Below are positions 1-64,000 of a stretch of 64,000 bases of DNA, piece after piece. Origin of the DNA: Nitrospinaceae bacterium. Lineage in GTDB: Bacteria; Nitrospinota; Nitrospinia; Nitrospinales; VA-1. The notes under the pieces are model-generated. The model was not told the DNA's origin and did no database searches. It was given only the letters and a program-made list of their open reading frames with translations. Position numbers and translations under genes: made by a program. Position 1 is the first letter of the stretch, and the number at the start of each line of letters is the position of its first letter. The stretch covers positions 372,001-436,000 of the forward strand of contig BQJC01000003.1 of assembly GCA_021604505.1 (NCBI GenBank). The letters run 5' to 3'.

Positions 1-1
1 T

Positions 2-1438
2 TTTCGCGACCTCAATGTCACCGTCGACTATTACCTTCCAGAACGCATGGCCGAAGGCTATGGACTCAACGAAGAGGCCGTAAGGAAAATCCGCGCCGGC
101 GGCAGTGCACTGATGATCACCGCCGACTGCGGCATCACCGGCAACCTGGAAGTGAAAACCGCCAACGAAATAGGATTGGATGTGATCGTGACCGATCACC
201 ATCAAGTCGGCGCCGATGGTCTGCCGGACAGCGTCGCGGTATTGAATCCGCATCAACCCGACTGCAAATATCCGTTTCGTTTTTTGAGCGGGGTGGGCAT
301 CGTGTTCAAACTGGCCACGGCGGTTCGCTCGGCGTTGCATCATCAATCGGGGTGGGAGAAAACCCGACTTCCCAATTTGAAAAAACATCTCGACCTGTTC
401 ACGCTCGGCACCATCGCCGATGTCGCGCCCCTGACCGGCGAAAATCATATTTTGTGTTCGCACGGACTGGAGGTCATGGCCACATCCCTCAAACCGGGAA
501 TGGTGGCGCTCAAATCGGTTGCCGGGGCCGATGAAACAATCAATGCCCGAACCGTCGGGTTCGCTCTCGGCCCCCGACTAAACGCCGCCGGCAGATTGGG
601 CAAGGCCGACGCCGGGCTTCATCTTTTAACTTCCACCAAACTGGAGGAAGCGATGGCCATGGCGAAAGACATCGACGATATTAATACCGAGCGCAAAAAG
701 ATTCAACAATGGACCCTGGAAGAAGCCGAGTACCTGATCGACCGCGAAATCGACCTGGACAACGACCGGGTCATCGTTTTAGCTTCCGATAATTTTCATG
801 CCGGCGTGATCGGCATCGTCGCCTCGCGCATCGTGGAAAAATATTTCCGCCCCACCGTTCTCATCGCGCTGGCGGACGGCGCCGGCAAGGGTTCCGGAAG
901 GAGCATCCCGAAATTCAATTTGTTCAAAGCGTTTTCAGATTGCTCGGAACATTTCATTCAATTCGGCGGCCACGCCTACGCCGCCGGCCTCCACATCGAA
1001 GAGAACCATATCGAACCCTTCCGGCAAGCCATCAACGCCGTTGGCCACCGGTTTTTGAAGAAAGACGATTTGATTCCGGAGTTAAGGATCGACGCCTGCC
1101 TGAACCTGGACGCCATCGACCGCAATTTATTGCGCGGCATTCAGCGGCTGGAGCCGTTTGGCGCGGAAAATCCCATGCCGGTCTTCATGGCAAGGGGGGT
1201 GCGCATACAGAATCTCCGCACCATGGGAAAAGAAGAAAACCACATCCGCTTTCGCGCAGTCCAGGACAAAGGCAAAATCGACGTGATCGGGTTTGGCATG
1301 GCGGAGGCCGCCGCCTCCATTGACACCGTCACCGACTCGGTCGACATCGCCTACGAAATTCACCTCAACACCTGGAACGGTCAAAACAAGGTCGAACTGC
1401 AATTAAAGGACATTCGCCATAGCGGGAGCGACGATTAA
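2..1438 (+). CDS. recJ: Single-stranded-DNA exonuclease RecJ, 3' part only
   Basis: The reading frame is open from the first bases, so the gene starts upstream of the window; the ATG at 47 is internal. RecJ degrades single-stranded DNA 5' to 3' in recombination and mismatch or base-excision repair. The visible part begins inside the DHH domain (DYYLPERMAEGYGLN, then the metal-binding TDHHQVG motif). It continues through the DHHA1 domain with its GGH motif (IQFGGHAYAAGLHIEE) and ends in the C-terminal OB-fold (region of ELQLKDIRHSG). Only the first two Asp-containing motifs are missing, because of the window edge. Identification is secure. Confidence 0.95.
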   Translation, partial: FRDLNVTVDYYLPERMAEGYGLNEEAVRKIRAGGSALMITADCGITGNLEVKTANEIGLDVIVTDHHQVGADGLPDSVAVLNPHQPDCKYPFRFLSGVGIVFKLATAVRSALHHQSGWEKTRLPNLKKHLDLFTLGTIADVAPLTGENHILCSHGLEVMATSLKPGMVALKSVAGADETINARTVGFALGPRLNAAGRLGKADAGLHLLTSTKLEEAMAMAKDIDDINTERKKIQQWTLEEAEYLIDREIDLDNDRVIVLASDNFHAGVIGIVASRIVEKYFRPTVLIALADGAGKGSGRSIPKFNLFKAFSDCSEHFIQFGGHAYAAGLHIEENHIEPFRQAINAVGHRFLKKDDLIPELRIDACLNLDAIDRNLLRGIQRLEPFGAENPMPVFMARGVRIQNLRTMGKEENHIRFRAVQDKGKIDVIGFGMAEAAASIDTVTDSVDIAYEIHLNTWNGQNKVELQLKDIRHSGSDD

Positions 1439-1476
1439 AGTTTCCCCCTTGGCTAATAATTGAAAGACACTCTCGC

Positions 1477-2247
1477 GTGAACAGACGTGTCAAAACAGGC
1501 ATCATACTTTTTATAGCCGTGGCCGGGATTTTCATCACCTTCACCTTCCCGCCGGTTCCGCAGGATCAGGACTATTTTCACTTTGCAGACAACCGGTCCC
1601 TGTGGGGCATTCCGAACTTTGGCGATGTCATGTCCAATATTCCCTTCCTGTTAGTCGGCGCTCCTGGGTTACTCGCTCTCGGGAAATACTGCAAAGACAG
1701 TTCCCGGTTCATCCATCCACTCGAAGCTCTTCCTTTCTTCGTCGCGTTTGTGGGCCTCATACTTTTAGCCCCATGCTCCGCTTATTTTCACTGGGCGCCT
1801 TCCAATGAAACCCTGGTCTGGGATCGACTGCCGATGACCCTCGTCTTCATGGCTTTTTTTTCAACCATAATAACGGAACGAATTCACCTGAAATTCGGAT
1901 TGATCTTTCTGCCGATTTTATTGGCGGTGGGAATCGGCAGCGTTATCTACTGGAGCGTCACCGAATCCCAAGGCCACGGCGATCTTCGGCCCTACGCACT
2001 GGTTCAATTTTTACCCGTGCTGATCATTCCCGCAATTCTCATCCTCTTTGCCCCCCGGTACACAGAAGGCCGCCATCTGGTTGCCGTGATTATCGGCTAC
2101 GGACTGGCAAAGGTTTGCGAGTTGCTGGACGGGCAGATTTACGCTTTGACCCATCACCTGATGAGCGGACACACTTTAAAGCATCTTATCGCGGCGATCG
2201 CGGTTTTCGGTCTGGTTAAATATATCCGGGTCCGGCGAAAGGTTTAG
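1477..2247 (+). CDS. Alkaline-ceramidase-like integral membrane protein
   Basis: 256 aa with about seven hydrophobic segments. It resembles the alkaline ceramidase/CREST membrane hydrolase family: an early GIPNFGDVMSN segment, SAYFHWAP...VWDRLPMT in the middle and LTHHLMSGHTLKHLIAA at the end. These carry the conserved Ser, Asp and His residues expected to bind a catalytic zinc. In eukaryotes the family hydrolyses ceramides; the substrate of bacterial members is mostly unknown, so only a hydrolase-like role in the inner membrane is inferred. The start is GTG at 1477, 38 bp after recJ, so co-transcription is possible. Confidence 0.75.
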   Translation: MNRRVKTGIILFIAVAGIFITFTFPPVPQDQDYFHFADNRSLWGIPNFGDVMSNIPFLLVGAPGLLALGKYCKDSSRFIHPLEALPFFVAFVGLILLAPCSAYFHWAPSNETLVWDRLPMTLVFMAFFSTIITERIHLKFGLIFLPILLAVGIGSVIYWSVTESQGHGDLRPYALVQFLPVLIIPAILILFAPRYTEGRHLVAVIIGYGLAKVCELLDGQIYALTHHLMSGHTLKHLIAAIAVFGLVKYIRVRRKV

Positions 2248-2256
2248 TCGGAAAAT

Positions 2257-2424
2257 TCACTTTTCCTTGATGGGATTTCGTTCTATCAATGCCCAGCCTT
2301 CCACATCGCCTTCCAATTTGAGACCACGGGCTTCGATTTCAATGAGCAGTCTTCGGCACTCATCATTCCCCTGACGATGAAAAATAGTTGTACCTGAATC
2401 TAACCTTATATAGTATAGATCCGT
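2257..2424 (-). pseudogene. Startless open frame, possible gene remnant
   Basis: The minus strand stays open for 55 codons before a TGA at 2257-2259 and reads like a real protein end (ECRRLLIEIEARGLKLEG, then DVEGWALIERNPIKEK). No ATG or GTG occurs in frame, the only in-frame TTG is late, and a stop lies directly upstream. It may be the 3' remnant of a lost gene or a small gene with a rare start. A possible ychF promoter overlaps its upstream end. No function is proposed. Confidence 0.3.
2388..2416 (+). promoter_or_regulatory. Possible sigma70 promoter of ychF
   Basis: TTGTAC at 2388-2393 and TAGTAT at 2411-2416 are spaced by 17 bp; an alternative -10, TATAGT, lies at 2409-2414. The match is partial. 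It is placed about 100 bp before ychF. Confidence 0.35.
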
Positions 2425-2519
2425 TTATCCCCCCAAATTGGATGGTCCAAGGGATTTTAACAAGATCCCGCCCCGTTTGAGCCGGAATCGACAACCTGAA
2501 TTATTTATTAGAGGAACTT

Positions 2520-3617
2520 ATGGGATTCACCTGCGGCCTGGTCGGCCTGCCCAACGTCGGTAAATCGACGATCTTCAACGCCCTCACCCACGCCGGTGCG
2601 GAATCGGGCAACTACGCTTTCACCACCATCGAACCCAACAACGGCATGGTGGCCGTTCCCGACCCCAGGCTGGATGCGATCGACAAACTCATCAAAGCGG
2701 AAAAAACCGTCCGCACCACACTGCAATTCGTCGACATCGCCGGCCTCGTCAAGGGCGCATCCAAGGGAGAGGGACTCGGTAACAAGTTTCTCGGTCACAT
2801 CCGCGAGGTGGACGCCGTCGCGCACATCGTCCGCTGTTTTGTCGACGACAACATTCCCCACGTCAGCAACAAGGTCGATCCCCATTCCGACATCGAGGTC
2901 ATTCACACCGAATTGATGATCGCCGACATGGAAACCCTCGAACGCCGCAAGCTCAAGCAAGGCAAACTGGCCAAAAGCGGCAACAAGGAGGCCCGGTTTG
3001 AAATCGCCATGATCGAAAAACTGTTGGAGATTCTAAACGCCGGTCAATCGGCCCGGACGCTTGCGCTTCACAATGAAGAAGAGACCCGGTTCGTCAAATC
3101 GCTCAACCTGATCACCGCAAAACCGGTGCTCTACGTCTGCAATATCGCCGACCCGTCCGAATTGGAAAATGAGCACGTCGCCACCGTCAAACGGCACGCG
3201 GCAGAGGAAGACGCAGGCGTCGTCGTGCTGGTCGGCAAATTGGAGCAGGAAATCATGGAGATGGACGACCCGGAGGAACAGAAAATGTTTCTCGAAGAAC
3301 TGGGTTTTCAGGAAACCGGATTGGACCGCATGATCCACGCCGGGTACAACCTGCTCGATCTCGTCACCTTCTTCACCGTAGGCGGCAAAGAAAACCGCGC
3401 CTGGACCTTGAGAAAAAATTCCACCGCGCCGCAGGCGGCAGGGGTGATCCATTCTGACTTTGAAAAGGGATTCATCCGCGCTGAGATTTATAACTACGAC
3501 GACCTCGTCGAATTCAAATCCGAACACGCAGTTAAGGAAGCTGGAAAATTGCGCATCGAAGGAAAAGATTACATCGTCGAAGACGGCGACATCGCTCACT
3601 TCCGGTTCAATGTTTAA
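2520..3617 (+). CDS. ychF: Ribosome-binding ATPase YchF (OLA1 family)
   Basis: 365 aa, the normal length for YchF. The N-terminus has the P-loop GLVGLPNVGKS (residues 6-16), the switch region FTTIEPN and the Walker B DIAGLVKGASKGEGLG. The NKxD motif is replaced by NIAD, as expected for this ATP-preferring subfamily. The C-terminus is a TGS domain (residues about 280-365, TFFTVGGKENRAWTL to IVEDGDIAHFRFNV). YchF binds ribosomes and negatively influences stress responses. A Shine-Dalgarno (AGAGGAA) precedes ATG 2520. Confidence 0.96.
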   Translation: MGFTCGLVGLPNVGKSTIFNALTHAGAESGNYAFTTIEPNNGMVAVPDPRLDAIDKLIKAEKTVRTTLQFVDIAGLVKGASKGEGLGNKFLGHIREVDAVAHIVRCFVDDNIPHVSNKVDPHSDIEVIHTELMIADMETLERRKLKQGKLAKSGNKEARFEIAMIEKLLEILNAGQSARTLALHNEEETRFVKSLNLITAKPVLYVCNIADPSELENEHVATVKRHAAEEDAGVVVLVGKLEQEIMEMDDPEEQKMFLEELGFQETGLDRMIHAGYNLLDLVTFFTVGGKENRAWTLRKNSTAPQAAGVIHSDFEKGFIRAEIYNYDDLVEFKSEHAVKEAGKLRIEGKDYIVEDGDIAHFRFNV

Positions 3618-3653
3618 AAAGCCAGGAACCACCTTCTGGCAAATCATGTCCTC

Positions 3654-3685
3654 GATCGCGGTCAGTGGTTCTCCCACTCGCGATC
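3654..3685 (+). other. Stem-loop downstream of ychF
   Basis: GATCGCG (3654-3660) pairs with CGCGATC (3679-3685), and AGTGG (3664-3668) pairs with CCACT (3674-3678) inside it, leaving a small bulge. No clear T-run follows, so a factor-independent terminator is uncertain. It lies 37 bp after the ychF stop. Confidence 0.35.
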
Positions 3686-3765
3686 TGGAAGTTTAATTCC
3701 GAACAGCAAACATTAAATTCCGAATTATTTAAAAATTTTAAAAAAATCGGCCAGTCGGAACGTCA

Positions 3766-3794
3766 TTGAACTTTATCATATTTTTTCCTACTAT
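3766..3794 (+). promoter_or_regulatory. Predicted sigma70 promoter of the histidine kinase
   Basis: TTGAAC at 3766-3771 and TACTAT at 3789-3794 are separated by exactly 17 bp in AT-rich DNA. The predicted leader to the kinase start is about 105 nt. Confidence 0.5.
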
Positions 3795-3905
3795 GCATAG
3801 GAACCTATCCTGCCCATGCACTGCAATCGGATGGGACGATCGAAAAATCAATTGTAGAATCCAATTTGGCAAAAAGCCCTTATCTATTGCCGATTACATG
3901 GAAAT

Positions 3906-5387
3906 ATGAAAAAAAACCTGTACATTTTTTTCGGATCCACTTTACTTGGTGTTTTCATCCTGTCCGGGGCTTGGGAGTTTTTCATTGAAAGGTGGGTTAC
4001 GGGCTGGATTCCTACAGATCATGCCACTGAGACCCTTGAAGAAAAATGGAAATTCGTTTTTTCAGCCACTTTTTTCTCAGGAATTGCATTGATTATACCC
4101 ATCACCTTGGCTTCGCGAAATTTAAAACAAAAAGCGGCAATGGAAAAAGCACTGCTGGAAAGTGAAGAACGCAATCGAACCTTATTTAACCAGCTGAGTT
4201 CCATAGTGCTGGGAACTGCTCCCGCCACTTCCGGTGAACTATTTTTCCAATCCCTTGTGTATCACTTAGCATCCGCTCTCAAAGTCGACTATGCTTTTAT
4301 TTCCGAAAAAACCAATAAAGGCGAAACGATTTATAAAACATTGGCTTTTTGCATCAAAGGAAACATTGTTGAGAACCTGGAGTATGACGCAAAAGGCGGG
4401 CCTTGCGAATTAGTGAATGAAGGGCAAACCGTAGTTTTTCCAGAAAAAGTGCAGGAACGGTTTCCCGATGATCCCTATTTAAAGGAATGGAAGGTTGAAG
4501 CTTATATGGGCTTTCCCCTCTTAAACGCGAGGGGGGAAGCCATTGGATTATTTGGGGTCATGGATGATAAGCCGATAGAGGACGTTAAAACCGTCGAATC
4601 CATTCTATCGATATTTGCGTCGCGCGGGGAAGCTGAATTGCAAAGAATGCGGACCGACGGAAAATTATCAAAAAATGTCATCGCATTAGAACGGGCCAAC
4701 AAAGAACTGCAGGACTTCGCTTACATCGCCTCTCATGACCTACAGGAACCTCTTAGAAAAATCATTACCTTCGGAGACCGTTTGCAATCCACCGTCCAAA
4801 ACCCAAAAGAACAGGAGCTGGATTATATCTACCGCATGCAAAACTCAGCCACAAGAATGAAAAGTTTCATCGACGACCTCCTCAACTATACCAAGGTGGA
4901 AATGAAAGCGCAGCGCTTCGAACCTGTCGACCTTAAGGAAATCGCCACGGAAACAATGCACGAGTTCGAACACCGGATTGAAGAGACCAAAGGCACAGTA
5001 AATATAAATAATTTACCCGTCGTTGAAGCCGATCCCTTTCAAATGCGGCAGTTATTTCAAAACTTGATAGGCAATGGGCTTAAATTTCATAGAAAAGAAG
5101 TGCCGCCCATCCTCAACCTGGATGGTGTCTGCATTAAAAATGGAGTATGGGAAATCACAGTAGAAGACAACGGCATTGGGATCGATGAAAAACATGCGGA
5201 CCGCATTTTCAAACCCTTTGAACGATTACACAACCGCAGCACTTTCGAAGGAACCGGGATAGGGTTGACCATTTGCAATAAAATCGTCACCCGCCACGGA
5301 GGCGAAATTTCCGTAAAAAGACATGCTGAAAATGGAGTGACTTTTCATATCACTCTTCCTGAAAAACAACGGGAAAAGAATATCTGA
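3906..5387 (+). CDS. Membrane-anchored GAF-domain sensor histidine kinase
   Basis: 493 aa. Two membrane helices (about residues 5-25 and 50-70) flank a short periplasmic loop. A helical linker leads to a GAF-type sensor domain (about 105-245). The HisKA domain carries the phospho-acceptor His277 in AYIASHDLQEPLRK, and the HATPase domain has the N box QNLIGNGLKF (385-394), DNGIGID (421-427) and GTGIGL (449-454). It is a complete kinase of the phytochrome-kinase-like subgroup. The GAF domain has no obvious bilin-binding Cys motif, so the signal is unknown. No response regulator is adjacent, so it is an orphan here. Confidence 0.88.
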   Translation: MKKNLYIFFGSTLLGVFILSGAWEFFIERWVTGWIPTDHATETLEEKWKFVFSATFFSGIALIIPITLASRNLKQKAAMEKALLESEERNRTLFNQLSSIVLGTAPATSGELFFQSLVYHLASALKVDYAFISEKTNKGETIYKTLAFCIKGNIVENLEYDAKGGPCELVNEGQTVVFPEKVQERFPDDPYLKEWKVEAYMGFPLLNARGEAIGLFGVMDDKPIEDVKTVESILSIFASRGEAELQRMRTDGKLSKNVIALERANKELQDFAYIASHDLQEPLRKIITFGDRLQSTVQNPKEQELDYIYRMQNSATRMKSFIDDLLNYTKVEMKAQRFEPVDLKEIATETMHEFEHRIEETKGTVNINNLPVVEADPFQMRQLFQNLIGNGLKFHRKEVPPILNLDGVCIKNGVWEITVEDNGIGIDEKHADRIFKPFERLHNRSTFEGTGIGLTICNKIVTRHGGEISVKRHAENGVTFHITLPEKQREKNI

Positions 5388-5400
5388 TTGATCCTTTCTT

Positions 5401-6366
5401 TTACCACCCTGGAATAAGCGACCGCGGTTGTTTCCCTGCGAGAGCGTCGAGGACGTTGTCGGCGACCAGGAGAGCCATACGGTTTCTGGTATCGGTACTG
5501 GCACTTCCGATATGCGGAAGGAGCATCAAATTGTCGAGTTCGGTCATGCCTTCGGTCAACTCCGGTTCGTTTTCATAGACATCCAAAGCGGCGCCGGCCA
5601 ACTTCCCGGCCTTGAGCGCATCCACCAGCGCCCGGTCGTCGACCACTTTTCCCCGTGCCGTGTGGATCAGATAGGCGGACGGTTTCATCATCTCAAATTG
5701 CCCCTTGCCGATCATGTATTTGGTTGCGTCCGTCAGCGGAACATGCGGGGTGACAAAGTCGGACTGCTTTAGCAAATCGTCGAGAGAGACGAATTCCGCA
5801 TTGAGCTGCTTCTCCACATTTTCCGGCAGACGGTTTCTCTGGTGATACAAAACCCGCATGTTGAACCCGAGCGCGCGCCGGGCCACCGCCTTGCCGATTT
5901 CTCCGCATCCGATGACACCGAGGGTTTTTCCATACACATCCCCGCCCAGAAACAGTTGGGCCTGCCAGCCTTTGAACTTTCCCTCGCGGGTGTAGCGGTC
6001 GGAAGGAACGATTTGCCGGGCAATACCCAAAATCATCGCCCAGGTCAAGTCCGCCGTCGTCTCATGCAAAACCCCGGGAGTGTTGGTCACCCAGACGCTT
6101 TTTTCACGGGCCGAGGCCACATCGATATTGTTGAAACCCGCTCCGTAATTGGCGATTATTTTCAAATTCTTTCCCAGACCGATAATGTCCGGCCCGATTT
6201 TATCCGATAAGTAAGTGATCAGTGCCGCGCTTTCACCGGCGGACCGTTTTAGATCCTCCTGAGTGGGAGGCGTTTCCGTATTATTGATTTTCAGTTCGCA
6301 ATGGGAAGACAGTTTTTCCAGTGCAATTTCAGGAAATATATTGCTGACGGTAACGATGGGTTTCAA
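5401..6366 (-). CDS. D-2-hydroxyacid dehydrogenase (glyoxylate/hydroxypyruvate reductase type)
   Basis: 321 aa with the two-domain fold of NAD(P)-dependent D-2-hydroxyacid dehydrogenases. The dinucleotide-binding motif is GVIGCGEIGKAVARRA (about 149-164). The catalytic triad is visible: Arg in HTARGKVVDD, Glu in YENEPELTEG and His in LLPHIGSAS. It most resembles glyoxylate/hydroxypyruvate reductases (GyaR/GhrB type), but exact substrate preference cannot be read from sequence. It converges on the histidine kinase (13 bp apart) and diverges from the radical SAM gene. Confidence 0.88.
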   Translation of the reverse strand: MKPIVTVSNIFPEIALEKLSSHCELKINNTETPPTQEDLKRSAGESAALITYLSDKIGPDIIGLGKNLKIIANYGAGFNNIDVASAREKSVWVTNTPGVLHETTADLTWAMILGIARQIVPSDRYTREGKFKGWQAQLFLGGDVYGKTLGVIGCGEIGKAVARRALGFNMRVLYHQRNRLPENVEKQLNAEFVSLDDLLKQSDFVTPHVPLTDATKYMIGKGQFEMMKPSAYLIHTARGKVVDDRALVDALKAGKLAGAALDVYENEPELTEGMTELDNLMLLPHIGSASTDTRNRMALLVADNVLDALAGKQPRSLIPGW

Positions 6367-6440
6367 TGCAATCCGGGCCTTTCGTGAAAAGTTATTTTGA
6401 TTAAAGACTTCGATCTTAAAAGAAAAACCTTCGTAATCCT

Positions 6441-7874
6441 ATGAAAATTTTATTCCTCGTTCCGCCCGAAACCCACACCATTGAATCTTCCATCCCCAAG
6501 GCGTTGGAAGGCGGAAAGGGTTATTACCCCAAACTGGGACTGCTTTACGTCGCCGCTTACTACGAGCGGGCCACAGGAAAAAAGCCTGCCTTTGTCGATT
6601 GCCCGCCGGAAAAAGTATCGGTGTCCGATCTTCGCCGTCAAGTCAGAGAAATCAAGCCGGACATGGTGGCCATGAGCATCATGACCTTCAACCTGCTCGA
6701 CGCTCTTTATGCGGCCAAAGTCTTAAAAAAGGATAATCCGGGCATAAAAATCTGTTTAGGCGGCCCGCACGTCAATCTGTATCCTGCGGAAACCCTCAAT
6801 CTGCCGGACATCGATTACGTGGTTTTCGGAGAAGGCGAACCGATCTTTGCCAAACTGGCCATGACCCTGGAGGCTAAAGGTCCGAAGCCGGGGGCTCTCA
6901 AAAAAATCAACGGACTGGGGTGGAAAAAGGACGGTGTCCCCCAGGTCAACCCGGTGGAAACAGAACTCCTCAATCTCGACACCCTGCCGAACCCGGCCCG
7001 TCATCTCGTGGATGTCAGTAAATACGAGCACATCATCGGCGAGGGACGGCAGTTTTTCACCATTCAGGCCACTAGAGGCTGCCCGGCGGCTTGCTCGTTC
7101 TGCGATATCCGCAAGACCACGTTCAGGTTCCGGTCGGCGGAAAACGTGGTCGCCGAAGTGGAGGAGCTGGCGGCGCAAGGGGTGGACGACCTGTTTTTCG
7201 TGGACGACACCATCACCATCAACAAACATAACCTGCTGCATTTCTGCGATCTCATCGTCAAACGCGGGGTCAAGATCAACTACAAAATCTCCGCCCGGGT
7301 GGACACCGTCAATGAAGAATTGCTTCGCGCCCTCAAGCGTTCCGGGTGCTACCGGATTCATTACGGAATCGAATCGGCCACTCCGCGTCACCTGAAATAC
7401 CTGCAAAAAGGCCAGACTCCTGAAAAAGTCGAACGCGCCTGCCAGATGACACGAAAGGCCGGTATCGGATTCTTCGCCTACATGATGATCGGCATTCCGC
7501 ACGAAACCCGCAGGGAAATGTTTGAAACGGTGGATCTGGCGAAACGCTTGAAGCCGGATTACGCGCAATTTTCCATCTGCACCCCCTACCCCAAAACCGA
7601 ACTGTATTTTCAGATGCTGAAAGAGGGGATCATTCCTGACGATTATTGGCAGGCATTCGCGGAAAACCCGACTCCCGACTTTAAAATCCAGTTTTGGAAC
7701 CCGCATTTCACCGAAGCGAGTCTCCGGGAAATCCAGGACGAATGCCACTCCCGGTTTTACCGGCAACCGACCTACATCATGAAACAAATGGCCAGGGTGC
7801 GGTCCTGGGAAGATTTTTCCGCCAAAGTCCGCATGGGAACCAAAATCCTGACCAGCCGCCTCAGTTTTGGTTAA
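6441..7874 (+). CDS. Cobalamin-binding-domain radical SAM protein
   Basis: 477 aa. The N-terminal 150 residues form a B12-binding-type Rossmann domain (FLVPPETHT, KICLGGPHVNLYP, DYVVFGEGEP). It lacks the axial His of the DxHxxG type, as many family members do. The radical SAM core starts with TRGCPAACSFC, with cluster cysteines C214, C218 and C221, and continues with FFVDDTI and YGIESATPRHL. Members act in cofactor, lipid or tetrapyrrole modification; the substrate here is unknown. It is a single gene with no pathway neighbours. Confidence 0.85.
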   Translation: MKILFLVPPETHTIESSIPKALEGGKGYYPKLGLLYVAAYYERATGKKPAFVDCPPEKVSVSDLRRQVREIKPDMVAMSIMTFNLLDALYAAKVLKKDNPGIKICLGGPHVNLYPAETLNLPDIDYVVFGEGEPIFAKLAMTLEAKGPKPGALKKINGLGWKKDGVPQVNPVETELLNLDTLPNPARHLVDVSKYEHIIGEGRQFFTIQATRGCPAACSFCDIRKTTFRFRSAENVVAEVEELAAQGVDDLFFVDDTITINKHNLLHFCDLIVKRGVKINYKISARVDTVNEELLRALKRSGCYRIHYGIESATPRHLKYLQKGQTPEKVERACQMTRKAGIGFFAYMMIGIPHETRREMFETVDLAKRLKPDYAQFSICTPYPKTELYFQMLKEGIIPDDYWQAFAENPTPDFKIQFWNPHFTEASLREIQDECHSRFYRQPTYIMKQMARVRSWEDFSAKVRMGTKILTSRLSFG

Positions 7875-7895
7875 CCTCTGCCCGCTTTTGCCCCG

Positions 7896-9071
7896 TCAGG
7901 ACACCTCTCCTTTGTAAAGCCAGAAACGTAACACCAGAGGCGTAATCAGGGTCGTCAACAAACTCATCAGCACCAGGGCAACATAGTTGGGCTGGTCGAT
8001 GATTCCCTGGTTCAAGGCAAGAAGCGCGATGATCATCGCCACTTCCCCGCGCGGAGCCATGCCGAACCCAACCACCAGAGAGTCGCGGGCGCTGAGACCG
8101 TACAGCCTTGCCGGAAGACCGCATGCTAAAACTTTTGTGAGAATCGCAACCACGGTTAAAAGCGCTAAATACCCAAGAATGCTCGGAGTCAGCGCTTTCA
8201 CATCCGCAATGATTCCTAAAGAAACAAAAAAAACAGACGCAAATATGACGCGCAAATATTCCGAGCCCTCCTTAAAACTGCGGCTGAACTTAAGCCCCAC
8301 GCCTTCCAGAGAAACCCCGGCAATGAAAGACCCGACGATCGCCGACAGCCCCGCAAGTTCCGCCATCAATCCATAAAAAAAAGCGATCATCATGGCAAAA
8401 ATGAAAACGAATTCCGGATATTTCTTCGCGATCGGCAAACCATCCAGGCGGTTGATAAAACGCGTCAAAACGAAATGACCCAACATCGCTCCCGCAATCA
8501 GAAACCCGAATGATTTCAAGAGCGCCAGGGAGGTCGATTCTAAGGATAAGGTCCCCACTGACATCTGGTTGGTGACGGACAGCGCCATCAAAGCCAGCAC
8601 GTCGTCGATCACCGCCGCGCCGATGATGGCCCTTGCCGCTTCCGTCTGAAGCTTGCCGATTTCCTTCAAGGTATCCGCGGTGACCGCGATGCTGGTGGCG
8701 CAAAGAGCGACACCGATCAACATGGCGCGTGGCGTATCAAACCCGAACCAAAGGGCCAGGAAATACCCCCCCATCCAGGGGAAGATGATCCCGGATAAAG
8801 CAATGACTCCGTATTTTATTTTGGCGATGTCCTTGAGTTTGAATTCAAGGCCGATCACAAACAATAAAATGACCGCACCGAGATGAGCCACACTGCTGAC
8901 GAAATTGGTGTAGGTGATCCATCCCAAAACACTGGGTCCGATGACCATCCCCACTAAAATTTCTCCGACAACGGCGGGCTGCCCCAATCGGGACGCGATT
9001 AAATAGCCTGAAAGGGCAATGAACAGCAACAGGCTCATTTGAAATTCGATGGATGCGGTTATTTCATGCAT
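7896..9071 (-). CDS. CPA2-family cation:proton antiporter
   Basis: 391 aa with about 12 membrane helices and no C-terminal TrkA domain. The Asp-Asp ion-binding motif typical of CPA2 antiporters is visible (GAAVIDDVLALMAL), together with VGSFIAGVSLEG and GFGMAPRGEVAMIIA. It should exchange Na+ or K+ for H+ across the inner membrane. It is the last gene of a four-gene minus-strand ion-transport operon, 45 bp after mgtE. Ion specificity cannot be fixed from sequence. Confidence 0.87.
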   Translation of the reverse strand: MHEITASIEFQMSLLLFIALSGYLIASRLGQPAVVGEILVGMVIGPSVLGWITYTNFVSSVAHLGAVILLFVIGLEFKLKDIAKIKYGVIALSGIIFPWMGGYFLALWFGFDTPRAMLIGVALCATSIAVTADTLKEIGKLQTEAARAIIGAAVIDDVLALMALSVTNQMSVGTLSLESTSLALLKSFGFLIAGAMLGHFVLTRFINRLDGLPIAKKYPEFVFIFAMMIAFFYGLMAELAGLSAIVGSFIAGVSLEGVGLKFSRSFKEGSEYLRVIFASVFFVSLGIIADVKALTPSILGYLALLTVVAILTKVLACGLPARLYGLSARDSLVVGFGMAPRGEVAMIIALLALNQGIIDQPNYVALVLMSLLTTLITPLVLRFWLYKGEVS

Positions 9072-9116
9072 AGCGAATTGCGAGAAAAGGAAAGAAGAAA
9101 GGAGCCCTCTGATGGG

Positions 9117-10424
9117 TCATAACATACTGGATAATAATGTGGCGATTCCAAGGAAGGAAAAGAACCCCGCGATATCGGTCACCGTCGTGAGGATGATGGA
9201 AGAAGATGTGGCCGGATCCTGCCCTATTCTCGCCAGGCCAATGGGAACGATGGCTCCTGCAAAACCAGCGGCGACCATGGAGAGCACCATGGACACGCCA
9301 ATGACCAGCGAAAGACCCAGGGATCGACTCCAGAAAAACACGCCTAAAGCGGTCGTCAAAGCCACCGCGATGCCGTTGACAAACCCCACGCAGACTTCTT
9401 TAAACACCACAGGCAGCCATTGGCGCACCGTGATCTCGTGCAAAGCCAAACCACGCATGGTGACGGCCAGCGCCTGGGCACCGGTATTGCCGGACTGGCC
9501 GGCAACGACGGGCAGTAAAACCGCCAGAGCGGTATTTCGGCTGATGGTCTCCTCAAAGATACCCACCACGGAAGCCGCCAGAAAAGCGGTTAACAGGTTG
9601 ACTTCAAGCCAGGGAAGGCGTTTGGAAACAGCAAAACTGACTTTGGAAAGGGCGCGTTCATCTTTGCTCGCGCCCACCATGGTCTGCATACTTGCTGTCG
9701 CTTTTTCCTCAATGGCTTTCACCAAACCGGCGGGCTGAATGGCGCCGACCATCCGGCCATTCAAGTCCGTTACCGGTAAATTGGTCAGTTTTAATTCTTC
9801 CAGCATCGCGACGACCTCTTCCCGCGGGGTCAGAGGGTTCACCACCGCGGTGATGGGCCGCGAAAATTCTTTCAATACCTTATGATAATCAGCAAAGATC
9901 AGATCCTGAAGATCCACGATCCCACTAAGCCGGTTGTCCGAATCGATGAGAAACAAGTCACGAGATTTACTTTTTTTCATTTGACGAAGCCACTTCAAGC
10001 CCTGAGCCACGGTCATGGATTCGCGAAACAAACCCATTTGGGTATCCATCAGGCGCCCGGCGCTGTTTTCCGGATAATCCATCAAACTGAGCAATTCCCT
10101 TTGCACCGCAGTACCCACCAGAGAAATGTATTTCTTTCTACGATCGCTATCCATTTGCCCAAGAACCGTCACCAGAAAAGTTGGATTCATCTCAGGCAGC
10201 AGTTTTTTGAGCTTGTCTTCGGGAATATGGGAGAACAGGTTGGCGGAAAAACCAGGCGTCAAATTTTCTATGACCGGGAAAAGCGTTTTAACCGGAAAGT
10301 GAACCAATTGATGAGCGGCTTCTTCCGGACTCATCGCCTCAATCTCCAAGGCCGCCTCTGCCGGATGATCCGATAAAAAACGCCGGTTTAAAGCCTCAAC
10401 AATAACTGCCGCATTACCGCTCAT
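9117..10424 (-). CDS. mgtE: Magnesium transporter MgtE
   Basis: 435 aa with the full MgtE architecture. A superhelical MgtE-N domain (about 15-130) and a CBS pair (about 135-255) precede five membrane helices (about 285-435), with the pore signature LLPVVAGQSGNTGAQALAVT. The cytosolic N and CBS domains gate the Mg2+ pore by sensing intracellular Mg2+. The start ATG overlaps the end of the upstream soluble MgtE-N/CBS gene by 11 bp, so the two are translationally coupled. Confidence 0.93.
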   Translation of the reverse strand: MSGNAAVIVEALNRRFLSDHPAEAALEIEAMSPEEAAHQLVHFPVKTLFPVIENLTPGFSANLFSHIPEDKLKKLLPEMNPTFLVTVLGQMDSDRRKKYISLVGTAVQRELLSLMDYPENSAGRLMDTQMGLFRESMTVAQGLKWLRQMKKSKSRDLFLIDSDNRLSGIVDLQDLIFADYHKVLKEFSRPITAVVNPLTPREEVVAMLEELKLTNLPVTDLNGRMVGAIQPAGLVKAIEEKATASMQTMVGASKDERALSKVSFAVSKRLPWLEVNLLTAFLAASVVGIFEETISRNTALAVLLPVVAGQSGNTGAQALAVTMRGLALHEITVRQWLPVVFKEVCVGFVNGIAVALTTALGVFFWSRSLGLSLVIGVSMVLSMVAAGFAGAIVPIGLARIGQDPATSSSIILTTVTDIAGFFSFLGIATLLSSML

Positions 10425-11268
10425 TTTTTTGGCCCTTTTTTTGAGCAGAGGATAAATCCACTTTGGTTACCAGACTCACCAATTCCGACAAACTGTTAAA
10501 ATAGACCTCACCCCACTCCGCCACTAACGATCCAATATTCTCTGGAATGTGTTCCTCCGGATTCAATGACAGCCCTTTACACAAACCGGCGTAATGCAAT
10601 TCCCCAACCAGGCGTTTTTTTCGGTCCACGACAGGCAGTTTGTTAAATTCCTTCCATTCCGGCGCAAATTTTGCCGATTCCAGCGAAGCCCGATCCTGGA
10701 TGGATTTGACGTCATTTTTTAAAATTTCGGAAATCAAAGCTTTCTTCTTGGCAAATAAAATATCCCTTAGAAAAACAATCCCTGCATAGGCTCCTTCACG
10801 ATGGGTCACAAACAGATAATTACCCAGCGAGTTTTTAAAGCGCCCGGAAATTTTTAGAGCCTCTTCGGCGCTAAAACTGGAAGGAACCGACACAACCAAT
10901 GGGTCCATCCAGGCACCGATCATTTCTTCGGGAAACGAAAGAAGTTTATTAAACGTTTTTCTCTTGGATTCGGGGAGTCCGGCAAAAATTGATTCTCTGG
11001 GTTCCTTTGGAATCAACCGGAGAAATATGGTGGATTGCGGCGCGGTGATCGTTTGTACCAGGCTTGCCGCCGTTTCCGGCTTTAAGTTTACCAGACACTG
11101 GGAAGCGGGCCAGGGCAGCATTTTTTCCAAAACACCCGCCGCCAATCCCGGAGCGACATTTTCAAAAAACGCCGCCACGTCCTGAGGATCTAATTTTTCC
11201 AGCTCGCTTGCCGACTCTTCAGGGTACGATCCAAGAAAAGCCAGCGACAAGCCAAATTCGTTACTCAT
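10414..11268 (-). CDS. Soluble MgtE-N plus CBS-pair protein without a channel domain
   Basis: 284 aa that match only the cytosolic half of MgtE: an MgtE-N superhelix (about 15-125, with ASELEKLDPQDVAAFFENV) and a CBS pair (about 128-245, with GAWMDPLVVSVPSS and FNKLPVVDRKKRLVGELH). No hydrophobic helices follow; the protein ends in a short polar tail. It lies directly upstream of and overlaps mgtE. It could be a regulatory subunit sharing the gating ring, or a degenerate duplicate that lost its pore. Domain assignment is confident, function is inferred. Confidence 0.8.
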   Translation of the reverse strand: MSNEFGLSLAFLGSYPEESASELEKLDPQDVAAFFENVAPGLAAGVLEKMLPWPASQCLVNLKPETAASLVQTITAPQSTIFLRLIPKEPRESIFAGLPESKRKTFNKLLSFPEEMIGAWMDPLVVSVPSSFSAEEALKISGRFKNSLGNYLFVTHREGAYAGIVFLRDILFAKKKALISEILKNDVKSIQDRASLESAKFAPEWKEFNKLPVVDRKKRLVGELHYAGLCKGLSLNPEEHIPENIGSLVAEWGEVYFNSLSELVSLVTKVDLSSAQKKGQKNER

Positions 11269-12100
11269 CCGTGTCCTTCGGTAAAATTAGAATGGCAGAC
11301 TCTTCATTAAAAATTTTTGCCGGGATGATGGTTCGGCCCTCTTCCGTCGCCAAAATGACCGACGTGGATGTAAATTCGATGATGACCCCCTCGGTATCTC
11401 CAAACTTGGCCTTCTGACCAGGCTGGAATTGCTGTTTGAGATAATGAGACCCGATAAGGTTTTTGACCAAGGCTTTTGATCCCAGCGCTACAGAAAGGGA
11501 CAAACTTCCCAACACCGCCGCGACAACAATAGAGAGTATGGTCACTAGAAAAGAAACGTCGATGCCGACCTGACTGAGACCGATGACCACCGCCGTTGCC
11601 AGAGTCGCTCCCTGAGCAATGCCTCCAAACAAACGGCTCTGCCGGATTCCCGCCGAAGACACCGCCGTGATGGTCAAATCCCGGACCAGCGCGCTGAACA
11701 GAAAACCGGCCACGATGATGAGCGCACCCGCGACAAACGTCGGCAGATAAGCGACCACTTCGTCGAGCCAGTCCGAAAAAGCATGCAGCCCAAGAACCCG
11801 CGTGGCAAACGCCGCGAAAAAAAGAAACACCGCCCAAAACACGATTTTACTGGTGAGCGATATAAACGTATCAGACAAACGAAACCGCGCCGTCTTGCTT
11901 TTTTTCCAAAGACGGTCCAACGAACTGTTAATACCTGTCGCCAGACGTTTGGTTCCCGCACGCAAAAGCCGTGCGATGATCCACCCCGCAAAAACTATCA
12001 AGGCCGCGCCAACCAGATTGGGGGCATATTCAATCAATTGATCCAACAAGCGTGAAGCGGTTTGTTCTAAAACTGTAACCCAGGCAACGATTTCATCCAT
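11261..12100 (-). CDS. MscS-type small mechanosensitive channel with TM-helix repeats
   Basis: 279 aa with four hydrophobic segments. The first, APNLVGAALIVFAGWIIARL, is typical of the TM-helix family linked to MscS channels. The pore helix SLSLSVALGSKALVKNLIG (about 192-210) leads into an MscS beta domain (GQKAKFGDTEGVIIEF, then GRTIIPAKIFN). It probably releases osmolytes under hypo-osmotic shock. It is the first gene of the operon; its stop overlaps the next start by 8 bp, suggesting coordinated osmotic and ion control. Confidence 0.82.
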   Translation of the reverse strand: MDEIVAWVTVLEQTASRLLDQLIEYAPNLVGAALIVFAGWIIARLLRAGTKRLATGINSSLDRLWKKSKTARFRLSDTFISLTSKIVFWAVFLFFAAFATRVLGLHAFSDWLDEVVAYLPTFVAGALIIVAGFLFSALVRDLTITAVSSAGIRQSRLFGGIAQGATLATAVVIGLSQVGIDVSFLVTILSIVVAAVLGSLSLSVALGSKALVKNLIGSHYLKQQFQPGQKAKFGDTEGVIIEFTSTSVILATEEGRTIIPAKIFNEESAILILPKDTDE

Positions 12101-12397
12101 AGGGTTTCTCTTTTTGATTTAATTGCATTCGGTTGGAAAGGAACCACGATCAGACACACCACTATACATTAAAAAAAATACAAATTAACCCCGCCTGGGG
12201 TCTTTTACACAATCAGCCCGCTTCGATATACTCTAATGACATGCTTTTCCTATATGTAGGTTGAAAATTGAGAGATCAAGTTTAAGGGTTGCAGAGCCAT
12301 AAAATATAGCCGATATTTAGTTTGTATTTTCAAAATATTAAGCCCCTTCAAGTTTAAATAAATATCCTTGAATTATTTATTTTGGTAGCTGATTTTT

Positions 12398-12598
12398 ATG
12401 ATAGTAAAACTCTATATCGGGCTGGCTTTATCGTTTTTTATTGTGATCTTCACCCTGCAAAACGTGGAAGTGGTGACTATTAAATTCCTTCTCTGGGAAC
12501 TTTCCATTTCGCGGGCAATCATGATTTTTTTGGTCCTCGCCATCGGAATTCTCCTGGGTTGGGCTTTTAGCGAAGTGGCGCATCACCGAAAACGATGA
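12398..12598 (+). CDS. lapA: LapA-domain (DUF1049) small membrane protein
   Basis: 66 aa with two membrane helices joined by a short hairpin: residues 5-21 and 35-56 (ISRAIMIFLVLAIGILLGWA). The FTLQNVEVVTIKFLLWE link is the LapA/DUF1049 signature. In Enterobacteria LapA works with LapB in lipopolysaccharide assembly and LpxC turnover. No lapB is present in this window. The family fit is good; the LPS role is by analogy. Confidence 0.8.
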   Translation: MIVKLYIGLALSFFIVIFTLQNVEVVTIKFLLWELSISRAIMIFLVLAIGILLGWAFSEVAHHRKR

Positions 12599-12714
12599 AA
12601 CGGGAAATAATAGAATGTAAATGCAAATCCTGCCGGCCCAGAATTGCTTCTCAAGAACCACGAACTCGCTGGAAGAACCCGTCTCTGCCCCCTGTTCTTC
12701 CCACAAACCATTGA
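12595..12714 (+). CDS. Possible 39-aa Cys-rich small protein coupled to lapA
   Basis: An ATG overlaps the lapA stop codon in an ATGA arrangement typical of translational coupling. The 39-codon frame encodes a basic peptide with a C-x-C-x2-C motif (ECKCKSC) near its start. It has no recognisable family and no independent ribosome binding site. It could be a genuine small protein or chance. Confidence 0.25.
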   Translation: MKREIIECKCKSCRPRIASQEPRTRWKNPSLPPVLPTNH

Positions 12715-12821
12715 TTTGTCCTCCGTAGCGGCAGGTCGGATGTTTGATGATGATCCTCCTGAAAACTTGTTGTAGAATCAGTCAATAAAATCGTCGCCCC
12801 GAGTTTCATCCCACATGCCTT

Positions 12822-13460
12822 ATGTTAAAAATCAACGAAATCTATAAAAGCATTCAAGGAGAATCTTCTCACACCGGGCTTCCCTGTGTTTTTATACGCC
12901 TCACCGGATGCAATCTGCGTTGCACCTGGTGCGATACGGAATACGCGTTTTATGAAGGAAAAGAAATGAGCCTGAAAGAGGTGGTCAATGCGGTGGAGCG
13001 TTGCGGAATTTCTCTGGTGGAGATCACCGGGGGAGAACCCCTGATGCAAAAGGAAGCCATTCCTTTAATGCAAACTTTGTTGGAAAAAAATTACACCGTC
13101 ATGCTGGAAACGGGAGGCTCACTCCCCGTGAAGGAAGTCCCGGAACAGGTCATTAAAATCATGGACCTGAAATGTCCCGGCAGCGGGGAAGCCGACAAAA
13201 ATAATTACGACAACCTGAATTATCTGACCTTAAGGGACGAAGTGAAATTCGTGATCCTCGACCGTGCGGACTATGACTGGAGTAAGAAAGTTCTACAGGA
13301 CTATTCAATACACAAAAAGGCGCAGGTTTTGTTTTCCCCAGTCTATGACAAACTCAACCTCAAAGCCCTTGCAGAGTGGGTCCTGGAAGACAACCTTTCC
13401 GTCCGTCTGCAAACCCAGCTTCACAAAGTAATCTGGAGCAAGGACGCCATCGGTGTCTAA
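12822..13460 (+). CDS. queE: 7-carboxy-7-deazaguanine synthase
   Basis: 212 aa. QueE is a radical SAM enzyme that rearranges 6-carboxytetrahydropterin to 7-carboxy-7-deazaguanine on the way to queuosine. The N-terminus shows the family signature NEIYKSIQGESSHTG and the cluster motif TGCNLRCTWCDTEYAF. ITGGEPLMQ follows as in other QueE proteins, and the C-terminus ends in RLQTQLHKVIW. Length is normal. No other queuosine genes are nearby. Confidence 0.93.
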   Translation: MLKINEIYKSIQGESSHTGLPCVFIRLTGCNLRCTWCDTEYAFYEGKEMSLKEVVNAVERCGISLVEITGGEPLMQKEAIPLMQTLLEKNYTVMLETGGSLPVKEVPEQVIKIMDLKCPGSGEADKNNYDNLNYLTLRDEVKFVILDRADYDWSKKVLQDYSIHKKAQVLFSPVYDKLNLKALAEWVLEDNLSVRLQTQLHKVIWSKDAIGV

Positions 13461-13534
13461 GCCGGCCCTACGGCCAATCAATTCGTTCGAAAACGTTTGC
13501 GGCCAGTTCCTGATTTTTGGCAAACTTCATCACC

Positions 13535-14674
13535 ATGTCGTCTTTTAAAACCTTGAAATTCATCCAGACATCTCTTTTGAATTGGTACCGGACTGAGAAG
13601 CGCGATCTGCCCTGGCGCAACACCGAGGACCCCTATCACATCCTGGTTTCCGAGTTCATGCTCCAGCAAACTCAGGTCAAAACAGTGATCCCCTATTACC
13701 AACGCTGGCTGAAATCTTTCCCCACCGCCGATGCCCTTGCCAGAGCCCGTGAACCGCGAGTTTTAAAACACTGGGAAGGGCTGGGTTACTATTCCCGGGC
13801 ACGCAATCTTCACCGCTCCGCAAAGTTGATGATGAAAGAATTCAGAGGAAAAGTCCCCGGTACATTGGATGAAATCCTGAAACTGCCAGGGGTCGGACGC
13901 TACACCGCCGGCGCCGTCTTAAGCATTGCGTTCGATCAAAAAATGCCGGTTCTCGACGGCAATGTCAAACGGGTGCTGTCGCGTTTATTTTGTCTCAAGG
14001 AAAACGGAAGTTCGTCCGCATCAGAAACCCGCTTGTGGGAAGTTGCGGAAAAAATGCTCCCGTCTAAAAGATCAGGGGATTTTAACCAGGCGCTCATGGA
14101 ACTCGGCGCCACGATCTGCCTGCCCAAAAAACCTTTGTGTCTTTTATGTCCGCTCAATAAATCCTGCATGGCAAAACGCAACGGCGTTCAGGAGCATTTT
14201 CCACCTGCCAAGGTAAAATCAGCCGCTAAAAAGATCGAAGTCAGCGCGGCGGTCATCCATCGCAATGGAAAGACCTACATTCAGCAAAGGCCGCAAAAAG
14301 GTCTCATGGGAGGGCTTTGGGAATTTCCCGGCGGCAAAATGGAAAAAGGCGAAAACCCCGAAGAATGCCTGATACGGGAAATTGCTGAGGAGCTGGGCGT
14401 TCAAATAAAGATCAAAGAAAAGATCATGACCATCAAGCACAGTTACACGCAGTTTAGAGTCACCCTGCATGTTTTCACCTGCGCTCTTTTATCAGGAAAA
14501 ATCCACGCTACCAGTTGCGAGCAATGGAAATGGGTTTCTCCTCAAAATATAGATAAATACCCTTTCCCAGCCGCCAACGTAAAAATATTACAGCACCTTA
14601 AAAATAATGGCCTCAATGGTCATGAGGTGACTCTTGCCCACCGCGGAGGAAAAAAGGAAACCCGGCAAAGCTGA
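13535..14674 (+). CDS. mutY: A/G-specific adenine glycosylase MutY with intact Nudix box
   Basis: About 379 aa from ATG 13535; a TTG at 13517 would add six residues and neither has a strong ribosome site. MutY removes adenine opposite 8-oxoguanine. Visible are the catalytic Glu (SEFMLQQTQ), the HhH motif LPGVGRYTAGA, the catalytic Asp in LDGNVKRVLSR and the 4Fe-4S cysteines in CLPKKPLCLLCPLNKSC. The C-terminal MutT-like domain (about 235-375) carries a complete Nudix box (GGKMEKGENPEECLIREI and on to AEELGV). Most MutY proteins have lost these catalytic residues, so this domain may also hydrolyse a nucleotide such as 8-oxo-dGTP. Confidence 0.93.
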   Translation: MSSFKTLKFIQTSLLNWYRTEKRDLPWRNTEDPYHILVSEFMLQQTQVKTVIPYYQRWLKSFPTADALARAREPRVLKHWEGLGYYSRARNLHRSAKLMMKEFRGKVPGTLDEILKLPGVGRYTAGAVLSIAFDQKMPVLDGNVKRVLSRLFCLKENGSSSASETRLWEVAEKMLPSKRSGDFNQALMELGATICLPKKPLCLLCPLNKSCMAKRNGVQEHFPPAKVKSAAKKIEVSAAVIHRNGKTYIQQRPQKGLMGGLWEFPGGKMEKGENPEECLIREIAEELGVQIKIKEKIMTIKHSYTQFRVTLHVFTCALLSGKIHATSCEQWKWVSPQNIDKYPFPAANVKILQHLKNNGLNGHEVTLAHRGGKKETRQS

Positions 14675-14736
14675 TCCCAGTCTTATATAATAAGTTTTAC
14701 GTCCGTGAGTTTTAACCCGTTACCCCTTTATCCATA

Positions 14737-15885
14737 ATGTTAATGTCAGACTCCAAAAAATTTTCACCAGGCGTCAAGGCCACTTTGGTCGGCATGGCCG
14801 CCAACCTCATGCTTTCGGGAGTGAAATATATCGGCGGGATGATGGGCCACAGCACTGCGCTGATCGCGGATGCCGTGCATTCTTTATCGGATTTGCTAAC
14901 GGATGTGATCGTTCTCGCGACTCATAAAATTGGTAAAATCCCGGCGGATTCCAATCATCCCTACGGTCACGGACGTGCGGAAACCATCGGCGCGACAATC
15001 GTAGGAGTGGTGATCATACTGGCTGGGATTTGGATCGGGTACGACGTCTGGCGGATCCTGAAAAGCGGCGCTCAACTCGTTCCCACCTGGCTGGCCGCAG
15101 GCGCCGCCCTTTTTTCCATCATCGTCAAGGAATCTCTGTTTCACTACACGCGCGTGATGGGTGAACACGCCAAAAGCCCGGCGGTGATCGCTAACGCCTG
15201 GCACCACCGTTCCGACGCCATCTCTTCAGCGGCGGCATTGATCGGAATCCTGGGCGCTCATTTTGGTTACCCCATCATGGACCCAATCGCCGGTGGAGTG
15301 GTCGCCTTCATGATCTGCAAGGTAGGTTACGACATTCTTTCGGACGGAATGCGTGATCTGATGGACGCCAGTGTGAGCAAAGAAAAAACCCAAAAAATTC
15401 AAAAAATCATTGACGGCATTCCCGATGTCATCAAGTTTCACGATCTGAGAACACGCAAGCTCGGAGGCGAGGTCTTCATGGATGTTCATATTTTGGTGGA
15501 CAACGATTTGACCGTGACCGAGGGACATGCGGCGGCGGAAAAAGTGCGAAGAAAACTGATCAGCGCCTTCGATAAGGTGACGGATGTTCTGGTCCACGTC
15601 GATGGAGAAGAAGACCATAAACTGCTTCCCCTCTACACCGTCACCCGCAAGGACTTCGAAAAAATCGTCGACCCGGTCATTGCCGCTTCAAACGTGAATG
15701 TGAAAAGGACCCGCATGCGGGTTCATCATCTCACCGGCACCAACGTCATCGAGTTATATGTTCAGGTCGACCCTAAAAAAACCATCGATGAGATCAGTTC
15801 CCTCCTGGAAGACATCAAACGCCAGTTAAAATCCGCCCCGGAAGTTGACGATGTCCGAATTTTTGTAGATATCAATGCCGATTGA
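14737..15885 (+). CDS. Cation diffusion facilitator (CDF) metal exporter
   Basis: 382 aa, longer than the about 300 aa of FieF-type proteins. Six membrane helices span about residues 15-215. Metal-site motifs are IADAVHSLSDLLTD in helix 2, HPYGHGRAE in the following loop and NAWHHRSDAISS in helix 5. The C-terminal cytoplasmic domain is ferredoxin-like and seems to contain a second such unit (about 300-380). It exports divalent metals such as Zn, Fe or Mn by proton exchange; the metal is not determinable here. Confidence 0.88.
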   Translation: MLMSDSKKFSPGVKATLVGMAANLMLSGVKYIGGMMGHSTALIADAVHSLSDLLTDVIVLATHKIGKIPADSNHPYGHGRAETIGATIVGVVIILAGIWIGYDVWRILKSGAQLVPTWLAAGAALFSIIVKESLFHYTRVMGEHAKSPAVIANAWHHRSDAISSAAALIGILGAHFGYPIMDPIAGGVVAFMICKVGYDILSDGMRDLMDASVSKEKTQKIQKIIDGIPDVIKFHDLRTRKLGGEVFMDVHILVDNDLTVTEGHAAAEKVRRKLISAFDKVTDVLVHVDGEEDHKLLPLYTVTRKDFEKIVDPVIAASNVNVKRTRMRVHHLTGTNVIELYVQVDPKKTIDEISSLLEDIKRQLKSAPEVDDVRIFVDINAD

Positions 15886-15925
15886 TGCGGTGGCAAAAAA
15901 CGCTGTATGAAAAAAATTCCCTGAA

Positions 15926-16999
15926 TCACTGCCAGCCCAGTTTTTTATTCAGCCACATTTTGGTGCTCTCATAATGTTCAGCGATTTTAGTACCTGTGCT
16001 GGACGGCGTATTATACCAGTACGCTCTGCCAATATTGTAAAGACCGCTGCCGATTTTGCTCAACCCCGCCTTGACATAGGAGCCCATCTCCACCAAACCG
16101 TCTTCCAACTTTGTTTGCCATCCGGATATTTTTTCGTGAAGCCTTTTCGAACACAGGGTGGCTCCCAGGGAAGCGCCCAGCAAAGCTCCCATGGGATTGG
16201 ACAAGGCCGCCAGAAGGACGCTTTCCGCCGCCGTGACTCCGGTCACCGCTCCCCCAAAGACACAGGATTTTAATCGGCGTTTTTCTTCTTTTTCCCTGGC
16301 CGCTTCAAGTTCCGCTTTTATCTCGCCGAGTGTCCCTTGAAGGTTACCGGACTCCCCCATTTTAGCTTTCGATTCGTAGGCGGGTTCTGACGGATCGATC
16401 GCAGCAGGCGTCTTCACCAGACGGATGGCGCCATCGGCCTTTTGAAAGACAAAATCCTGGAAGGAGGCCCCCATCCTCTTCTCGTAGTCGGAAACGGCCC
16501 GGGGAAGCGCGGATAAATAAGCCTCATACTCGCCATAATTTTTTAACGCCTCTTCATAATTTGCAACCGTCTGGTCATACGCCTGCAGATTCGGCAGACT
16601 TTTTTTCAATAGCTCATCGTAGGCTTGATCCGTTTCCAGGTAGCTTCCGGCAAGATTTTTTCGTTGGTTATAAATGTAAGTCAACAACAAGCTCAATTTC
16701 TGAATGGATTTTTGCTTCTCGATATCTTCCCGCTGCAATTGTTCCTTCGGGAAATCCGTGATTTCAGAGCCTCCCGCATCATTGCATTTTTTGATTTCAA
16801 TAAAAGCGTCAGGGGGAAACGGAAGGTCGTTTGCAATTTCCGGTCGGAAATTTTTTTGGAGTTTTTCAGTTTCAAGGCAGGCGGATGGCTTTAAATTCTT
16901 TTCCTGGGGAACGCTTCCAGCGTCCAGGGAATCGGCATGGACGCTGGTCGATGAAAAAATCAGAAGGAGAACCATTGAACAAAGTCGATATCCGATCAT
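15926..16999 (-). CDS. Exported helical protein with Gly/Ala-rich segment, function unknown
   Basis: About 357 aa from the ATG at 16999 (a GGGTGG ribosome site lies ahead; a TTG at 17014 is the alternative). A Sec signal peptide (MIGYRLCSMVLLLIFSSTSV, cut near HA-DS) is followed by charged helical sequence likely to form coiled coils. A Gly/Ala-rich hydrophobic stretch at about 240-285 (FGGAVTGVTAAESVLLAAL, SNPMGALLGASLGATLC) resembles a glycine zipper. The C-terminus is amphipathic. It may insert into or coat a membrane. I recognise no family. It converges on the CDF gene. Confidence 0.7.
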   Translation of the reverse strand: MIGYRLCSMVLLLIFSSTSVHADSLDAGSVPQEKNLKPSACLETEKLQKNFRPEIANDLPFPPDAFIEIKKCNDAGGSEITDFPKEQLQREDIEKQKSIQKLSLLLTYIYNQRKNLAGSYLETDQAYDELLKKSLPNLQAYDQTVANYEEALKNYGEYEAYLSALPRAVSDYEKRMGASFQDFVFQKADGAIRLVKTPAAIDPSEPAYESKAKMGESGNLQGTLGEIKAELEAAREKEEKRRLKSCVFGGAVTGVTAAESVLLAALSNPMGALLGASLGATLCSKRLHEKISGWQTKLEDGLVEMGSYVKAGLSKIGSGLYNIGRAYWYNTPSSTGTKIAEHYESTKMWLNKKLGWQ

Positions 17000-17081
17000 T
17001 TCATTACCACCCAATCAAGTATAAATTGACGGCCGCTTTTTTTAAGTATAAGAAACCGTATTCCGACAATCTGGCCTTCTC

Positions 17082-17327
17082 CTACACACTGAGGAGCTGA
17101 GCCATTTCAACATACCCTTCCTTTTCAGCGCATCGGACGATCTCATTCAGGGGATCGTCCCGGTCGATGGCAACCGCCGTTTTAGAAGAGCTGTCGAGAA
17201 CCTGTCTAAAACACATCAGCAAATTTTCGACCCGCTCATGGTCTTGCGCTTTTTCCGGGTGCCTGTAGCGGTCGCTCCAGAACTGGTCCAGTAAATCCTG
17301 TGAATCTAAATACTCTGTCATAAACAT
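17082..17327 (-). CDS. Small acidic protein of unknown function, inverted paralogue A
   Basis: 81 aa. A strong ribosome site (GGGAG, 7 bp before ATG 17327) supports the start. The protein is predicted all-helical, with the core DLLDQFWSDRYRHPEK, a variable middle, and then SSSKTAVAIDRDDPLNEIV. It is about 80 percent identical to the protein at 17839-18084, which lies on the other strand 511 bp away. Much of the DNA is nearly identical. No known domain is recognised. Confidence 0.75.
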   Translation of the reverse strand: MFMTEYLDSQDLLDQFWSDRYRHPEKAQDHERVENLLMCFRQVLDSSSKTAVAIDRDDPLNEIVRCAEKEGYVEMAQLLSV

Positions 17328-17838
17328 TTCTTTTCTCCCTTTTTAAGTAAAGGAAAAATCCTTATAAAAAACCTTCAACCTTAAGGGTTGATATTAAAAT
17401 ATTGCAGATTTTCCCAATTCATAAGGAGTAGAATCACAATTTAATGTGACTTATTTGGCATTTAAAAACCTGGATAGAACGCGGAGGCGTTTCGCGCCGC
17501 CAGGATATATTGCCGGGGTCGATTCTATTTAATTTCTTTACTGTCAACTAATTAGCGAGAAAATTCCGGTTGAAATAAAGAACCATGGAAGGATGTCTCC
17601 ATTTTGGTTTCAACCCTTAAAAATCCCTATTTTGAGTTGTATCAGGTTCCTTCGATGCCCCCCGGCAACCCACACACCCACGCAACCACAATGAATCCAG
17701 TATGTTGCCAAAAACTTCTGGTTTTCTTTTTTTCTCAAACTAAACAAAATATAACTCGCCCCTAATTTTTTCCTAACACCAATTTTATTAAATGATTAAC
17801 GATAAAACAGAGTGAAGAATTCAAATCAGGAGTTAAAA
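17328..17838. other. 511-bp AT-rich interval between the inverted paralogues
   Basis: It serves as the divergent upstream region of both small genes. The only structures seen are a short dyad, TCAACC-N5-GGTTGA at 17375-17391, and pyrimidine-rich runs near 17720-17740. No convincing coding frame, transposase or terminal repeat is present. Confidence 0.5.
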
Positions 17839-18084
17839 ATGTTTACACAGGAATTATTGGACCCGCAGGATTTACTGGACCAGTTCTGGAGCGACCGCTA
17901 CAGACATCCAGAAAAGCAAGGCAATCGTGAGGACGTCGAGAATCTGCTGAGACGTTTTCGAAAAGTTCTCGACAGCTCTTCTAAAACGGCGGTCGCCATC
18001 GACCGGGACGATCCCCTGAATGAGATCGTCCGATGCGCCGAAAAGGAAGGATTCATGGAAGTGGCCCAGCTCCTCAGCATTTAA
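17839..18084 (+). CDS. Small acidic protein of unknown function, inverted paralogue B
   Basis: 81 aa from ATG 17839, chosen because AGGAG lies at 17828-17832; a GTG at 17812 is less likely. Exactly the same length as the paralogue at 17082-17327. The two share the segments QDLLDQFWSDRYRHPEK and VLDSSSKTAVAIDRDDPL, with DNA blocks of 38 bp identical and about 90 bp with two silent differences. The strict amino-acid conservation and silent changes indicate a working gene. No function is proposed. Confidence 0.75.
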   Translation: MFTQELLDPQDLLDQFWSDRYRHPEKQGNREDVENLLRRFRKVLDSSSKTAVAIDRDDPLNEIVRCAEKEGFMEVAQLLSI

Positions 18085-18250
18085 GGAGCACCTTCCTTTT
18101 TAACATCCTCACACTCCCCCTGGTTTACCCTTTTGCCAATCCAGATTTTCCTTCAGCTCTTCCCGCCTGCCATTATCTCCAGCAGGTTACCATTTCCAGG
18201 CGAGCCTTCACATTTGTATGCGGCGGCTTTCAAGGCTGGCTAAAACCTGC

Positions 18251-18622
18251 TCACTCTTTGAAATACGTATCGTGGTCGGAAAAAACCGGCGGGCTGTGGA
18301 AATTTAATAGATCGAGGGCGTCGTTGTGAGTGGTGAACTGGTGCAGAGTATTGGGGGGAACGCGGAAAAAACAGCCTTTCTTCAAAATATATTCCTCATC
18401 GCCAAGCAACGCCACGCCAGAGCCTTCCAGAACGTAATAAAGCTCCTCGCCCACCTTGTGGTAGCTGGTTTTTTTCACCTGATGCGGTTTCATCTTCACC
18501 CGATAGGCGGAAAATTGATTGCAGGCCTTTTTGGGCAATAGCTGGTCAATGCGAATGCCCTTGAGTTCAAAGGAAGACGCTTCCTCCGGATCAAGAAAAA
18601 CCACTTGTTTTTTAGGGTCCAT
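18251..18622 (-). CDS. Small single-domain cupin protein
   Basis: 123 aa forming one cupin barrel. Motif 1 is SYHKVGEELYYVLEGSG with metal-ligand His and Glu; motif 2 is FRVPPNTLHQF with the second His. Proteins of this size bind a metal and often act as isomerases, dioxygenases or ligand sensors. It lies 18 bp downstream of the deoxyhypusine-synthase-like gene on the same strand and is probably co-transcribed. The substrate is unknown. Confidence 0.8.
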   Translation of the reverse strand: MDPKKQVVFLDPEEASSFELKGIRIDQLLPKKACNQFSAYRVKMKPHQVKKTSYHKVGEELYYVLEGSGVALLGDEEYILKKGCFFRVPPNTLHQFTTHNDALDLLNFHSPPVFSDHDTYFKE

Positions 18623-18640
18623 CGTAAAAGTTCCGGCGGG

Positions 18641-19738
18641 TCATTTAACGATCTTCAATTCCTGCAAAACATCACCGGACCATTTTAAGTGAAGTTTTTT
18701 GCGGTCCTTGTAAAATCCTTTCTGGTAGGCGTGCCCGAAGATCAACGGCAGGGAGACGCTGGGCTCGACAAACGCCATGGCGAAATTGGCTTCCTTGTTG
18801 ACCTTGCCCCACGACTGCGCTTCCGCAAGCGTACTGCCGCTCAAGCCTCCCCAGTGTGGAGAATCGGTGGTCACCTGAAGCGCATATTTGTGCCCGCCGG
18901 TGTACTCGTCAAAAATGTAGGACATGACGATGGAGTCGTTGATGTAGTTTTTGGGAACGCCGCCGGCTACGTAAAACGCCGCGGTTCCTGGCGACTTCAC
19001 CACCAGCTGCGTCAGTTCATAATTATCCCGAATGGTATCGATGGTGATCGGGGTCTTCCCTTCTTTTCGGGACAAATAATAATGCTCGGTCAGACCAATG
19101 CCGATACTGGAATCGCTGATCGCCGGGCAAAAAATGGGAACGCCGTTTTTTCTCGCGGTGACCAGAATAGAGTCCTCATCGTCGACGGTTTCCGACAGCT
19201 TGCCGATGAACTCGCGGCTGGAGTATTGCCTGGGTTCCAAAGTTCCCGCAAACCGCCCGATCAGAGAATCATACTCGGCGAACAGTTCCTCATCGACATA
19301 GGTGTCATAGATCCGGTTGATGAACAGTTCCCGCAACTGGTTATCGTCGGCATTGGGACTGCCGTAATAATGGCCCCCTCCCAGGGCCGCATAGAAATCC
19401 TGATAAAGAACGGCGCCCGTCGAAACGATCACGTCCACCATATTGTTGTGCACCATATCGCGGATCACTTTTCTCAATCCGGCGGCGATCAAGGGTCCGG
19501 CCAGCCCCAGCATAATGGTGGGCCGTTCGGGATCGGTCAGCATTTTTTTAAACACATTGGCGCAGAGACCGACGTTGCGCGCCTGAATGGAAGTTCCGCT
19601 GAAAGACTCCACAAGATCCGCCACAGTTTCGACCTTTTCATAATCCACCGGGGCCACGCGTGTGTGGAGAAGATCCTGTTTTTGTTGTTTCTCCTTTTCA
19701 TCCATCGTTTTACGGACGAGGAAGTCCTTATAAGCCAT
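18641..19738 (-). CDS. Deoxyhypusine synthase-like NAD-dependent aminobutyl transferase
   Basis: 365 aa from ATG 19738 (GGAGAAAG ribosome site; TTG 19750 is the alternative). It aligns along the whole length of the deoxyhypusine synthase family. PGTAAFYVAGGVPKNYIND corresponds to the NAD-binding GGGV region, and AEAQSWGKV contains the Lys that forms the imine intermediate in human DHS (SWGKI). Eukaryotic and archaeal DHS modify eIF5A; bacterial relatives mostly make polyamines such as homospermidine. No speE or speD is nearby. Polyamine synthesis is the default inference. Confidence 0.82.
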   Translation of the reverse strand: MAYKDFLVRKTMDEKEKQQKQDLLHTRVAPVDYEKVETVADLVESFSGTSIQARNVGLCANVFKKMLTDPERPTIMLGLAGPLIAAGLRKVIRDMVHNNMVDVIVSTGAVLYQDFYAALGGGHYYGSPNADDNQLRELFINRIYDTYVDEELFAEYDSLIGRFAGTLEPRQYSSREFIGKLSETVDDEDSILVTARKNGVPIFCPAISDSSIGIGLTEHYYLSRKEGKTPITIDTIRDNYELTQLVVKSPGTAAFYVAGGVPKNYINDSIVMSYIFDEYTGGHKYALQVTTDSPHWGGLSGSTLAEAQSWGKVNKEANFAMAFVEPSVSLPLIFGHAYQKGFYKDRKKLHLKWSGDVLQELKIVK

Positions 19739-19841
19739 ATCTTTCTCCAATTGTGGGAGGGGGTTTGAAGCCGCTATGATAGCTTCCCGCCCCTAAAAGA
19801 TCAAGTTGCACTAGTTTAGTGGGATGGGAAAGGGCAATTTG

Positions 19842-19880
19842 TCCTCTCCCCCTTGGGGGAGAGGATTCAGGTGAGGGGGG
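19842..19880. repeat. REP-like GC-rich palindrome
   Basis: TCCTCTCCCCC at 19842-19852 pairs perfectly with GGGGGAGAGGA at 19855-19865 across a 2-bp loop, followed by a GTGAGGGGGG tract. The same C-rich/G-rich hairpin plus a CCCTCACC-type tract recurs in inverse orientation near 63460. It lies between two minus-strand genes. Confidence 0.5.
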
Positions 19881-19956
19881 ATGTTATTTCTTTTACATGC
19901 TTTGCAATGGTTACTTACTCAAAGTGATCTTAAGCAGAAAACCGAAGGTCTTCAAA

Positions 19957-20394
19957 TCACATTCGCGAGCACAGATCCGAAGAGTGAGTTTTGGTGTCGA
20001 CCTTTTCAACCGCTTCCTTAATTTTTCCGTCTTCACCAATGACGTAGGAAATACGGGAGGCGTACTGATCGCCTGCGTTTTGCACCGCATGATAGGCTAA
20101 CGCGATCTCGCGGTTGACATCGCAAAGCAGTTGAAACGGAAAGGAATATTTTTCCGCGAACGCCTTGTTATCCGCCACGCCGTCGAGACTGACCCCCAGA
20201 ATGACGGTGTTCTTCCCCTCAAACTTTTGGTAATCGTCGCGAAACCCCTGCCCTTCCATCGTGCAACCGGGCGTATCGGCTTTCGGGTAAAACCAAAGCA
20301 CCACTTTTTTACCGCGAAAATCTTTTAAACTGACTTGTTTGCCGTGATGATCCTGAACTGAAAAATCCGGCGCCTGAGTTCCCACTTCCAGCAT
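19957..20394 (-). CDS. bcp: Thioredoxin-dependent peroxiredoxin Bcp/PrxQ, apparently 1-Cys
   Basis: 145 aa from ATG 20394, supported by AAGGAGA 7 bp upstream; an ATG at 20445 would add an untypical 17-residue extension. Bcp reduces hydrogen peroxide and organic peroxides in the cytosol. The peroxidatic Cys sits in KADTPGCTMEGQGFRDDY. The resolving Cys that many PrxQ proteins carry five residues later is Gln here, so recycling must use another thiol. A second Cys is close to the C-terminus (SSDLCSRM). Length is slightly short but complete. Confidence 0.9.
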   Translation of the reverse strand: MLEVGTQAPDFSVQDHHGKQVSLKDFRGKKVVLWFYPKADTPGCTMEGQGFRDDYQKFEGKNTVILGVSLDGVADNKAFAEKYSFPFQLLCDVNREIALAYHAVQNAGDQYASRISYVIGEDGKIKEAVEKVDTKTHSSDLCSRM

Positions 20395-20531
20395 GGTCGG
20401 TCTCCTTAGGAATAATTCTATGAATCCGAATAATTTTTTTAACATGAAAAAATTTTTGCAATTGATTTACAGGTTAGATGCAGAGAAATAAGGATGGAAG
20501 CAAAAATTTCATCCACAACAAACAGGCCTCT

Positions 20532-21224
20532 TCACCCTTCCCTTGTGCCACTCCTCAAAATGGCTTCCCCCAGAATGAGATCTTCCTTGCGGGTGATCTT
20601 GATGTTCATCTCCGACCCTTCGACAACTTTTACCATTTTACCGGCATACTCCAACAGTGATCCTTCATCGGTTCCATAATAGGAATCCTTCACCGCCTTT
20701 TGAAACGCTTCATGAAGAACCGCGTATTGAAAGGCCTGCGGCGTTTGAATGCGCCACAGACCGCTTCGATCCACGGTCCTCGTCACAAACCCTTGGGCAT
20801 CCGACTGCTTGATGGTGTCACTCACCGGAATCGCAGTGACGGCAGCACCGTATTTCTGCGCCGCATCGACAGCCCGTTCAATCATGTTCTTGTCAACAAA
20901 CGGACGCACACCATCGTGAACGAGGACAACATCAGTATCCCGGTCCAGGACGCGAAAGCCGTTGTAGACCGAATCTTGCCGCTCTTTTCCACCGACGACG
21001 ATGTTCTTTACAATCCTATAATCCTGCGACCATTTGTTTTTAGCGTCTTCGAAATCCTTTTCCGGCACAACGAGTGTCACCGAATCCACCGCTCCCGATG
21101 ATTCAAACGCTTTTAGCGTATGGTGAAGAATGGGCCTGCCGTTTAATAGTAGAAATTGTTTGGGGATGGTGGAACCCATGCGGGTTCCCTGACCGGCGGC
21201 GGGAATGATGACGGAAACTTTCAT
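20532..21224 (-). CDS. ispD: 2-C-methyl-D-erythritol 4-phosphate cytidylyltransferase
   Basis: 230 aa, normal length. IspD transfers CMP to MEP in the non-mevalonate isoprenoid pathway. The nucleotide-binding motif is SVIIPAAGQGTRMGSTIPKQ (residues 3-22). Further family signatures are VLVHDGVRPFVD, TRTVDRSGLWRIQTPQAF and YGTDEGSLLEY. ispF, often fused or adjacent, is not seen in the window. It lies 49 bp after radA on the same strand. Confidence 0.95.
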   Translation of the reverse strand: MKVSVIIPAAGQGTRMGSTIPKQFLLLNGRPILHHTLKAFESSGAVDSVTLVVPEKDFEDAKNKWSQDYRIVKNIVVGGKERQDSVYNGFRVLDRDTDVVLVHDGVRPFVDKNMIERAVDAAQKYGAAVTAIPVSDTIKQSDAQGFVTRTVDRSGLWRIQTPQAFQYAVLHEAFQKAVKDSYYGTDEGSLLEYAGKMVKVVEGSEMNIKITRKEDLILGEAILRSGTREG

Positions 21225-21273
21225 GGCTTGAAATCATACCGTGAAGGACGTTTTGTTTCAAACATACAGTTTC

Positions 21274-22653
21274 TTAAGGAAAAATAATTTCAAACGCCTG
21301 GGTTAAATCTTCGACAAAACAAAGCTCCATACGGCTTTTAGGAAGGGACTTGCTTTTCTTCGCTGTGGCGGGAACGATGCAACGCTCAAATCCCAGCCGT
21401 TCGGCTTCCACGATCCTCGGCTCCAACTGCATGACAGAGCGCACTTCCCCCGTCAGACCGACCTCGCCGATCATGACGGTCTGCAAGTCGATCATCTGGT
21501 TTTTTAAACTGCTGGCGATAGCCGCCGCAATTCCTAAGTCGATCGCAGGTTCATTCACCTTGATGCCGCCGGCGATGTTGACAAAGATATCTTCCCCCTG
21601 GAATTGCAGACCCAGCCGTTTTTCCATGATGGCAATCATAAGAGTCATGCGGTTCTGGTCGAAACCGGTCGCCATGCGCCTGGGCATTCCAATCGAGGAA
21701 GAGGCGCTGACCAGCGCCTGAACCTCCACCAGCAACGTGCGACTGCCTTCAAGACTGGAGACGATGACGGAACCGGGGCAATTCTTAGGCCGCTCGGACA
21801 GAAAAATTTCCGACGGATTTTCCACGGTGACCAGGCCTTCCGGCCGCATCTCGAAGACACCAATTTCCGGAGTGGACCCGAACCGGTTTTTGATCGTCCG
21901 CAACAGGCGGTAGGAATGGCCTCTTTCGCCTTCGAAATAGATCACCGTGTCCACGATATGTTCCAGGGCTTTTGGCCCGGCAAGAGCCCCGTCCTTGGTG
22001 ATATGGCCGATCAACAAAGCCGCCAGGGAACGCTTTTTGACATCCTGGAATATCTTGAAAGCCACTTCGCGGACCTGCCCGATACTGCCGGGGGCTGAGG
22101 GCAACTCCGAAGTATAAAAAGTTTGAATGGAATCCAGCACCAGAACCGCAGGATCCACACGGTCGATCAACCGCTCGACTTCCTCGATGCAGATTTCAGG
22201 ACTGATGAGAAGGTTGTCCGAAAGGGCGTCCAGCCGTTCGGCCCGGAGCTTGATCTGCGCGGGGGATTCTTCGCCGGAAATATATAAGACCTTTCTTCCA
22301 GAGCGGGCGATACAGCCCATGCTTTGTAGCAGTAGCGTGGACTTGCCGATCCCGGGGTTGCCACCCACAAGAGTCAACGAACCCTCCACCATTCCACCGC
22401 CTAAAGTGCGGTCGAACTCGCTGATCCCCGTGCTCCAGCGTTTTTTGTTCAGGGGTTCGACGTCGGTGATCGGTTGCACACCGCTGTCTTTGTTCCCTCC
22501 GGGTGAGGCCAATGATTTAGACGCACTGCGGCGCCCGCGAATCGCCTCCTCGGAGAACGAATTCCACTCTTCGCATCCGGGGCATTTCCCCAGCCACTTG
22601 GAAACGCGGTGACCGCAGTTTTGACAAACGTATTCAGATACGGGTTTGGCCAT
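21274..22653 (-). CDS. radA: DNA repair protein RadA (Sms)
   Basis: 459 aa, full length. A C4 zinc finger (C10, C13, C24, C27) is followed by a RecA-like ATPase with Walker A GGNPGIGKST (97-106). The RadA-specific KNRFG motif is present (LLRTIKNRFGSTPEIG), and the C-terminal Lon-protease-like domain (about 290-455) includes GGIKVNEPAIDLGIAAAI. RadA is a hexameric helicase promoting branch migration in recombination. It diverges from the His-rich repeat gene. Confidence 0.96.
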   Translation of the reverse strand: MAKPVSEYVCQNCGHRVSKWLGKCPGCEEWNSFSEEAIRGRRSASKSLASPGGNKDSGVQPITDVEPLNKKRWSTGISEFDRTLGGGMVEGSLTLVGGNPGIGKSTLLLQSMGCIARSGRKVLYISGEESPAQIKLRAERLDALSDNLLISPEICIEEVERLIDRVDPAVLVLDSIQTFYTSELPSAPGSIGQVREVAFKIFQDVKKRSLAALLIGHITKDGALAGPKALEHIVDTVIYFEGERGHSYRLLRTIKNRFGSTPEIGVFEMRPEGLVTVENPSEIFLSERPKNCPGSVIVSSLEGSRTLLVEVQALVSASSSIGMPRRMATGFDQNRMTLMIAIMEKRLGLQFQGEDIFVNIAGGIKVNEPAIDLGIAAAIASSLKNQMIDLQTVMIGEVGLTGEVRSVMQLEPRIVEAERLGFERCIVPATAKKSKSLPKSRMELCFVEDLTQAFEIIFP

Positions 22654-22813
22654 GGGGGTAAAAAAACCGGGTGGACAGAGATGGGTCGAATAACTTTTGC
22701 AGGCACATTTTAGCCATTTTCGAGCAATTTTCTATTCAAATATTTAGGTTTTCTTCCTTCGACGGCCCAGCAAGGGGGTTTTAAGTCATTCAAAATCAAC
22801 AAACTAAAAAACC

Positions 22814-22838
22814 TATACAAAAAGTTTGATTTTGTATA
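22814..22838. promoter_or_regulatory. Perfect inverted repeat upstream of the -35 box
   Basis: TATACAAAA (22814-22822) and TTTTGTATA (22830-22838) form a perfect 9-bp dyad with a 7-bp spacer, 10 bp before the -35 box. A third TATACA lies at 22882-22887 near the predicted transcription start. Such TnTACA half-sites resemble those I recall for CarH-type regulators, and a CarH-like gene lies 1.1 kb downstream. Regulator assignment is inferred. Confidence 0.55.
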
Positions 22839-22847
22839 AATAAAACC

Positions 22848-22875
22848 TTGACAATTCCACACAATTGTCTAATAT
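22848..22875 (+). promoter_or_regulatory. Strong sigma70 promoter with operator dyad in the spacer
   Basis: A perfect -35 TTGACA (22848-22853), a 16-bp spacer and TAATAT (22870-22875). A perfect 7-bp dyad, GACAATT-N6-AATTGTC at 22850-22869, fills the spacer and overlaps the -35 box, the location used by MerR-family regulators. Transcription would start near 22882, giving a leader of about 60 nt. Confidence 0.65.
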
Positions 22876-22942
22876 TGATCCTATACAGTTAGTCAATTAT
22901 TCACTCACTGATCATACAAATTCAAACTCAGGAGAAACCAAA

Positions 22943-23632
22943 ATGAAAACAAAAAAAATCATCATCGCATCGGCAACCGCCCTTACATTAAGCCTCGGCA
23001 GTGCTGTTTCGAGCCTTGCACACACAGGGCACGATCATTCCAGCCTTCCTCTCAACTGGACATTTGCTAATGGAACGGCGCAAAAAGTGGCCATGGCCCT
23101 GGATTCTCAACATGGGACAAAAATTAAAGGTTTGTCTAAGTTTGAACAGAAAATGCTCGATCACTATGGAATCAAAGTCGGAAATACCTTCAAATCGTTG
23201 AGCGCAAGCGAACCGGTGCAGGTTAAAAGGACCACCCTCGGTATCGAAATCGAAAAAATCGGTCCTGTGAACCTCCCTTCCACCTGGCAGATTCCCTTAA
23301 GAAAGAACCATACCGTTTCTTTGGCTTCCACGGGAGCTCACCAGCATGGTGGTCACGACCATTCACAACTTCCTTACGAATGGCAGTTTTCCAGGTCCAC
23401 GGAGAACAAAATTCAAAAACGCATGGCCTCAAGCGAAAAGGCAGGCTTTGTCGGGTTGACGCGGTTCGAACAAAAACTGCTGGACCGCTATGGAATCAAA
23501 GTGGGAAACAGGGTCCATTCCGTCGTTGATGGACAAAAAGTGATTGTCGAAAGAACCTCTGGTGGAATCCGTACCCTCGACTCCAATGGCGGCCTGTCTG
23601 TAGCTTCCAACATGGAAACATCAAACATGTAA
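22943..23632 (+). CDS. Exported two-repeat His-rich protein, function unknown
   Basis: 229 aa from ATG 22943, which has AGGAG upstream; an earlier ATG at 22865 lies before the predicted transcription start. A Sec signal peptide (about 1-26, ending SSLA-H) exposes the mature start HTGHDHSSLPLNWTF. A second copy begins at residue 136 with HGGHDHSQLPYEWQF. Each repeat then has the block GL(S/T)+FEQK(M/L)LD+YGIKVGN followed by a beta-rich tail. The His/Asp clusters suggest metal binding in the periplasm. I know no described family. It is the first gene after the dyad promoter and heads the CarH-like locus. Confidence 0.8.
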   Translation: MKTKKIIIASATALTLSLGSAVSSLAHTGHDHSSLPLNWTFANGTAQKVAMALDSQHGTKIKGLSKFEQKMLDHYGIKVGNTFKSLSASEPVQVKRTTLGIEIEKIGPVNLPSTWQIPLRKNHTVSLASTGAHQHGGHDHSQLPYEWQFSRSTENKIQKRMASSEKAGFVGLTRFEQKLLDRYGIKVGNRVHSVVDGQKVIVERTSGGIRTLDSNGGLSVASNMETSNM

Positions 23633-23671
23633 CTGGAAAACATTTATTAACCTCTAAACAGGAAGTTCGTC

Positions 23672-23986
23672 ATGAAAACGATTTCGATACTGACACTGGT
23701 AACAGCAGGCTTTTGGTTGACGCTCTTTACCTCCAGCTTTAATCCGGCCAAACCAGAGTCCCCCGGGAACAACTTCCAACCTGCGGCAAACGAGCCTTCA
23801 TCAACACTGCCGCAAGGTTGGATGAGCGATTTAGAATCGGGTTTTGCATTCACATCCCTGTCCGAGGAACACGATAAGATTCAAATCGAATTGGGCCTGG
23901 GAACTTTTGAGCCGCAACCCGGACATGGTTTCCAGAAAAAGCTACGGGGCAAGGAAGCACCCAACATCAACCCGAGGGCAGTCTAA
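23672..23986 (+). CDS. Small exported protein of unknown function
   Basis: 104 aa. The first 22 residues are a Sec signal peptide (MKTISILTLVTAGFWLTLFT...), and the rest is polar and Pro-rich (ANEPSSTLPQGWMSDLESG, then LGLGTFEPQPGHGF). The GTTCGTC stretch ahead gives only a weak ribosome site. Its stop codon TAA overlaps the ATG of the CarH-like gene by one base, so the two are translationally coupled, which supports a shared function. No domain recognised. Confidence 0.65.
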   Translation: MKTISILTLVTAGFWLTLFTSSFNPAKPESPGNNFQPAANEPSSTLPQGWMSDLESGFAFTSLSEEHDKIQIELGLGTFEPQPGHGFQKKLRGKEAPNINPRAV

Positions 23987-24921
23987 TGAATCCAGCCGCG
24001 AACAAAAAGGACCTTCTCACCATCGGCGAGCTTTCCAGGTTGACCGGCATCACGACGTTCTCCTTGCGAATGTGGGAGAAGCGGTACGGGGCGCCAAAGT
24101 CGCAACGCCTTCCGTCTGGACACAGAAGGTACCCGAAAGACGAAGTTCCCCGCTTAAGGGCGATCGCCAAAGCTCTGGATTCCGGCTACCGGGCCAGCAA
24201 GGTGGTCTGCGGCACCCTGGAGGAATTGCACAAACTGCTCGGCTCACAGCTTCCACTTCCTTCTTCAAAGGGGCTCTCGAAAGATACGGACGAATCGTTT
24301 ATAGAAACTCAGGTCAAGATTGAGCGGTGGTTGGAAGCCGTGCACCGGTTCGATGAATTTACCCTGACCCGGGGGTTCCATGACGAGTGGGGCAAAAACG
24401 GTCCCTTGGACTTCACTCTGAATTTTGCCGTCCCCTTCGTTTATCAGGTCGGCCAAGGCTGGGAGACCGGTGAATTGACCGTGTCTCAGGAACATTTTGC
24501 ATCAGAGAAACTCGAGCACTTTCTGAGCGGCATGTGGAGGCGCATGAACGAAAGAAAACAAGGGCCGGTGGTTTTATTGACGACGCTTCCCAAAGATCCG
24601 CATCGGCTGGGCATACAGATGTGCGCCGCAGTCACCGCCATCACCGAAGCGAGGGTGATTTACCTGGGGCCGGACACCCCTTGCGAAGAAATCCTCTGGG
24701 CGGTCGAACAATGCCAGACAGACGTCTTGTGCATCAGCGTTTCGCCAACCATGGACCCCGTCGAAGTCGTAAACCATCTGCAAACGATGAGGATAAATTT
24801 AAAGCAAAAAATCGAGCTGGTGGTTGGAGGAACAGGAGTTCCACAAGAACTGCCCGGAATCATCCGGCTCAACGATTTCTCTGAATACTACGACTGGTTG
24901 ACAACAAGGAAAATAAAATGA
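23986..24921 (+). CDS. CarH/LitR-type B12-dependent MerR-family photoreceptor regulator
   Basis: 311 aa. An N-terminal MerR winged helix (about 10-78, LTIGELSRLTGITTFSLRMW) is followed by a helical bundle and a cobalamin-binding Rossmann domain (about 195-300). All diagnostic CarH features are seen: W159 followed by nine residues and E169-H170, the axial DPHRLG motif with His206, and the SVS (251-253) and GG (281-282) loops. In CarH, adenosylcobalamin makes a DNA-bound tetramer in the dark, and light breaks the Co-C bond and relieves repression. Known targets are carotenoid or photoprotection genes; none is adjacent, so the target is probably the dyad promoter of this locus. Confidence 0.85.
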   Translation: MNPAANKKDLLTIGELSRLTGITTFSLRMWEKRYGAPKSQRLPSGHRRYPKDEVPRLRAIAKALDSGYRASKVVCGTLEELHKLLGSQLPLPSSKGLSKDTDESFIETQVKIERWLEAVHRFDEFTLTRGFHDEWGKNGPLDFTLNFAVPFVYQVGQGWETGELTVSQEHFASEKLEHFLSGMWRRMNERKQGPVVLLTTLPKDPHRLGIQMCAAVTAITEARVIYLGPDTPCEEILWAVEQCQTDVLCISVSPTMDPVEVVNHLQTMRINLKQKIELVVGGTGVPQELPGIIRLNDFSEYYDWLTTRKIK

Positions 24922-24978
24922 AGACCCGAGGCGGGCCCATAGCATTTTACGGGGAGGAAGAAAGGATCAGGTGCCTTG

Positions 24979-25290
24979 ATGGCATACGAGTGCAGAATTT
25001 ACGATTCCAAGGGCAAATTAAAAAAAACAATCCACAAAAAAGAAAGTTTGAACCAATCTACACAAAAAATTTTGTCACAGAAATCCACGCAAAGATCGAG
25101 GGGTTTTATAAAAAACTTCCACTATGGAAAACAGGAAAAAGTTTCGTCACAAAGGTTTTATGCAAAGGTCTGTGTGGTTTGCGAAAAGCAGTTTCATTGC
25201 AGACATCCTTCAGGAAAGTACTGTTCGCATGAATGCCAGAAAAGAAATTATTACCTGAAGAAAAAGGAACCATTCAAGAACAAACTTTAA
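24979..25290 (+). CDS. Small basic protein with YEx N-terminus and C-terminal zinc-finger motif
   Basis: 103 aa from ATG 24979; an AGGTG lies 8 bp upstream. The N-terminus MAYECRIYDSKGKLKKTI matches two other small proteins in this window (25303-25470 and 43920-44132). The C-terminal part has a Cys/His cluster, VCVVCEKQFHCRH then KYCSHECQKRNYYLKKK, like short treble-clef zinc fingers that bind nucleic acid. The protein is very Lys-rich. Function unknown; it probably belongs to the CarH-like transcription unit. The neighbouring frame starting at 24918 is judged spurious. Confidence 0.7.
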   Translation: MAYECRIYDSKGKLKKTIHKKESLNQSTQKILSQKSTQRSRGFIKNFHYGKQEKVSSQRFYAKVCVVCEKQFHCRHPSGKYCSHECQKRNYYLKKKEPFKNKL

Positions 25291-25302
25291 TAAGGAGGCA
25301 CC

Positions 25303-25470
25303 ATGTTCTATGAGGTGAAAATATTAAACCCAAAGGGAAAAGTAAAGAAAGTTGTTTCCCCTTCACAATTGAGCAAGCGATATTGGAACGATTTCTATAT
25401 TAAATTGAATCCTGCCCGCGACGAAAAATCGCGGCGCAAACAACGTTCCAGTATCGGAAAATGCGCGTAA
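25303..25470 (+). CDS. Very small basic YEx-family protein
   Basis: 55 aa. A near-perfect ribosome site (AAGGAGG) stands 5 bp before ATG 25303. The start MFYEVKILNPKGKVKKVV repeats the pattern of the 24979 protein (YEC+IYDSKGKLKK) and of the 43920 protein (MYEVRVYHSIGKRT). The rest is basic (DEKSRRKQRSSIGKCA). It lies only 12 bp after the previous gene. Function unknown. Confidence 0.65.
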   Translation: MFYEVKILNPKGKVKKVVSPSQLSKRYWNDFYIKLNPARDEKSRRKQRSSIGKCA

Positions 25471-25474
25471 ATAC

Positions 25475-25634
25475 ACGCCAGGTCCTTTTGATCGCAACTC
25501 AAGGGAATCCGGTGAAAAGCCTGGTGGCCTTCCAGATAGGCTTCTGGCGGAGCTTTGACGACTGGATAGCCGGATTCTCTTGTACCGTTAGAGAAAAAAT
25601 TTTTTAATCCGCACCTCGAAAATTCGGGGTGGTA
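25475..25634 (+). promoter_or_regulatory. Structured leader RNA resembling the 5' half of a cobalamin riboswitch
   Basis: GGGAATCCGGTGAAAAGCC at 25503-25521 closely matches the conserved cobalamin-riboswitch string GGGAAnnnGGTGnAAnnCC. GAATCCGG (25505-25512) pairs perfectly with CCGGATTC (25570-25577), closing a domain of about 73 nt. A hairpin CACCTCG/CGGGGTG (25612-25631) would mask the GGGGTGG ribosome site of the next gene. The later B12 box and 3' core of the classical class are not clear, so this is a divergent or reduced candidate. Confidence 0.4.
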
Positions 25635-25644
25635 AAATTACAGG

Positions 25645-26610
25645 GTGCCCATCATGCAAACTCCAACCTCATCAATAATTCCGCCGACGGCGATGAAAGA
25701 ATCCAAAGATAAAAATATACTGATTGTGGGAGCAACCGGCTACATCGGCCAAAAATTAATTCAGCGATTAAAGGAGACAGGCAACCCTATTCGCTGCCTG
25801 GTGCGAAATCCCCGTTCATTCAAGGAAAATCCATCGCAACAAATTCAAATTCAGCAAGGGGATCTAATTGATTTCGAAAGCATCAAAAACGCTTTCACCG
25901 GAATCGATACGGCATTTTATTTAGTCCACAGCCTGGATGTTAAAAGGGATTTTGAAAAACAAGAACAAAAGGCGGCGACAAACTTTGCCAATGCCGCAAA
26001 AAGCGCCAATATTAAGCGGATCATCTACCTTGGAGCATTGGGAAACGAAGAGGAGGGCCCCCTTTCCCCACATCTCCAAAGCCGGAAAGAGGTGGGAAAT
26101 ATCTTAAGAAGCTCCGGCGTCCCGGTCCTGGAGTTTCAAGCATCCATCATTTTGGGGTCCGGTAGCTTGTCATTTGAAATGATAAGAACCCTGTCTGAGC
26201 GATTGCCCGCAATGCTCATGCCCAAGTGGGTCTTCGTTAAAGCACAACCCATCGGCGTGGCTGATGTCCTGGAATTTTTAATGCAGGGAATCGATATCAA
26301 AATGCAACATAATGAAATCATCGAAATTGGCGGGCCGGAGCAGGTTTCTTACAAAGATCTGATATCGGAATACTGCCGTCAACGAAAATTGCAACGATTG
26401 TTGATCCCGGTTCCCGTCCTCACTCCGTGGTTGTCGAGTTTGTGGCTGGAACTGGTCACCCCCATTTATGCAAGGGTTGGAAGAAAACTGGTTGAGAGCA
26501 TCAAAAACCCAACCGTTGTAAAGAATGACAAAGCGTCACGAGTCTTTCCTGGAATTCACCCCAGAGGCATTTCAGAGGCGATTGGAAAGGCGATCCATGA
26601 GGCAGGTTAG
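25645..26610 (+). CDS. NAD(P)-binding SDR protein of the NDUFA9/NmrA-like type
   Basis: 321 aa from GTG 25645 (ATG at 25654 and 25693 are alternatives; the nucleotide fold begins soon after the last). The N-terminal Rossmann motif is ILIVGATGYIGQKLIQRL, followed by CLVRNPRSF and a YLVHSLD segment seen in atypical SDR proteins of the complex-I NDUFA9/YbjT group. The catalytic YxxxK of classical SDRs is absent, so it may be a binding protein or a reductase of unknown substrate. The upstream riboswitch-like leader suggests control by a metabolite. Confidence 0.75.
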   Translation: MPIMQTPTSSIIPPTAMKESKDKNILIVGATGYIGQKLIQRLKETGNPIRCLVRNPRSFKENPSQQIQIQQGDLIDFESIKNAFTGIDTAFYLVHSLDVKRDFEKQEQKAATNFANAAKSANIKRIIYLGALGNEEEGPLSPHLQSRKEVGNILRSSGVPVLEFQASIILGSGSLSFEMIRTLSERLPAMLMPKWVFVKAQPIGVADVLEFLMQGIDIKMQHNEIIEIGGPEQVSYKDLISEYCRQRKLQRLLIPVPVLTPWLSSLWLELVTPIYARVGRKLVESIKNPTVVKNDKASRVFPGIHPRGISEAIGKAIHEAG

Positions 26611-26715
26611 CCTACTAAACCATCAGAAATGCTTTTTCGGATCATATTTTTAAAACTCTTTGCCACCAACAGGAATCCAAGGTTAAAACAGAAACTTCTA
26701 TAAATCGGAGGTACC

Positions 26716-27285
26716 ATGCCATCCTTAAGAAACTTTGTGACCTTATTCACCTTCATCGTTTCACTGTCGACTGGAACCATGGCCTGGGGACAGCAAAAAA
26801 TTATTAGCGAAGATATTTTGAAAGTCGGCAAGGCCCTGCCCAACGTGACTTTGAAACGGTTTGCAGGAGAAGCCATCCAACTGGACCAACTCAAAGGAAA
26901 GATTAAAATCATCAGCATCGTCCCGCAACTCAACACGCCGGTCTGCGATGAGCAAACCCACCGATTCAGTGAAAAAAACGGCGGGTTGGATCAGTTTGTA
27001 GACATCATCACGCTGAGCACAAACTCCGCGGAAGGTCAGAAGAAGTTCGCCCAAAAAGCAAAAATCAACAACCTGATCTTTCTTTCCGACGCTCCTGAAT
27101 ATGATTTTGGAAAAGCGACCGGCCTGCTAAACAGTAGTTTTGGATATTTAAAACGAACGGTGATCGTCGTCGATGAGAATAACATCATACGCTACGTTGA
27201 TTTTGTCCCGGGAGGAGGCCTGCCGAATATCGAAAAAGCCCTCGCTTCAGCTCGAATGCTTTTGGAAGAAAATAAGCCGAGCTAG
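26716..27285 (+). CDS. Periplasmic Tpx-type thiol peroxidase lacking the resolving Cys
   Basis: 189 aa. A Sec signal peptide (about 1-25, ending TMAWGQQ) is followed by a complete peroxiredoxin domain of the Tpx family. The peroxidatic Cys lies in VPQLNTPVCDEQTHRF. The position of the Tpx resolving Cys (RFCG in E. coli) reads KFAQ, so the enzyme is 1-Cys and needs another reductant. Export to the periplasm is unusual, since Tpx is normally cytosolic or loosely periplasmic. A good ribosome site (CGGAGG) precedes ATG 26716. Confidence 0.82.
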   Translation: MPSLRNFVTLFTFIVSLSTGTMAWGQQKIISEDILKVGKALPNVTLKRFAGEAIQLDQLKGKIKIISIVPQLNTPVCDEQTHRFSEKNGGLDQFVDIITLSTNSAEGQKKFAQKAKINNLIFLSDAPEYDFGKATGLLNSSFGYLKRTVIVVDENNIIRYVDFVPGGGLPNIEKALASARMLLEENKPS

Positions 27286-27309
27286 CAAGGGTTATTTGGA
27301 ACCTTTTTA
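27286..27309 (+). terminator. Weak intrinsic terminator after the thiol peroxidase
   Basis: AAGGGTT (27287-27293) pairs with AACCTT (27300-27305) with one bulged G, and a run of five T follows. It is placed directly after the TAG stop. Confidence 0.4.
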
Positions 27310-27329
27310 ACGGCAGAGTGGGAGTGCCT

Positions 27330-28961
27330 TTAGCGCGGGGGGGTCTTTCCGATATTAGACAGTGTTTTTCGGATGGCATCGTTTCTGGAGATATTCACAT
27401 TGGCTTTGCGCGACAATTCCGCCAACTTTTTCTTAGCTTCCGCCTGGTCCTTAAGCGACTGTTTCTGGGACTGCAAAATCTGGTTCTGAATCTTAACCAG
27501 CTGATCCTGAGCCTGCTTGAGATCCTGCTGAGCTTTCAAAATCTGAGCCGGGTTCATAGCGTCCTGGTTTTTATTTATTTGCCCCTGAGCCTTGAGAATC
27601 TGGCCCTGGGACTGCCTGATTTCATTCTGGTTGGCGACAATTTGAGCCAGTTTTCCCTGCTCCGCCGCCATGGCTTTTAAAATATCAATCAACTTGGTCA
27701 GCTTTTGATTGGAGGCCTCGACGCCTGCCAGGCCGCCTTCAAGATTTTGCATCGACTGCCCCATCGCTTGCAACGATTGGCTCATGCCATTGCTCTGAGT
27801 CGCAAGTTGATTGGATGAACCGATCAATTTGTTTAGTTTTTCGCCGCTCAAGGCATTATCGGCCTGAATTTTAACAACATTCTGTTGAAGAGAGGCCAGG
27901 CTGGCTCCCGATGCCTGGCTCTGTGTCTGCATGCCCTTGAGACTCTCGGCCAGTTTATTTATTTTCTCATCAGCCACTTGCAAATTCCTGTTAACTCCCT
28001 CAACCAACTGTCCCGTTTTTTGCGATCCGCTATTGATTTGCATTGCGAGGTTTTCCTGCGCTTTGGACATGGCTTCAACTTGCTGGATCAGGACATCTTT
28101 CAACCGCACCATATTTTCGTGGGTACGGCCGACATTTTCGTCAGTCAACTTCATATTTTGCGAAAGAAGCTCGATATTTGTCCTTGTCATCTCACCTTCC
28201 TTGAGGCTTTTTTGAAGCACCTCGAGCAATTTCTGATTGGTGAGTTCTATATTAAACAGCCTATCCTTATTTTCTTTATTGGACTTGGACATCCCGGCCA
28301 GCAGTTCGTTACTTGTTTTAGACATTCCCTGAAGGAGCTGACTGCTGGTTTTTTCGTTTTGCTGGACAATCGTGGGGATCAGATCCGACTTGATAACCTC
28401 TTTGTACCTATCGAGGGTCTGCTCCTGCGCCTTCATCCGCTCAACCACTTTATTGAATGACTGACTGTTGGACTGGGCCAACCCCTGAAAAAACTCCTTA
28501 TTGACATTGGCGAATTTTTCCATGTCACCGGCCATGTGACTTTGCAGCTGAGCGAACTGAGTCGCGAGGTTGGCCTGGAACCTTTCGTTGGCTATCTTTT
28601 GCTGGTCGATGGTCTTGACAATGTCCAGCTTGATCTGATTTTCGATATCCGCCAATTTCCGGTTGGTGGTCTGGAAGTGTCCGGTGACTTCCGATTGGCT
28701 TTGCTCTACCGTTCCCTGCAAATTGGGAACCAGATTTTTAATTTCTTCGATTTGGCGGAAGAGGTCTCTTTGAGCATTTTCAAGAGCCTGCATTTTGCCC
28801 GTTTCCAGAGTCACCAGCCGGGAGTTGATTTTCTTGATGTCCCTGAAAATCCTTCTCCAGTTTTCCTCGTCGTTGTCAAAGACGCCTGCGTCAACGGTGG
28901 TCGATACAAACATCAAACTGAGAATAACAACGCCAATACCTGCAGGTTTTAAAGCTTTCAT
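27330..28961 (-). CDS. Long exported coiled-coil protein downstream of pal
   Basis: About 543 aa from ATG 28961 (TTG 28976 is the alternative). A signal peptide (MKALKPAGIGVVILSLMFVS, cut near VDA-GV) leads into about 500 residues of heptad-like, Gln/Asn/Lys-rich helix. Recurrent units such as LLQGMSKTSNELLAGMSKSN and QNEIRQSQGQILKAQGQINK suggest a long periplasmic fibre. It sits where cpoB (ybgF) usually follows pal, but has no TPR repeats. A terminator separates it from pal. A structural envelope role is inferred from position only. Confidence 0.75.
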   Translation of the reverse strand: MKALKPAGIGVVILSLMFVSTTVDAGVFDNDEENWRRIFRDIKKINSRLVTLETGKMQALENAQRDLFRQIEEIKNLVPNLQGTVEQSQSEVTGHFQTTNRKLADIENQIKLDIVKTIDQQKIANERFQANLATQFAQLQSHMAGDMEKFANVNKEFFQGLAQSNSQSFNKVVERMKAQEQTLDRYKEVIKSDLIPTIVQQNEKTSSQLLQGMSKTSNELLAGMSKSNKENKDRLFNIELTNQKLLEVLQKSLKEGEMTRTNIELLSQNMKLTDENVGRTHENMVRLKDVLIQQVEAMSKAQENLAMQINSGSQKTGQLVEGVNRNLQVADEKINKLAESLKGMQTQSQASGASLASLQQNVVKIQADNALSGEKLNKLIGSSNQLATQSNGMSQSLQAMGQSMQNLEGGLAGVEASNQKLTKLIDILKAMAAEQGKLAQIVANQNEIRQSQGQILKAQGQINKNQDAMNPAQILKAQQDLKQAQDQLVKIQNQILQSQKQSLKDQAEAKKKLAELSRKANVNISRNDAIRKTLSNIGKTPPR

Positions 28962-29040
28962 CGGGAATGATCTCAAAGAGTAAAAAAGGATGGTTATAGT
29001 TTAATCCCAAAAATCGCGGGAATCCACTCCTTGTATCGGG

Positions 29041-29080
29041 GAAGAAATAGATAAGATCGCAACGGAGCCCCGTTGCGATC
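29041..29080 (-). terminator. Intrinsic terminator downstream of pal
   Basis: A perfect 11-bp stem joins 29055-29065 (GATCGCAACGG) with 29070-29080 across a 4-nt loop. Read on the minus strand it is followed by a U-rich tract (TTATCTATTTCTTC). It ends the pal transcript before the coiled-coil gene. Confidence 0.65.
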
Positions 29081-29129
29081 CCATGCTATCCAAACTACTT
29101 AGATGAGTCTATGCTACCAGAGGAAGGAC

Positions 29130-29876
29130 TTACTCAGCAACCATAAAGTGCGCCCTTCGGTTCCGCCACCAGCAACCCTCATTGCTTTCCGGACAAAAGG
29201 GTTTCTCTTCGCCGTAGCTTATAACGTGAAGCCGGTTTTCCGGAATCCCCAGAGAAGCCAGATACCGCTTCGTGGAAGCCGCGCGGCGCTGGCCGAGAGC
29301 GAGGTTATAGTTATTGGTACCTCTTTCATCGCAATGCCCCTGAATTTCTACTTTAACGCTGGGATGCTGTTTGAGGAAATCCGCATTCTGCTTCAAAACG
29401 CCCTTGGACCGGGAGTCCAGATCGTATTTATCGAACTGAAAATGAATGTCCTTCAACTCAGACGTGGGACGAAAAGAATACAGTCTGGCTTCCTGAATGC
29501 CCTCCTGAATTCCCTCTTGCTCCGAACCGCCTTTGGCGAAAGGATTGTATGATCCGTTATTTCCCGCTGAACCGGAATTTGAAAAACCGTCATTCTGAGA
29601 AAGAACGTCACCTGATTCAGTCAGGTTTTCTTCACGAACAAAATCGGATCCAACAAACCCCGACTCTTCCGATCCGGTTCCGTCATTGGAAAAATCATCT
29701 TCCGGGGCAAACCCTTGCGTTGCGTCAATGCCTTCAGCAACTTCCTCCAACTCACTTTCCGCCACCGAACCGGTCGATTCAATTTCCGGAGGCATGAGTT
29801 TTTTGGAACAGGATGCGACAAAGGCCATGACCAGAACCATTCCTAAAACTTTGATTAAAAGTTTATTTCCTTTCAT
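29130..29876 (-). CDS. pal: Peptidoglycan-associated lipoprotein Pal
   Basis: 248 aa from ATG 29876 (AGGGGAA ribosome site; ATG 29894 would add six residues). A lipoprotein signal peptide ends in the lipobox VASC (cleavage before C). A long acidic Glu/Asp/Ser-rich linker of about 100 residues follows, longer than in E. coli Pal. The OmpA-like domain binds meso-DAP peptidoglycan (HFQFDKYDLDSRSKGVL, IQGHCDERGTNNYNLALGQR). Pal anchors the outer membrane and partners with TolB. Confidence 0.94.
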   Translation of the reverse strand: MKGNKLLIKVLGMVLVMAFVASCSKKLMPPEIESTGSVAESELEEVAEGIDATQGFAPEDDFSNDGTGSEESGFVGSDFVREENLTESGDVLSQNDGFSNSGSAGNNGSYNPFAKGGSEQEGIQEGIQEARLYSFRPTSELKDIHFQFDKYDLDSRSKGVLKQNADFLKQHPSVKVEIQGHCDERGTNNYNLALGQRRAASTKRYLASLGIPENRLHVISYGEEKPFCPESNEGCWWRNRRAHFMVAE

Positions 29877-30205
29877 AATTCCCCTCGTGTTCATTGGATA
29901 GTCACCATTTTAATATATAATTCAGTAATTTATTCGGCTTCTCACTGAATAAACCAACTCAAATCCTCACCTTTAGAATTCCATTATCACCGATGTTTTA
30001 GCGGATACAAATTTTCAAAATAAGAATTACATTAATTGTACAAAATTTTGAAACTCTTAGCAACCTCAAAGCATTTGATTTATATCACAATATCCAATTT
30101 CTGCCGGCAGAAAAGCCCGTAAGCCCCCATAACTTAGGACCTACTGTCAAATAAACGACTAATGTAATTTTATAGAATTACCCGCCTGTTTTTCCGCGGG
30201 CCACC
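29877..30205. other. 329-bp AT-rich gap between tolB and pal
   Basis: No coding frame is convincing. A CCCGC/GCGGG hairpin (30181-30200) follows the tolB stop on the minus strand. The middle is AT-rich with small dyads (TTGTACAA at 30036-30043 and CAAAATTTTG at 30041-30050). It probably holds a separate promoter for pal, but no clear -35/-10 pair was found. Confidence 0.4.
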
Positions 30206-31537
30206 CTACCTTCGGGAGTGCGGGGACCATGCAGGACTGTACCCACCTCCCTTGACGAAAGTCAATTGCCTGGGCTTTTTGTCCGTAAGAGACTTTATAA
30301 AGATCTGTAATTGCCCCTTTTCCTTATGCCGATAGACGATAAACCGGCCGTCCGGAGACCAGGCGGGTTGTTCACTGCTTCCCGGACCAAAAGTGAATTG
30401 CTCATTTTTTTTGGTCTTGAGATCGTAAATTTTGATTTGAAATTTTTTACCCACCCTTGATGTGAAGGCGATTTTTTCACCATCGGGAGACCATGCCGGA
30501 TCGTCATTATAGCCGGAGCCAAAGGAAATCCGTTTGACTCCCGCTTCATCCCCGGATTTCACGGACATAATATAAATTTGCGGGGCCCCTGTCCCGGAGC
30601 GGTCGGATGTAAATGCGATTTGCTTGCCGTCCGGAGACCAGGTCGGAGACGTGTCGATGTTAAAATGACGGGTCAAGCGCTTGAGTCCAAAGTTTTTTTC
30701 CAAAACATAAATCTCAGAGTTCCGGTCCTTGCTCAGAACCATCGCGATACGCTGACCGTTGGGCGACCATGCCGGAGCGGCATTGAGACCCGGCAATTTC
30801 AATAGAGTTCTTCTTTTCTGGCCCGATGCCGAAATCATCACCAGATCCGGATTGCGTGCGGCATAGGACGTGTAAACAATCCATCCTCCATCCGGAGACC
30901 AGGCCGGCGTCAGAATAATACTCTTCTCATCGGTGATCTTTTGCAAACCATGCCCGTCAAAGTCGATGGTATAGACTTCTTTACTGCCGTTCGATTGGGT
31001 TAAAAATGCAATTTTGGTTTCCGCAATGCCCCGTTTCCCGGTCAATTGCATCACGACCTCATCGGCGAACCGGTGAATTATCTTCCTCAGAAATTTTCGG
31101 GTGGTTGTGTAGCGCTTCCCCAAAAGAAACCGTTCGGTGGCAGTGTCATAAAGTCTAAAAGTGACATTGAACGATTTATCCAGGGGATTGATCTTGTACT
31201 GGGTCTTTAACAGCCATTGGGCGCCCAATGCGCTCCAACTGGCATAATCCACGGTTTTTACTTTTTGTTCCGCAAGCGCAATTTCCTTATAAGCATTCCG
31301 GTCGATCAGGACAAAATATTCTGAAAGCTTTAAATCGTTCTCCAGAATGCCCCGGGAGGTTTTCCCCAGGCCTTCCGGGTCTTCATGCTTTTCCTGCAAA
31401 ACAAATTCAGGGATAGCGATATTCACTTTCTTCCGCGTTTCTCTCTGCAAATCAATACGAATTTTTGGTTCGGCCAGGGCGGCCACAGAAAACAATTGCA
31501 ACCAAATAGCTACTGCAAGGATCAGTTTAGGAATCAT
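30206..31537 (-). CDS. tolB: Tol-Pal system protein TolB
   Basis: 443 aa. A signal peptide (about 1-22, ending ALAEP) precedes the TolB N-terminal domain (about 25-165). The beta-propeller of PD40/WD40-like repeats is marked by repeated AWSPDG motifs (PAWSPDGGWIVYTS, PTWSPDGKQIAFTSDRSG, PAWSPDGEKIAFTS, PAWSPDGRFIVYRH). TolB shuttles between Pal and the TolA complex in the periplasm. Its start overlaps the tolA-like stop by 4 bp. Confidence 0.95.
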   Translation of the reverse strand: MIPKLILAVAIWLQLFSVAALAEPKIRIDLQRETRKKVNIAIPEFVLQEKHEDPEGLGKTSRGILENDLKLSEYFVLIDRNAYKEIALAEQKVKTVDYASWSALGAQWLLKTQYKINPLDKSFNVTFRLYDTATERFLLGKRYTTTRKFLRKIIHRFADEVVMQLTGKRGIAETKIAFLTQSNGSKEVYTIDFDGHGLQKITDEKSIILTPAWSPDGGWIVYTSYAARNPDLVMISASGQKRRTLLKLPGLNAAPAWSPNGQRIAMVLSKDRNSEIYVLEKNFGLKRLTRHFNIDTSPTWSPDGKQIAFTSDRSGTGAPQIYIMSVKSGDEAGVKRISFGSGYNDDPAWSPDGEKIAFTSRVGKKFQIKIYDLKTKKNEQFTFGPGSSEQPAWSPDGRFIVYRHKEKGQLQIFIKSLTDKKPRQLTFVKGGGYSPAWSPHSRR

Positions 31538-32829
31538 GTTCTGCCTTTTTCCGGAATATATTTAAAGTGGATGCTGATATTGAGATTTGAAGAATCAATT
31601 TCTTTAGGAAACGGGGGAAAAGGTTCGGATTCTAGAATGGCCCTGAGCGCAAGATTATCCAGCAACTCAACCCTGGAGCTTCGTTTGAGTTCAGGCCGGT
31701 CGATATTCCCTTTGGGATAAATATAAAAAGAAAAAACGACTTCTTTATTATGTTTTTCTGCAAGCGGTTCACGCCAGTTTTTGTAAACCTTTTCGTGAAT
31801 CAACCCTACATATTGAGAAAGAACGTCAGCGCCGGGGTCTCCTTCAGTGAGTGATTTGACGTAGGCCTCGCTGGCCGGTGAGGCAACAACTTCTACCGTC
31901 ACCTGCTTGGGGACGTTTACTTTCCTTATGTCGCTTTGAAACTCCTGATTAAACGACTTGGTAGACACAATATCCGTCTCGATGTCCTCTGGTTGATTGT
32001 AATTGAGAGCTTCGAGTTTCTTGATGATAGGGTCAAACGCCTGGGATTCTTCCGGTGGACGGGTGGACGGGGTCGCGATTTCATAGTTTGGAATTTCAGC
32101 AGGTTCATCAATAGAGAGAGGTTTGGGGTCTCGTTTCGTCAGTTCCTGCAAAAGATCCACCGCCGATCTTTCATCCTGTTTTTTTTCCAACTCCCTCGTC
32201 GTCCGTGAAAGAGACGCAAACTCCAGTTCTTTGAGACTGCTATCCATTTTCTGATTGACCGGACTTTCCGGCTCCAGAGGGTCGACGGCCAGCTTTTCCT
32301 CCATCTTCAAATTTTCAAATTGATCCAACGGGTCTTCTTGAGGCAGAGGCTCCGGTTTGAAATCCATCGGTTTATTCTTGAACGCATTCGTTTCATCAAA
32401 CGTTTTTTCCTGGATGGGTTGAGCTTTTTTAACCACCGGTTTTGGAGGCGGTGCCTTAGGCACCAGCTTGGCGAGCTGGTCCAATTCTTCCACCAGTCCC
32501 CCTGGAGCTTTATCATCCAGTTGATTCAGCCTTTCCAGCATTTTTGCCGATGCGTCAGGCGGGGGCGGCGCCTTAGAGGCTTTAGGCGCAGGGGGTTTAG
32601 GAGGCTTCGTTTTTTTTTGAAACTTGTTTTTCCTTGCGGGCTTTTGAACCGCTTTTTTCTGACTATTGGAGTTATCGACCAATTCAACCACAAAGGCGGG
32701 TGTGATGACGATTTCCTCGTAGGTGGATGGCGGAAGAAAGATGACCACCGTCATGAACAACAAATGGCAGAAGACCGACGCCACCAGCATTTGGTTAAAA
32801 TCCCACGATTTGGCGACTTGAAGCCTCAT
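31534..32829 (-). CDS. tolA: TolA/TonB-like periplasm-spanning protein
   Basis: 431 aa. One N-terminal membrane helix (about 13-33, LVASVFCHLLFMTVVIFLPP) is followed by a Pro/Lys-rich linker (KPPKPPAPKASKAPPPPD) and a long acidic stretch rather than the Ala/Lys helix of E. coli TolA. The C-terminal 95 residues form a TonB/TolA-type domain (EKVYKNWREPLAEK, IYPKGNIDRPELKRSS). It couples the TolQR motor to TolB-Pal. Both ends overlap neighbours by 4 bp (ATGA). Confidence 0.85.
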   Translation of the reverse strand: MRLQVAKSWDFNQMLVASVFCHLLFMTVVIFLPPSTYEEIVITPAFVVELVDNSNSQKKAVQKPARKNKFQKKTKPPKPPAPKASKAPPPPDASAKMLERLNQLDDKAPGGLVEELDQLAKLVPKAPPPKPVVKKAQPIQEKTFDETNAFKNKPMDFKPEPLPQEDPLDQFENLKMEEKLAVDPLEPESPVNQKMDSSLKELEFASLSRTTRELEKKQDERSAVDLLQELTKRDPKPLSIDEPAEIPNYEIATPSTRPPEESQAFDPIIKKLEALNYNQPEDIETDIVSTKSFNQEFQSDIRKVNVPKQVTVEVVASPASEAYVKSLTEGDPGADVLSQYVGLIHEKVYKNWREPLAEKHNKEVVFSFYIYPKGNIDRPELKRSSRVELLDNLALRAILESEPFPPFPKEIDSSNLNISIHFKYIPEKGRT

Positions 32830-33227
32830 GATCCCGAAGGGTCTGTGACCATACCGATATTCTTTATACCCGCTCGTTTGATCGTTGCCATCACTTGCAT
32901 GACAAATCCATAATCGAGCATTTTATCCGCCCGCAAATAAACGCCGCCGTCTTTATTTTGCTGCAGGTACTGGCTGATATTCTGAGTCAAGTCCACGAGA
33001 TTGCCCAACTCGTCTTTGTTCCAGAATATCTTTTTATTGCTTTGCAAGGACACCGTTGGAATGTCCTTGGTTTTCACGGGAGCAATCGATTCTTCCGGCA
33101 GTTTAAGGTCCACTCCATGTTGCAGCAAGGGCGCCGCGATCATGAATATCACAAGGAGCACCAGCATAACGTCCACAAAAGGAGTGACGTTGATTTCCGC
33201 CATCAAGGGCCGCCGCCTGTTTAACAT
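32826..33227 (-). CDS. tolR: TolR/ExbD-family motor protein
   Basis: 133 aa. A short cytoplasmic start (MLNRRRPLMAEINVTPFVDV) includes the conserved proton-path Asp in PFVDVMLVLLVIFM, followed by one membrane helix and a periplasmic domain (about 45-133). With TolQ it forms the proton-driven stator. AGAGGTG precedes the ATG. The operon context with tolB and pal favours TolR over ExbD. Confidence 0.92.
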   Translation of the reverse strand: MLNRRRPLMAEINVTPFVDVMLVLLVIFMIAAPLLQHGVDLKLPEESIAPVKTKDIPTVSLQSNKKIFWNKDELGNLVDLTQNISQYLQQNKDGGVYLRADKMLDYGFVMQVMATIKRAGIKNIGMVTDPSGS

Positions 33228-33268
33228 CCTTGCACCTCTGGAAGTATTTTTAAGATTTCAAACCTCAA

Positions 33269-34030
33269 TCAGGAGAAATCAAAGCTTCTCTCGCGGTTTT
33301 TTTCCCGCATGAAGTTTTTTTCCACCATGTAAATATAGTCGTGCGAAAAATCATCCATCAGGCTTGTGAACAGCCGTATTTTATCGCTGAGATAATTATA
33401 GAAAATAACCGCAGGGATGGCCGCCGCCAGGCCTGCCGCGGTGGCGATCAGCGCTTCCGCGATTCCCGGAGCCACCCCGCCAATACTTGCCGAGCCCTGC
33501 ATCCCTATCGCACGAAAGGAGTGCATAATGCCCCAGACCGTTCCAAATAAACCAATGAACGGGGTGGTGCTGCCGGTTGTCGCAAGAAAATCCAATCCAT
33601 GTCCTAACCGTGTGATTTCCCGGTTGATGGCTTTATTGAGCACCAGGCTGATGCCTTTAATGTCCTTGGCTGAAAGCGGCTCGCCATGAGTCGAGGGAGA
33701 TTCTCCCCTTCGATCCCGTTCTTTTTTGGCCAAATCCTGAAAAAGGAACAGCTCGCGGTAGCCGGTTAAGAAGACCCTGGCAATAGGACTGTACCGGAGC
33801 TCGCGTGAAAAATTGTAGATATGGGTCAGATTTTCAGATTTTGAAAAATTGGATAGAAACCGCTTGTCCTCTTTCTTCGCCAAATTAAATACAAAAAATT
33901 TACTGAGAATGATGGCCCAGGAAACAATCGAAAAAATCAAAAGGATCAGCAATACTCCTTTTGCCATGGCACTGGATTGCATCACCAAATCGACGATGCT
34001 TAAAGAATTGTCAGTTACTGAGTTTTCCAC
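33269..34030 (-). CDS. tolQ: TolQ/ExbB-family proton channel protein
   Basis: 253 aa starting at GTG 34030 (AGAGGT ribosome site). Three membrane helices lie at about 20-42, 150-175 and 195-220. The MotA/TolQ/ExbB signature TTGSTTPFIGLFGTVWGIM is clear, as is GGVAPGIAEALIATAAGLAAA. It forms the pentameric proton channel around TolR. It is the first gene of the tol operon, with a strong promoter about 75-110 bp upstream. Confidence 0.94.
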   Translation of the reverse strand: MENSVTDNSLSIVDLVMQSSAMAKGVLLILLIFSIVSWAIILSKFFVFNLAKKEDKRFLSNFSKSENLTHIYNFSRELRYSPIARVFLTGYRELFLFQDLAKKERDRRGESPSTHGEPLSAKDIKGISLVLNKAINREITRLGHGLDFLATTGSTTPFIGLFGTVWGIMHSFRAIGMQGSASIGGVAPGIAEALIATAAGLAAAIPAVIFYNYLSDKIRLFTSLMDDFSHDYIYMVEKNFMREKNRERSFDFS

Positions 34031-34494
34031 GAGGTACCTCTGGCTGGATTCAAGGAGGGAGAATCAATCTATAAATCATTATAATTCAACAGAATATTAT
34101 AGAATTTTAAATATAATTTAAACCCTTTTCATTGTCAAATGAAATGAAGTCCCAAAAACGCGGCAACCAACCCTTACTGAAATCCCCGAAATGACTAACC
34201 CATAAACTTTCAAACCTCTGCTCAGCAATTTTCGGTTTCTCCACGCAAACGCGATTTATCTCACAGTTTTTCCAGGCCCAAATTAAACCAATAAAATCAA
34301 TATTCTTTACTCAACATACTCCACCCCGCCTGACAAAGAGAGCGCATCGGGCAAATTTAATTTTCTCGCGCTTTGGTTTCGTTCGGGCTGAACCAGATTG
34401 GGAAGCAAATAAAAGAAGGTCGTACTTTGCTGAAGTAAATAAACCCGACTACATAATTTAGCGGACAAAGTTTTACTATCTAAAGGGAGGGACT
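34031..34494. other. 464-bp AT-rich interval between efp and tolQ
   Basis: It holds the tolQ promoter at 34110-34138. The rest (34140-34494) has no supported gene and no clear repeat. It includes C-rich and AT-rich stretches downstream of efp without a recognisable terminator hairpin. Confidence 0.5.
34110..34138 (-). promoter_or_regulatory. Strong sigma70 promoter of the tol operon
   Basis: On the minus strand a perfect -35 TTGACA (34138-34133), a 17-bp spacer and TATATT (34115-34110) stand about 75 bp before the tolQ start. Confidence 0.7.
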
Positions 34495-35067
34495 TTATTT
34501 TTTTACCCGTTCAAGGTATTCCCCGGAGGTTGTGGAGACCCGCACCAGCTCTCCTATTTGAATGAATTGCGGAACGGTGACCACCAATCCGGTTTCCAGA
34601 GTCGCCGGTTTGCCGGACCCGGAAGCGGTGGCGCCTTTCATAGGAGGCTCCGTGTCGGTCACTTCGAGATCGACGGTCTCCTGAAATGAAACGCCTATCG
34701 GCTCGCCATCGCAAAACTCGATCTGTACACGGGTATTGGGCAGTAAAAACTTTTTGGCGTCCTCGACAAACGTCTCTTCAAAAAACATTTGCTCATAGGT
34801 CTCACAGTTCATGAAACAATAGCCGGAAGCATCGCTATACAAATATTCCATCTCCGTTTGCTCGAGAACCGCACGTTCGATCTGCTCATCGGCGCGGAAC
34901 TTGATCTCAGTTTGAGTCCCATCCTTGATCTTGCGGAGCTTCGCCTGCATGAACGCCCTCTTATTTCCAGGGGTTCGGTGCTCCGCCGTCATCACCCGGT
35001 ACAGATTGTCGTTGTATTTGATAATATATCCGGGACGAATCCCATTGCCACTCACGTAAACCGCCAT
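34495..35067 (-). CDS. efp: Elongation factor P with unusual loop tip (Asn-Lys)
   Basis: 190 aa from ATG 35067 (GTG 35076 overlaps the AAGG ribosome site and is less likely). EF-P enters the ribosome E site and relieves stalling at polyproline. Three beta-barrel domains are complete, ending GEYLERVKK. The tip loop reads EHRTPGNKRAFMQAK. By alignment with E. coli PGKGQAF, the residue that receives beta-lysine (K34) is Asn35 here, with Lys36 next to it. No epmA/epmB or earP is in the window. The modification state is therefore unknown. Confidence 0.95.
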   Translation of the reverse strand: MAVYVSGNGIRPGYIIKYNDNLYRVMTAEHRTPGNKRAFMQAKLRKIKDGTQTEIKFRADEQIERAVLEQTEMEYLYSDASGYCFMNCETYEQMFFEETFVEDAKKFLLPNTRVQIEFCDGEPIGVSFQETVDLEVTDTEPPMKGATASGSGKPATLETGLVVTVPQFIQIGELVRVSTTSGEYLERVKK

Positions 35068-35145
35068 GCCGCTCACCCTTCATTTCAATGCCTGACCCGC
35101 TGTAAAAAACAAAGATCAAACCATTTATTGGATTAAATTTCGCTG

Positions 35146-35173
35146 ATTATATCCGCGCATCTTCTGGAATCAA
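35146..35173 (-). promoter_or_regulatory. Sigma70 promoter of efp
   Basis: On the minus strand TTGATT (35173-35168), a 16-bp spacer and a perfect TATAAT (35151-35146) lie about 80 bp upstream of the efp start. Confidence 0.65.
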
Positions 35174-35227
35174 GTAAAATAAAAATCCGCAAATCAACCC
35201 GGTGATCTTTTTTCCTCATTGAAACAG

Positions 35228-35893
35228 ATGATCTGCCCCTTATGCAATTCAAATTCCAGGTTCTTGCTGGCAGGAGATAAACGGGAATACTGGGTCTGCT
35301 CCGTGTGCCGGTTGATCTTTGTTCCTGAAAACCACTTCCTCCCGGAAAAAGAAGAAGTCGAGCATTATCTCAAACATGAGAACAGTCTTGAAAACCAAGG
35401 CTACGTCCAGATGTTTCAGGAAAAAATTCAGGTCATCCAAAACATATGCCCGAACATTCACAGCGTGTTGGATTATGGATGCGGCTACGAACCCGTTTTG
35501 AAAACCCTGCTGATACGTGAAGGCTGCGAGGTCGAAGGATACGATCCGCATTTTTTCCCGGATGCCGATTTGAGCAAGCCTTTTGATCTGATCATCTCCA
35601 CCGAAACGTTTGAACATTTCCAGCATCCCGGCAAGGAAATCAGGAGTTTGATTCCGCTTCTCAATCCCGGAGGCTATCTTGCCGTCATGACCCGGTTGGT
35701 TCCCAAAAAAAATAACCCGCCTTCCCTTGAATCTTTCGACAACTGGTACTATAAAAGAGATCCGACGCACATCGCCTTTTATTCCAGTGAAACGTTTGCA
35801 TGGATGGCCCATACTTTCGGAATGCAAATCGTTTTTAACAACGAAAAAGACTTCGTTGTGCTACAAATGAATTCTGATGGAGCCCAGGTTTAA
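35228..35893 (+). CDS. SAM-dependent methyltransferase with N-terminal zinc ribbon
   Basis: About 221 aa from ATG 35228 (TTG 35219 is possible). The start MICPLCNSNS and VCSVCRLIF form a two-knuckle zinc ribbon (residues 2-31). A class I methyltransferase fold follows, with the SAM motif VLDYGCGYEPVLKTLL and the post-motif STETFEHFQHPGKE. This layout is common in sugar or small-molecule methyltransferases of surface-polysaccharide pathways; the substrate is unknown. It is oriented away from efp. Confidence 0.82.
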   Translation: MICPLCNSNSRFLLAGDKREYWVCSVCRLIFVPENHFLPEKEEVEHYLKHENSLENQGYVQMFQEKIQVIQNICPNIHSVLDYGCGYEPVLKTLLIREGCEVEGYDPHFFPDADLSKPFDLIISTETFEHFQHPGKEIRSLIPLLNPGGYLAVMTRLVPKKNNPPSLESFDNWYYKRDPTHIAFYSSETFAWMAHTFGMQIVFNNEKDFVVLQMNSDGAQV

Positions 35894-35952
35894 ACCCCGT
35901 CATTAATATTTCATTTCGATCACCCCCACTCATTAATCAATAAAGAGGACTC

Positions 35953-37626
35953 ATGGCAGGAGAATATATTTTTACGATGCAGGGGCTTTGCAAAACCTAT
36001 GGTTCCAAAGCCGTCTTTAAAGACATTCATCTTTCGTTTTATCACGGCGCCAAGATCGGCATCGTGGGGGAAAACGGCGCCGGCAAATCCACCCTGCTCG
36101 GGATCATGGCGGGAGAGGATAAGGAATTCGAGGGAAAGGCCCAGCCTTTAAAAGGCACGCGAATCGGCTACCTGCCCCAGGAACCGGTATTGAACCGGGA
36201 AAGAACCGTGCGCGAAAACGTGGAAGAAGCGTTTGCTCATATTCAGACTCTGATTCAGGAGTTCAACGACATAAGCGCCCGACTGGCCGAACCGATGGAC
36301 GATGACGACATGCAAAAAGCCCTCGATAAAATGGGCCGCCTGCAGGACGAAATTGACGCCGTGGACGGCTGGGAGCTGGACCGGCAGGTCAATATCGCCA
36401 TGGACGCGCTGGTTCTTCCCGCTGACGACCAAAAAGCCGAAACCTTATCCGGCGGCGAGGCCCGGCGGGTCGCGCTCTGTAAATTGCTTCTCCAAAAACC
36501 GGACATGATTTTGCTCGATGAACCCACCAACCATCTGGACGCCGAAACCGTCCAATGGCTGGAAGAAACACTGGCCAATTACCCCGGCAACGTGATCGTC
36601 TCCACCCACGACCGTTATTTTCTCGACAACATCACCAAATGGATTCTTGAACTCGATCACGGCAAAGGCATTCCCTTTGAAGGGAACTATACCTCCTGGC
36701 TGGAACAAAAGGCCGCGCGGATTAAGCATCAGGAAAAAAACGCATCCAATCTGCACAAACGCCTGCAAAAGGAACTGGACTGGCTGCACACCACACCCGG
36801 CGCACGCAGAAAATTAAACAAAGCGCGCGTTCAGAATTACGAAAGCCTGGCTTCCAAGAAACTGGATGTTCAGGAAAATTCCCTGGAAATTCAAATCGCT
36901 CCCGGCCCGCCGTTGGGCGAAAAAGTCATCGAGGTTGCCGGCGTGACCAAAGGGTTTGGCGACAACCTTCTGATTGACGATCTTTCCCTGTCGATCCCAA
37001 GAGGCGCCATCGTCGGCCTGATCGGGCCCAACGGAACCGGGAAGACCACGCTGTTTCGCATGATCGTCGGCGAAGACCAGGCCGATAAGGGAACCGTGGA
37101 ACTTGGGCCGACGGTGAAGTTATCCTACGTCGACCAGCACCGCCACGAACTGGAAGCGGGCAAAACCGTCTTTGAGGAAATCACCGACGGCACCGACCAC
37201 ATAGAAATCTCGGGAAAAACGATCAACTCCCGGTCCTATGTGGGCCGCTTTAATTTCAAGGGGACGGACCAGCAGAAAAAAGTCGCCGATTTGTCCGGAG
37301 GCGAACGCAACCGCGTGCATCTTGCCAAACTGCTGCGCCGCGGAGGAAACGTTCTCCTGCTCGACGAACCCACCAACGATCTGGACGTCACCACTCTCAG
37401 CAATCTGGAAAACGCTATTTTGGATTTCAATGGCTGTGTCCTGGTGATCAGCCATGACCGCTGTTTTCTCGACCGCATCTGCACGCATCTTCTGGTGTTT
37501 GAGGGCAACAGCCAAGTGCGCTGGTTCGAGGGAAATTTCGATGAATATTTGGAGAAACACAAACAGGAACTGGGAGGAAAAGAAGAGAACCGCCGGTCAA
37601 AATACAAAAAACTAACGATTCATTGA
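35953..37626 (+). CDS. ettA: Energy-dependent translational throttle protein EttA (ABC-F)
   Basis: 557 aa. Two ABC ATPase domains in one chain without membrane segments. Walker A motifs are GIVGENGAGKSTLLG and GLIGPNGTGKTTLFR; signature motifs are TLSGGEARRVALCKLLL and DLSGGERNRVHLAKLL; Walker B/Glu are LLDEPTNHLD and LLDEPTNDLD. The EttA-type arm and linker are present. EttA gates the first translation cycle at the ribosomal E site according to ATP level. AAGAGGAC precedes the ATG. Confidence 0.94.
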   Translation: MAGEYIFTMQGLCKTYGSKAVFKDIHLSFYHGAKIGIVGENGAGKSTLLGIMAGEDKEFEGKAQPLKGTRIGYLPQEPVLNRERTVRENVEEAFAHIQTLIQEFNDISARLAEPMDDDDMQKALDKMGRLQDEIDAVDGWELDRQVNIAMDALVLPADDQKAETLSGGEARRVALCKLLLQKPDMILLDEPTNHLDAETVQWLEETLANYPGNVIVSTHDRYFLDNITKWILELDHGKGIPFEGNYTSWLEQKAARIKHQEKNASNLHKRLQKELDWLHTTPGARRKLNKARVQNYESLASKKLDVQENSLEIQIAPGPPLGEKVIEVAGVTKGFGDNLLIDDLSLSIPRGAIVGLIGPNGTGKTTLFRMIVGEDQADKGTVELGPTVKLSYVDQHRHELEAGKTVFEEITDGTDHIEISGKTINSRSYVGRFNFKGTDQQKKVADLSGGERNRVHLAKLLRRGGNVLLLDEPTNDLDVTTLSNLENAILDFNGCVLVISHDRCFLDRICTHLLVFEGNSQVRWFEGNFDEYLEKHKQELGGKEENRRSKYKKLTIH

Positions 37627-37667
37627 TTTCCCCCACCCCTGAATCCAAGGGAGGAGGGAGCCACGTT

Positions 37668-38159
37668 CTAATTGGCAAACTGACGGATGTAGTGAATCAC
37701 CTGCCAGACCGATTCTTCAGAAAGATCACTGAACGCTGGCATGGCAGTGTTTGGAGACCCGTTTTTGATGACCCAGAACAATTGACCGTCGGGAATCGCT
37801 TCCATCATTTCCGAACAGGTGAAATTCCTCGCCGCAGGCTTACTTTCAAAATCCGGATCTCCTTTGGAGTCGCCCTTGACCCCATGACAAAATTGGCACG
37901 CAATGGGAGTGGCTTTCTTCAAAAAAATTTGCTCTCCCGCCTTAATGTTTTCCGGCGTTCCCGGTAAGGGGTTGACGCGGGAGTATTCCTTAACGGGAGC
38001 TTTAGGAGTCTTTCTTTTTTGCGGACAAGCGGAGGAAACATCCACGGCTTGCACGGTATCTGCCGAAACCGTTCCTGTAATCAACGAATGAAAAGCAAAA
38101 GGACAAACTACGGACAAGAGAAAAAAATTCTTTATCAGCCTGGATATGCCTTTCTTCAT
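37668..38159 (-). CDS. Type-A single-haem cytochrome c with extra Cys pair (copy 1)
   Basis: 163 aa from ATG 38159 (GGAGGG ribosome site; ATG 38192 is upstream). A Sec signal peptide leads to a small class I cytochrome c domain. The haem motif is CQFCHG, and the probable distal Met ligand is in NTAMPAFSDL. Like four other proteins here it has a Cys before the haem motif (SACPQKRKTPKAP) and one after it (ARNFTCSEMM), likely a disulfide. It is the last gene of the cytochrome block, 253 bp from the next, so probably has its own promoter. It should be a periplasmic electron carrier. Confidence 0.85.
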   Translation of the reverse strand: MKKGISRLIKNFFLLSVVCPFAFHSLITGTVSADTVQAVDVSSACPQKRKTPKAPVKEYSRVNPLPGTPENIKAGEQIFLKKATPIACQFCHGVKGDSKGDPDFESKPAARNFTCSEMMEAIPDGQLFWVIKNGSPNTAMPAFSDLSEESVWQVIHYIRQFAN

Positions 38160-38412
38160 TAAAACCCTCCGGTATTTTCGAAAAGTCATCAATTCACAAT
38201 AATTTCCATTTTAAAGTAGAATATTCCAAATTATATTATCCTGCAAATCCTTGAAAGCCATCATCAAAACCCCTCCATAAAACGAATACCCCTAACAGGA
38301 AAATGCGCGTCGGCTTTAGATCAAAAAAAGCATTTAAAGTCAATAGGTTAACAACGCCCCTTCAAAAAAGCAAAGATCTCCAAATTCATTATTGGCCTCA
38401 AAATACAATTTT

Positions 38413-38865
38413 CTACTTCCCAAACGATCGGACGTACAAAATGACATGCCAGGCTTCCTCCTCACTAAATACGCGCGGAATAAACGAAGCCATCGCCGTC
38501 CCGGAACTTCCATTTTTCAAAATCCACAACAATTCTCCATCGGTCCGCGCCGCTTGCCAGGATTTATCGGTAAAGTTTCGCGGCAGTTTGCCTCGCAGTC
38601 CCTCAATACCGACGAGTCCTCGACCGTCTTTGCCATGGCAGGTGACACAGAACCCCTTACCGTGAAAAATATCCCGGCCCTTCGCAATATTTTCCCCAGT
38701 GGGAGAAAATGGATTCTTCCATGTTCTTGCTTCTTCCATCTGATCCTGGGGAACGCGGGGTTGTATAACCTCAGGATCGGAAGCTCCACTCAAATCCGTC
38801 AACAACAGACAAATGGTGAAACCCATGAAAATTTGCCAACAAAATTTTAAGCCCAACTTTGACAT
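38413..38865 (-). CDS. Type-B single-haem cytochrome c (copy 1)
   Basis: 150 aa with a signal peptide or anchor (about 1-27). The haem motif is CVTCHGKDG, and the likely Met ligand lies in GTAMASFIPRVFSEEE. It lacks the two extra cysteines of the type-A family but shares its own signature, PRNFTDKSWQAARTDGELLW, with the cytochrome at 43281-43715. The Cys of the FTC motif is replaced by Asp (FTD). A periplasmic electron-transfer role is inferred. Confidence 0.84.
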   Translation of the reverse strand: MSKLGLKFCWQIFMGFTICLLLTDLSGASDPEVIQPRVPQDQMEEARTWKNPFSPTGENIAKGRDIFHGKGFCVTCHGKDGRGLVGIEGLRGKLPRNFTDKSWQAARTDGELLWILKNGSSGTAMASFIPRVFSEEEAWHVILYVRSFGK

Positions 38866-38880
38866 GGTGCCCCTCCAGGC

Positions 38881-38910
38881 AAAATAAAGGGAGGCACATG
38901 CCTCCCTTTA
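38881..38910 (-). terminator. Intrinsic terminator after the DUF1264 gene
   Basis: A perfect 10-bp stem joins AAAGGGAGGC (38886-38895) and GCCTCCCTTT (38900-38909) around a 4-nt loop. On the minus strand it is followed by TTTATTTT. It ends the DUF1264 transcript. Confidence 0.8.
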
Positions 38911-38920
38911 AGAGTGTTGG

Positions 38921-39430
38921 TTATTCAGACTGTGGAAAGGAGTGCCCCAGGGATTGCGGAAAGGTCACCGTTCCATCGGGGAACTTCTGACCCTTCTGCC
39001 AAAGGTGGTAAATCACCCCGTCTGTTTTAGCGGCGGCTTCAGCGATGGCTTTCGCTTCATCCGCTGGCACATCCAAAACCTGAACGCGACCCGTAGCGAT
39101 CTCAACCTGATGATCGTGAAAATACCTGTGCCACCGGATTCTGGGAAGCGTCCGGGCAAGATCCTTGGCCACAAAATACTCGATCGCCATTAAGGGAGCT
39201 TTCGGATCGGTTGTCTCAAATAACAGACATTGCAAAATCTGGTCGGATATTCCCTTACAGTAGTGATGGAAGGGTCCACCCACGGTCCCGTCATCCATCA
39301 TATGAGGTGCCTGGACATGGATATCATAACCATCCGCAGGTCCCGCACTCATCGCCGGAGTCGCCAGCAACCCCAACGACAGAAAGCTCATCACGCTCAT
39401 CATTAAAATGGATTTGATTGATTTTGGCAT
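38921..39430 (-). CDS. Exported DUF1264 (OBAP-family) protein
   Basis: 169 aa from ATG 39430 (AAGGAGGG ribosome site). A signal peptide (about 1-28, ending PAMSAG) is followed by a DUF1264 domain with the family landmarks FHHYCKGISDQILQCLLFE, MAIEYFVAKDLARTLP and RIRWHRYFHDHQVEIATGRV. Plant relatives are oil-body-associated proteins; bacterial function is unknown. The conserved His and Cys residues could bind a metal. It is a single-gene unit inside the cytochrome cluster with its own terminator. Confidence 0.82.
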   Translation of the reverse strand: MPKSIKSILMMSVMSFLSLGLLATPAMSAGPADGYDIHVQAPHMMDDGTVGGPFHHYCKGISDQILQCLLFETTDPKAPLMAIEYFVAKDLARTLPRIRWHRYFHDHQVEIATGRVQVLDVPADEAKAIAEAAAKTDGVIYHLWQKGQKFPDGTVTFPQSLGHSFPQSE

Positions 39431-39875
39431 CGTGCCCTCCTTGTGAAAAATTAAATGATTAAAATACATAAGGGTCTTTTTCCCGGACGATATGGCCAAC
39501 CCATAAAAACCCCTATCTTTTTACTGGCCATTATTTACTACCTTTCTTAATAAAATCTATTTGGTAATTATTAACCATACGGGAGTTTAAAAAAATCCCA
39601 GGAAAGGCTATTACAAGTTAGTGGATTGTTGAATCGATTGTAGGGGAATTACTACAAGGTCAAATGAGCTTTGAAGGGAGGGGGGATCAGTGAAAAATCA
39701 ATGAGTGGCTTTCCCCTCCCGGAGAGGGAGGGGTTGATGCCAAAAACCATTCCATGTGTGGAATTTCCTCAATTTTCCTGACGATCGTTTCACCAACGAG
39801 CGAAGATAACGGACGCAATGCCCTGCTTATTTGTCTGTTAGGTGGGTTCCGTCAATTCACCAAAATTAAGAAAAT
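39431..39875. other. 445-bp intergenic stretch in the cytochrome block
   Basis: It should hold the promoter of the DUF1264 gene on the minus strand. A REP-like hairpin lies at 39713-39733. The 39740-39860 part has no supported gene; a plus-strand frame beginning at 39754 runs into the antisense of the peroxidase gene and looks spurious. Confidence 0.45.
39713..39733. repeat. REP-like GC-rich hairpin
   Basis: CCCCTCCC (39713-39720) pairs with GGGAGGGG (39726-39733) around a 5-nt loop. It is similar in composition to the hairpins near 19842 and 63472 and lies downstream of the peroxidase gene. Confidence 0.4.
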
Positions 39876-40901
39876 TTATTCATGTGAGGGTGGAAGTTCC
39901 GGAATTGCAACAATAATGGGCTCACCTTCCAACGCCTTCATGAATTCCACAAGATCCTTTTTCTCTTTTTTGTTCAATCCTAACGGGGTGATGAAGGGAC
40001 TGCGGTTTTCTTCCACATCACCGCCACGGTCGTAGAAATCAACCACTTCTTCCAACGTTGCTTCACTGCCATCGTGCATGTATGGGGCGCTGCGATTGAT
40101 ATGCCTGAGCCCTGGGGTTTTAAAAGCGCCCTTGTCGAAATCTTCTTTGGTAATCATATAGCGGCCAAAATCCTCCTTTAAGGGACCGTGCTGTTTGACT
40201 CCGATATTATGAAACTTGCTGTCCGTGAAAGCCGGTCCGTTATGACAGATGGAACATTTCGCCTTGCCAAAAAACAGCTTCATGCCGTTTAGAGCCGACG
40301 CTGACATCGCCGATTTATCCCCGGCAAAGTATTTATCATAAGGGGCATTATTTGAAACCACCGAGCGCTCGTAGGTCGCAAGGGCTTTAGCTATCGTCGT
40401 CTTTTTAATCCCTTCTTTGGGGAACACTTTCTTGAACTTTCGGACATATCCTGGGATAGCCTTAAGCTCCTTAACCAGTTCGTCAAGATCCTGTTTCATT
40501 TCAACCTGGGATTCAATAGGCCCTAAAGCCTGTTCCTCAAGAGTTTTGGCGCGGCCATCCCAGAACTGAGTTTCAAAATAACCGCTGTTGATGATCGTGG
40601 GGGAATGCCGGTCCAGTTCCTTATGACCATGACCAAATGCCCGGGGCAACCCGTCGCCCCACCCCAGTCCCGGATGGTGACAGGTCATGCAACTGATCCA
40701 GTTGCTCCCGGATAAACGCAAATCGAAGTACAGCATTGCGCCAAGTTCTTCCTTTTCCTTGGACCAGGGATTGTCTGCGGGATGTTTCATTTTCGGCAAC
40801 GGTTCATAAAATCCCTTCAGGTCTTCAAATTCACCGGCTTCAAGATTCATTGAAAAAGAGATAAGGAATACCGTGATGAAGATTGTCTTGATTGTATTCA
40901 T
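39876..40901 (-). CDS. Dihaem cytochrome c peroxidase (CCP/MauG family)
   Basis: 341 aa. A signal peptide (about 1-22) precedes two cytochrome c domains with haem motifs CMTCHHPGLGWGD (about residue 71) and CSICHNGPAFTD (about 217). Landmarks of bacterial cytochrome c peroxidases are seen, including FWDGRAKTLEEQALGPI and FKTPGLRHINRSAPYMHDG. The enzyme reduces hydrogen peroxide in the periplasm with electrons from small cytochromes c, which fits its position 22 bp after a cytochrome gene. MauG-like oxidation of a protein is the alternative. Confidence 0.9.
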   Translation of the reverse strand: MNTIKTIFITVFLISFSMNLEAGEFEDLKGFYEPLPKMKHPADNPWSKEKEELGAMLYFDLRLSGSNWISCMTCHHPGLGWGDGLPRAFGHGHKELDRHSPTIINSGYFETQFWDGRAKTLEEQALGPIESQVEMKQDLDELVKELKAIPGYVRKFKKVFPKEGIKKTTIAKALATYERSVVSNNAPYDKYFAGDKSAMSASALNGMKLFFGKAKCSICHNGPAFTDSKFHNIGVKQHGPLKEDFGRYMITKEDFDKGAFKTPGLRHINRSAPYMHDGSEATLEEVVDFYDRGGDVEENRSPFITPLGLNKKEKKDLVEFMKALEGEPIIVAIPELPPSHE

Positions 40902-40923
40902 GGATTTATCCTTTGTTAAGCGA

Positions 40924-41388
40924 TCATTTTGCCAATAAACGCAGATAATGGACTATTTGCCAAACCTGTTCGTCTTTTAATCCTTTAAAAGCCATCATTC
41001 CCGTTCCGGAGGAACCGTTTTTGATGATCCAAAAAAGTTGACCGTCTGCCAAATCCTTCATCATTTGAGAACAGGTAAAATCTCTCGGTTTGGGATTCAT
41101 TGCGCTTCCCATGACACCTTTGCCATCTCCCTGCGGTCCGTGGCATTGCGCACAGGCAAGAGGCTTGGCATCTTTCTGATAAAGCAATTCGCCCACGCTG
41201 ATATTTTCAGGTGTGGGTGGAAGGGGATTTGCCTGGTTATATATATTGGCCGGCGCCTGCTGTGTTTTCCTGGGCTGGGAGCAATCTCCAGCAAACGCAG
41301 AGGTATGCATGGACCCAGTTCCTATTGCGGAAAGTAGCATTAAAAACCAAAAGCGGAAGCTCACTGGGAAATCTTTTCTGATTGCCAT
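40924..41388 (-). CDS. Type-A single-haem cytochrome c with extra Cys pair (copy 2)
   Basis: 154 aa with a Sec signal peptide (about 1-33, ending AFAG). The haem motif is CAQCHGPQGDGKG and the Met ligand region is GTGMMAFKGL. The extra cysteines are in GDCSQPRKTQQAP and RDFTCSQMM. An AAAGG ribosome site precedes the ATG. It lies 22 bp upstream of the peroxidase gene, making it the most likely direct electron donor to that enzyme. Confidence 0.86.
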   Translation of the reverse strand: MAIRKDFPVSFRFWFLMLLSAIGTGSMHTSAFAGDCSQPRKTQQAPANIYNQANPLPPTPENISVGELLYQKDAKPLACAQCHGPQGDGKGVMGSAMNPKPRDFTCSQMMKDLADGQLFWIIKNGSSGTGMMAFKGLKDEQVWQIVHYLRLLAK

Positions 41389-41474
41389 GATGACTTACCT
41401 TTCTCTGAGGGGTTCTGGAAGAAATTATTAAAAAGCAAAACGGTAGGTCTCATCCCGCTCAGGGTAGTTTAACA

Positions 41475-41640
41475 GTTCCCCAGGATAAATGAATTCGCTG
41501 CCAAAACTTCCCGTCTTTTAAATCCGAAAACGCAGGCACACCCGTTCGAAGGAACTCTTTTGGATGAGCCAGAACAACTGCCTGCCGGAAATAGCGCTCA
41601 TGATTCCTTCACATTTTATAAGTGCGGCTAATTTTAATGA
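41475..41640 (-). pseudogene. Decayed type-A cytochrome c relic
   Basis: Read on the minus strand, one frame gives KCEGIMSAISGRQLFWLIQK and another continues TGVPAFSDLKDGKFWQRIH. Together they match the post-haem half of the neighbouring cytochromes (TCAEIM..IPDGQLFWVIQNGS, then MPAFSDL....WQLIHF). A frameshift separates the two halves, the liganding Met is Val, and the haem motif and signal peptide are missing. It fills the gap between two intact copies, so it is a remnant of another tandem duplicate. Confidence 0.7.
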
Positions 41641-41669
41641 TCGAAAGATCCAACGTTACTGCGTATCCA

Positions 41670-42179
41670 CTATTTAGAAAACCGCCGGATAAAATGAATC
41701 AACTGCCATGTTTCAGTTTCACTTAATGTTGACTTATGCATCGGCATCGCCGTCCCTTTCGACCCATTTTGGATGACCCAGAATAACTGGCCGTCCGGTA
41801 TTATATCCATAATTTCAGCACAAGTGAAGTTTCTCGGCGGAGGCTCCAACCCCTTCGCCAGCTTGCCATTGCCGTTGCCGCGAATCCCATGACACAGTCC
41901 GCAAGCGGTCGGCTTGGCGTCTTTGTAGTAAAGCTGTTCGCCCTTTCGAATATTGTCGGAAGATTCCGGCAGGGGATTTTTTTTCGTAAAATATTTTTTC
42001 GGTGCGCGTCGGGTATTTCTCTTCTGCGGGCAAATTCCGGAAGCAATGCGAATATATTTTTCAACCGGACCCTGGGAAAAACTTTCTGCCAAAGTTCCGC
42101 GAAACCCTGCAAAAGTGTTCTCGGGAAGAGAGAGAAAAAATAATCCCAGAAAAAATACTGCAATTCTCTTTCGATGCAC
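41670..42179 (-). CDS. Type-A single-haem cytochrome c with extra Cys pair (copy 3)
   Basis: 169 aa starting at GTG 42179 (GCGGAG ribosome site). A signal peptide (about 1-24, ending TFAGF) is followed by SGICPQKRNTRRAP, the haem motif CGLCHGIRGNGNG, RNFTCAEIM and GTAMPMHKSTL. Both extra cysteines and the Met ligand are present. It lies 28 bp after the next cytochrome gene upstream, in one operon. A periplasmic electron carrier is inferred. Confidence 0.86.
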   Translation of the reverse strand: MHRKRIAVFFLGLFFLSLPENTFAGFRGTLAESFSQGPVEKYIRIASGICPQKRNTRRAPKKYFTKKNPLPESSDNIRKGEQLYYKDAKPTACGLCHGIRGNGNGKLAKGLEPPPRNFTCAEIMDIIPDGQLFWVIQNGSKGTAMPMHKSTLSETETWQLIHFIRRFSK

Positions 42180-42207
42180 AAATCACTCCGCAATCAACCC
42201 ATGCGCT

Positions 42208-42744
42208 TTATCTGGTAAAACTCCTCAAATGGAGGACAATCTGCCAGATCTGTTTCTCATTCAATTCCGGGTACGCGGGCATTCCGGTTCCCGGAGATCC
42301 GTTTCGGATGACCCAGAACAACTGACCGTCGGGGATGTCCTTCATGGTTTCAGCGCAGGTGAAGTTCCGGGGCGGGGGATTCATTCCCGGAGCCATCATC
42401 CCAAATCCATTGCCCTTCACTCCATGACAGATTTTACAGGCCGTGGGCTGGGAATCTATGCGAAACAAAGATTGCCCGGCATCGAGATTTTCTTGCGTGG
42501 GTTCCAGGGGATTTTTTTGGCGATAGATATCTTCTGGCGCCTGAGCCGTCACCCTGAGTTGCGGACAAACCCCCTTTCCTTGAAATCCCATACTATGGGG
42601 ATGCATTCCCGGCCCTTTGCCATGCCGCATCATCATCGGACCCGCAAAAGACGTTTCCACCGCGGTAAACATAAAAAGTAATGCACCAGACACAACAAAG
42701 GATCTTTTTAAAGTGTTCATGAGTCTCAATCCATTTCTCATCAT
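42208..42744 (-). CDS. Type-A single-haem cytochrome c with Met/His-rich insert (copy 4)
   Basis: 178 aa from ATG 42744, chosen because it overlaps the upstream stop (ATGA); ATG 42720 is a later option. After the signal peptide comes a Met/His/Gly-rich stretch, GPMMMRHGKGPGMHPHSMGF, absent from its sisters and suggestive of copper binding. Then follow GVCPQLRVTAQAP, the haem motif CKICHGVKGNGFG, RNFTCAETM and GTGMPAYPEL. It is translationally coupled to the upstream cytochrome. Confidence 0.86.
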   Translation of the reverse strand: MMRNGLRLMNTLKRSFVVSGALLFMFTAVETSFAGPMMMRHGKGPGMHPHSMGFQGKGVCPQLRVTAQAPEDIYRQKNPLEPTQENLDAGQSLFRIDSQPTACKICHGVKGNGFGMMAPGMNPPPRNFTCAETMKDIPDGQLFWVIRNGSPGTGMPAYPELNEKQIWQIVLHLRSFTR

Positions 42745-43253
42745 TTGGTTTTTTTGGAAAATTGTCTGATAAAAAGCACCAGTTGCCAAACCTCTTTATC
42801 ACTCAAATCCCTAAACGCCGGCATTTTAGTGCCTGGCGATCCTTTTTTAATGATCCAGTAGATTTGCCCATCAGGGATTTCGTCCATCGTGTAGTAACAG
42901 GTAAAATTTCTTGGCCTGGGAATCAATTGTTCAAAAATAATGCCCATTCCATCCCCGCCGTATCCATGACACACCTTGCAGGCCGTGGGCCGCGCATCGA
43001 TTTTAAACAACGCCTTGCCCGCTTGTAAATTGTCCGGAGTGGGTTCCAGAGGATTGGTCATCTTATAAAAAGCCTCAGGGGCCTGCGGAGTGTTTCGCTC
43101 TTGCGGACAAATACCGGGCGGTTTTTCCGCAAGGAGATCCATACTTTCAGGTTCTACTGAAAACACTTCGTTTACCAGCGAAACGAGAATTAAAAAAACC
43201 GTTAAAAGAAATGTAAAAACCCTCAACTTTTGTCTTACAACTTTGCGCATCAT
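42741..43253 (-). CDS. Type-A single-haem cytochrome c with extra Cys pair (copy 5)
   Basis: 170 aa. A hydrophobic N-terminal helix (about 10-30) could be a signal peptide or an uncleaved anchor. It carries GICPQERNTPQAP, haem motif CKVCHGYGGDGMG, RNFTCYYTM and GTKMPAFRDL. The C-terminus ends in FIRQFSKKTK. It follows the type-B gene by 27 bp and overlaps the next cytochrome gene. The family features are complete. Confidence 0.86.
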   Translation of the reverse strand: MMRKVVRQKLRVFTFLLTVFLILVSLVNEVFSVEPESMDLLAEKPPGICPQERNTPQAPEAFYKMTNPLEPTPDNLQAGKALFKIDARPTACKVCHGYGGDGMGIIFEQLIPRPRNFTCYYTMDEIPDGQIYWIIKKGSPGTKMPAFRDLSDKEVWQLVLFIRQFSKKTK

Positions 43254-43280
43254 ATTGCACCATTCCTAAAGTAGAAGTAT

Positions 43281-43715
43281 TTAATTCTTCCCCAACGTTC
43301 GAATGAAATGAATCACGTTCCAGCCCTCTTCTTCTGTGATCACTTTCCCGATGCGAATGGGCATTTGTGTTCCAGGGCTTCCATTCCTCAAAACCCACAT
43401 CAGTTCTCCATCGGTGCGCACTTCCTGCCATTGCTTATCTGTAAAATCACGTGGAGAATGTCCGGGAATCTTCGTTCCGGTCCCTTCTTTGTTGTGGCAG
43501 GTCACGCACAGTCCCTTGCCAAAATATATTTTTCTTCCGGCTTCAATTCGCTCAGGGTTTGCCGGATAAGGATTCTCGATTTCCTGGACCTGTTCCAAAA
43601 CCTCCTTGGGAACTCTGGGCTCGTAAACGCTCGCATGAATCGCCAGCGCGTTTTTTAACCCCAGGGGAGCAAGAAGAATCAGTAGGATCCAAATATATTT
43701 GGCCAGTTTTTTCAT
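43281..43715 (-). CDS. Type-B single-haem cytochrome c (copy 2), first gene of the cytochrome operon
   Basis: 144 aa from ATG 43715. A signal peptide (about 1-25, MKKLAKYIWILLILLAPLGL...) is followed by VYEPRVPKEVLEQV, the haem motif CVTCHNKEGTGTK, PRDFTDKQWQEVRTDGELMW and GTQMPIRIGKV. It is the closest relative of the cytochrome at 38413-38865 and shares its FTD variant. It heads the run of genes down to the peroxidase. Confidence 0.85.
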   Translation of the reverse strand: MKKLAKYIWILLILLAPLGLKNALAIHASVYEPRVPKEVLEQVQEIENPYPANPERIEAGRKIYFGKGLCVTCHNKEGTGTKIPGHSPRDFTDKQWQEVRTDGELMWVLRNGSPGTQMPIRIGKVITEEEGWNVIHFIRTLGKN

Positions 43716-43919
43716 ATTATAGAATTTCGCCGTCCGCTTCCAGCGTTTATCCACTCACGACCTGTTTATCGGAGTCATCAAAAGTTAGTCCGGGAATGGC
43801 CCTTCCACTGCCAACCCATCCCTCTTCTTGGAGAATAACCCTATAATAAAATAATAAACCGCCAAAACCCTCTTGACCACCCCCTAAATTTACTAATTTA
43901 GAAGCCTCTGGCATCCTTC

Positions 43920-44132
43920 TCATCGCAGATCAAAACCACCGCTTTCGGGAAAGGGAATAAGGGAAACGCTCGTGTCATTTCCAGGGGCGTCCCACTTGCA
44001 ATCCCTGATTTTGATTCTATCTTTCGTCGTAAAAAGGGAGTTGATAATTGCTTTTGACCCTTTTTTCAGATCCCTTTTCGTAATAATCCGGGTCCGTTTT
44101 CCGATCGAATGGTAAACTCTGACTTCATACAT
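43920..44132 (-). CDS. Small basic YEx-family protein
   Basis: 70 aa. The ribosome site AGAGGTG is 6 bp before ATG 44132. The start MYEVRVYHSIGKRTRIITKR follows the same pattern as the small proteins at 24979 and 25303 (aromatic-Tyr-Glu, a beta strand, a Gly-Lys turn, then basic residues). The rest (KDRIKIRDCKWDAPGNDTS) looks like a small beta domain. Function unknown. Confidence 0.6.
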   Translation of the reverse strand: MYEVRVYHSIGKRTRIITKRDLKKGSKAIINSLFTTKDRIKIRDCKWDAPGNDTSVSLIPFPESGGFDLR

Positions 44133-44155
44133 GGCTCACCTCTTACAAAGGTTGG

Positions 44156-44401
44156 ATGATTGACCTTCATCAACTCTTCACCGTTATTAAGAGGATTATG
44201 GAGGCGTCGGGGGAAATTAAAAAGCGCCATTCAACCCTTTTGAGGTCGCTGATCTGCGATTCGGTTGTGGTGTTTTTACTTCAAGGAGAAGGAAACTGCA
44301 GCGAACAAACCCCTGGCCCGAAAGGCCGGAATTCTATTAAATTTAAAAATTGCGCCGCTGGAAAGGGCCGTCAAAAATTCAGGAAACCGGACCGCGGATG
44401 A
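44156..44401 (+). CDS. Doubtful 81-codon open frame
   Basis: The frame starts at ATG 44156 with a poor AAGG ribosome site and reads MIDLHQLFTVIKRIMEASGE at first, which looks helical. The second half is compositionally odd and runs into the antisense of the DUF1566 gene. It may be chance; it is listed because the interval otherwise holds no gene. Confidence 0.2.
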   Translation: MIDLHQLFTVIKRIMEASGEIKKRHSTLLRSLICDSVVVFLLQGEGNCSEQTPGPKGRNSIKFKNCAAGKGRQKFRKPDRG

Positions 44402-44921
44402 GACGCAGAAAAGCGTCGATGCCGCTGATCTTGTCCTGGAAATGCTCACCGCCTTCATCCTTCCATGAAACGACGACGGCCTTGTTGCTTTTTTCCTTGT
44501 TGGTCCAGGTGCTCCATCCGGCGCCTGCAGGAAACATGCGGTCCATGTAGATCTTATCGCCATCTTTGTCCAGGTTCCGTTTGCGGCGCTCATAAAGAGT
44601 CTGGGCTTCTTCAGGCGTGGGTAGACGCCAGTCGGAATACCCGGCAAAATTTTTGTTGTTCATTCTTTGCACGTAATTTTTTGCGTTGTACCAATTAACC
44701 CATTTACCTTCTCGTTGCCAGTAATCTTCCTTCATCCACATCAATCCCGTTTTACTGTCCAGAATGGTGCCATCTCCAAAGTCCTTGTACCTTTGGTCGA
44801 CAGACTGGGCGACGGGTTTTTTATCTTTCAACCCAACGGCCAAAGCCGACCCAACGCACATCAGAACGATACAAACCATTGCAAGCAACTTGATGATCAG
44901 GACCCTTGAGATAGGTCGCAT
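44379..44921 (-). CDS. Exported DUF1566 (Lcl C-terminal-like) protein
   Basis: 180 aa from ATG 44921 (AAGGAGG ribosome site). A signal peptide (about 1-30, ending GSALAVG) precedes a DUF1566 domain with typical landmarks: DFGDGTILDSKTGLMWMKED, WYNAKNYVQRMN, GYSDWRLPTPEEAQTLY and WSTWTNKE. The fold is C-type-lectin-like and is found in secreted bacterial proteins; its ligand is unknown. Monocistronic by position. Confidence 0.82.
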   Translation of the reverse strand: MRPISRVLIIKLLAMVCIVLMCVGSALAVGLKDKKPVAQSVDQRYKDFGDGTILDSKTGLMWMKEDYWQREGKWVNWYNAKNYVQRMNNKNFAGYSDWRLPTPEEAQTLYERRKRNLDKDGDKIYMDRMFPAGAGWSTWTNKEKSNKAVVVSWKDEGGEHFQDKISGIDAFLRLIRGPVS

Positions 44922-45023
44922 GTCCGCCTCCTTACACACACTTTGACAAAGTTTCCAGATAATGGGTTGGAATAAAATTATTTTACAATATTAACCCCAT
45001 GCGAATCAAATTGGCAAATCGTC

Positions 45024-45051
45024 TTGACAGCCCCCGGCCATTCGGTAGAAT
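45024..45051 (+). promoter_or_regulatory. Strong sigma70 promoter upstream of the anchored methyltransferase
   Basis: A perfect TTGACA (45024-45029), a 16-bp spacer and TAGAAT (45046-45051). The leader to ATG 45188 is about 130 nt and contains a small CCACT/AGTGG hairpin. Confidence 0.6.
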
Positions 45052-45187
45052 TATCAGGAGGACCTCAAAAATTTGATATTTTTTGGCTTGGGCAATCGCC
45101 ACCCCCCCACTTTTAGTGGAGTTGGCTCATTGTCCAAGTTGGTTTTTTTGAAACGCCCTTTAAAAATTCCCTGTAAGGAAAATTCCG

Positions 45188-45835
45188 ATGATATCACGCC
45201 GTGACCCTTTCTTTTCTCTGATTCAAAAGGGGATTTGGATTCTGATCTTCCTCTTTCTCGTCCCGGCCCAGGGGCTTTCCAAAGAAAAAGACAAATCCCG
45301 ATGGGACCGTAAATACGATACCGAAACTTATATTTTCGGGAAAACCCCCATCGCGTTCCTGGTAGAGAATCTTGATCTTTTACCCAAGGGGAAAACCCTC
45401 GATATCGCCATGGGGGAAGGAAGAAACGGCGTTTATCTCGCCACCAAAGGATTCGACGTTCTGGGGTTGGATATCTCGGAGAAAGGACTCCAGAAAGCCC
45501 ACCAACTGGCCAAAGCGCAAAACGTGGAAATCGAAACCCGCGTGGTCGACCTGGAAACCCACACGCTCGAAAAAAACACTTACGACCTGATCATCTGCAC
45601 CTACTACATGCAACGCGACCTGTTTCCCCAGTTTAAGGACGCCCTCAAACCCGGCGGCATGGCCCTGGTGGAAACCTATAATATGGACTATCTGAAGTAC
45701 TCGCGTTTCAACCCCAAGTGGCTTCTCAACACCAACGAGCTTTTGGAAATCTTTAAAGATTTCAAAGTCATCCGCTACCAGGCGTTCGACGACGGCAAAA
45801 TCGCGTATTCCAGCATTCTCATTCAGAAACCCTGA
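45188..45835 (+). CDS. SAM-dependent methyltransferase with N-terminal membrane or export signal
   Basis: 215 aa. The C-terminal 175 residues form a TehB-like class I methyltransferase: WDRKYDTETYIFGKTP, then motif I LDIAMGEGRNGVYLATKG and the acidic LGLDISEKGL. The N-terminal 30 residues (SLIQKGIWILIFLFLVPAQG) are strongly hydrophobic with basic flanks, as in a signal peptide or membrane anchor. SAM is cytosolic, so an inner-membrane anchor facing the cytosol is more plausible than export. Substrate unknown. Confidence 0.8.
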   Translation: MISRRDPFFSLIQKGIWILIFLFLVPAQGLSKEKDKSRWDRKYDTETYIFGKTPIAFLVENLDLLPKGKTLDIAMGEGRNGVYLATKGFDVLGLDISEKGLQKAHQLAKAQNVEIETRVVDLETHTLEKNTYDLIICTYYMQRDLFPQFKDALKPGGMALVETYNMDYLKYSRFNPKWLLNTNELLEIFKDFKVIRYQAFDDGKIAYSSILIQKP

Positions 45836-45846
45836 TCTCTACGTAA

Positions 45847-46842
45847 GTGAATTCTGTTGAGAAGATTTTTCTCACCCTGGCCAATGCCTTTCCCGCTTGG
45901 GTTTTGACAGGCGCTTCGCTGGCACTGTGGCAGCCGGCCACCGCCATGTGGTTTGAACCCGGTTGGATACCGTTGTTCCTGGGCGTCATCATGCTGAGCA
46001 TGGGATTGACCCTCGACTTTAAAGATTTTCTTCAGGTATTCAAAATCCCCAAGTCCATTCTTCTCGGAGTGAGCCTGCAATACATCATCATGCCGGCACT
46101 GGGTTATGGGCTTTCCAAAGCGTTCCACCTGCCGATCGACTATATGATCGGCCTCGTGCTGGTGGCCTGTTGTCCGGGAGGCACCGCATCCAATGTGGTT
46201 TGTTTCATCGCCCGCACCAACGTTGCCTTGTCCGTCAGCCTGACCACATTTTCCACCTTACTGGCCGTGTTTTTCACGCCCGTTTTGACCACCCTGCTGA
46301 TCGAGTCCTTATCCAAAGATTTACTGGGAACCGCCATTCGAGTGGACACCATGGGTCTTTTAATCAACACCCTTAAAATCGTGATCCTCCCGGTCCTGGC
46401 CGGAGTTTTCCTGAATCACTATTTCCACGGAGCCGTTAAAAAAATAAATCCTTACACACCGCTCCTGGCGGTGCTTTCCATCGTGTTCATCGTGGACTAC
46501 ATCCTTGCGGCAAAAAAAACCGCCATTCTGGAAACCGGATTTCGTTTGCTGACCGCGATCCTCATCCTGCACACGCTGGGATTTTTGTTAGGTTATCTGT
46601 TGTCCCGGCTGCTGAAATTTAGGAAAAAAGATGCCGAGACGGTTTCCATTGAGGTGGGCATGCAGAATTCAGGATTGGCCACAGAGCTGGCGCGCAGCAA
46701 TTTCCCAGGCTATGCACTGGCCACCGTTCCAGGAGCCATCTCGGCGTTGACCCATTGTGTCCTGGGAAGCATCGCCGCAGGCCTGTGCCGGATCAAAGCG
46801 GGGAAAACCGAACCGTGTAATTACAATGAGGACAGGGAATGA
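45847..46842 (+). CDS. Bile acid:sodium symporter (BASS) family transporter
   Basis: 331 aa starting at GTG 45847, 11 bp after the methyltransferase. About ten membrane helices. BASS landmarks are GVIMLSMGLTLDFKDF, VLVACCPGGTASNVVCFIA and EVGMQNSGLATELA, which hold the Na+ sites and crossover regions. Bacterial members take up organic acids such as pyruvate or pantothenate; the substrate here is unknown. Its 3' end overlaps the convergent methyltransferase by 22 bp. Confidence 0.9.
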   Translation: MNSVEKIFLTLANAFPAWVLTGASLALWQPATAMWFEPGWIPLFLGVIMLSMGLTLDFKDFLQVFKIPKSILLGVSLQYIIMPALGYGLSKAFHLPIDYMIGLVLVACCPGGTASNVVCFIARTNVALSVSLTTFSTLLAVFFTPVLTTLLIESLSKDLLGTAIRVDTMGLLINTLKIVILPVLAGVFLNHYFHGAVKKINPYTPLLAVLSIVFIVDYILAAKKTAILETGFRLLTAILILHTLGFLLGYLLSRLLKFRKKDAETVSIEVGMQNSGLATELARSNFPGYALATVPGAISALTHCVLGSIAAGLCRIKAGKTEPCNYNEDRE

Positions 46843-47453
46843 CTTTTTTCGGGCCGTGCTTCGATGACCCAGCCAATGGCAAATAAGGAAGGCCAACGAT
46901 GGCAGGCAAAAGAAAAAATGGACCGCTTCCACTTTGACGCAATCACCGGCATTTCCGGCGCCATCTCGCTCACCAGATACCCCCCGGCTTCGACGAACTC
47001 TCTGCCGGTGCTGAAAGTAAAGAACCGAACATGCGTGCGGTCGAGGATGCCTTCGTCCTGATAGTCCCAACGCCCAAAGAGCAGACCCAGCCGGTTCGAA
47101 AAATAGGCCACATTGGGAAGGGAAATTAAAATTTTCCCGCCCTCTTTCAGGAGCAGGCTGGATTTCTCCAGGACCTTATCAGGGGCATTGAGATGCTCTA
47201 AGACGTCGGAGAGGACCACCACATCGTATTGGCGGTCGTGTTGATCGAATGCAAAGGATTCGATATTCACCTCGTATAAATTTTTATAGTGCGAGCGACA
47301 CTCTGTCATCCGGCGGATGTTGATGTCCATTCCATCCACGCAGCATCTTTTTTCAGTCAGGATCGGAGCCAACTGCCCTTCGCCGCACCCGATATCCAAC
47401 ACATGGCTTTCCGGCGCAATGAAGGAAGCGATTTGCTGGAACTTATTGTCCAT
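46821..47453 (-). CDS. Class I SAM-dependent methyltransferase of a surface-sugar cluster
   Basis: 210 aa. Motif I is VLDIGCGEGQLAPIL (about 19-33), the acidic loop is GMDINIRR, and motif post-I is VVVLSDVLEHLNAPDKVL, typical of methyltransferase_23-type proteins. It lies 4 bp from neuB on the same strand, upstream of which is a flippase gene, so methylation of a nonulosonic-acid-containing glycan is a plausible role. Substrate unproven. Confidence 0.83.
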   Translation of the reverse strand: MDNKFQQIASFIAPESHVLDIGCGEGQLAPILTEKRCCVDGMDINIRRMTECRSHYKNLYEVNIESFAFDQHDRQYDVVVLSDVLEHLNAPDKVLEKSSLLLKEGGKILISLPNVAYFSNRLGLLFGRWDYQDEGILDRTHVRFFTFSTGREFVEAGGYLVSEMAPEMPVIASKWKRSIFSFACHRWPSLFAIGWVIEARPEKSHSLSSL

Positions 47454-47457
47454 GCCC

Positions 47458-48498
47458 TCAAACCATTTCCCAGGTAATGATCTGCTCGGCGGATATTTTT
47501 GATTTGGCCTTTTTACCGACGATGCGCGCCAACCCTTCCGGCGGAATTCCCGTTCCGGGCCGCTTCACCGACACCATATCAGCGGTGACAACGGTGCCCG
47601 GTTCGATGTCCAGACGGGCGACCAGACTTCTGCGCGCAGATTTCTTCACCGGCTCTTCCGACGGCTGGAGTTTTCTTTCTTCGTCCCCTAAAATTTTACC
47701 AACATCCACCGCCGCCTGTTTCAATTGCCGAAGTTCGTGCGGTTCCATCGACATGGCGTTGTCGGCTCCCGGAAGATTTCTATCGAGGGTGAAGTGTTTT
47801 TCAATCATCACCGCGCCCAGCGAAGCCGCAACAACCGCCGACAAATTGTCGGTCGTGTGATCCGACAATCCCACAGGAACTTTAAAACGGGTTTTTAGTT
47901 CCGTAAGACAGCGCATATTCATTTCTTCATAGCGTGAAGGGTAGTTGGAAACGCAGTGCAGAAGAACAATGCGGTCGTTTCCTTCCTCACGAACGGCCTT
48001 GACAGCCTGTCCAATCTCATCCACATCGCCCATCCCCGTGGACAACACCACGGGAAGGTTTTTTTTCGCCACCCGCCTGATAAAATCAAGATACGTCAAA
48101 TCGGGCGAAGCCACCTTGACCGCCGGCATCCCAAGGTTCACCAGCATATCCAGAGAACCTTCATCAAACGGCGTCGAGAATAACGGAATTCCCAGCTCCC
48201 CGGCGTATTCAAACAGTTCTTTGTATTCCGCAGGTTTCAATTCCGAGCGCTTGAAAAATTCATACAGTGGAATTTCCTGTTTCGGGTCCGCCGGATCATT
48301 CGCCATGAACCGTTTGGAATAGAGCTCTTCGGCTGTGAACGTTTGCAGTTTGACCGCATCGGCGCCGTTTTCGGCGGCGGCCTCGATCATTTGCCGGCAT
48401 AAGGCAGCATCTCCATTGTGATTGAACCCGATCTCCGCAACGATAAAAGGCGGATGACCCGATCCAATCGATCGACCACAAAACTCAAACCCATCCAT
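47458..48498 (-). CDS. neuB: NeuB-family sialic/nonulosonic acid synthase
   Basis: 346 aa with a TIM-barrel synthase domain (about 18-275, FIVAEIGFNHNGD, KLQTFTAEELYSK, GLSDHTTD, EKHFTLDRNLPGADN) and a C-terminal SAF/antifreeze-like domain (about 285-346, ARLDIEPGTVVTADMV, KRPGTGIPPEGL). It condenses phosphoenolpyruvate with an aminohexose to give Neu5Ac, legionaminic or pseudaminic acid; sequence alone does not decide which. No neuA or neuC is in the window. Confidence 0.9.
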   Translation of the reverse strand: MDGFEFCGRSIGSGHPPFIVAEIGFNHNGDAALCRQMIEAAAENGADAVKLQTFTAEELYSKRFMANDPADPKQEIPLYEFFKRSELKPAEYKELFEYAGELGIPLFSTPFDEGSLDMLVNLGMPAVKVASPDLTYLDFIRRVAKKNLPVVLSTGMGDVDEIGQAVKAVREEGNDRIVLLHCVSNYPSRYEEMNMRCLTELKTRFKVPVGLSDHTTDNLSAVVAASLGAVMIEKHFTLDRNLPGADNAMSMEPHELRQLKQAAVDVGKILGDEERKLQPSEEPVKKSARRSLVARLDIEPGTVVTADMVSVKRPGTGIPPEGLARIVGKKAKSKISAEQIITWEMV

Positions 48499-48560
48499 GG
48501 CGCTAATAACTCCAATTAAAACTTAATTCTGTTGTTCAATTTTTCGGTCTCTGTCGAAGG

Positions 48561-50057
48561 TCAACTCACAAAACCGCGGACCCACGGGTCCAGGCGGGGA
48601 TAAATACTTGCGATCAGATGACGGTGATCCTCAGTAAAAGGTTTCAGCCAACCTAAAAGAAGCAAAAACGCAATCAAATAGAGGATGGCATTCCAAATCA
48701 AATGCGGTCCTGCAAATTGCGTAAGAACCAATGTCGGAACAATCGCCGCAATAGAAAACAAAAAACACTTTCCGATGACGGGAAACACGGGCCGGATATC
48801 CATCGCCTTTTGAATCACCATCAGCTGACGAAGCACCATGTACACCATGACCGATCCGGTCGCCGCGACCGCCCCCATCACCCCATAGATGGGAATAAAA
48901 ACCAGATTCAAACCGACATTGAGAACACTGCCTTCCACGGTAGACCGTATCGCCGTGTCCCTGCGGTGAAGAACAAAAAGCGTGGACACGGTGAAATTGG
49001 TTCCCAGAACCACGCTGATCCCCAGCAATACAATATAAAATGAAAGCAAAGGAGCGGCTTCAACAAACGGGTCCCCGTAAATAAAAGTGATCAACGCTTC
49101 GGCATTGAAAAAAACGAACACGTAAATGGGAACGGTCAGAAACGCAGAAAACCCGACAATTTCGCACCAGGAACGAGACAGCCCATTTTGCGACTCGCGG
49201 GCATGAGCCTCCGAAAACAGCGACAACGCCAAAGGACCGACACCGGCCAAAACAAAGGCCGCCATTCCGCCAAGACCGGTGACCAGATGATAATACCCAA
49301 TGCCCGCCGGATCGATATGAAAATAATTCATCAAGAGAACGTCGCTTTGCGTCATCAATCCAAAGCTCAGCAAACTGATCCAGTACGAAGCCCAGGCCAA
49401 GTGCTTCATCTCCTGCCACTTGGGAGCCCGGGTCTCGCCTTTCAAAAACGCAATGGACAAAAATAAATACACAAAAATACTCAAGCAAACCGACAAAATG
49501 TAGGCGTACAACACCCCCGCAATACCGTGATCGAAATAAATAAAAATTCCAAGGAGAGTCAGATTGAGCAAGGCGCTTCCCGTCTCCACAAAGGACACGG
49601 TTTTATACTTCAAGCGGGTCATGAACAGGGTGCTGAGAAAAGATTCCACCGTGATGACCGCAAAATACAGAATGAGGACCGTCCGGTAATCCAGAAGCTC
49701 CGGCATGTGAATAAATTTAAAATAATTGGGCAGAAAAAAATAAACCAGGACACCCAGCGCCAAAGCAGAGGCCATACGAAATATCAAGAGACGCCTTACC
49801 AGAAACCTTCCCTGGGACCCGCTCGGGTCCTGAACGTTGAGTTCGGGCAGTTTTTTATTGATCAGGGTTTCCAGGCCAAATTGATTCAGCAAACGCACAA
49901 ACGCAGGGATAACCAGCAAGCTTGCGTATACCCCCAGCTGTTCCTTTCCCAGATAGCGCGTGATCAGAATGGAGACCGCAAAGAGAATGATCTGAACACA
50001 GCCTTTGCCGAAAACGGTCCAGAAAATATTTGTGATGAATCGCTGAATGGAGGACAA
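48561..50057 (-). CDS. Oligosaccharide flippase, Wzx-like (MOP superfamily)
   Basis: 498 aa with 12-14 membrane helices. The start is typical of Wzx/RfbX flippases (FWTVFGKGCVQIILFAVSIL, ITRYLGKEQLGVYASLLV), and the middle repeats the pattern. It would flip lipid-linked glycan units across the inner membrane. It is the first gene of a minus-strand unit with neuB and a methyltransferase, so it probably exports a nonulosonic-acid glycan. Confidence 0.88.
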   Translation of the reverse strand: MSSIQRFITNIFWTVFGKGCVQIILFAVSILITRYLGKEQLGVYASLLVIPAFVRLLNQFGLETLINKKLPELNVQDPSGSQGRFLVRRLLIFRMASALALGVLVYFFLPNYFKFIHMPELLDYRTVLILYFAVITVESFLSTLFMTRLKYKTVSFVETGSALLNLTLLGIFIYFDHGIAGVLYAYILSVCLSIFVYLFLSIAFLKGETRAPKWQEMKHLAWASYWISLLSFGLMTQSDVLLMNYFHIDPAGIGYYHLVTGLGGMAAFVLAGVGPLALSLFSEAHARESQNGLSRSWCEIVGFSAFLTVPIYVFVFFNAEALITFIYGDPFVEAAPLLSFYIVLLGISVVLGTNFTVSTLFVLHRRDTAIRSTVEGSVLNVGLNLVFIPIYGVMGAVAATGSVMVYMVLRQLMVIQKAMDIRPVFPVIGKCFLFSIAAIVPTLVLTQFAGPHLIWNAILYLIAFLLLLGWLKPFTEDHRHLIASIYPRLDPWVRGFVS

Positions 50058-50259
50058 GAGAACCCACGAGCCGGTTGGACAACGGGAGGGGTTAAAAAGA
50101 TATGGAAAGCCCGAACTAACGTTTCGGATCTCCCTTAAGGTTCACCCCTGTAAATGCAGAAGGAAACTTGAGACCTCCAGTTCCCATTTCACCGCGTGTA
50201 TTATACACTAAAGCCCCTGATATCACCCATCCCCGAATTGCGAAAGGAGGACAGTACGG

Positions 50260-50541
50260 ATGCCGGTTTTCAATGTATTGATTGTTGCGGAGTTTCACGA
50301 CATTCAGGAAGGAGATCAGAAGGATGTTTTGTTGCGTTTGGAGGAACACGGCTTTGAGAAAATCCCCACCGTGGCCAACGTCTGGGAAATGAAATGCGAG
50401 GCCGAAGATGAAACCGACGCCAAGGATAAAGCCATTCAAAGCATGACCAATGTCTGCCGAACCCACCCGTTTGAGCTCAAAATGGTGGTTCACGCAGGAA
50501 CTTCCCAGATCCTCAGAAGGAAGAAAAAATTTGAGTCCTGA
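50260..50541 (+). CDS. Small conserved-looking protein of unknown function
   Basis: 93 aa. A strong ribosome site (AAAGGAGGAC) precedes ATG 50260. The sequence alternates strands and helices (FNVLIVAEFHDIQEGDQKDV, VANVWEMKCEAEDETDAKDK, FELKMVVHAGTSQILRRKKK) in a ferredoxin-like pattern and is cytosolic. I do not recognise a family. A radical SAM gene follows 155 bp later on the same strand; a link is only positional. Confidence 0.7.
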   Translation: MPVFNVLIVAEFHDIQEGDQKDVLLRLEEHGFEKIPTVANVWEMKCEAEDETDAKDKAIQSMTNVCRTHPFELKMVVHAGTSQILRRKKKFES

Positions 50542-50696
50542 TTAGAAAAAGTGACCATTCCCACCACCGAGTGCTATGATATAAGAACAGTTCCTACAAA
50601 AATTGGGAATTTTCCCCAAAAGGCCGGGATAACCTTTAAATTATAGCAGGCTATGGGTCAGCAAGGGGTTTTATCATTCGCTTCGGGGGCCAGTTT

Positions 50697-51851
50697 ATGA
50701 ACATCATATTGAACAGCTATTGCAATTTAAAATGCAATTACTGTTTTGCGGACGAATACATGGAAGAGACCGTGAGAACTCCGGGAAAATCCATGGAATA
50801 CGACTATTTTATCGATCAACTCCTGCCCAAAATCAGATCGCACCCGGTCATCAATTTTTTAGGGGGTGAGCCGACGCTCCATCCGAAGTTCAATGATATG
50901 TTTCAGCATACGCTGGATGCGGTCAACCCTTTCACTTCTCTCAACGTTTTCACCAACGGGCTGATGCCGGAAAAAGTCCTCGACCGCATGGTGAGAACCG
51001 CCAGCATCGAAGGCTCGGTCAAGCGGAATGTCTATTTCGCCATCCTTTTGAACTGGCAGACCCTGGAGAACATCAGCGAAAAAAACCATCAACGCTGTGG
51101 ACAAGTTGCCGAGCAACTGATGCGGACCAACGGCTACAGCGTGATCTTCAGCATCAACGTGTACTCAAAAACTCAGGATTTATACACCCAGTGCGCCGAG
51201 ATCGATGCGATTTACCAAAAAGTGGGCCTGCCAAAAGATCAGACCTACAAAATCCGGGTCAGTCCCGCCTTCCCCATTGTGGGGGAAGCCAATAACGTTT
51301 ACCTGCCAATCCGGGATTTCCCAAAAGTGGGAAGGAACATGCTGAAAATTTTAAAAGATTTTCCGCAACTCTGTTTTCGTTTCGACTGTTCGTTCCCGCC
51401 GTGTTTTCTCGATGAAATCGCGGAGGAGGAATATCCCCTGGTGGAACGGATTTTCTTCCACGGTAGTAAACAGCTTCCTGAGATGACAACCTGGAAAGAT
51501 CAGGACCTTTACTTCGGTTGCGCCGATGGCAGCCCGATGGATATCGACGGGCAGGGGAACTGTTTCAACTGTTTTCCCTTCCACAACCTCAAACTGGGAA
51601 ATGTTGAAAACTTTAAAGAGGTGAACTCCATCGCCCTCGCCAAAATGGGTTCCAAATTTCTGACCACGGTGTTTGAAAGCACCGAGGTGAAAGAACCCTG
51701 CCGGTCCTGTCCGCATCACATGGTGCGGTGCTCCAGCGGCTGTTTCGCCTACAATTTTGTCGATCCAGATGACGGCAGCGCCAAAATGACGAAGGAAGTG
51801 GAATCCGGTGTCAAAGGATCCGATTCGTATGAAATTCGTTTGCAATCATGA
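50697..51851 (+). CDS. Radical SAM protein with Cys-rich SPASM-like C-terminus
   Basis: 384 aa. The cluster motif CNLKCNYCFADEYME lies at the very start (Cys9, 13, 16), followed by FLGGEPTLHPKF. The C-terminal third has many cysteines: CFRFDCSFPPCF, FGCADG, GNCFNCFPF, EPCRSCPHHMVRCSSGC. This fits a SPASM/twitch-type domain holding extra Fe-S clusters, as in peptide-modifying enzymes. No obvious precursor peptide is adjacent except the 93-aa gene upstream, which does not look like one. Substrate unknown. Confidence 0.82.
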   Translation: MNIILNSYCNLKCNYCFADEYMEETVRTPGKSMEYDYFIDQLLPKIRSHPVINFLGGEPTLHPKFNDMFQHTLDAVNPFTSLNVFTNGLMPEKVLDRMVRTASIEGSVKRNVYFAILLNWQTLENISEKNHQRCGQVAEQLMRTNGYSVIFSINVYSKTQDLYTQCAEIDAIYQKVGLPKDQTYKIRVSPAFPIVGEANNVYLPIRDFPKVGRNMLKILKDFPQLCFRFDCSFPPCFLDEIAEEEYPLVERIFFHGSKQLPEMTTWKDQDLYFGCADGSPMDIDGQGNCFNCFPFHNLKLGNVENFKEVNSIALAKMGSKFLTTVFESTEVKEPCRSCPHHMVRCSSGCFAYNFVDPDDGSAKMTKEVESGVKGSDSYEIRLQS

Positions 51852-52203
51852 ATAGATGATAGCCCTCGTGGGTTTTTACAGGACCGTTAGCGATTTTACT
51901 ATCGAGAGTTCTCTTATCCAACCCATCACTGATGATGTCGTAAAGCTCCAGATTTTCCAGCTTTTTAAAACCCCCTCGAGGCACCCTCGGGTCGGCGATG
52001 TTCCAGCCCATCTCCAGCCATCCCAGGTTGCCGCCGTCTTCTTTGGATTTGCATTTGCTGTATTTCTCCGCCAGTTTCATCAACATTTTAACCCGCCCGG
52101 TCCCCGACTTTGCGGAATTGATGGTTTCTTTTAAGAGTTCCGCCACTTCTTTATCGTCCACCAGAATATGTCTTACCTGAATTTGAAACGATGCACCTGC
52201 CAT
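51811..52203 (-). CDS. Parvulin-type peptidyl-prolyl isomerase
   Basis: 130 aa, a single rotamase domain without signal peptide. Family motifs are VRHILVDDKEVAELL, DGGNLGWLEMGW and GPVKTHEGYHLFMI. The region before GGNLGW is shorter than in PpiC. It would catalyse proline cis-trans isomerisation in the cytosol. The 3' end overlaps the convergent radical SAM gene by 41 bp. Confidence 0.82.
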   Translation of the reverse strand: MAGASFQIQVRHILVDDKEVAELLKETINSAKSGTGRVKMLMKLAEKYSKCKSKEDGGNLGWLEMGWNIADPRVPRGGFKKLENLELYDIISDGLDKRTLDSKIANGPVKTHEGYHLFMIANEFHTNRIL

Positions 52204-52375
52204 ATTATTAAATCCTTTGAAACGCTTTAACTGAAATCAAGCCCGCATGAGCCAGTCCGATTTTTATGAACCCACTTGATCTATTGGAGATTTTTCTATA
52301 ATAAATGAGTTTCGAATAAATTTCCATGCCGGATCACCGGCGTCCCCATTATAAACAAAATTGAATCCCCCAAGC

Positions 52376-52954
52376 ATGACACATTCACAAAAGCCGGTCA
52401 TTCTGGCGTCTCAATCCCCACGCCGCAAGGAACTATTAAAAAAACTGGTAGCAGACTTTGAGATCGTCCCGAGTTCGGTGGAGGAAATTTTACAGCCCGG
52501 TCTCAGTCCCATAGAAAACGCCATCGCCCTCGCGCGCCAGAAGGCGCAGGATGTCTCCCGGCGCCATCCCGGCCATTATGTGATCGGCGCAGACACCATT
52601 GTCGTGCTCGACGATGAAATTATCGGCAAACCAAATGACCCCGCCGATGCCCGGAAAATTTTAAAACGCCTGAGCGGCAGAAGCCATCAGGTGATCACCG
52701 GAGTCGTCATCATAAACTCCGGCCGGGCCGAGGACGCGGCAGTTTCAAAAATAGATATCCGCCTTCTGAATGATGAAGAAATCGCCCGCTATGTAGCAAC
52801 CGGAGAACCGTTGGACAAAGCCGGAGCCTATGCCATTCAAGGCGAAGGTGCGGCTCTGGTCGCTTCTTATTCTGGCTCCTATTCCAATATCGTTGGCTTG
52901 CCCCTGGATACGGTTAAAGCCTTGCTGGAACAATCCGGATACGCATTCGGCTGA
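52376..52954 (+). CDS. maf: Nucleoside triphosphate pyrophosphatase Maf
   Basis: 192 aa from ATG 52376 (TTG 52361 is upstream). Maf landmarks: ILASQSPRRKELLKKL at the N-terminus, VIGADTIVVLDDEIIGKP, LSGRSHQVITGVVI and GEPLDKAGAYAIQGEGA. It hydrolyses dTTP/UTP or modified NTPs to the monophosphates and is linked with septum control and pool sanitation. Length and motifs are complete. Confidence 0.94.
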   Translation: MTHSQKPVILASQSPRRKELLKKLVADFEIVPSSVEEILQPGLSPIENAIALARQKAQDVSRRHPGHYVIGADTIVVLDDEIIGKPNDPADARKILKRLSGRSHQVITGVVIINSGRAEDAAVSKIDIRLLNDEEIARYVATGEPLDKAGAYAIQGEGAALVASYSGSYSNIVGLPLDTVKALLEQSGYAFG

Positions 52955-53165
52955 TACTTTATGCTCCCAGATTCAAACGATGGCCATAGAAAATATTCTT
53001 GACTTTTTAAAACCAATTCAAAAACTAAAAACCAGGGGAGTGGAAATATTCCTTGCGAATCATTGATTCATCAGCCTAAAATTTGTATATCTTTACCGGC
53101 CTTTTAATTTTCAAAGGGTTCGTTCAGGTTTTCCAATGCCAATGATGACGGAAGGTAGTTTGATA

Positions 53166-53372
53166 ATGATTGCTATTCGCGGGTACTGCCACAAATGCCA
53201 GGCGCCGATATTTCTCAATCGGACCGATGACGTTTATGGAAACGACATTGTGACACTCAACTGCTGGAACGGCCATTACCAGTGGATCAACATTGAAAAT
53301 CTTGCGGAAGATCTTCCCGTCGAAACCAAAGAAGACCTGGTGACTCACATCGGCTTTTTTTCCGTCCCATGA
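53166..53372 (+). CDS. Small zinc-ribbon-like protein
   Basis: 68 aa from ATG 53166 (GGAAGGT 9-10 bp upstream; ATG 53136 is less supported). A CxxC knuckle near the start (GYCHKCQAPIFLN) and a LNCWNGH segment later could bind one zinc. The remainder is acidic. Its stop overlaps the next start by 4 bp (ATGA), so it is coupled to the formylglycine-generating-enzyme-fold gene. Function unknown. Confidence 0.65.
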   Translation: MIAIRGYCHKCQAPIFLNRTDDVYGNDIVTLNCWNGHYQWINIENLAEDLPVETKEDLVTHIGFFSVP

Positions 53373-54169
53373 ACGGCCCCGGCGTTCAACATTTTGTAAA
53401 ACAACTTTGCATCCTCCTTCTTCTTTTAATTCCCCATAACCTGGCGGCCGCTCCCAAACCCGTTCCTCCGACGCCGCCACCGGAAATGGTTTACATTCCC
53501 GAAGGGTATTTCCAAATGGGAACCGCGTCTGGAAGAGATGACGAAAAACCCATGCATTTCGTGTTCACCCCCGCTTACTTCATCGATAAGTATGAAGTCA
53601 GCAATGCCAAGTACATGGAATTCGTTTTGGCCACCGGCCACGAAAAACCCCTGCACTGGGCGGATGAAAACTTCAACCATCCCGATTTCCCGGTGGTTGG
53701 AATCAGCTGGTACGACGCCATGGCCTATGCCAAATGGAAGGGCGGGCGTCTGCCCACGGAAGCCGAATGGGAAAAAGCCGCCCGCGGTAATGACGGCCGC
53801 CTCTGGCCCTGGGGAAGCGTCTGGGACAAAGGATTTTTCTTTTACTTCGTCAACATATTTGGCGATCAGGACAATTACCCCACCACCGCGCCCGTCAACT
53901 ATTATCAGTCCGGCGCCAGCCCCTTCGGACTGTTCAACACCGCGGGAAACGTTTGGGAATGGTGCCTCGATTGGTACGATGAAGAATATTACCGCATGAG
54001 TCCAGAGATCAATCCCGAAGGCCCCAAAGACCCTGGAACGATGAAAGTCCTGCGCGGCGGTTCCTGGATCAATGACATTGACGGCGTTCAGGTGGTCCAC
54101 CGCGCGCGCAATTTCCCCAACATTAAGAATAAAATCTATGGGTTCCGGACGGTTCTTCCCGTTCAGTGA
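53369..54169 (+). CDS. Exported formylglycine-generating-enzyme (SUMF1/FGE) fold protein
   Basis: 266 aa with a signal peptide (about 1-27, ending LAAAP). The FGE-sulfatase domain shows MVYIPEGYFQMGT, VGISWYDAMAYAKWKGGRLP, TEAEWEKAARG, FGLFNTAGNVWEWCLDWYD, VLRGGSW and YGFRTVL. The Cys pair used by true formylglycine-generating enzymes near the C-terminus is not seen, and no sulfatase is nearby. It is more likely a structural or binding member, as common in secreted proteins. Confidence 0.87.
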   Translation: MNGPGVQHFVKQLCILLLLLIPHNLAAAPKPVPPTPPPEMVYIPEGYFQMGTASGRDDEKPMHFVFTPAYFIDKYEVSNAKYMEFVLATGHEKPLHWADENFNHPDFPVVGISWYDAMAYAKWKGGRLPTEAEWEKAARGNDGRLWPWGSVWDKGFFFYFVNIFGDQDNYPTTAPVNYYQSGASPFGLFNTAGNVWEWCLDWYDEEYYRMSPEINPEGPKDPGTMKVLRGGSWINDIDGVQVVHRARNFPNIKNKIYGFRTVLPVQ

Positions 54170-55425
54170 ACACACCCGGCGTGAACCCTGACAACGTCCC
54201 CCCGCCTCCCGAAAACCAGGCTTCCAACAAACTCGCCATCGGTTCCTGGGCGCTGTACGACTTCGCCAACACCATCTTTTCGATGAACGTCATCTCCCTC
54301 TACTTCGCCCTTTGGGTGACGGTGGACCACGGCGGACCGGACATTTTGTACAGCGTTGCACTTTCGGGGTCCATGCTGGCGGTGGCTCTCAGCGTCCCGG
54401 TCTTTGGCGCCATCTCCGATCAAACCGGGAAAAGACGCATCCCCTTAACGCTACTGACCCTGCTATCCGTGGCTGGAACATTTTTCATCGGTCAAACCGG
54501 CCACCTGTTGACCGGAATATTTTTTTTCATCATCGCCAATTACTGTTATCAATCGGCTTTAGTGTTTTATAACGGCATGCTGCCTTCCGTAGCACGGGGG
54601 TCGCATATCGGTCTCGTCTCAGGATATGGGGTGAGCCTCGGATATCTTGGGTCGATTGCCGGCTTATTGCTGGTGAAACCGTTTGTCGAAGCCGGAGGCC
54701 GGTCAGCGGCTTTTCTTCCCACCGCCGCCATGTTTCTGATTTTTTCGATTCCCTGCTTTCTCTTCGTCCAAGACCCGGAAACCCAAGCCCGGAAGAAGGT
54801 CCACATCGGCCAGGCATTCCGAACCCTTAAACAAACGGTAGCAAACGCCAGTGAGTACAAACTCCTGCTGAAATTTATCCTCATCCACTTTCTCATTCTC
54901 GATGTCGTGAATACAGTAATAGCGTTCATGTCCGTGTATGCCAACAAAGTGATGCAATTCACCGACGCTGAAATCACCACTTTTTTAATCTCCTCCACCG
55001 CCGCCGCCATGATCGGATCCTATGTCATCGGCTGGCTGGTCAAACACAAAGGAACCGGCTGGTCCTACGGATTGGTACTGTGGTTGTGGGTTGCCGCCCT
55101 TTCGATCGCGATTTTGAGTCAAAGCCAAACCATTTTCTGGCTGGTGGGTCCCTTGGCTGGTATGGGAATGGGAGGAGTCTGGGTGGTCAGCCGCGCGTAT
55201 ATTGTGGAACTCTCCCCGCCGGAAAAACTGGGGGAGTTTTTTGGACTGTACGGACTGGCTGGAAAAGCCGCCTCGATCCTGGGGCCTCTCTTATGGGGAA
55301 CCGTCGTCTGGATTTTTCAAGACACGCAAACCTTCAAATACCGCGCCGCCCTGACATCCCTGCTCATCATCACGATAGGAACCCTGTTTCTCTTTCGGTC
55401 GCTACGCAGACAACTGGCTCAATAA
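54166..55425 (+). CDS. UMF1/Atg22-type MFS transporter
   Basis: 419 aa starting at GTG 54166 within the previous stop (GTGA overlap). Twelve membrane helices. The first helix region AIGSWALYDFANTIFSMNV is the UMF1/Atg22-like signature, and FGAISDQTGKRRIPL is the MFS loop motif. Yeast Atg22 exports amino acids from the vacuole; bacterial UMF1 substrates are unknown. Coupled with the two genes upstream. Confidence 0.88.
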   Translation: MNTPGVNPDNVPPPPENQASNKLAIGSWALYDFANTIFSMNVISLYFALWVTVDHGGPDILYSVALSGSMLAVALSVPVFGAISDQTGKRRIPLTLLTLLSVAGTFFIGQTGHLLTGIFFFIIANYCYQSALVFYNGMLPSVARGSHIGLVSGYGVSLGYLGSIAGLLLVKPFVEAGGRSAAFLPTAAMFLIFSIPCFLFVQDPETQARKKVHIGQAFRTLKQTVANASEYKLLLKFILIHFLILDVVNTVIAFMSVYANKVMQFTDAEITTFLISSTAAAMIGSYVIGWLVKHKGTGWSYGLVLWLWVAALSIAILSQSQTIFWLVGPLAGMGMGGVWVVSRAYIVELSPPEKLGEFFGLYGLAGKAASILGPLLWGTVVWIFQDTQTFKYRAALTSLLIITIGTLFLFRSLRRQLAQ

Positions 55426-55499
55426 AGTCAAGTGATTGCGTTTTTTTGATGGACTAAAATTTTGCCTGATGGCCCCCTTCGCGGTTAAAACGAAATCGG

Positions 55500-55528
55500 T
55501 TGACAACCGGGAATCGAATGTTTAGGCT
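55500..55528 (+). promoter_or_regulatory. Possible promoter of the SurA-like isomerase gene
   Basis: A perfect TTGACA at 55500-55505, a 17-bp spacer and a weak TAGGCT at 55523-55528. It lies 60 bp upstream of the ATG. Confidence 0.4.
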
Positions 55529-55587
55529 TGAATTGATTCCAATATTTTAACGGCAACCCCAAAGTTCACTTTATATGAGAGGTTGAA

Positions 55588-56601
55588 ATGTTCCGCTATC
55601 GCTTTATTAAACAGTGGGTGGTTGCAAGCTCGGCGTTGTGTCTGATTGCCGGTGCCGCGCCACAGCTTTTCGCCCATTCCGGACACAAACACGACGATAA
55701 ACCGCCCATCAGCCTGCCGGAGGTGACCGCCAGAGTCAATGACACCGACATCAAACGGGAAGTTATTTTACGGGAACTAAAAAAAACCATTCGCAATTAC
55801 AAAGACAGGGGAATGACCCTCAAACCGGACCAGTTGAAAACGGCGGCGAAAAAACTGATCGACGATGAAATCGGACGGACGCTGTTATTGCAAAGAGGAG
55901 AAAAAATCGGTGTCTCGGTAACTCCCGAAATGGTGAAAACCAAATTGAATCAAATCAAAGGGACGTTTAAGTCCGATGCAGTATTCGAGCATAAACTGGC
56001 GGACCAGGGGATGAGCCTCGATCAGTATCAAGACGAATTGCGGACCGATCTGATTATGGATCAGGTTATTAAAAAAGAAGTGGAATCAAAAATCAAAGTC
56101 AACGAAAAAGACCTGAAAGATTATTACGACCAGAATATAAACCAATACCGCACCCCGGAAAAGGCCCGCGCCAGTGTCATCCTGATCAAGCTGGCACCCA
56201 ACAGCAGTTCTGAAAAAGAACGAAACGCCCGGAAAAAAATAGAATCCATTTTAAAGCAGGTCGAAGCTGGAACAGATTTTTCAGGATTGGCGAAGAAATT
56301 CTCGCAGGACAGTTTGGCTCCTAAAGGCGGCGATCTCGGATTCTTTGCAAAAAAACAGATGCTTCCCGCCTTCAGCGAAAGGGCCTTCAAACTAAAGGTG
56401 GGCGAAGTGAGCGAAATTTTCAAGACCCAGCACGGGTTTCACCTGTTGAAGGTGACGGACAAAAAACCCGGTGTGGAACGCCCCTTTAAAAAGGTCAAGG
56501 AAAGCATCCGGCAAACACTGATAGAAAGGAAAAGCGCACAAGCCACCCAGGCTTATGTGCAAACGCTTAAAAAGCAGGCTGACCTGAAAACCTATTTCTA
56601 G
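55588..56601 (+). CDS. Periplasmic SurA-like peptidyl-prolyl isomerase
   Basis: 337 aa. A signal peptide (about 1-30, ending QLFA-H) is followed by a His-rich mature start, HSGHKHDDKPP. Next come a SurA-N-type helical chaperone domain (about 45-180) and one parvulin domain (about 190-300, with RASVILIKLAPNSS, PKGGDLGFFAKKQMLP and KTQHGFHLLKVTDKKPG). It assists folding of exported proteins, perhaps outer-membrane proteins. Only one parvulin unit is present, unlike SurA with two. Confidence 0.9.
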   Translation: MFRYRFIKQWVVASSALCLIAGAAPQLFAHSGHKHDDKPPISLPEVTARVNDTDIKREVILRELKKTIRNYKDRGMTLKPDQLKTAAKKLIDDEIGRTLLLQRGEKIGVSVTPEMVKTKLNQIKGTFKSDAVFEHKLADQGMSLDQYQDELRTDLIMDQVIKKEVESKIKVNEKDLKDYYDQNINQYRTPEKARASVILIKLAPNSSSEKERNARKKIESILKQVEAGTDFSGLAKKFSQDSLAPKGGDLGFFAKKQMLPAFSERAFKLKVGEVSEIFKTQHGFHLLKVTDKKPGVERPFKKVKESIRQTLIERKSAQATQAYVQTLKKQADLKTYF

Positions 56602-56645
56602 GAAAATAGATCAGGCCTTTTTTCTTCCAAGCGAATACTTTTTTC

Positions 56646-57170
56646 TTAGTGGTGGGAGGTCTCCGAGGCGATTTTATCCATAAGGGCAAAAAACACGCCG
56701 CTTAAAACAAATGCCATGTGGATCGCCACCTTCCACATAAACATGTAGGTGTTGGCTTCGGTGGGTTCCGCGGGGATTTCCACAAAGGTTTTAAGAAGGT
56801 CGATTGCGGAAATGGCGACGATGGCGCCAATGACCTTTAACTTGAGCCCGCCAAAATCGACCTTTCCCATCCAGTCGGGCCGGTCGGCATGCTCGCCGAC
56901 ATCAATTTTTGAAACAAAGATTTCATATCCGGAGAAAATGATCATCAGCAGTAACGATCCCACCAGGGCCATGTCCACGAGGGTCAAAATTCCAATGATG
57001 GCATCACTCTCTGAGATTGAAAGGACATGAAGCGACAGATGAAAAATTTCCTGCCCGAATTTTATTAGCAAAAGCAGGATGCTGAGGATCAATCCCAAAA
57101 AGAAAGGCGCTAATAACCACCGGCTTCTGAAAATGACTGTCTCCAGCAGTTGTTCGATTTTACCCGGCAT
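56646..57170 (-). CDS. yqhA: YqhA/UPF0114 family membrane protein
   Basis: 174 aa with four membrane helices. UPF0114 landmarks are FRSRWLLAPFFLGLILSILL, ALVGSLLLMIIFSGYEIFV and FGGLKLKVIGAIVAISAIDLLK. Function is unknown in all bacteria. It is followed on the minus strand by nothing close and faces the SurA-like gene. Length is normal. Confidence 0.9.
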   Translation of the reverse strand: MPGKIEQLLETVIFRSRWLLAPFFLGLILSILLLLIKFGQEIFHLSLHVLSISESDAIIGILTLVDMALVGSLLLMIIFSGYEIFVSKIDVGEHADRPDWMGKVDFGGLKLKVIGAIVAISAIDLLKTFVEIPAEPTEANTYMFMWKVAIHMAFVLSGVFFALMDKIASETSHH

Positions 57171-57196
57171 ATAGTAAGTGTTCCTTGGAGTGAGAG

Positions 57197-57397
57197 TTAT
57201 TTTTTCTCAGGCTTGGCTTTCTCTTTTTTCTTTGCGGGTTTTCCCTTATTGATCTCATTGAGTTTCCGCTTCACAATTTTCCCTTTGTCCCGGTCAAAAT
57301 CCATTTTCAGATGCACCGAATTGGGAAATACCTTGCACACAACGCCTTCTTTTTTTTTGCCGGCAAAATCTAATTTAACCGTATCTCCTACTTTCAT
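57197..57397 (-). CDS. Small basic beta-barrel protein with Lys-rich tail
   Basis: 66 aa from ATG 57397, supported by GGAGGAGG 8 bp upstream; the ATG at 57415 overlaps that site. The first 45 residues look like an SH3/KOW-like barrel (MKVGDTVKLDFAGKKKEGVV, SVHLKMDFD). The tail is very Lys/Glu/Pro-rich (KGKPAKKKEKAKPEKK), suggesting nucleic-acid or ribosome binding. Function unknown. Confidence 0.7.
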   Translation of the reverse strand: MKVGDTVKLDFAGKKKEGVVCKVFPNSVHLKMDFDRDKGKIVKRKLNEINKGKPAKKKEKAKPEKK

Positions 57398-57579
57398 GAT
57401 TTGTCCTCCTCCCATACCTTAAAGGGTGAAACCGCAGCATCTCTTGGCTCTTTGGAAGAATGAAGACTAGAGGAAATTATTTTGCGAGTCAATTTTTTCT
57501 TTAAATAAGGTCCACGGTTGGGTTCTTATCAAACCGGTTCTCTGGTAAACTTTCCCAAAAATGATTTTAATTCTATAAA

Positions 57580-60093
57580 ATGAACCTGACTTCCACAATC
57601 GACCCTCCTCTCAAAAAACCCGCGCCCCAGGACCCAAAGATCTTTGCCGAAGTCGTGCTGAATCTTCCGGTGAGAGAGTCGTTCACCTACTCCGTCCCCC
57701 CGCAATTCATCCCGTATTTACAACCGGGAATCCGCGTGTTTGTTCCTTTCGGCAGGCGCAAACTCACCGGGTACGTTGTCTCGCTGTCCGATCGCTGTGA
57801 CTCGTCATTCACCCTCAAAAATATCGAAGATGTCCTCGACACCGAACCCGTGCTCTCCAGGGAAATCCTGGCTTTGACCCGCTGGATCGCCGACTATTAC
57901 CAGGCATCCTGGGGAGAAGCGGTCAAGGCCGCACTGCCCGCCGGGCTGGAAGACGAAAGTCATGAAATCCTGACCCTGACACCATCTGGCGAAAAAACCC
58001 TGACCCAGCAAGGATTGAAGGAATCGATGTCTCTCATCCTGAGTGCGGTTAAGAAACGGGGCGAAATCACACCCAAACAAATCCAGCGTCACCTGCAGAA
58101 AAAATTCAGCGCCCACACATTGGCCCGGCTCAAACAAAAAGGATGGCTGCAATCGCAATTGCAAATCAAACGCAGCACGGTGGGTTACCAATACGAAAAG
58201 CTGGCGCGGGTTGTCAGCCCGACGCCTGACGAACAAGAGGTTGAAAAAATTCTTCATCGCAGTCCCAAACAACAAGCGGTTTACGCCTCCCTTTTGGAAG
58301 GAGAAAAGACTTTAAAAGAACTCGCCGCAAAAATCCCGGCCTATGCCGCGCCCTTCAGGAAACTTCGGGAAAAAGAACTGGTGGAAGTGGTGACAATCAA
58401 AACTCACCGGCAAAACACCGGGGACGAGCCCAGGTCCACTGAAGAGATCGAAAGCCCATTGCCCCTAACCCCCGATCAGAAGCAGACCTATGAAGAAATA
58501 AAACACTCGCTTGATCGTTCCGAGTTTCAAACCTATTTGTTGCATGGAGTCACCGGAAGCGGAAAAACCGAGGTTTACATGCGTTGCATCCAGACGGCGC
58601 TTGATTTAAATAAGAAAGCGGTCATGATGGTTCCTGAAATTTCCCTGACGCCGCAAACCGTGACCCGGTTTCTCAAACGGTTCGGCAAAAACGTCGCCAT
58701 TTTACACAGCGGATTGTCGCAAAGGGAACGCTATCAGGAATGGAAAAAAATTCGAGAAGGCCAGGTTTCCATCGTGGTGGGCGCGCGTTCTTCTATTTTC
58801 GCACCGCTCAAAAACCTCGGCGTGATCGTTATCGACGAAGAACACGATACCTCATACAAGCAGGATTCCACACCGCGCTACCACGCCCGGGACACCGCCA
58901 TCGTCCGCGCCCGCTCGGAAAAGGCCGTCGTGATTTTAGGCTCGGCGACCCCCTCCCTGGAATCCCTGGCCAACACCGAGTCGGGGAAATACCGCTACCT
59001 GTCGCTCGACAAACGGGTTCAGGACCGTCTCCTGCCGGTGGTCCAACTCGTCGACATGCAAAAGGAAAAAGATGAGAACAAAAACTTCTCCATCCTTTCC
59101 GGAAAACTCAAAACCGCCATTCGCAGCCGGCTCGACCGCAAGGAACAGGTGTTTCTGTTTTTAAACCGGCGGGGAACCGCCAACTACGTGTTCTGCAAAG
59201 AGTGCGGGTTTGTGTTTGACTGCCACCACTGTAGCGTAACACTGACGTTCCATGGCCGGGAAAACCGCATTCGATGCCATTACTGCAATTACACCGCCCG
59301 CGTCCCAACCACCTGCGCCGATTGTAAAGGCGAAGTGATCAAGTTCAGCGGGTTCGGAACGCAACGCCTGGAGGACGAAATCCACCGGCTGTACCCCGAG
59401 GCACGCACCGTCCGTCTCGACCGGGACACCACCCGGGGCCGTTCCGCATTCGCATCCATGCACCGGCTCATGTCCGCCGGGGAAATCGATATCCTGATCG
59501 GCACCCAGATGATCACCAAAGGCCACGACTTTCCCCACGTCACCCTGGTCGGCGTGGTGCATGCCGATCTTTCATTGAACATCCCCGATTTCCGTTCCTG
59601 TGAGAGGTCCTTCCAGCTCATGACCCAGGTGGCGGGCCGGGCCGGAAGGGGTCAGATTCCGGGGCAGGTGCTCATTCAAACCCACAATCCCAGGCACTAC
59701 GTGTTCGATTTTGTGAAAGCCCACGATTTCAAAAAATTCTCTGAAAAAGAGATGGTATCCCGGAGACAGTTAAATTATCCTCCTTTCACCCGCCTGGCGG
59801 CGCTTGAAATTGAAAGCGAATCAGAAAAAACGGCGGAAGCGGCGGCGGGCAAATTAAAATCGTGTTTAATGCGGATCATCGCGCGCATCCCGGATATCGA
59901 ATTGATGGGCGCTTCGCCTGCCGCCCTTTACCAGATCAAAAATAAATACCGCTGGCACATTCTTCTGAAATCAAAAAAAGCCCAGACCCTGCAATCCATC
60001 CTTCATCAATTGCGGGATCTCAAAGAATTAAAGTCCCCTTTTATGAACAAGGTGAAATTCTCCATTGATGTGGACCCAGTGAACCTTCTATAA
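57580..60093 (+). CDS. priA: Primosomal protein N' (replication restart helicase PriA)
   Basis: 837 aa. The N-terminal 3'-DNA-binding domain (FAEVVLNLPVRESFTYSVP) and winged helix precede a superfamily 2 helicase with Walker A LHGVTGSGKTEVYMRC and the DEEH box VIVIDEEHDTSYKQ. The zinc-binding domain carries CKECGFVFDCHHC and CHYCNYTARVPTTCADC, and helicase motif V-VI ends QVAGRAGRGQIPGQV. PriA restarts stalled forks by loading DnaB. An insertion around residues 180-290 makes it about 100 aa longer than E. coli PriA. Confidence 0.95.
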   Translation: MNLTSTIDPPLKKPAPQDPKIFAEVVLNLPVRESFTYSVPPQFIPYLQPGIRVFVPFGRRKLTGYVVSLSDRCDSSFTLKNIEDVLDTEPVLSREILALTRWIADYYQASWGEAVKAALPAGLEDESHEILTLTPSGEKTLTQQGLKESMSLILSAVKKRGEITPKQIQRHLQKKFSAHTLARLKQKGWLQSQLQIKRSTVGYQYEKLARVVSPTPDEQEVEKILHRSPKQQAVYASLLEGEKTLKELAAKIPAYAAPFRKLREKELVEVVTIKTHRQNTGDEPRSTEEIESPLPLTPDQKQTYEEIKHSLDRSEFQTYLLHGVTGSGKTEVYMRCIQTALDLNKKAVMMVPEISLTPQTVTRFLKRFGKNVAILHSGLSQRERYQEWKKIREGQVSIVVGARSSIFAPLKNLGVIVIDEEHDTSYKQDSTPRYHARDTAIVRARSEKAVVILGSATPSLESLANTESGKYRYLSLDKRVQDRLLPVVQLVDMQKEKDENKNFSILSGKLKTAIRSRLDRKEQVFLFLNRRGTANYVFCKECGFVFDCHHCSVTLTFHGRENRIRCHYCNYTARVPTTCADCKGEVIKFSGFGTQRLEDEIHRLYPEARTVRLDRDTTRGRSAFASMHRLMSAGEIDILIGTQMITKGHDFPHVTLVGVVHADLSLNIPDFRSCERSFQLMTQVAGRAGRGQIPGQVLIQTHNPRHYVFDFVKAHDFKKFSEKEMVSRRQLNYPPFTRLAALEIESESEKTAEAAAGKLKSCLMRIIARIPDIELMGASPAALYQIKNKYRWHILLKSKKAQTLQSILHQLRDLKELKSPFMNKVKFSIDVDPVNLL

Positions 60094-60128
60094 AACTCCT
60101 ATATTAAAACTTATTTAGAAAGCTGAAA

Positions 60129-60716
60129 ATGAAACTGTTACGATCGCTCTACGACTGGGTCCTGCACTTGGCCGCAACGCCCTACGCCGTTCCGGCCCTG
60201 TTTGCCGTTTCGTTCATCGAATCTTCGTTCTTCCCAATTCCTCCGGACGTTTTACTCATCGCCATGACCGTTGCTGTTCCTGCACTGTGGTTTCGCTATG
60301 CTTTATTATGCACCTCCGCTTCAGTACTGGGCGGCATATTTGGATACATTATTGGCTGGAAGTTCATGGACGTCATTGGTTACCAAATTCTGGACTTTTA
60401 CCACTTGCAGAATAAGTTCGATAAAATTGGAGTGGTATATCAGGAGTATGAAGCCTGGGCGGTTGCTGGCTCTGGTTTCACACCGATTCCCTACAAACTG
60501 TTCACCCTGGCCGCGGGTGCATTTAAAATTGATTTACCGACGTTCGTATTGGCATCGGCAATCGGACGAGCGGCCCGGTTTTTCCTGGTCGGTTATCTGA
60601 TCTATAAATTTGGACCCACCGTCAAAGAATGGATCGAAAAATATTTTGGCTGGTTCAGTCTGTTTTTTTTCATTTCACTTTTTCTTGGATTTTATCTGTT
60701 AAAGTTTGTACTTTGA
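60129..60716 (+). CDS. YqaA/DedA-like (VTT domain) membrane protein
   Basis: 195 aa with four to five hydrophobic segments. FAVSFIESSFFPIPPDVLLI and AGSGFTPIPYKLFTLAAGAF are the two re-entrant-loop motifs of the VTT/SNARE-associated family, YqaA subgroup. Family members flip or scramble phospholipids or undecaprenyl phosphate; the role here is inferred. It starts 35 bp after priA and is followed 18 bp later by cutA. Confidence 0.88.
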   Translation: MKLLRSLYDWVLHLAATPYAVPALFAVSFIESSFFPIPPDVLLIAMTVAVPALWFRYALLCTSASVLGGIFGYIIGWKFMDVIGYQILDFYHLQNKFDKIGVVYQEYEAWAVAGSGFTPIPYKLFTLAAGAFKIDLPTFVLASAIGRAARFFLVGYLIYKFGPTVKEWIEKYFGWFSLFFFISLFLGFYLLKFVL

Positions 60717-60734
60717 GAGCGGGAGGGTTCGCAC

Positions 60735-61052
60735 ATGGAACAACACATCGTAATCTTTGTCACCGCCGGGTCGGCGGAAGAAGCCGGGAAACTCAGCCGC
60801 GGCCTGGTCGAAGCAAAACTGGCTTTCTGCGTCAACGCCCTGCCGAGAATCAAGTCCACGTATTACTGGGAAGATAAACTCTGCGTCGACGAAGAAATTC
60901 TTCTCATCATCAAAACCCGGTCCGAAAAGTTCGAGGCGCTGGAAGCCTGGGTGCGCAAAAATCACAGCTACTCCGTTCCCGAAGTCATCGCCATCCCCAT
61001 CATCAAGGGATCAGAGCCCTATCTCAAAAGCATTGACGACTGGGTTTCCTGA
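60735..61052 (+). CDS. cutA: Divalent cation tolerance protein CutA
   Basis: 105 aa, normal length. The family core is present: VIFVTAGSAEEAGKLSRGLV, LAFCVNALPRIKSTYYWE, EEILLIIKTRSEKFEALEAW and HSYSVPEVIAIPII. CutA forms very stable trimers of PII-like fold and was linked with copper tolerance in E. coli; its exact role is unsettled. Start ATG 60735 follows GGGAGGG. Confidence 0.94.
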   Translation: MEQHIVIFVTAGSAEEAGKLSRGLVEAKLAFCVNALPRIKSTYYWEDKLCVDEEILLIIKTRSEKFEALEAWVRKNHSYSVPEVIAIPIIKGSEPYLKSIDDWVS

Positions 61053-61135
61053 CCGTTCACTTTTCATTGAACCGTTCGCGGCAAACAAGTATCCTGATTA
61101 AATAAGGGGATTCATCCACTCACAGGGCCGCGCCG

Positions 61136-62101
61136 ATGAGCCACATAAAAATTTCCAAAGGCTGGGAAATCTCCGGCAACCTGGCAACACCGGAGTCCAT
61201 CTATATGCGCCGCCGTGAATTTTTAAAAGGCACCGCCCTGACTTCCCTTGCAACCGCGGCTCTACTCACCGGATGCACGACACGCCCACACGAACCCGAT
61301 GCAGAAATTGCCCTCAGCGAGATCGAGAAACAAATCTACCCCGCCAAACGCAATGAAGCCTTCCAACTCGACCGGCCACTGACCTCCGAAACCATCGCCG
61401 CCTCCTACAATAATTTTTACGAATTCACCAGCGTCAAGGAAGACGTCGTCGTCCACGCGCAGGCTTTGGCGAAACGTCCGTGGACCGTCGAAATTTCGGG
61501 TCTCGTCCGAAATCCAAAAACCTTCGATATCGACGACCTGTTAAAAACCATGCCGATGGAAGAGCGGCTGTACCGCCTGCGTTGCGTCGAAGCCTGGGCG
61601 ATGGCGGTGCCGTGGACCGGTTTTCCGCTGAAATCCCTGCTCGATCAAGTGGAACCTCTGTCCAAAGCCACCCACGTGAAGATGACCACGTTTTACAAAC
61701 CGTTCACCGCGCAGGGGCAGTTGGCCTTCTGGGAACCGTGGCCCTACATCGAAGGGTTGACCGTTCAAGAGGCCATGAACGATCTCACCTTCATGGCCGT
61801 CGGCATCTACGGGCACCCCCTGCCGAAACAGCACGGTGCCCCCCTCAGGCTGGTGGTGCCGTGGAAATACGGATTCAAGAGCATCAAATCCGTGATCAAA
61901 ATCGAACTGGTCGATTACCGTCCCGCAACCTTCTGGAACACCTTGCAAGGCCTGGAATACAGTTTCACCGCCAACGTCGATCCCAAAATTCCGCATCCCC
62001 GCTGGCCGCAGTCCAAGGAAAAAATGATCGGCACCAGCGAAGTGCGCCCCACCCTGCCTTACAACGGTTACGGCGCACACGTCGCCCACCTGTACACCTG
62101 A
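61136..62101 (+). CDS. msrP: Periplasmic methionine sulfoxide reductase MsrP (YedY)
   Basis: 321 aa. A twin-arginine signal (RRREFLKGTALTSLATAALL, residues 25-44) sends the folded molybdoenzyme to the periplasm; the pre-signal extension matches other MsrP proteins. The Mo-ligand Cys is in YRLRCVEAWAMAVPW, and HGAPLRLVVPWKYGFKSIKS is conserved. MsrP repairs oxidised methionines in envelope proteins using electrons from the haem protein MsrQ. No msrQ is adjacent; msrA follows instead, so the pair may repair cytosolic and periplasmic Met together. Confidence 0.94.
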   Translation: MSHIKISKGWEISGNLATPESIYMRRREFLKGTALTSLATAALLTGCTTRPHEPDAEIALSEIEKQIYPAKRNEAFQLDRPLTSETIAASYNNFYEFTSVKEDVVVHAQALAKRPWTVEISGLVRNPKTFDIDDLLKTMPMEERLYRLRCVEAWAMAVPWTGFPLKSLLDQVEPLSKATHVKMTTFYKPFTAQGQLAFWEPWPYIEGLTVQEAMNDLTFMAVGIYGHPLPKQHGAPLRLVVPWKYGFKSIKSVIKIELVDYRPATFWNTLQGLEYSFTANVDPKIPHPRWPQSKEKMIGTSEVRPTLPYNGYGAHVAHLYT

Positions 62102-62207
62102 CCGAATTAGGCATGCGAATAATCCCCTTAAATTTTGCATTTTGGCATTAACTCGCATACCATGATTTATTCACGCAACCGTTCTATTCTTGAGGAGCAA
62201 AATCATC

Positions 62208-62675
62208 ATGGAAACAGCCACTTTCGGCGCGGGATGTTTCTGGGGCGTGGAACTGGCCTTCAGTAAAATCGACGGGGTCACCGCCACCGCCGTGGGATAC
62301 ACAGGAGGCAGCGTACCCAACCCCACTTACGAGATGGTGTGCACCGGCCAATCCGGCCACGCGGAAGTCGTGCAGGTGGAATTCGACCCTTCCCGCGTAT
62401 CCTATGAGAAACTTCTGGATACATTGTGGAAAGTTCACGATCCGACCACCCTCAACCGGCAAGGGCCGGACATCGGCACGCAATACCGTTCCGCCATCTT
62501 TTTTCACAACCCGGCGCAGGAAACCGCCGCCAGAGAATCCGTGAAAAAACTCCAGCAGTCCGGACAATTTTCGAAAAATATTGTCACCGAGATCGTCCCT
62601 GCCACGCAGTTTTACCGGGCCGAAGATTACCATCAAAAATATCTCGAAAAACGCGGCATGGGAAGCTGTCACTGA
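62208..62675 (+). CDS. msrA: Peptide methionine sulfoxide reductase MsrA
   Basis: 155 aa from ATG 62208 (TGAGGAG upstream; TTG 62190 is possible). The catalytic GAGCFWGVE motif lies at the N-terminus, followed by [14 protein letters not shown] and [11 protein letters not shown], and the resolving Cys is probably in the tail GMGSCH. MsrA reduces the S-sulfoxide of free and bound methionine. No signal peptide, so it is cytosolic. 106 bp after msrP. Confidence 0.95.
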
Positions 62676-62699
62676 TTAAATTTTTAAAGACCTTAAAAA

Positions 62700-63383
62700 A
62701 TGCAACGCGATTACGAAACCCTCAATCTCAAACCCGGCGCAACGTTTGATGAGATCAAACGGGCGTACAAAAAGCAGGCGATGGAATGGCATCCCGACCG
62801 CTTTCCAGCCGACAATGAAAAACAGCAAAAGCAGGCCACCAGAAAATTTCATCAGATCACCGAAGCCTACACCCGCCTTGAAACCTTGCACAGCAAGCGG
62901 AAAAACGGCCAATACGCCGACCAGCAACCGGATTATTCTTCCCGCGGTAGCGCACCGATGGGCGACGAAGGTAAATGGGAGGACTATGCCACGCCCAACG
63001 TGCCGCAATTCATCACCCGCACCTGGAGAAACGGCGACAAATACGAAGGCATGGGCATCGACGAAATGATGCACGGCCAGGGCATTTTCACTTTTGCCAA
63101 CGGCAGTGTGTACACCGGGCAATTCCGATCCGGTAATATGGAAGGGCAAGGCAAATACAATTTTGCCAACGGCGACGTTTACACCGGAGGCTTCATGAAT
63201 AATCAGTTCCACGGTCGCGGACAAATGATTTTCGCCGACGGCAGTAAGTATATGGGAAGTTTTTTTCAGGACCAGTTTCACGGTGAAGGTGTGTTCGTCA
63301 CCGCCCAGGGCAAAGTTCACGCCGGCCAGTGGGACTTCGGCAACCTCATGTCCGAATCCGGCCCGCCTTTCGGCAGGTATTAA
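62700..63383 (+). CDS. DnaJ-domain protein fused to MORN repeats
   Basis: 227 aa. A J-domain (residues 3-65) carries the HPD motif in QAMEWHPDRFP and would stimulate a DnaK ATPase. After a short linker come five or six MORN repeats (about 95-225: YEGMGIDEMMHGQGIFTFAN, YTGQFRSGNMEGQGKYNFAN, YTGGFMNNQFHGRGQMIFAD, YMGSFFQDQFHGEGVFVTAQ). MORN repeats often bind membranes or proteins. The fusion suggests a co-chaperone with its own targeting module. It starts 24 bp after msrA, possibly in one transcript with repair enzymes. Confidence 0.87.
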   Translation: MQRDYETLNLKPGATFDEIKRAYKKQAMEWHPDRFPADNEKQQKQATRKFHQITEAYTRLETLHSKRKNGQYADQQPDYSSRGSAPMGDEGKWEDYATPNVPQFITRTWRNGDKYEGMGIDEMMHGQGIFTFANGSVYTGQFRSGNMEGQGKYNFANGDVYTGGFMNNQFHGRGQMIFADGSKYMGSFFQDQFHGEGVFVTAQGKVHAGQWDFGNLMSESGPPFGRY

Positions 63384-63462
63384 ATTTTCACCTCACGAAT
63401 ACCTTCGGTCCGTATATCTCACCTATTGAATTAAAATAATCTGAGACTATTTTTTGAAACCC

Positions 63463-63535
63463 TCACCCCAGCCCTCTCCCAGAAGGAGAGGGAGAAACCC
63501 AACACGCCCCCTTCCGCGAAGGGGGTCGGGGGGAT
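63463..63535. repeat. REP-like double hairpin with CCCTCACC tract
   Basis: CCCTCTCC (63472-63479) pairs with GGAGAGGG (63485-63492), and CCCCCTT (63507-63513) pairs with AAGGGGG (63519-63525). The first hairpin, with the CCCTCACCCC just ahead of it, is the reverse-orientation counterpart of the element near 19842. It lies between two plus-strand genes. Confidence 0.55.
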
Positions 63536-63540
63536 TTTGA

Positions 63541-63792
63541 ATGTCTGACTGGCACCTCTACATGATCCGCACCAAAAGCGGCGCACTTTACACCGGCATC
63601 ACCCAGGATGTGGAACGGCGATTCGCCGAACATGAGGCGGGCGGAAAAAAGGCTGCCAAATACCTTCGAGGACGCGGCCCGCTAAAACTGGTGTTCCAGC
63701 AAAAAATCGGCACTCGGTCGGAGGCATTAAAAGCCGAGGCCGCTGTTAAGAAAATGCCGAAGGAGGAAAAGGAAGGGATGATGAGGGAGTAA
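63541..63792 (+). CDS. GIY-YIG nuclease-superfamily protein (UPF0213/YhbQ)
   Basis: 83 aa, the usual size. GIY-YIG landmarks: [20 protein letters not shown] with conserved Tyr residues and the Arg/His of [10 protein letters not shown], then [15 protein letters not shown]. YhbQ-type proteins are small, possibly nucleolytic proteins of unclear role. No obvious partner gene. Confidence 0.9.
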
Positions 63793-63923
63793 GATAATTC
63801 ATAAGCTGCTCTTTCTTGGTCCAATATATAAATTCATTTTAAATAGAGTTGAGGTAAGATGTGGCCTGACTTTCTGTATTTCAAAATAAGAAGTTTTTCA
63901 GATTATTCTTAGGAGGGTATCTC

Positions 63924-64000
63924 ATGTGGGATCTTCAAATGGATACTAGGCCAATAGAATTGGCTTTAAAAGTGTTTACTAATCCAAAAGATACTTTTAA
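63924..64000 (+). CDS. 5' end of a gene cut by the window edge, possibly Yip1-domain
   Basis: AGGAGGG 6 bp before ATG 63924 starts a frame open to the window end (MWDLQMDTRPIELALKVFTN...). The start pattern IELALKVFTNPKDTF resembles the beginning of Yip1-domain membrane proteins, but only 25 codons are visible. Confidence 0.5.
   Translation, partial: MWDLQMDTRPIELALKVFTNPKDTF

Follow-up and report, generated by a model that had tools for sequence, protein, structure and literature searches.

An array of class I monohaem cytochromes c with a conserved cysteine pair in a Nitrospinaceae genome, a candidate link to nitrite oxidation

Electron exit from nitrite oxidoreductase (NXR) is an open step of the nitrogen cycle in Nitrospina, Nitrospira and Nitrotoga, and in published models of these organisms the step from NXR to the oxidase is assigned only to a 'cytochrome c' (PMC3578206, PMC6050957, PMC6606698, PMC10839748). 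One monohaem cytochrome tied to a nitrite oxidoreductase is NXR-T (Kustd1705), the tubule-inducing subunit of the anammox enzyme, which is a four-helix bundle (PMC8387239). Cytochrome c6A of plants and algae, which belongs to class I, has an additional disulfide whose two cysteines both lie in one 12-residue loop insertion (PMC8358224). The other systems to be compared are cytochrome 579 of Leptospirillum (NCBIfam model NF033864), cytochrome c552 of Thioalkalivibrio paradoxus (PDB 9vr0, 7o9u) and ActE, the cytochrome c subunit of alternative complex III (6lod_E, 6f0k_E).

The window analysed here is a stretch of 64,000 nt (C3:372001-436000) from a 3.64-Mb genome that has Nitrospinaceae as its closest named relatives and so belongs to Nitrospinota, in an order here called Nitrospinales. 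Seven genes for monohaem cytochromes c lie on the minus strand of the window between 37668 and 43754, five with an extra cysteine pair (Cys1 and Cys2) and two without it. A first-pass annotation of this DNA had listed five intact genes of one layout at 37668, 40924, 41670, 42208 and 42741, and the reading frames bear this out; because the five genes are read on the minus strand, these positions are their 3' ends. The two cytochromes without the pair, the DUF1264 and MauG-like genes and the remnant of a sixth copy had not been mentioned there. The features are as follows.

35953..37626, plus strand: ABC-F type ATPase gene, whose place beside the array is conserved in other Nitrospinota
37668..38192, minus strand: Cys-pair cytochrome P1 (CQFCH), probably starting at an ATG within the 174-aa frame (MKKGISRL..)
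38413..38865, minus strand: monohaem cytochrome lacking the Cys pair, cytochrome-579-like (NF033864, E 1.7e-27, below the cut-off)
38921..39499, minus strand: DUF1264 protein with a signal-like N-terminus, within the array and syntenic in relatives
39876..40901, minus strand: MauG-like di-haem cytochrome c peroxidase gene, within the array and syntenic in relatives
40924..41388, minus strand: Cys-pair cytochrome P2 (CAQCH), the first sequence of the AlphaFold2 model
~41455..41660 (ends approximate), minus strand: pseudogene with a frameshift, preserving the C-terminal half of a sixth Cys-pair copy, recognised from the repeat family and three-frame translation
41670..42179, minus strand: Cys-pair cytochrome P3 (CGLCH), from reading frame and alignment
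42208..42789, minus strand: Cys-pair cytochrome P4 (CKICH); the true start is probably downstream of the TTG (MRNGLRLMNTLKRS..), because the long frame overlaps P5
42741..43253, minus strand: Cys-pair cytochrome P5 (CKVCH), from reading frame and alignment
43281..43754, minus strand: another monohaem cytochrome that resembles cytochrome 579 and lacks the Cys pair, from reading frame and NCBIfam match
44379..44939, minus strand: Lcl_C domain protein, a conserved neighbour on the opposite flank

The other Cys-pair copies are 42-46% identical to the first one, and their likeness reflects homology and not chance. The spacing is the same in all of them: CxxCH begins 43 residues after Cys1, Cys2 stands 27 residues after the first haem cysteine, and the Met follows, so that about 70 residues separate Cys1 from Cys2 with the haem motif between them. 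In P1 numbering, the invariant columns of the five-way alignment include C56 (Cys1), C99, C102 and H103 of CxxCH, C126 (Cys2) and Met151, together with the Q, R, T and AP of a C-(P/S)-Q-x-R-x-T-x-x-A-P block around Cys1 and with R-x-F-T-C at Cys2. The first block, the haem motif and the Met are thus as first annotated, whereas the second block, given there as (R/N)FTC, actually reads R(N/D)FTC. In the copy at 40924, Cys1 (AFAGDCSQ) comes soon after the signal peptide, as it does in some copies.

Among 282 different sequences collected as relatives, the cysteine pair is nearly all-or-none, with both residues present in 155 and neither in 122, and this upholds the earlier claim of invariance. 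In the 155 pair-bearing relatives, the offset from Cys1 to the haem motif is 42-45 residues and nearly always 43. Only Cys2 is found in three, one of which is cut by the end of its locus and one frameshifted; the third is a genuine loss of Cys1 (L017, 2507-2974). With the exception of one row on a long branch, the tree traces the pair back to essentially one origin, and the all-or-none pattern therefore points to lasting selection and not to many independent co-gains. Furthermore, in 101 members sharing less than 80% identity, and down to about 40%, there is no variation in Cys1, Cys2, CxxCH, the Met or a handful of structural residues.

Membership of class I is indicated by the Pfam cut-offs of PF00034 and PF13442, which all seven array cytochromes exceed, by the Met that is invariant in the 101 members, and by a helical model that matches solved class I cytochromes. 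No NCBIfam model reaches its curated cut-off for the five genes of the window; over the 101 members eight NCBIfam families match weakly (best E 3e-19), and NF033864 is matched by every one of them. Cytochrome 579 is the nearest named family: it shares with the Cys-pair proteins the class I monohaem architecture, the RNFT block and an N-terminal arm that is homologous (PRVP..NP-like). However, the Cys-pair copies of the window reach only 36-53 bits where the cut-off is 280, and both cysteine positions are empty in four complete cytochrome-579 frames (LKPRVP.., RNFTN..), which have two other cysteines in a C-terminal tail; membership was rejected on both grounds. The two array paralogues without the pair have NF033864 as their best NCBIfam match, at 75 and 96 bits.

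The nearest solved fold is cytochrome c552 of T. paradoxus (TM 0.76, 23% identity), which also has a homologous arm ahead of its first helix but no cysteine aligned to Cys2. With ActE the family shares a cytochrome c domain of class I (E 4.5e-11); ActE lacks Cys2, and the match starts past the position of Cys1. No alternative complex III genes were recognised adjoining the array, so that the gene context expected of an ActE is not found here. In a residue-by-residue comparison, the Cys2 position holds no cysteine in any of the solved relatives examined. Like the family members, NXR-T is a monohaem cytochrome, in its case one tied to nitrite oxidoreductase, but its published fold description sets Kustd1705 apart from the class I fold modelled for the window protein. 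Likewise, cytochrome c6A is a class I cytochrome with an extra cysteine pair, and the disulfide described for it would have only a putative counterpart here; the c6A description places both residues in one loop, in contrast to the window cysteines, which flank the haem motif about 70 residues apart. As first annotated, the signature corresponds to no named family: it has no name in the libraries searched, and no description of it was found in the open-access literature. The fold is ordinary; it is the subfamily, with this signature and distribution, for which neither a name nor a description turned up in these sources.

The distribution was counted in three groups, Nitrospinota, Nitrospirota and Gallionellaceae. 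All 64 Nitrospinales genomes carry the family (E <= 1e-28) in 1-16 copies, and none of the 13 genomes of Nitrospinota outside this order does, two of which have NxrA-like genes without it. The host genome itself has NxrA fragments at contig ends. In Nitrospirota, the family occurs in 68 of 296 genomes: 54 have it together with a long NxrA and 14 without, about 20 have only NxrA and 208 have neither, an association (Fisher p 3e-29) that is confounded by clade. Among Gallionellaceae, the carriers number 15 of 158, including one weak match (G406); for 14 of the 15, the record names Nitrotoga or Gallionellales, or the copies are 86-100% identical to those that are so named. Judged from their sequences, the carriers other than G406 would be Nitrotoga-like. 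Further copies, 1-3 each, occur in at least four Burkholderiales-type MAGs that have no NxrA of the nitrite-oxidiser type, and in three of these the best molybdoenzyme match is NarG-like. These copies rule out a strict restriction to nitrite oxidisers. The link between the family and nitrite oxidation is strong, but neither exclusive nor universal, because the Burkholderiales copies exist and some NxrA carriers lack the family. The clade restriction foreseen for a profile search has been replaced by a distribution that is strongly lineage-patterned but spans three phyla.

The form common to the three phyla is a fusion. A four-CxxCH protein of Nitrospira and Nitrotoga, encoded once in the host genome too (L146, 8311-9741), ends in the domain, and Cys1 there lies deep inside the chain. 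For the comparison, the sequences were trimmed to a set frame of 464-465 residues, over which 48 proteins align with few gaps. In the resulting tree, the Gallionellaceae stand at two places, one beside Nitrospinaceae and the other inside Nitrospira, and forcing them together is rejected (AU p 3e-5), indicating that nitrite oxidisers exchanged the fusion protein at least twice.

The AlphaFold2 model, built with the 101-member alignment, is confident, with a mean pLDDT of 92.6, and has six helices, with the arm ordered from about residue 11 and Cys2 directly ahead of a short helix in the haem-to-Met segment. Foldseek places it among class I cytochromes, with 9vr0 nearest and with matches to ActE and to a cytochrome of the anammox Kustc0457/Kustc0458 complex. 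In a coevolution analysis that recovers helix-helix controls from a shallow alignment (~56 effective sequences), the pair S8-D74, which flanks the two cysteines, ranks 8th and may be a weak hint of their proximity. A disulfide between Cys1 and Cys2 would be a structural staple that fastens the N-terminal arm to the core, and the separation of ~70 residues would suit such a long-range role.

Two other uses of the cysteines have to be weighed at this point. A disulfide between them might be redox-active and act as a switch on partner binding or on the potential of the haem, a role that has been considered in the case of cytochrome c6A; the persistence of the pair while linkers and signal peptides differ among the paralogues would fit this, as would the modelled position of Cys2. 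Yet no CxxC or nearby resolving-cysteine pattern accompanies the pair, the long gap is better suited to a staple, and no computed result speaks for redox activity, so that a switch is decidedly unlikely. Redox tuning among the array copies, also proposed in the first reading, is a guess. A metal site, lipidation at Cys1 or an intermolecular crosslink, with no disulfide, is very unlikely. The closeness of Cys1 to the signal peptide in some copies, such as the one at 40924, might suggest a lipidation site, but a residue internal to the fusions cannot be a lipidated N-terminus; this rules out lipidation in those proteins, and a lipoprotein anchor was rejected on that ground. No invariant His, Asp or extra cysteine cluster stands beside the pair in the 101-member alignment, which speaks against a metal site, and two cysteines without a third favour an intramolecular bond.

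The reading that accounts best for these data, and that is held with modest confidence, is that the proteins are exported class I cytochromes of the nitrite-oxidation chain with an arm clamped by a structural disulfide. They would be periplasmic monohaem cytochromes c with His/Met ligands and probably of high potential, in which the Cys1-Cys2 bond clamps the N-terminal arm across the core. Together with the four-CxxCH fusion, they would carry electrons in the section of the periplasmic chain that has nitrite oxidoreductase and its partner cytochromes on one side and, on the other, the terminal oxidase or the complexes of reverse electron flow. The distribution suggests this function, and a place in the chain is proposed because the proteins are class I cytochromes, probably periplasmic and often joined to further haem domains, that have been kept by and moved among nitrite oxidisers of three phyla. 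Gene neighbourhoods provide no direct tie to NXR: the arrays lie among genes for ABC-F, Lcl_C, MauG and DUF1264 proteins, joined in the window by a methyltransferase gene, and none of the fusion genes examined adjoins nxr.

The Cys-pair family is a candidate for the protein that takes electrons from nitrite oxidation. Being common to these groups, and having a laterally moved four-CxxCH partner of fixed length, it provides named targets for the step at which electrons leave the enzyme. The cysteine signature may serve as a sequence marker for the electron chains of nitrite oxidisers, and in the family the idea of a long-range staple within a class I fold can be put to the test.

The array belongs to a syntenic block consisting of genes for a BASS transporter, a methyltransferase, Lcl_C, DUF1264, a cytochrome-579-like protein, MauG, the Cys-pair copies and ABC-F, which is recognisable, with gains and losses, at eight other loci (L048, L054, L056, L065, L070, L071, L075 and L086). 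Because a peroxidase gene lies inside the array, a peroxide-related role is the main rival to a role in nitrite oxidation. Bacterial di-haem peroxidases receive electrons from small cytochromes c, and the array cytochromes might be the donors to the internal MauG-like enzyme, in a unit for peroxide removal or protein oxidation. At six or more further Nitrospinota loci (among them L042, L044, L046, L048, L056 and L070), a MauG-like gene is likewise found near members of the family. This alternative is nonetheless unlikely: most loci of the four-CxxCH form and of solo copies are not beside MauG, no MauG was detected in L054, L071 and L075, although they hold the block, and five or more paralogues would be excessive for one peroxidase.

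Within Nitrospinales, the domain has been multiplied into old paralogues, which are conserved separately and probably have different partners. It is conceivable, and put forward tentatively, that the Cys-pair domain, fused and stand-alone, is a dedicated electron-transfer module of periplasmic nitrite oxidation, passed among nitrite oxidisers of three phyla and elaborated in Nitrospinales into partner-specific carriers. The age of the copies can be read from the tree, in which the five fall in separate subclades and each groups with orthologues from other genera or families; they are thus old paralogues, and recent tandem duplication was rejected. The array itself is probably old, its paralogues having been kept apart by selection. 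The first-pass description of a tandem family holds for the homologous copies lying together in the array, but not for a recent amplification, since their orthologues are found elsewhere.

Besides the intact Cys-pair cytochromes (single-haem class I cytochromes c), the array contains the following features.

38413-38865, minus strand, cytochrome-579-like paralogue
39876-40901, minus strand, MauG-like di-haem peroxidase
41455-41660, minus strand, remnant of a sixth Cys-pair cytochrome gene, comprising its C-terminal half with a frameshift
43281-43754, minus strand, cytochrome-579-like paralogue

One array copy has been lost, recently enough that its remnant is still readable. The peroxidase gene, which is syntenic in several Nitrospinota, scores 268 bits to TTQ_mauG, below the cut-off of 444. 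Cytochrome 579 is known from the iron respiration of Leptospirillum; the two paralogues resembling it occur here in a presumed nitrite oxidiser.

Relatives and variant forms of the Cys-pair cytochrome were found at other loci, together with genes downstream of the four-CxxCH gene, which encodes a fusion protein ending in a Cys-pair domain.

L148:7993-9741, relative fused to peptidoglycan-binding and carboxypeptidase-regulatory-like domains
L149:8397-8828, short copy, own genome
L150:8926-9357, short copy, own genome
L114:10708-11064, DsrE-like gene downstream of the four-CxxCH gene
L111:9645-10001, DsrE-like gene, same position

The DsrE-like genes, from Nitrotoga and Nitrospira, are very similar, which suggests that they and the four-CxxCH gene form a transferred cluster. 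Both short copies have about 40 residues between the first Cys and the haem, versus the usual 43, and a NuoL-like gene lies a few genes away from the fused relative.

Because NxrA-like N-terminal fragments occur at two contig ends of the same genome as the array (G000:C5:54-338 and G000:C3:43-225), its nxr (nitrite oxidoreductase) operon is probably duplicated, with the assembly broken by the duplication. Two Nitrospinota outside the Nitrospinales (G055 and G059) carry long NxrA-like genes without the Cys-pair family; possibly they are not nitrite oxidisers, or use another carrier.
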